Source: Alphaproteobacteria bacterium MarineAlpha10_Bin3 (GTDB lineage: Bacteria; Pseudomonadota; Alphaproteobacteria; UBA8366; GCA-2717185). From it: DNA of 10,714 nt. This document shows positions 1 through 10,714 of the stretch, one piece after another. The notes below the pieces were generated by a model. The model was not told the DNA's origin and searched no databases. It saw only the letters and a program-made list of their open reading frames with translations. The stretch is taken from NCBI GenBank assembly GCA_002937525.1, contig PTKA01000014.1, positions 1 through 10,714 of the forward strand, given 5' to 3'. The position numbers and the translations under genes were made by a program. Positions within the stretch are counted from its first letter, which is position 1. Each line of letters opens with the position of its first letter.

Positions 1-4
1 CAGT

Positions 5-22
5 CTTGACGTATACGTCAAG
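5..22. promoter_or_regulatory. Perfect 18-bp palindrome, candidate operator A
   Basis: CTTGACGTATACGTCAAG equals its own reverse complement. It shares the 12-bp core GACGTATACGTC with a second palindrome at 75-98, 73 bp away centre to centre, or about seven helical turns. Two copies of one dyad in phase suggest a dimeric regulator binding on one face of the DNA. From memory the sequence resembles operators of MerR-family regulators of the LiuR type; that assignment is a guess. No regulator gene is in the window. Confidence 0.45.
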
Positions 23-74
23 CCCACGCGCCCTGCTGCGTCAGCGTCCGTTGCGCGCACTCCGCAGGCCGCGC

Positions 75-98
75 AGGGTAGACGTATACGTCTACCCT
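75..98. promoter_or_regulatory. Perfect 24-bp palindrome, candidate operator B
   Basis: Positions 75-98 form a perfect 24-bp dyad centred at 86.5, with the core GACGTATACGTC at 81-92 and arms AGGGTA/TACCCT. The core is identical to that at 8-19, but the flanking arms differ, so the pair is not a simple duplication. An ATG begins directly after it at 99, but the short frame it opens (to 194) runs into the IS-like end and has no recognisable product. A role as an operator is inferred. Confidence 0.45.
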
Positions 99-126
99 AT
101 GGACTACCAGGACAACCCGCAACGCC

Positions 127-558
127 ATGTTCTGCATCATATCAAGTGGTCCAGTTTTACGCCGCCATTTGGCCCGATTTTACTCCGCCGTTGACACATT
201 GGAAGAGCAGATTGCAGCTGCGAATGCCGACAGGAACAACGAGACGTATGTGAAACGTGCCTCCCGCTTTGTCACGGACCAAGAAACCGGCGAACGGGTG
301 AAGCGCGATGTTCCCGTCCAGTTTCGCCGCTGGTGGTGGACCGATGCCAGCAATGGCAAGACATTTATCCAACTCAGCTACGGAAACAAGCCATTGGATT
401 TGGCGAAGGGCAAGGCGACCATCGAACTCAAGAGCGTCGATGATCTCGTCCCGACCTTCGAGCAAATCAATAAGGCCGTCGCCAACGGTGAACTGGATGC
501 TGTATTGATGGCCGCGAAGAAGGACCGTGCGAAACGGTTTGTGCGTAAGAGCGACTAA
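127..558 (+). CDS. Conserved hypothetical protein, N-terminus replaced by IS-like end
   Basis: The function is unknown. The frame from the ATG at 127 encodes 143 residues, but codons 1-23 lie in or before the IS21-like end, so only about residue 25 onward (TTG at 199) looks native. That part contains VTDQETGERVKRDV (residues 49-62), a Trp triplet in RRWWWTD (67-73), LAKGKATIEL (91-100) and a basic C-terminus. This pattern resembles a small family seen in mobile elements that I believe is DUF6641. Members I recall carry about 30 more N-terminal residues with a conserved Leu/Lys/Arg-rich stretch that is missing here. The most likely reading is a gene 5'-truncated by an insertion. No convincing ribosome-binding site precedes 127 or 199. 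It converges on the recombinase gene. Confidence 0.5.
   Translation: MFCIISSGPVLRRHLARFYSAVDTLEEQIAAANADRNNETYVKRASRFVTDQETGERVKRDVPVQFRRWWWTDASNGKTFIQLSYGNKPLDLAKGKATIELKSVDDLVPTFEQINKAVANGELDAVLMAAKKDRAKRFVRKSD
148..196. mobile_element. Probable IS21-family terminal sequence (partial)
   Basis: Two related 19-bp motifs, GGTCCAGTTTTACGCCGCC at 148-166 and GGCCCGATTTTACTCCGCC at 171-189, match at 15 of 19 positions and start 23 bp apart. They are followed by GTTGACA at 190-196. Read inward from 196 on the minus strand the end begins TGTCAACGGCGGAGTAAAA. IS21-family (istA/istB) elements commonly start this way and carry repeated subterminal motifs; this is recalled, not searched. The element body would lie to the left. 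No istA or istB coding sequence is present in 1-147, so this is either the very end of an element or a scar. Confidence 0.45.
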
Positions 559-565
559 TACACTC

Positions 566-601
566 GCGGCGGATCATCTCATGTTGAGTTTGTTCCGCCG
601 C
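566..601. terminator. Stem-loop between convergent genes
   Basis: GCGGCGGA (566-573) and TCCGCCGC (594-601) form a perfect 8-bp stem around a 20-nt loop, which itself contains CTCA-TGT-TGAG. The structure lies in the 63-bp gap between the stops of two convergent genes, where a bidirectional terminator would fit. There is no U-run on either side, so classical intrinsic termination is doubtful. Confidence 0.35.
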
Positions 602-621
602 TGCCATGACAAACTTACCGA

Positions 622-1863
622 TCATTCGGATAGTGTTTCCGCAAAATCCTCAACCATGTTGTCTGCGTAGTAGTCCTCGATCATCTTGAGGCTGGTGCCC
701 ATGTTTTGAGCGATAACGATCATCGGGAGATTGTCCTTCTTGATGGTCATATTCGTATAGTAATGCCGGATTGAATAGAGAACGCGGCGTCGTCCATCCG
801 CTGTGTAAAGCAGGCCGCATTCGTTCAGAAACTTAGTGAACATGGACGAAAACCCCTTCATGGGATTGCCCATTTGCGACGCGAAAATGTAGTCCTCATC
901 GTCTGTTCGGCGAGTCAAAAGCCTGATCTTCGACAAGGTCATTTTGATGCTGTCGCGGGCAATGACGATCCGCTGTTGCTTGGCGTCGCTGCGGTTATGG
1001 ATTTTGCCGTTGGTTACGATGATTTTGACAACGTTATCATCGACCAAAAGTTGATCCATGATGCTTCGCATCGCCTGCTTGACCGGGTCGTCAAGGATTG
1101 CGTCATAATCGATCTTGGGCTTGTAGGTGGAAATGTGTTTCCACTTTACGCCAAGCGCTTCCTCGCCGGCCCTGATGCCGGTCGCCGCGAGAAATTCGGT
1201 GTAGTAGGCGAGAAGTTGGCGGCGGTATTTGGCGTCATCACCTATGGCGTCTTTTACCCAGTCCTCGAACCGCCGTGTCATCGTGAAGATTTCAGCGCTT
1301 GTGAAAGGCGGCCTTGAGCGTCGCGATGTGCCTTTGCCTTTAGTCGTTAATATAGGGATATCGGAAGATTTGATGTAGCGCTGCTCGACAGCCAACCGAA
1401 GAATGCCGCGTAAGACGACGTTGTGGGTATTGATCATGCTTTTCGAGATGGGCCTTTTGTGTAAATTTTCTCGCGTTCTCTCGAATTGCTGGATCGCATT
1501 ATTGTTGATGGAGCCGATCTTGTGATCGCCCAGAATAGGGATGATCCACTTGTTAATAGCTTGGATATAACCGGCGAACGTTGACGCCTGCTTCCCTGCT
1601 TCTATGGATTGGTTTAGATTTTTGATCTGCTTCTCCGCAAAATAGCGGAGGGTCTTCTTGGATGAAGGGATGCCTGATTTTTCCTTGAGGAGTTCGGTTT
1701 GATACTCCTCCAACGCCATTGCCTTGGCTTCATCGAGATCGGTGGTCTTGGTGCTTAGCCGCTCCCATTCGCCGCTTGGTAGTCTGTAGCGCATCTGCCA
1801 GAAGGACGAACGCTCGCGTTTGTAAACATGAACTCTTTTGGGAAGGACGGTTATTTCACCCAT
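622..1863 (-). CDS. Tyrosine recombinase (phage/ICE-type integrase)
   Basis: This is a site-specific recombinase of the lambda Int type, which would integrate and excise the mobile element beside the tRNA. From the ATG at 1863 it has 413 residues. The N-terminal part (about 1-65) resembles an arm-binding domain. A SAM-like core-binding domain follows (about 70-165), then the catalytic domain. The first catalytic Arg is in TGIRAGE (R231) and the second in LYSIRHYY (R366, H367). The nucleophile is Tyr in MIEDYY, probably Y399. Two box positions are atypical: Tyr363 where His is usual in HxLRH, and Thr390 in MGTS where His or Trp is usual. An upstream GTG at 1872 would add three residues; neither start has a good Shine-Dalgarno. 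The gene lies only 16 bp (7 bp for GTG) downstream of the tRNA-Arg 3' end on the same strand, so it may be transcribed from the tRNA promoter. Its GC is visibly lower than that of the core genes. Confidence 0.9.
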   Translation of the reverse strand: MGEITVLPKRVHVYKRERSSFWQMRYRLPSGEWERLSTKTTDLDEAKAMALEEYQTELLKEKSGIPSSKKTLRYFAEKQIKNLNQSIEAGKQASTFAGYIQAINKWIIPILGDHKIGSINNNAIQQFERTRENLHKRPISKSMINTHNVVLRGILRLAVEQRYIKSSDIPILTTKGKGTSRRSRPPFTSAEIFTMTRRFEDWVKDAIGDDAKYRRQLLAYYTEFLAATGIRAGEEALGVKWKHISTYKPKIDYDAILDDPVKQAMRSIMDQLLVDDNVVKIIVTNGKIHNRSDAKQQRIVIARDSIKMTLSKIRLLTRRTDDEDYIFASQMGNPMKGFSSMFTKFLNECGLLYTADGRRRVLYSIRHYYTNMTIKKDNLPMIVIAQNMGTSLKMIEDYYADNMVEDFAETLSE

Positions 1864-1879
1864 TAGCAGCACCGAAAAT

Positions 1880-1956
1880 TGGCGATCCCGGCGGGATTCG
1901 AACCCGCGACCTCAAGATTAGGAATCTTGCACTCTATCCGGCTGAGCTACGGGATC
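1880..1956 (-). tRNA. tRNA-Arg (anticodon CCT), complete
   Basis: All arms can be traced on the minus strand from 1956. The acceptor is GATCCCG pairing with CGGGATC. The D-stem is GCTC/GAGT, with one G-T wobble pair. The anticodon stem is CAAGA/TCTTG around the loop TTCCTAA, giving anticodon CCT. The variable loop is AGGTC, the T-arm is GCGGG-TTCGAAT-CCCGC, the discriminator is G and the 3' CCA is encoded (1880-1882). Total length is 77 nt. It would read AGG codons. The recombinase gene follows at once on the same strand. A truncated near-copy lies 122 bp upstream (2079-2117), differing at 4 of 39 positions, so this complete gene may be the copy brought by the mobile element. Confidence 0.95.
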
Positions 1957-1999
1957 GCTAAGTTTGTAATTTGTCATGATGACGCCAAATTGTATAGTG

Positions 2000-2037
2000 T
2001 GCAAGTATGCAAATAGTGTAATGCAAATTATATGCAG
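2000..2037. repeat. Short direct repeats in AT-rich spacer, candidate integrase arm sites
   Basis: ATGCAAAT occurs at 2007-2014 and again at 2021-2028, 14 bp apart. Related copies of TGCAA/TGCAG lie at 2000-2004 and 2033-2037, and TAGTGT recurs at 1994-1999 and 2014-2019. The repeats sit in the very AT-rich interval 1957-2078, between the complete tRNA and the truncated one. Short repeats next to a core site are typical of arm-type sites for tyrosine recombinases or of excisionase sites; that role is inferred. The rest of 1957-2078 has no gene. TATACA at 1991-1996 (minus) could be a -10 box for the tRNA, but no good -35 was found. Confidence 0.35.
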
Positions 2038-2078
2038 TTAACCATTGATTTCATGTTAATATTTTTAATATAAAACAC

Positions 2079-2117
2079 TTAGGAATCTGTCACTCTATCC
2101 GACTGAGCTACGGGGTC
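2079..2117 (-). pseudogene. 5' half of a second tRNA-Arg(CCT), cut at the anticodon loop
   Basis: On the minus strand from 2117 the sequence gives acceptor GACCCCG, TA, D-stem GCTC/GAGT, anticodon-stem strand ACAGA and loop TTCCTAA. It then breaks off into unrelated AT-rich DNA (GTGTTTTATATT). It matches the complete tRNA at 35 of 39 positions and loses similarity exactly after TTCCTAA. A break at the anticodon loop is a known integration sublocation for tRNA-targeting tyrosine recombinases. Its missing 3' half seems to lie nearby on the other strand (2228-2277). Confidence 0.8.
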
Positions 2118-2238
2118 ACAATTACCTGCTTATCAGAGGCGGTGAAAATCCGCCAATCAATTCAGCCCAGAGCGCCACCTCTCGACACAGCGCCTTGATC
2201 CGGTTACGCTTCCTGTCCGGCGGTCACCAGATTCCTAA
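2079..2238. other. 160-bp segment bounded by inverted copies of the recombination core
   Basis: TTAGGAATCTG (2079-2089) and CAGATTCCTAA (2228-2238) are perfect 11-bp inverted copies of the tRNA-Arg anticodon-loop core. Inverting the segment on paper joins the two tRNA halves and restores a perfect ACAGA/TCTGT anticodon stem. Inside (2118-2227) there is no gene. It holds a small dyad GGCGG-TGAAAAT-CCGCC (2138-2154) and, on the minus strand, what would have been the promoter region of the 5' half. Whether it still inverts cannot be told from one sequence. Confidence 0.55.
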
Positions 2239-2277
2239 TCTGTAGGACACGGGTTTGAATCCCGCCGGGCGGGCCCA
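2228..2277 (+). pseudogene. Decayed 3' half of tRNA-Arg(CCT)
   Basis: On the plus strand there is an anticodon arm CAGATTCCTAATCTG, variable loop AGGAC, and a T-arm ACGGG-TTTGAAT-CCCGC followed by CGGGCGGGCCCA. Compared with the complete tRNA it has lost the invariant T-loop C56 (now T), has an A-C mismatch at the outer T-stem pair, and its acceptor strand would match the 5' half at only four of seven positions. No 5' tRNA half precedes it on this strand. It looks like a displaced 3' half of the kind left at an attachment site, now decaying. Confidence 0.7.
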
Positions 2278-2326
2278 TTCATGCCAAGCGGCGATGAGGG
2301 GCTTTTGGTGCGCCGGGCGAGGAGGG

Positions 2327-3295
2327 ATGACGGAGACGGCGAACGGGTCGGCAGGCGTGGTTCGGAAGGGGCGCTATCTTGGCGCGGAAATCACCGGGGT
2401 CGATTTGTCGCAGCCCTTGGACGACGCAGATTATGCCACGATCCACCGGGCATTTCTCGAACATGAAGTGCTGATCTTGCGCGATCAAGACATCGAGCCG
2501 GCGCAATTCATGGCCTTTGGCCGGCGCTTCGGCGAACTCACCGTGCACCCTTTTTCGCCCAATATGGCCGGCGCGCCGGAATTGATCATACTCGACAATC
2601 ACGCCGACAATCCGCCAAAACTGACCGATATCTGGCATAGCGACGAAACCTTCCGCGAGACGCCGCCGAAGGCGACGATACTGCGCAGCACCATCGCTCC
2701 GGCGCTCGGCGGCGACACCATGTTTGTCAGCATGACGGCAGCCTATGACGGGCTGGGCGACGCCACCCAGCAGTTGATTTCCGGCCTCGAAGGCATCTTC
2801 GATTTCAAACCGTTCCGTACCTTGTTCGGCAACGAAGCGGAAGATCACCGGCGGCTGCGCGAACTGGAAGAACAATATCCGTTGCGCCGCCACCCGATCG
2901 TGCGGGTGCATCCCGAAAGCGGCCGCAAGGGTATCTTCGTCAACCGGCAGTTCACCATCGGCATCGACGGCATGAAGGATACAGAAAGCGGCCCGCTCCT
3001 GGCCATGCTGTTCGATCAGGCCAACCGGCCGGAATACCAGTACCGCCTGTCCTGGCGGCCCCATACAATGGTTGTGTGGGATAACCGCGCGGTCCAGCAT
3101 TACGCCATTCACGACTACTTTCCGCAGCGCCGGCGCATGGAGCGGGTCACCATCAAGGGCGATGTCCCGTTCGGCATCAATGGCGGCTATGACGGCCCGG
3201 TCATCGGCCGGGCCGCGATCAACCTTGGCGAACAGGACGCTGTGCCGGACACCGGCAAAGAACCGGTCCGGCAATCGCGCCGCACCTGGCCCTAA
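2327..3295 (+). CDS. TauD/TfdA-family Fe(II)/2-oxoglutarate dioxygenase
   Basis: This is predicted to be a cytoplasmic oxygenase that uses Fe(II), O2 and 2-oxoglutarate to hydroxylate an organic substrate, as in taurine or aryloxyalkanoate breakdown. From the ATG at 2327 it has 322 residues. The N-terminal GAEITGVDLSQPL is typical of the family. The iron ligands are His104 and Asp106 in IWHSDETF and His258 in WDNRAVQHYAIHDY. Arg273 in MERVTIKGD would bind 2-oxoglutarate. This spacing is close to that of E. coli TauD (99, 101, 255, 270). AGGAGG at 2320-2325 lies only 1 nt from the ATG, which is tight; the ATG at 2294 and the GTG at 2357 or so remain possible. The substrate cannot be assigned, as no transporter or sulfonate gene is adjacent. 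It is the first host-like gene after the tRNA remnants. Confidence 0.9.
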   Translation: MTETANGSAGVVRKGRYLGAEITGVDLSQPLDDADYATIHRAFLEHEVLILRDQDIEPAQFMAFGRRFGELTVHPFSPNMAGAPELIILDNHADNPPKLTDIWHSDETFRETPPKATILRSTIAPALGGDTMFVSMTAAYDGLGDATQQLISGLEGIFDFKPFRTLFGNEAEDHRRLRELEEQYPLRRHPIVRVHPESGRKGIFVNRQFTIGIDGMKDTESGPLLAMLFDQANRPEYQYRLSWRPHTMVVWDNRAVQHYAIHDYFPQRRRMERVTIKGDVPFGINGGYDGPVIGRAAINLGEQDAVPDTGKEPVRQSRRTWP

Positions 3296-3431
3296 AGTTA
3301 CCGGGACCCGGACGGCCCCAACCCGGTCGCGGATAAACCCTGGATTTCGCGACCCAAATCGACTAAACGGTGCAGCAATCGCCGGGCCATGGCATGACTG
3401 GCGCCCCTACATCCAAATTAAAGGACCGATT

Positions 3432-5246
3432 GTGGACATCCGCAACATTGCCATCATCGCCCATGTCGATCACGGCAAGACCACTTTGGTCGATGCCCTG
3501 CTGCGCCAAAGCGGCCAATTCCGCGACAACCAGCAGGTTGTCGAGCGGATCATGGACTCCAACGAACTGGAGCGCGAGCGCGGCATCACGATCCTATCCA
3601 AATGCGGCTCGGTGGTCTGGAACGATATCCGCATCAACATCGTCGATACGCCGGGCCACGCCGATTTCGGCGGCGAAGTGGAACGCATTCTCGGTATGGT
3701 CGATGGCGTGCTGCTGCTGATCGACGCGTCGGAAGGGCCGATGCCGCAGACCAAGTTCGTTACCGCCAAGGCGCTGGCGCTGGGCCTGCGCCCGATCGTC
3801 GTCATCAACAAAATCGACAAGCCCGACGCCCGCGCCGATGCGGTGCATGATGAGGTCTTCGATCTGTTCGTGTCGCTCGACGCCAATGACGAACAGCTTG
3901 ATTTCCCGGTGCTGTTCGCTTCGGCCAAGAACGGCTGGGCCAGCCTGGACTCCGAAACCAAGGGCGCCGACATGACCGTGCTGTTCGACGCCGTGATCCA
4001 TCATGTGCCGCCGCCCACCGTCACCGACGGCCCGTTCCGGATGCTGGCGACGACCCTGGAAAACGACAAGTTTCTTGGCCGGGTGCTGACCGGACGGATC
4101 CTGTCCGGCAGCGTCACGGCGAATACGACGATGCAGGCGCTGGACCGCGGCGGCAAGCAGATCGAGCGCACCCGCATCACCAAGGTCCTGGCCTTTCGCG
4201 GCGTCGCGCGCGAAGGCGTCGAGGCCGCCCATGCCGGCGACATCGTGGCGCTGGCCGGATTCCGCAACGCCAGCGTGGCCGATACGATCTGCGACCTTGA
4301 AGTGACCGTGGGGCTGGCCGCCCAGCCGGTCGATCCGCCGACCCTGGCAATGGTCTTCTCGGTCAATGATTCGCCGTTGGCGGGACGGTCGGGCAAGAAG
4401 GTCACCTCGCGTCTGATCCGCGACCGGCTGATGTCCGAAGCAGAGGGCAATGTCGCCATCCGGGTGACCGAAACCGCGGGCGGCGACGCCTACGAGGTTG
4501 CCGGGCGTGGCGAATTGCAGCTTGGCGTGCTGATCGAAACCATGCGCCGCGAAGGCTTCGAGCTGACCATTAGCCGGCCCCGCGTCCTGACCCGCGAGGA
4601 CCCGGAAACCGGCAAGACCCTGGAGCCTTATGAAGACGTGGTGATCGATGTCGATGAGAAATTCGCCGGCACGGTGGTCGAATCAATCGCCGAGCGGCGC
4701 GGCCGGATGGTCGATATGCGCCCATCGGGCGGCGGCAAGCAGCGCCTGCACATCATCGCGCCCTCGCGCGGGCTGATCGGCTATCACGGCGACTTCATGA
4801 CCGAAACCCGGGGCACCGGCGTGATGAACCGGGTGTTTCGCGAATATGGACCCCATGCGGGACCGGTCGCCGGACGGCGCAACGGGGTGCTGATTTCAAC
4901 CGGCGCCGGCAACAGCGTCGCCTACGGGCTGATGGGGCTGGAAGCGCGCGCGACCCTGTTCATCACCTCCGGCGTCGCGGTCTATGCCGGCATGGTCATC
5001 GGCGAAAACAGCCGCGGTAACGACCTTGAAGTCAATCCGATGAAATCCAAACAGCTCACCAATATCCGCGCCTCGGGCACCGACGACGCCGTCCACCTGA
5101 CCCCGCCGCGCCGCCTCTCGCTGGAACAGGCGATCGCCTATATCCAGGACGACGAGCTGGTCGAGGTCACGCCCGACACGATCCGCCTGCGCAAACGCTA
5201 CCTCGACACCCACGAACGCAAGAAGGCGGCGCGCGCCAGCGCGTGA
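3432..5246 (+). CDS. typA: Ribosome-associated translational GTPase TypA/BipA
   Basis: TypA (BipA) is a translation-factor GTPase of the EF-G/LepA group that binds 70S ribosomes and supports ribosome assembly and growth under cold or other stress. The start is GTG at 3432, with AAGGA at 3421-3425, giving 604 residues against about 605-610 usual. The open frame extends upstream over the end of the dioxygenase gene but shows no similarity there. G-domain motifs are AHVDHGKT (10-17, P-loop), RGIT (50-53), DTPGH (72-76) and NKID (126-129), followed by a SAK G5 motif. Domain II, domain III ([12 protein letters not shown]) and domain V (PSRGLIGY) follow. The TypA-specific C-terminal domain has the typical [16 protein letters not shown] and [10 protein letters not shown]. 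It stands alone: 136 bp separate it from the gene before and 129 bp from the one after. Confidence 0.97.
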
Positions 5247-5334
5247 GTGCGCTAGCTGTGATGTCCCAGGACGTTGTTCATTCGGGGCGATCCGCGAAAA
5301 TTCGTTGAACGTTAATGGATGTATAGGGATGTTC

Positions 5335-5415
5335 ATGAATAAAACGATTTATGAATACCTCGATACCGCGTTGTCATGCAATCCGTATTGGCCGCTGGCG
5401 ATTCCGGGAACGTGA
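5335..5415 (+). CDS. Possible 26-residue leader peptide ahead of the glycosylase
   Basis: An ATG at 5335, preceded by AGGGA at 5324-5328, opens a frame of 26 codons (MNKTIYEYLDTALSCNPYWP onward, ending PLAIPGT). Its TGA at 5413-5415 overlaps a GTG at 5412 as GTGA, and that GTG is in frame with the glycosylase gene. This would suit translational coupling of a leader to the main gene. The peptide resembles nothing I know and has no signal sequence. It may be chance: the frame is short and the evidence is only the ribosome-binding site and the overlap. Confidence 0.3.
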   Translation: MNKTIYEYLDTALSCNPYWPLAIPGT

Positions 5416-6029
5416 AAATAACGCCGGACATCATCGCCAAGGCGCTGGACGGGCTGGCGGAACGGGACGCCGGGATCGCGCGGACCCTGCGTGCGGTCGG
5501 GTATCCGGCCCCGCGTTACCGGGAACCGGGCTTCGGCACCTTCGTGAACATCATCATCGGGCAGCAGGTATCGGTCGCCTCGGCGTCGGCGATTCGGGGG
5601 CGGCTGGATGCTCTTGCGGGTCCGGTCACGCCGCAATCGCTGTTGGCGCTCGATGACGACGCCTTGAAGGCGGTGGGATTCAGCCGCCGGAAAATGGAAT
5701 ATTGCCGGCTGCTGGCGGACGACATCGTCGCCGGCCGGTTCGATCCGGACAGGCTGGACCGGCTGGACGACGCGGCGGTTATCGCGGCAATCGTCGAGCG
5801 CAAGGGGTTGGGCCGGTGGAGCGCCGAGATCTACGCGCTGTTCGCGCTGGGCCGCGCCGATATCTGGCCGGCGGACGATCTTGCGGTCATCGTCGCGGTG
5901 CAGCGGTTACGGAACCTGGACGCACGCCCGGACCGCGCGGCGATGGACCGCATTGCCGAGGACTGGCGGCCATGGCGCGGCATCGTGGCGCTGCTGATGT
6001 GGCACCACTACAATAAAGCGGCGCTATAG
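5376..6029 (+). CDS. AlkA-like DNA-3-methyladenine glycosylase (HhH-GPD superfamily)
   Basis: This is predicted to excise alkylated bases such as 3-methyladenine and start base-excision repair. It has 217 residues from the ATG at 5376, or 205 from the GTG at 5412. IIGQQVSVASASAIRGRL (60-77) is the typical N-terminal core. The helix-hairpin-helix is KGLGRWSAEIYALFALG (143-159). It is followed by WPADDLAV, in which Asp168 corresponds to the catalytic Asp238 of E. coli AlkA, and DWRPWRGIVALLMWHHY near the C-terminus matches the AlkA ending. It lacks the extra N-terminal domain of E. coli AlkA. No Shine-Dalgarno precedes 5376. The GTG at 5412 overlaps the stop of a small upstream frame and may be the true start. 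It heads a same-strand run with a hydrolase, an Ada-like zinc protein and an HNH endonuclease. Confidence 0.9.
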   Translation: MQSVLAAGDSGNVKITPDIIAKALDGLAERDAGIARTLRAVGYPAPRYREPGFGTFVNIIIGQQVSVASASAIRGRLDALAGPVTPQSLLALDDDALKAVGFSRRKMEYCRLLADDIVAGRFDPDRLDRLDDAAVIAAIVERKGLGRWSAEIYALFALGRADIWPADDLAVIVAVQRLRNLDARPDRAAMDRIAEDWRPWRGIVALLMWHHYNKAAL

Positions 6030-6038
6030 CAAATCCCG

Positions 6039-6059
6039 CGCGAACCGGTTGGGTTCGCG
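6039..6059. terminator. Strong stem-loop after the glycosylase gene
   Basis: CGCGAACC (6039-6046) and GGTTCGCG (6052-6059) form a perfect 8-bp stem with a 5-nt loop, 9 bp after the glycosylase stop. No T-run follows (ACGACGAATTTG), so it may be a weak or Rho-assisted terminator, or an mRNA processing or stability element, that lowers read-through into the hydrolase gene 45 bp further on. Confidence 0.4.
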
Positions 6060-6103
6060 ACGACGAATTTGCGCAATTACAAGCGGCAAAGGGAAAACAA
6101 CCG

Positions 6104-6763
6104 ATGGCATTCTTCACTCTGGACGGTCCCCGCATCGACCCTGCCTCTGGCAAGGCGGCTAGGCAGCTCGTCATCTTGCTGCACGGGCTGGGCGCCGACG
6201 GCAACGATCTGATTGGGCTGGCGCCGCATTGGGCGGAATTTTTGCCCGATGCGGCCTTTGCCTCGCCCACTGCGCCGTTCCCCTGCGATATGTCACCGAT
6301 GGGATATCAATGGTTCAGCGTGCAGGACCGCTCGTCATCGGCGATGCTGGCCGGCGTGCGGGCGGCGGCGCCGGTTCTCGACGCCTTCATCGACCAGGAA
6401 CTCGAACGGGTCGGGCTGCGCCCCGACAAGCTGGCTATTGTCGGTTTCAGCCAGGGTACGATGATGAGCCTGTATGTCATCCCGCGCCGCGACGAGGCCG
6501 TGGCCGGCGTCGTCGGCTATTCCGGCCGGCTGGTCGGTCCCGAACAGCTGGAAAGCGAAACCGTCTCGCGGCCGCCATTCCTGCTGATCCACGGCGAAGC
6601 CGACGAACTGGTCGCCTTTGACTCGATGGCCCTGGCCGAACAGGGGCTGGAAGCGGCCGGGATACCCGTCAATACCGTCGCCCGGCCGGGCCTTGGCCAC
6701 GGCATCGACCATGAAGGGCTGACCCATGGCGGCGCGTTCCTCAAGGCGGCCTTCGCCGTGTAA
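6104..6763 (+). CDS. Alpha/beta-hydrolase, carboxylesterase/phospholipase family
   Basis: This is a predicted serine hydrolase of the bacterial carboxylesterase / acyl-protein-thioesterase-like group (Abhydrolase_2), acting on short acyl esters in the cytoplasm. It has 219 residues, the usual family length. LLHGLGADGND (25-35) carries the oxyanion-hole segment. GFSQGTMMSL (114-123) is the nucleophile elbow with Ser116. Asp167 in HGEADELV and His199 in GLGHGID complete the triad. There is no signal peptide. GGGA within AAAGGGAAAAC at 6088-6098 is a plausible ribosome-binding site for the ATG at 6104. Its stop is 6 bp before the next gene, so the two are likely cotranscribed. The natural substrate is unknown. 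Confidence 0.92.
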   Translation: MAFFTLDGPRIDPASGKAARQLVILLHGLGADGNDLIGLAPHWAEFLPDAAFASPTAPFPCDMSPMGYQWFSVQDRSSSAMLAGVRAAAPVLDAFIDQELERVGLRPDKLAIVGFSQGTMMSLYVIPRRDEAVAGVVGYSGRLVGPEQLESETVSRPPFLLIHGEADELVAFDSMALAEQGLEAAGIPVNTVARPGLGHGIDHEGLTHGGAFLKAAFAV

Positions 6764-6769
6764 TTTGCC

Positions 6770-7432
6770 ATGACCTTGCAAAACCGCGTCACGCCGCAGG
6801 GACAGATCGTCGCCGTGCCCGAACGCGGGTTGTTCATTGGCAATCGCGGAATCCTGCATGACGCCGACAGGCAGCTTGGGCGGCGGCGTTGGGCGCTGAA
6901 GGCATGGCTGATTTGCCGGCTGGAATTTCGCGGCCGGCACCGCGTGGTCATGACGCCGCGCCGCTATACGGAGCTGTTTTTTTTCGACGAGGCAACGGCG
7001 ATCGCCGCCGGGCACCGGCCCTGTTACGAATGCCGGCGAGACGCCTTCCATGACTGGCAACGCGCATGGCGCAAGGCGGCGGGGCTGGACACGCCGCCGA
7101 CCGCGCCGGCGATGGACCGCCAGTTGCATCTTGAGCGCGTGAAGGCGGGAAGCCGCGCGCAGCGGCGCTGGCGTGCGCGCCTTGGCGCGCTGCCGGACGG
7201 CGCGTTCATCGAACTCGATGGCGCCGCGCATCTGGTCTTGCGCGGCGGGCTGCGGCGCTGGTCGTGGCGGGGATACGGTCCGGCAATGACCCGCGCACCG
7301 AGTCAGACCGTATGCGTGCTGACGCCCGCATCGTCGGTCCGCGTGCTCGAGGCCGGCTATCGTCCACGGTTGCATCGAAGTGCTGGCGCGGTGTACGGTC
7401 TTGGCGCTTTGGAAGACAACGCGCAAGTTTGA
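6770..7432 (+). CDS. Conserved hypothetical protein with a half Ada-like zinc motif
   Basis: I know this 220-residue type only as an unnamed protein of alphaproteobacteria. It is very rich in Arg and Trp and has no signal peptide or membrane segment. The notable stretch is FFDEATAIAAGHRPCYECRR (71-90), which closely parallels the second half of the Ada zinc domain of E. coli (SEALAAGFRPCKRCQPD), where that Cys pair binds zinc. Here Cys85 and Cys88 are kept. The first Ada pair (CxxxC) is missing; Cys49 in LICRLEF and His57 lie roughly where it would be and might complete the site. The ATG at 6770 is 6 bp after the hydrolase gene and has no clear Shine-Dalgarno, so translation may be coupled. 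With an AlkA-like glycosylase upstream and an HNH nuclease downstream, a role in DNA alkylation damage is possible but unproven. Confidence 0.75.
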   Translation: MTLQNRVTPQGQIVAVPERGLFIGNRGILHDADRQLGRRRWALKAWLICRLEFRGRHRVVMTPRRYTELFFFDEATAIAAGHRPCYECRRDAFHDWQRAWRKAAGLDTPPTAPAMDRQLHLERVKAGSRAQRRWRARLGALPDGAFIELDGAAHLVLRGGLRRWSWRGYGPAMTRAPSQTVCVLTPASSVRVLEAGYRPRLHRSAGAVYGLGALEDNAQV

Positions 7433-7446
7433 GTGGGAATTGGCCG

Positions 7447-8010
7447 ATGACGGTGGCGATAAATGCGTGCCCGGCGCTGGTGCTGAATGCCGATTTTCGG
7501 CCGCTCAGTTACTTCCCGTTGTCGCTCTGGTCGTGGCACGACACGGTGAAGGCGGTCGTCACCGAACGGGTCAATGTGGTGTCGGTGTACGACCGGAAAA
7601 TCCACTCGCCCTCCTTTTCGCTGCACCTGCCGAGCGTGATCTCGTTGAAGGAATATATCGGCATGCAGCGCCAGCCGGCCTTCACCCGCTTCAACGTCTT
7701 CCTGCGCGACCGCTTCGCCTGCCAGTATTGCGGCCTCGCCTTGCCGGCGCATGAATTGACCTTCGACCATCTGATCCCGCGTTCGCGCGGCGGCCGCACG
7801 ACCTGGCAAAACGTGGTGGCCGCCTGCGCGCCCTGCAATTTACGCAAGGGCGGGCGATTGGCGCGCGCCGCCAACATGATGCCAAAGCGTATCCCGGGCC
7901 AGCCCAGCATGCATGAGTTACAGGAAAACGGCCGCCAGTTCCCGCCCAATTTCCTGCATGATAGCTGGCGCGATTTCCTCTACTGGGATACCGAACTGGA
8001 CCCCTATTAG
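7447..8010 (+). CDS. HNH endonuclease family protein
   Basis: This is a predicted metal-dependent nuclease of 187 residues with a single HNH domain near the middle. A zinc ribbon is formed by Cys92/Cys95 (ACQYCG) and Cys127/Cys130 (CAPC). Between and after them are FDHLIPRSRGG with the catalytic-type His108, Asn122 in TTWQNVV, and Asn131 in CNLRKGGR, so the ββα-metal motif appears complete. The N-terminal CPALVLNADFRPLSYFPLSL and the C-terminal FLYWDTELDP match a form I recognise from many alphaproteobacteria, suggesting a conserved housekeeping role rather than a mobile element; its target is unknown. The ATG at 7447 lies 14 bp after the previous stop with GGGA at 7434-7437. The longer frame from 7264 overlaps the previous gene and is not used. 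Its stop overlaps that of the convergent coq7. Confidence 0.9.
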   Translation: MTVAINACPALVLNADFRPLSYFPLSLWSWHDTVKAVVTERVNVVSVYDRKIHSPSFSLHLPSVISLKEYIGMQRQPAFTRFNVFLRDRFACQYCGLALPAHELTFDHLIPRSRGGRTTWQNVVAACAPCNLRKGGRLARAANMMPKRIPGQPSMHELQENGRQFPPNFLHDSWRDFLYWDTELDPY

Positions 8011-8567
8011 AATCTTTCGGACAGCCAGATGGCCAGCCGGGAAGCCGATTTGACCGCCGCCGTCAGCACCGGATAAGCCAGGGTGTCCCGCGCACCGTGA
8101 TCGAGCGCGGTTTGCCGGTGCGCCGCCTCATCGGCGCGGTATTCTTCGATGATACCCGACAGTTCCGGATCGCTCTCGCCCAGCGCCGCCAGTTGACCGG
8201 CATAATGTTCGTCGATCACTTCCTCGACCGCGGCGGTACACGCCATCGCCGCCTTCTCGCCCAGCAACGCCGTGGCGGCGCCCATGGCGTAGCCGCCGAC
8301 ATGCCACAATGGCCGCAACGCGGTTGGACGGACCCGGCGTTCGACGATCAACCGGTCGAAAGTTTCCAGATGGACGGCTTCCTGCGCCGCCATCTGTTCG
8401 ATCGCTTTGGCCGCCTTGCCGCGGCGCAGCACCGCGCGTTGCCCGGCATAAATCCGCACCGCGCCGAATTCACCGGCCTGATCGACCCGGATGATCCGTG
8501 CTGCGCGCGCGTCGGCCGGCCTGTCGCCCGGCAGATAGGCCGGACCGGCGCCCGGTGTTTCAGTCAT
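8007..8567 (-). CDS. coq7: Coq7-type 5-demethoxyubiquinone hydroxylase
   Basis: This is a di-iron monooxygenase that adds the C6 hydroxyl in ubiquinone biosynthesis (demethoxyubiquinone to demethylubiquinone), acting at the inner face of the membrane. It has 186 residues from the ATG at 8567. The metal ligands form two ExxH-type half-sites: Glu33 (VDQAGEFGA), Glu63/His66 (QEAVHLETFD), Glu115 (AAVEEVIDEHY) and Glu147/His150 (ADEAAHRQTA). The C-terminal KSASRLAIWLSERF is typical of the family. The start overlaps the dsbB stop as ATGA and has GGGGAGG 5-6 nt upstream, which favours it over the ATG at 8597. It is the last gene of a coupled four-gene set. It completes the quinone that DsbB reduces, a sensible pairing. 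Confidence 0.95.
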   Translation of the reverse strand: MTETPGAGPAYLPGDRPADARAARIIRVDQAGEFGAVRIYAGQRAVLRRGKAAKAIEQMAAQEAVHLETFDRLIVERRVRPTALRPLWHVGGYAMGAATALLGEKAAMACTAAVEEVIDEHYAGQLAALGESDPELSGIIEEYRADEAAHRQTALDHGARDTLAYPVLTAAVKSASRLAIWLSERF

Positions 8568-9040
8568 CGCGGCCTCCCCTTCCAGCGCGGCAGCCATAAT
8601 ACGCCAGCCCCCGCCGCCAGGGACAGCAGCGCATTGTAGCCGGTCATCGAAATCCCGAACAGCGACCAGGCAATTTCGTCGCAGCGAATAATCGGCGCGG
8701 CGAAAATCTGCGCCCGCAAGGCGTCCAGGCTACCCGGCGTGGCCGCCCCGCTACAGGCGCTGGGGCCGGCCCACCATTGCTGTTCGATCCCGACATGATA
8801 CAAGGCGATACCCGCACCCACCCACAGCGTCGGACCGGCCAGCATCAGGGCGCTGTGGCGAAGTTCGGGCCGGTGCGCCAGTACCGCCAGCCCACCGGCG
8901 ATCCACCACGGCCAGCGTTGATACAGGCATAGCGGACAGGGCTGCAATCCGCCCCAATACTGGGAGGCGTAGACGGTCGCCAAGGTGACGATGCAGAGCG
9001 CCAGCAAGCCAGCCGGAACGAACCGTGGATCGCGTATCAT
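8564..9040 (-). CDS. dsbB: DsbB-family disulfide bond formation protein
   Basis: DsbB is an inner-membrane protein that re-oxidises periplasmic DsbA and passes the electrons to ubiquinone. It has 158 residues (E. coli 176), with four predicted membrane helices at about 7-25, 43-57, 63-82 and 124-149. The first periplasmic pair is Cys35/Cys38 in QPCPLCLYQR; Arg42 matches the quinone-contacting Arg48 of E. coli. The second pair is Cys96 (SACSG) and Cys120 in IIRCDEIAW, followed by FGISMTGYNAL, a family signature. The ATG at 9040 overlaps the stop of the gene before it (ATGA); the frame is open to 9151 but that extension lies inside the previous gene. No dsbA is in the window. Confidence 0.95.
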   Translation of the reverse strand: MIRDPRFVPAGLLALCIVTLATVYASQYWGGLQPCPLCLYQRWPWWIAGGLAVLAHRPELRHSALMLAGPTLWVGAGIALYHVGIEQQWWAGPSACSGAATPGSLDALRAQIFAAPIIRCDEIAWSLFGISMTGYNALLSLAAGAGVLWLPRWKGRPR

Positions 9041-9618
9041 GCCAGAAACCGCACGGCCACAAAGCCCAGCACCAGCAAAAGCACGAAGGCCAGCGTGAGC
9101 GGTCCGAGCCAGCGTTCGATGAAGGCCCGGATAGGCGGCCCGAACCGCCACAGCAAGGCCGCGACCAGCAGAAACCGGGCGCCCCGGCTGATTACCGAAA
9201 CGACCGTGAAAGTCGCCAGATCAAGATTGACCGAGCCGCTGGCAATGGTGATGACCTTGTAGGGAATCGGGCTGAAACCGCCGGCGAAAACGATCCAGCC
9301 GCCCCATTCCCGGTACCAGTCCTGAAACCGTTCGAACTTGTCGAAATAGCCGTAGAAATCGAGGATCATCCGGCCCAGCGTCTCGAAAACGAACAGCCCG
9401 ATGGCGTATCCGGCAAGACCGCCCAGCGCCGAGGCGGCGGTGGCGACGGCAACGATCCGCCAGGCCCGCGTCGGCGCTGCCAGCACCATGGGAATGATCA
9501 GAACGTCGGGCGGGATCGGGAAGAAGGAACTTTCGGCGAAGGCGAGTACGGCGAGCCAGAGCATCGCGTTCGGCTTCGCCGCCAGATCCATCGTCCAATC
9601 GTAGAGCCGGCGCAGCAT
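9037..9618 (-). CDS. YqaA/DedA-family inner-membrane protein (VTT domain)
   Basis: This is a multi-pass inner-membrane protein of the DedA/SNARE-associated group, related to proteins involved in lipid carrier or phospholipid flipping and membrane homeostasis; the exact substrate is unknown. It has 193 residues from the ATG at 9618. The signature FAESSFFPIPPDVLIIP (27-43) and the re-entrant-loop motif GGFSPIPYKVITIASG (113-128) are clear. Hydrophobic segments lie at about 19-47, 54-78, 106-127, 137-157 and 173-192. Arg145 and Arg148 follow in SVISRGARF. The start overlaps the stop of the upstream gene as TGATG, so reinitiation is likely. The shorter YqaA form fits better than full-length DedA (about 220 residues). 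Confidence 0.9.
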   Translation of the reverse strand: MLRRLYDWTMDLAAKPNAMLWLAVLAFAESSFFPIPPDVLIIPMVLAAPTRAWRIVAVATAASALGGLAGYAIGLFVFETLGRMILDFYGYFDKFERFQDWYREWGGWIVFAGGFSPIPYKVITIASGSVNLDLATFTVVSVISRGARFLLVAALLWRFGPPIRAFIERWLGPLTLAFVLLLVLGFVAVRFLA

Positions 9619-10502
9619 CACCCGTCCATCCACCCCTCAAGCGCGGCTTGCAGACGCGCAACAACCCCGGCCCAGTCGCCTGGCGTGGCCTGACGGAACA
9701 GCGTCATGGTGGGATACCACGGGCTATCGGTCCGATCGAGCATCCAGCGCCAGTCCGGTGAATATTTCAGCATCAGCCATGTCGGCCGGCCCAGGACGGC
9801 GGCCAGATGCGCGGTCGCGGTATCGACCGTGATCACCAGATCCAGCGCGCCCATCGCCGCCGCCGTGCTGGCGAAGCCGTCCAGCCTGTCCGACCAGTCT
9901 TCGAGCCGGTGTCCGGTATCGGCGAAAGCACCGGCCTGCGGGCCGTATTGCAGACTGACCCAGGCGATATCGCGCCGCGCCAGCAGGGGCGCCAATATTG
10001 CCGCCGGGCAGGACCGCCGCGGGTCATCGGGATGGGCCGGGCTGCCGGCCCAGCACAATCCGACCCGGACGCGGCCATCGCCCGCCGGTGGCGCGATGGC
10101 ATCGCGCGGCGCCCGGAGGTAGGGAATTTCGGCCGGCACATTGTCCAGCCGCGTGCCCAGCAGATACGGCAAGCTCATCAGCGGCGCGTGACAATCGACC
10201 GGCGGTGCGTTTTCGCCAAAAGGAACAATCGCCGGCGCACCATCCAGAGTCTCGAACAGCGGCGCCAATTTCGCGGCGCATTGAATGCTGACGCGGGCGC
10301 CGCCGCGCTGCAGTATCGGCGCGTAGCGGACAAACTGGATCGCATCGCCGAACCCTTGCTCGGCGAGCAGCAGAATATGCCCGCCGGCCAGATCGCCGCC
10401 CTGCCAGCGCGGCGACGGATGGCCGGGCGGGGCATGGCCAGTGGTCCGGATCCGCCATTCATATTCGGCGAAACCGGCACCGAAGTTGCAGGACAGCAGC
10501 AT
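9618..10502 (-). CDS. TPR/glycosyltransferase-like protein, lacking its TPR part
   Basis: The 294 residues match the C-terminal, GT9/heptosyltransferase-like region of large TPR-glycosyltransferase proteins common in alphaproteobacteria, where full proteins are about 500 or more residues. Motifs in order are AEYEWR (12-17), LAEQGFGDAIQFVRY (46-60), VDCHAPLMSLPYLLGT (102-117), VGLCWAGSPAHPDD (147-160), VDTATAHLAAVLGRP (226-240) and DWRWMLDRTDSPWYP (250-264). The sequence begins inside what is normally the last TPR helix (LLSCNFGAGFAEYEWR), and DNA upstream of about 10503 is unrelated and lower in GC, so the gene is 5'-truncated. The ATG at 10502 has no Shine-Dalgarno; a TTG at 10526 is alternative, with an in-frame TAA just before it. 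It may be a pseudogene or a still-translated domain leading the coupled minus-strand set. Confidence 0.75.
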   Translation of the reverse strand: MLLSCNFGAGFAEYEWRIRTTGHAPPGHPSPRWQGGDLAGGHILLLAEQGFGDAIQFVRYAPILQRGGARVSIQCAAKLAPLFETLDGAPAIVPFGENAPPVDCHAPLMSLPYLLGTRLDNVPAEIPYLRAPRDAIAPPAGDGRVRVGLCWAGSPAHPDDPRRSCPAAILAPLLARRDIAWVSLQYGPQAGAFADTGHRLEDWSDRLDGFASTAAAMGALDLVITVDTATAHLAAVLGRPTWLMLKYSPDWRWMLDRTDSPWYPTMTLFRQATPGDWAGVVARLQAALEGWMDG

Positions 10503-10536
10503 CGTCACTAGTCTGTAAACCAGCAATTACAGGGAG

Positions 10537-10713
10537 TTACAACAGCGCAAGGTGAAACTGCTCTAAGTCACCAATTTCATTCACCTTTTCACGTAGGAGT
10601 GAAACATGAATAGTATTCATAAGTTCCTGACGGTTTCGGAAGTGTGCGTAATCGTTACGCTTTTCGTCACGTTGGGCTGCAACATTAGCTAGTAATAACA
10701 AGGGGTTGTCAAG
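10537..10713 (-). CDS. Partial hypothetical protein, C-terminal 58 residues, runs off the window
   Basis: On the minus strand a frame stays open from the window edge to a TAA at 10537-10539. It reads LDNPLLLLANVAAQRDEKRN, then DYAHFRNRQELMNTI and a helical, charged tail ending in FHLALL. A short hydrophobic stretch is followed by amphipathic, charged helices, as in the cytoplasmic tail of a membrane protein; I do not recognise the family. Many codons are of RNY type, and GC is lower than in the core genes, which supports real but foreign coding DNA. The start lies outside the window. It ends 34 bp before the truncated glycosyltransferase-like gene. Confidence 0.45.
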   Translation of the reverse strand, partial: LDNPLLLLANVAAQRDEKRNDYAHFRNRQELMNTIHVSLLREKVNEIGDLEQFHLALL

Positions 10714-10714
10714 C

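Follow-up and report, generated by a model that had tools for sequence, protein, structure and literature searches.

Probable nesting of two integrative elements at tRNA-Arg(CCT) genes in an alphaproteobacterial contig

The DNA analysed here very probably carries two nested integrative elements, A and B, each of which would have cut a tRNA-Arg(CCT) gene in its anticodon loop while carrying a spare complete tRNA of its own. This window, i.e. the whole stretch of 10,714 nucleotides, is the entire contig C46 of the draft metagenome assembly of Alphaproteobacteria bacterium MarineAlpha10_Bin3 (2.30 Mb, 502 contigs, 64% complete). In the proposed sequence of events, an integrase would pair a short attP core with the anticodon loop of tRNA-Arg(CCT). 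Element A would have entered the host gene via such a short core, rebuilding the gene at neither end and leaving the host 3' half behind. It would have carried a complete replacement tRNA, T0, inverted, pointing into A and located 111 bp from the core. Element B would later have entered the anticodon loop of T0, leaving the T0 5' half, and would have brought an AT-rich arm, a complete replacement tRNA, T1, and its integrase gene immediately behind T1. By analogy with known systems, the element's own tRNA would take over once a gene has been broken. Sequence comparison with related genomes shows one junction of A, the anatomy of A-type elements in the relatives and a second nested case.

Layout of the window and the two tRNA halves

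From the right, the window contains bipA and tauD (+), a tRNA 3' half (+), about 110 bp, a tRNA 5' half (-), an AT-rich stretch of 122 bp, T1, the integrase gene and a gene for a DUF6641 protein. The gene at 2330-3295 (+) encodes a TauD-family dioxygenase according to its protein family match and is taken as host DNA to the right of element A. The 3' half (2228-2277, +) is read as what remains of the host tRNA-Arg(CCT), displaced to the right end of A, since the native 3' halves in two relatives, G009 and G334, are displaced to the corresponding position. Its anticodon loop comprises a core, AGATTCCTAA (2229-2238, +), placed at the right junction of A by a core search of the assembly. The interval 2118-2228 (-), which matches arms in G009 and G334, would form the right-end arm of A together with the upstream region of T0. 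The 5' half (2079-2117, -) is assigned to T0, A's replacement tRNA-Arg(CCT) cut by B, from its likeness to T1 and its corresponding place in G009, G334 and a third relative, G164. At the junction of B with T0 the core AGATTCCTAA occurs again (2079-2088, -), its inverted copy reading TTAGGAATCT. The B arm (1957-2078, -; 122 bp, 28% GC) is followed by the complete tRNA-Arg(CCT) T1 (1880-1956, -), read as B's replacement tRNA, whose acceptor stem pairs 7/7 and whose CCA is encoded. The tyrosine recombinase gene of B (622-1872, -; 416 aa) has its start codon 7 bp after T1, and the DUF6641 gene (127-558, +) is probably part of B as well. GC contents are 28% in the B arm, 50% in the integrase gene and 64% in tauD-bipA. 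A 302-aa reading frame is also present on the - strand at 9618-10526, close to the right contig end.

When ARAGORN and Rfam were applied to the window, the complete gene alone was reported and neither half was. The assembly has 12 tRNAs above threshold, five of which were typed with ARAGORN; T1 is the only tRNA-Arg(CCT) among those five. Both tRNA-Arg(CCT) halves are nevertheless where the first-pass annotation had located them: the - half is identical to the 5' half of T1 at 35/39 positions, and the + half sits in a 51-nt inverted match (2229-2279 against 1877-1927, in T1's 3' half) with 82% complementarity. The same annotation had regarded the halves as likely derived from one gene, cut by a recombinase at about TTCCTAA and inverted between 11-bp cores over 160 bp. 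The cut in the anticodon loop at about this place is supported, as is the involvement of a tyrosine recombinase and a mobile element. The inverted repeat exists, with a length of 10 bp and a spacing of 140 bp. AGATTCCTAA is found 3 times in the 2.30-Mb assembly, every copy lying in the window, and the backward-pattern control 0 times.

An inversion by the recombinase of the 5' half of a single tRNA-Arg(CCT), with the 140 bp between the cores, would explain why these 10-bp cores are inverted. It would also explain why the anticodon-stem strands ACAGA and TCTGT pair 5/5, as had been claimed and as read from the window letters, which give CCAGA at 2227-2231. Furthermore, intact tRNAs of G014, G017 and G019 have ACAGA followed by TCTGTAGG. 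The TCTGT/ACAGA stem is present in 3/33 distinct tRNA-Arg(CCT) sequences compared, and with two nested elements the 5/5 match would be a mild coincidence. The acceptor stems, entered by hand for the pairing counts, argue against a common origin of the halves: GACCCCG of the - half and CGGGCGG of the + half pair at 4/7 positions (G-T counted), against 7/7 in all five split tRNA pairs of relatives. The better-matching partner that the first-pass annotation had considered for either half was found as a sequence type for the + half, whose CGGGCGG would pair 6/7 with a congener-type GCGCCCG; such a partner is absent from the assembly. Core and half searches of this 64%-complete draft recovered partner halves for neither window half, and the other end of A and the far end of B are absent from it too, one junction per element being visible in the window. 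The + half has probably decayed, as had been suspected from its sequence, with a T-loop TTTGAAT, an end read as CCCA and the acceptor strand CGGGCGG. The interval 2079-2141 (the T0 5' half and 24 bp upstream) matches a tRNA-Arg(CCT) locus in G019 with 89% identity over 63 bases. The matching G019 gene (L156:9354-9430, contig C6) is a complete tRNA-Arg(CCT), either a host or an element gene.

The host site and the ends of similar elements in relatives

The empty site was sought first via TauD relatives and then, since these had no tRNA-Arg nearby (0/15 loci scanned, 0/5 wider regions), via bipA. In the three congeners searched (G001-G003, 3/3) an intact tRNA-Arg(CCT) is located about 140 bp upstream of bipA, divergently, and in G005, of the same family, about 1.6 kb upstream. 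The acceptor stem of these congener and G005 genes reads GCGCCCG/CGGGCGC. The other window proteins were all absent from the vicinity of bipA in six regions examined. At 2255-5246 of the window bipA and tRNA-Arg(CCT) are neighbours as in the three congeners; their order and orientation differ, however, and tauD lies in between.

The host tRNA of G009, upstream of bipA, is likewise cut in the anticodon loop. Its contig C75 contains the 5' half and then an element with an integrase; its contig C453 contains the native 3' half, 152 bp, an inverted complete tRNA-Arg(CCT) and a type I restriction system. We infer that C75 and C453 represent opposite ends of a single element because the joined halves are identical to the intact G005 tRNA at 77/77 positions, both being upstream of bipA. 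In G334 the whole arrangement is on one contig: the 5' half (17931-17893), the integrase gene (16599-17741), an inverted complete tRNA (6683-6759) and the 3' half (5528-5481). In G042 the complete copy adjoins the 5' half and shares its orientation, with the integrase gene at the opposite end and the 3' half 9.3 kb off; this layout differs from that of G009 and G334, and the place of the replacement tRNA therefore varies. A complete tRNA-Arg(CCT) was found inside the elements of G009, G334 and G042 and inside the inner element of G164, the replacement tRNA of the outer G164 element being split. No tRNA is rebuilt at the junctions of the G009, G334, G164 and G042 elements, which carry halves alone; both junctions were seen on one contig in G334, in G042 and for both the outer and the inner element of G164, and on two contigs for G009. 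A gene-restoring insertion of element A was rejected.

Integrases of the G009 type were detected in 2/43 genomes of the order at an E-value of 1e-25 (one being G009 itself) and in 3/385 genomes of the class at 1e-35. Each of the five adjoins a tRNA half severed within the anticodon loop; the anticodon is CCT in four cases and TCT in one. Phage_integrase is matched by six integrases from relatives, that of G042 falling slightly under the cut-off. The TCT case is on contig C47 of G122 (L171:11254-11284 and L166), where a relative of the G009-type integrase lies beside the 3' half of a tRNA. This half is arginine by reading of its anticodon, and the integrase family may use another arginine tRNA too; no tRNA was reported by ARAGORN over the 39.6 kb examined in G122, the contig ending about 8 kb further on. 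Among the cargo proteins tested for defence families, 7/10 match; those of G009 are type I restriction subunits, G042 contributes an SNF2-type helicase and a methylase, and in G334 the matches are a methylase and one protein with a weak match. The G042 cargo (contig C61, L152:6054-11403), an SNF2-type helicase and a DUF1156/PglX-like methylase, is weakly like known defence systems. We also considered that altered anticodon stems might protect the replacement tRNAs. With pair stems entered by hand, and window A and the inner G164 element left out, 5/5 pairs differ at 2 or 3 of 5 positions, which is not significant; this idea was rejected, as identical anticodon stems occur in just 18% of random pairs among the 33 sequences.

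The window arm (2118-2228, -) and the G009 arm share 35/44 bases, ungapped and starting 5 bases after the common 11-bp core in both. The score of 43 compares with at most 26 in 2000 Markov resamples, and a second run gave 0/1000 resamples as good. Between the window and G334 arms a 25-column match with one gap was obtained (score 26, offsets 16/16, 0/1000 resamples as good), between those of G009 and G334 a match of score 31 (offsets 48/49, 0/1000) and between those of G334 and G164 a match at offsets 59/59 (1/1000). The window and G164 arms do not match significantly (910/1000 resamples as good), nor do those of G009 and G164 (76/1000). Control flanks of 20 intact tRNA-Arg loci scored at most 19 against the window arm. 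A DNA search for this arm in 385 class genomes returned, besides the window, one match, in G328, which was rejected as chance, lying inside a coding gene with no tRNA nearby. We also rejected a coding reading of 2118-2228: one - strand frame is open both there and in G009, yet the mismatches over the 44 aligned bases of the window and G009 are spread as 3, 2 and 4 across codon positions, hence no coding signal. Spaced TACCG/CACCG repeats occur about 60-80 bases from the core in G009 (L155:8109-8124), G334 and G164 (L170 and L169, at the same offset) and are perhaps integrase arm sites; none was seen by eye at the corresponding place of the window arm.

With the window arm homologous to these arms and in register with them, the + half is best read as a host remnant at the end of such an element, and the - half would occupy the place of the inverted replacement tRNA of the other elements. 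In G009 and G334 that inverted tRNA is intact and stands beside the native 3' half with no inversion having occurred, so that the orientation seen in the window appears to be how this type of element sits. An inversion between the cores is thus very unlikely. Even less credible would be decayed tRNA duplications or an assembly artefact, devoid of any mobile-element logic. The draft metagenome assembly and an unusual host gene order speak for this: the host half of the window is followed by tauD and bipA, whereas in 3/3 congeners and in G005 the tRNA has bipA on its 5' side. This order would need an extra rearrangement, which counts against two nested elements too. On the other hand, an artefact would not account for a junction arm homologous to element ends in other genomes, and the longest exact stretches common to the three window tRNA pieces are 11 to 13 bases, below the word sizes usual in assembly.

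Nesting in G164 and the integrase of element B

A second nested case was identified on contig C18 of G164. The outer host tRNA is split (84480-84442, -, and 29523-29476, -), and the inverted replacement tRNA of the outer element, at a distance of 1.9 kb from that 3' half, is likewise divided into a 5' half (31434-31472, +) and a 3' half at about 69672 (+). The integrase gene of the inner element lies about 300 bp behind the 5' half of this split replacement tRNA. Acceptor stems pair 7/7 in both pairs and the anticodon stems match. The inner element comprises a further complete tRNA-Arg(CCT) (43224-43300, -), 12 kb and 26 kb from its junctions, a less tidy placement than in the other cases. The window would show nesting like that of G164 at closer range, B lying inside the replacement tRNA of A.

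The window integrase matches phrog_1 integrase (E 3.9e-25), Pfam yielding only an N-terminal SAM-like domain, and has no similarity to the G009-type integrase, the type to which A's own integrase, absent from the assembly, would belong. In a sample of 385 class genomes the nearest relatives of the window integrase, apart from the genome of the window itself, come from three genomes (31-35% identity); by two methods the distant homologues are at 29-35% identity. Integrase relatives were absent from phage records; searches of viral contigs with the integrase, the DUF6641 protein and the window arm found nothing, and plasmids gave three weak integrase matches (26-27%) and one 30-bp match. The PHROG matched by the DUF6641 protein is of unknown function. 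Phage records with matches to the tRNA region numbered 660, the annotated ones among the matches listed being tRNA genes.

The three distant homologues of the B integrase adjoin complete tRNA-Met(CAT) genes, with no split tRNA upstream. These loci look like ordinary gene-restoring insertions, which counts against the reading of B given above, and B may have inserted likewise if T1 is its junction. The integrase at 622-1872 would then have restored T1 on entering it, and T1 and the AT-rich arm would belong to a further element, making three rather than two. We consider this unlikely, though less so than an inversion. The tRNA-Met genes are about 148, 148 and 224 bp from the integrase start (match start for two loci), whereas the 7 bp between T1 and the B integrase leave no space for arm sites, and the AT-rich stretch with repeats is on the other side of T1. 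This stretch holds the direct repeat ATGCAAAT (2007-2014 and 2021-2028) and a promoter-like match directed towards T1 (2054..2027, -), one of two such matches in the region against 0.5 expected. With the 7-bp gap on one side and the AT-rich arm between T1 and the cut T0 on the other, T1 is read as B's replacement tRNA and would belong to B. A third element would leave the nesting principle unchanged. As its start codon is 7 bp behind T1, the B integrase may be translated from the tRNA's own transcript.

Relation to known systems and fate of the tRNA gene

That an element's isoacceptor can replace a broken tRNA has been published before, including for Sinorhizobium (PMC11476347). tRNA-dependent lysogeny was shown and named for actinobacterial phages, in which integration breaks a tRNA and the phage tRNA takes over (Guerrero-Bustamante and Hatfull 2024, PMC10865867). 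As outlined there, those phages share with the present elements a tyrosine integrase, an attB in a tRNA gene, a tRNA rebuilt at neither junction, a short common core (8-17 bp in the phages) and a complete tRNA of the same isotype on the element. The tRNA requirement was tested in the phages, whereas the present elements come from draft genomes and their tRNAs are putative replacements. It also differs in concerning alphaproteobacterial integrative elements at tRNA-Arg(CCT), some with restriction or other defence-like genes, and in that the replacement tRNA would serve as the next target.

Phage-related sequences of Sinorhizobium meliloti, also among the Alphaproteobacteria, have an insertion-inactivated tRNA replaced by the element's isoacceptor (PMC11476347, PMC12429752). 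The 25 element tRNAs counted in the accessible portions of these reports are fMet, Met, Thr, Leu, Val and Ser and, unlike here, none is Arg; nor do those portions describe nesting in a replacement tRNA. phiLM21-like prophages are said there not to show the tRNA-replacement mechanism (PMC12429752). The tRNA-targeting islands of Islander resemble the present elements in having a tyrosine integrase and the anticodon loop as one of the crossover subsites, but, according to the sections available, their attP tRNA fragment restores the target (PMC4383910), whereas regeneration of the target at one junction was not found in the G009, G334, G164 and G042 elements. Close to the nesting proposed here, and not identical to it, is a tandem prophage that has its own tRNA-Thr besides an impaired one, as summarised in PMC9934374. 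In the open-access literature searched we found no report of one element having entered the replacement tRNA of another.

T0 would have been expressed and T1 would be now, supplying AGG decoding, and the decay of the host half would tie the cell to the elements. A more far-reaching reading, with slightly less than even chances, is a ratchet: one element after another captures the tRNA-Arg(CCU) that decodes AGG, the host copy degenerates, and the next element attaches at the tRNA that its predecessor brought. An essential tRNA would then be owned by mobile elements two or more layers deep, neither layer being freely lost, with an integrase of B that may come from the tRNA transcript. Those who search for islands should note that an intact copy close to a split tRNA does not by itself imply a gene-restoring insertion. 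The findings would add alphaproteobacterial integrative elements with defence-like cargo to the known cases of tRNA-dependent integration and, from two genomes (that of the window and G164), indicate that the next element can attach in the replacement tRNA itself. This would provide a route for the repeated replacement of an essential tRNA gene by mobile DNA, through which the elements become hard to lose.
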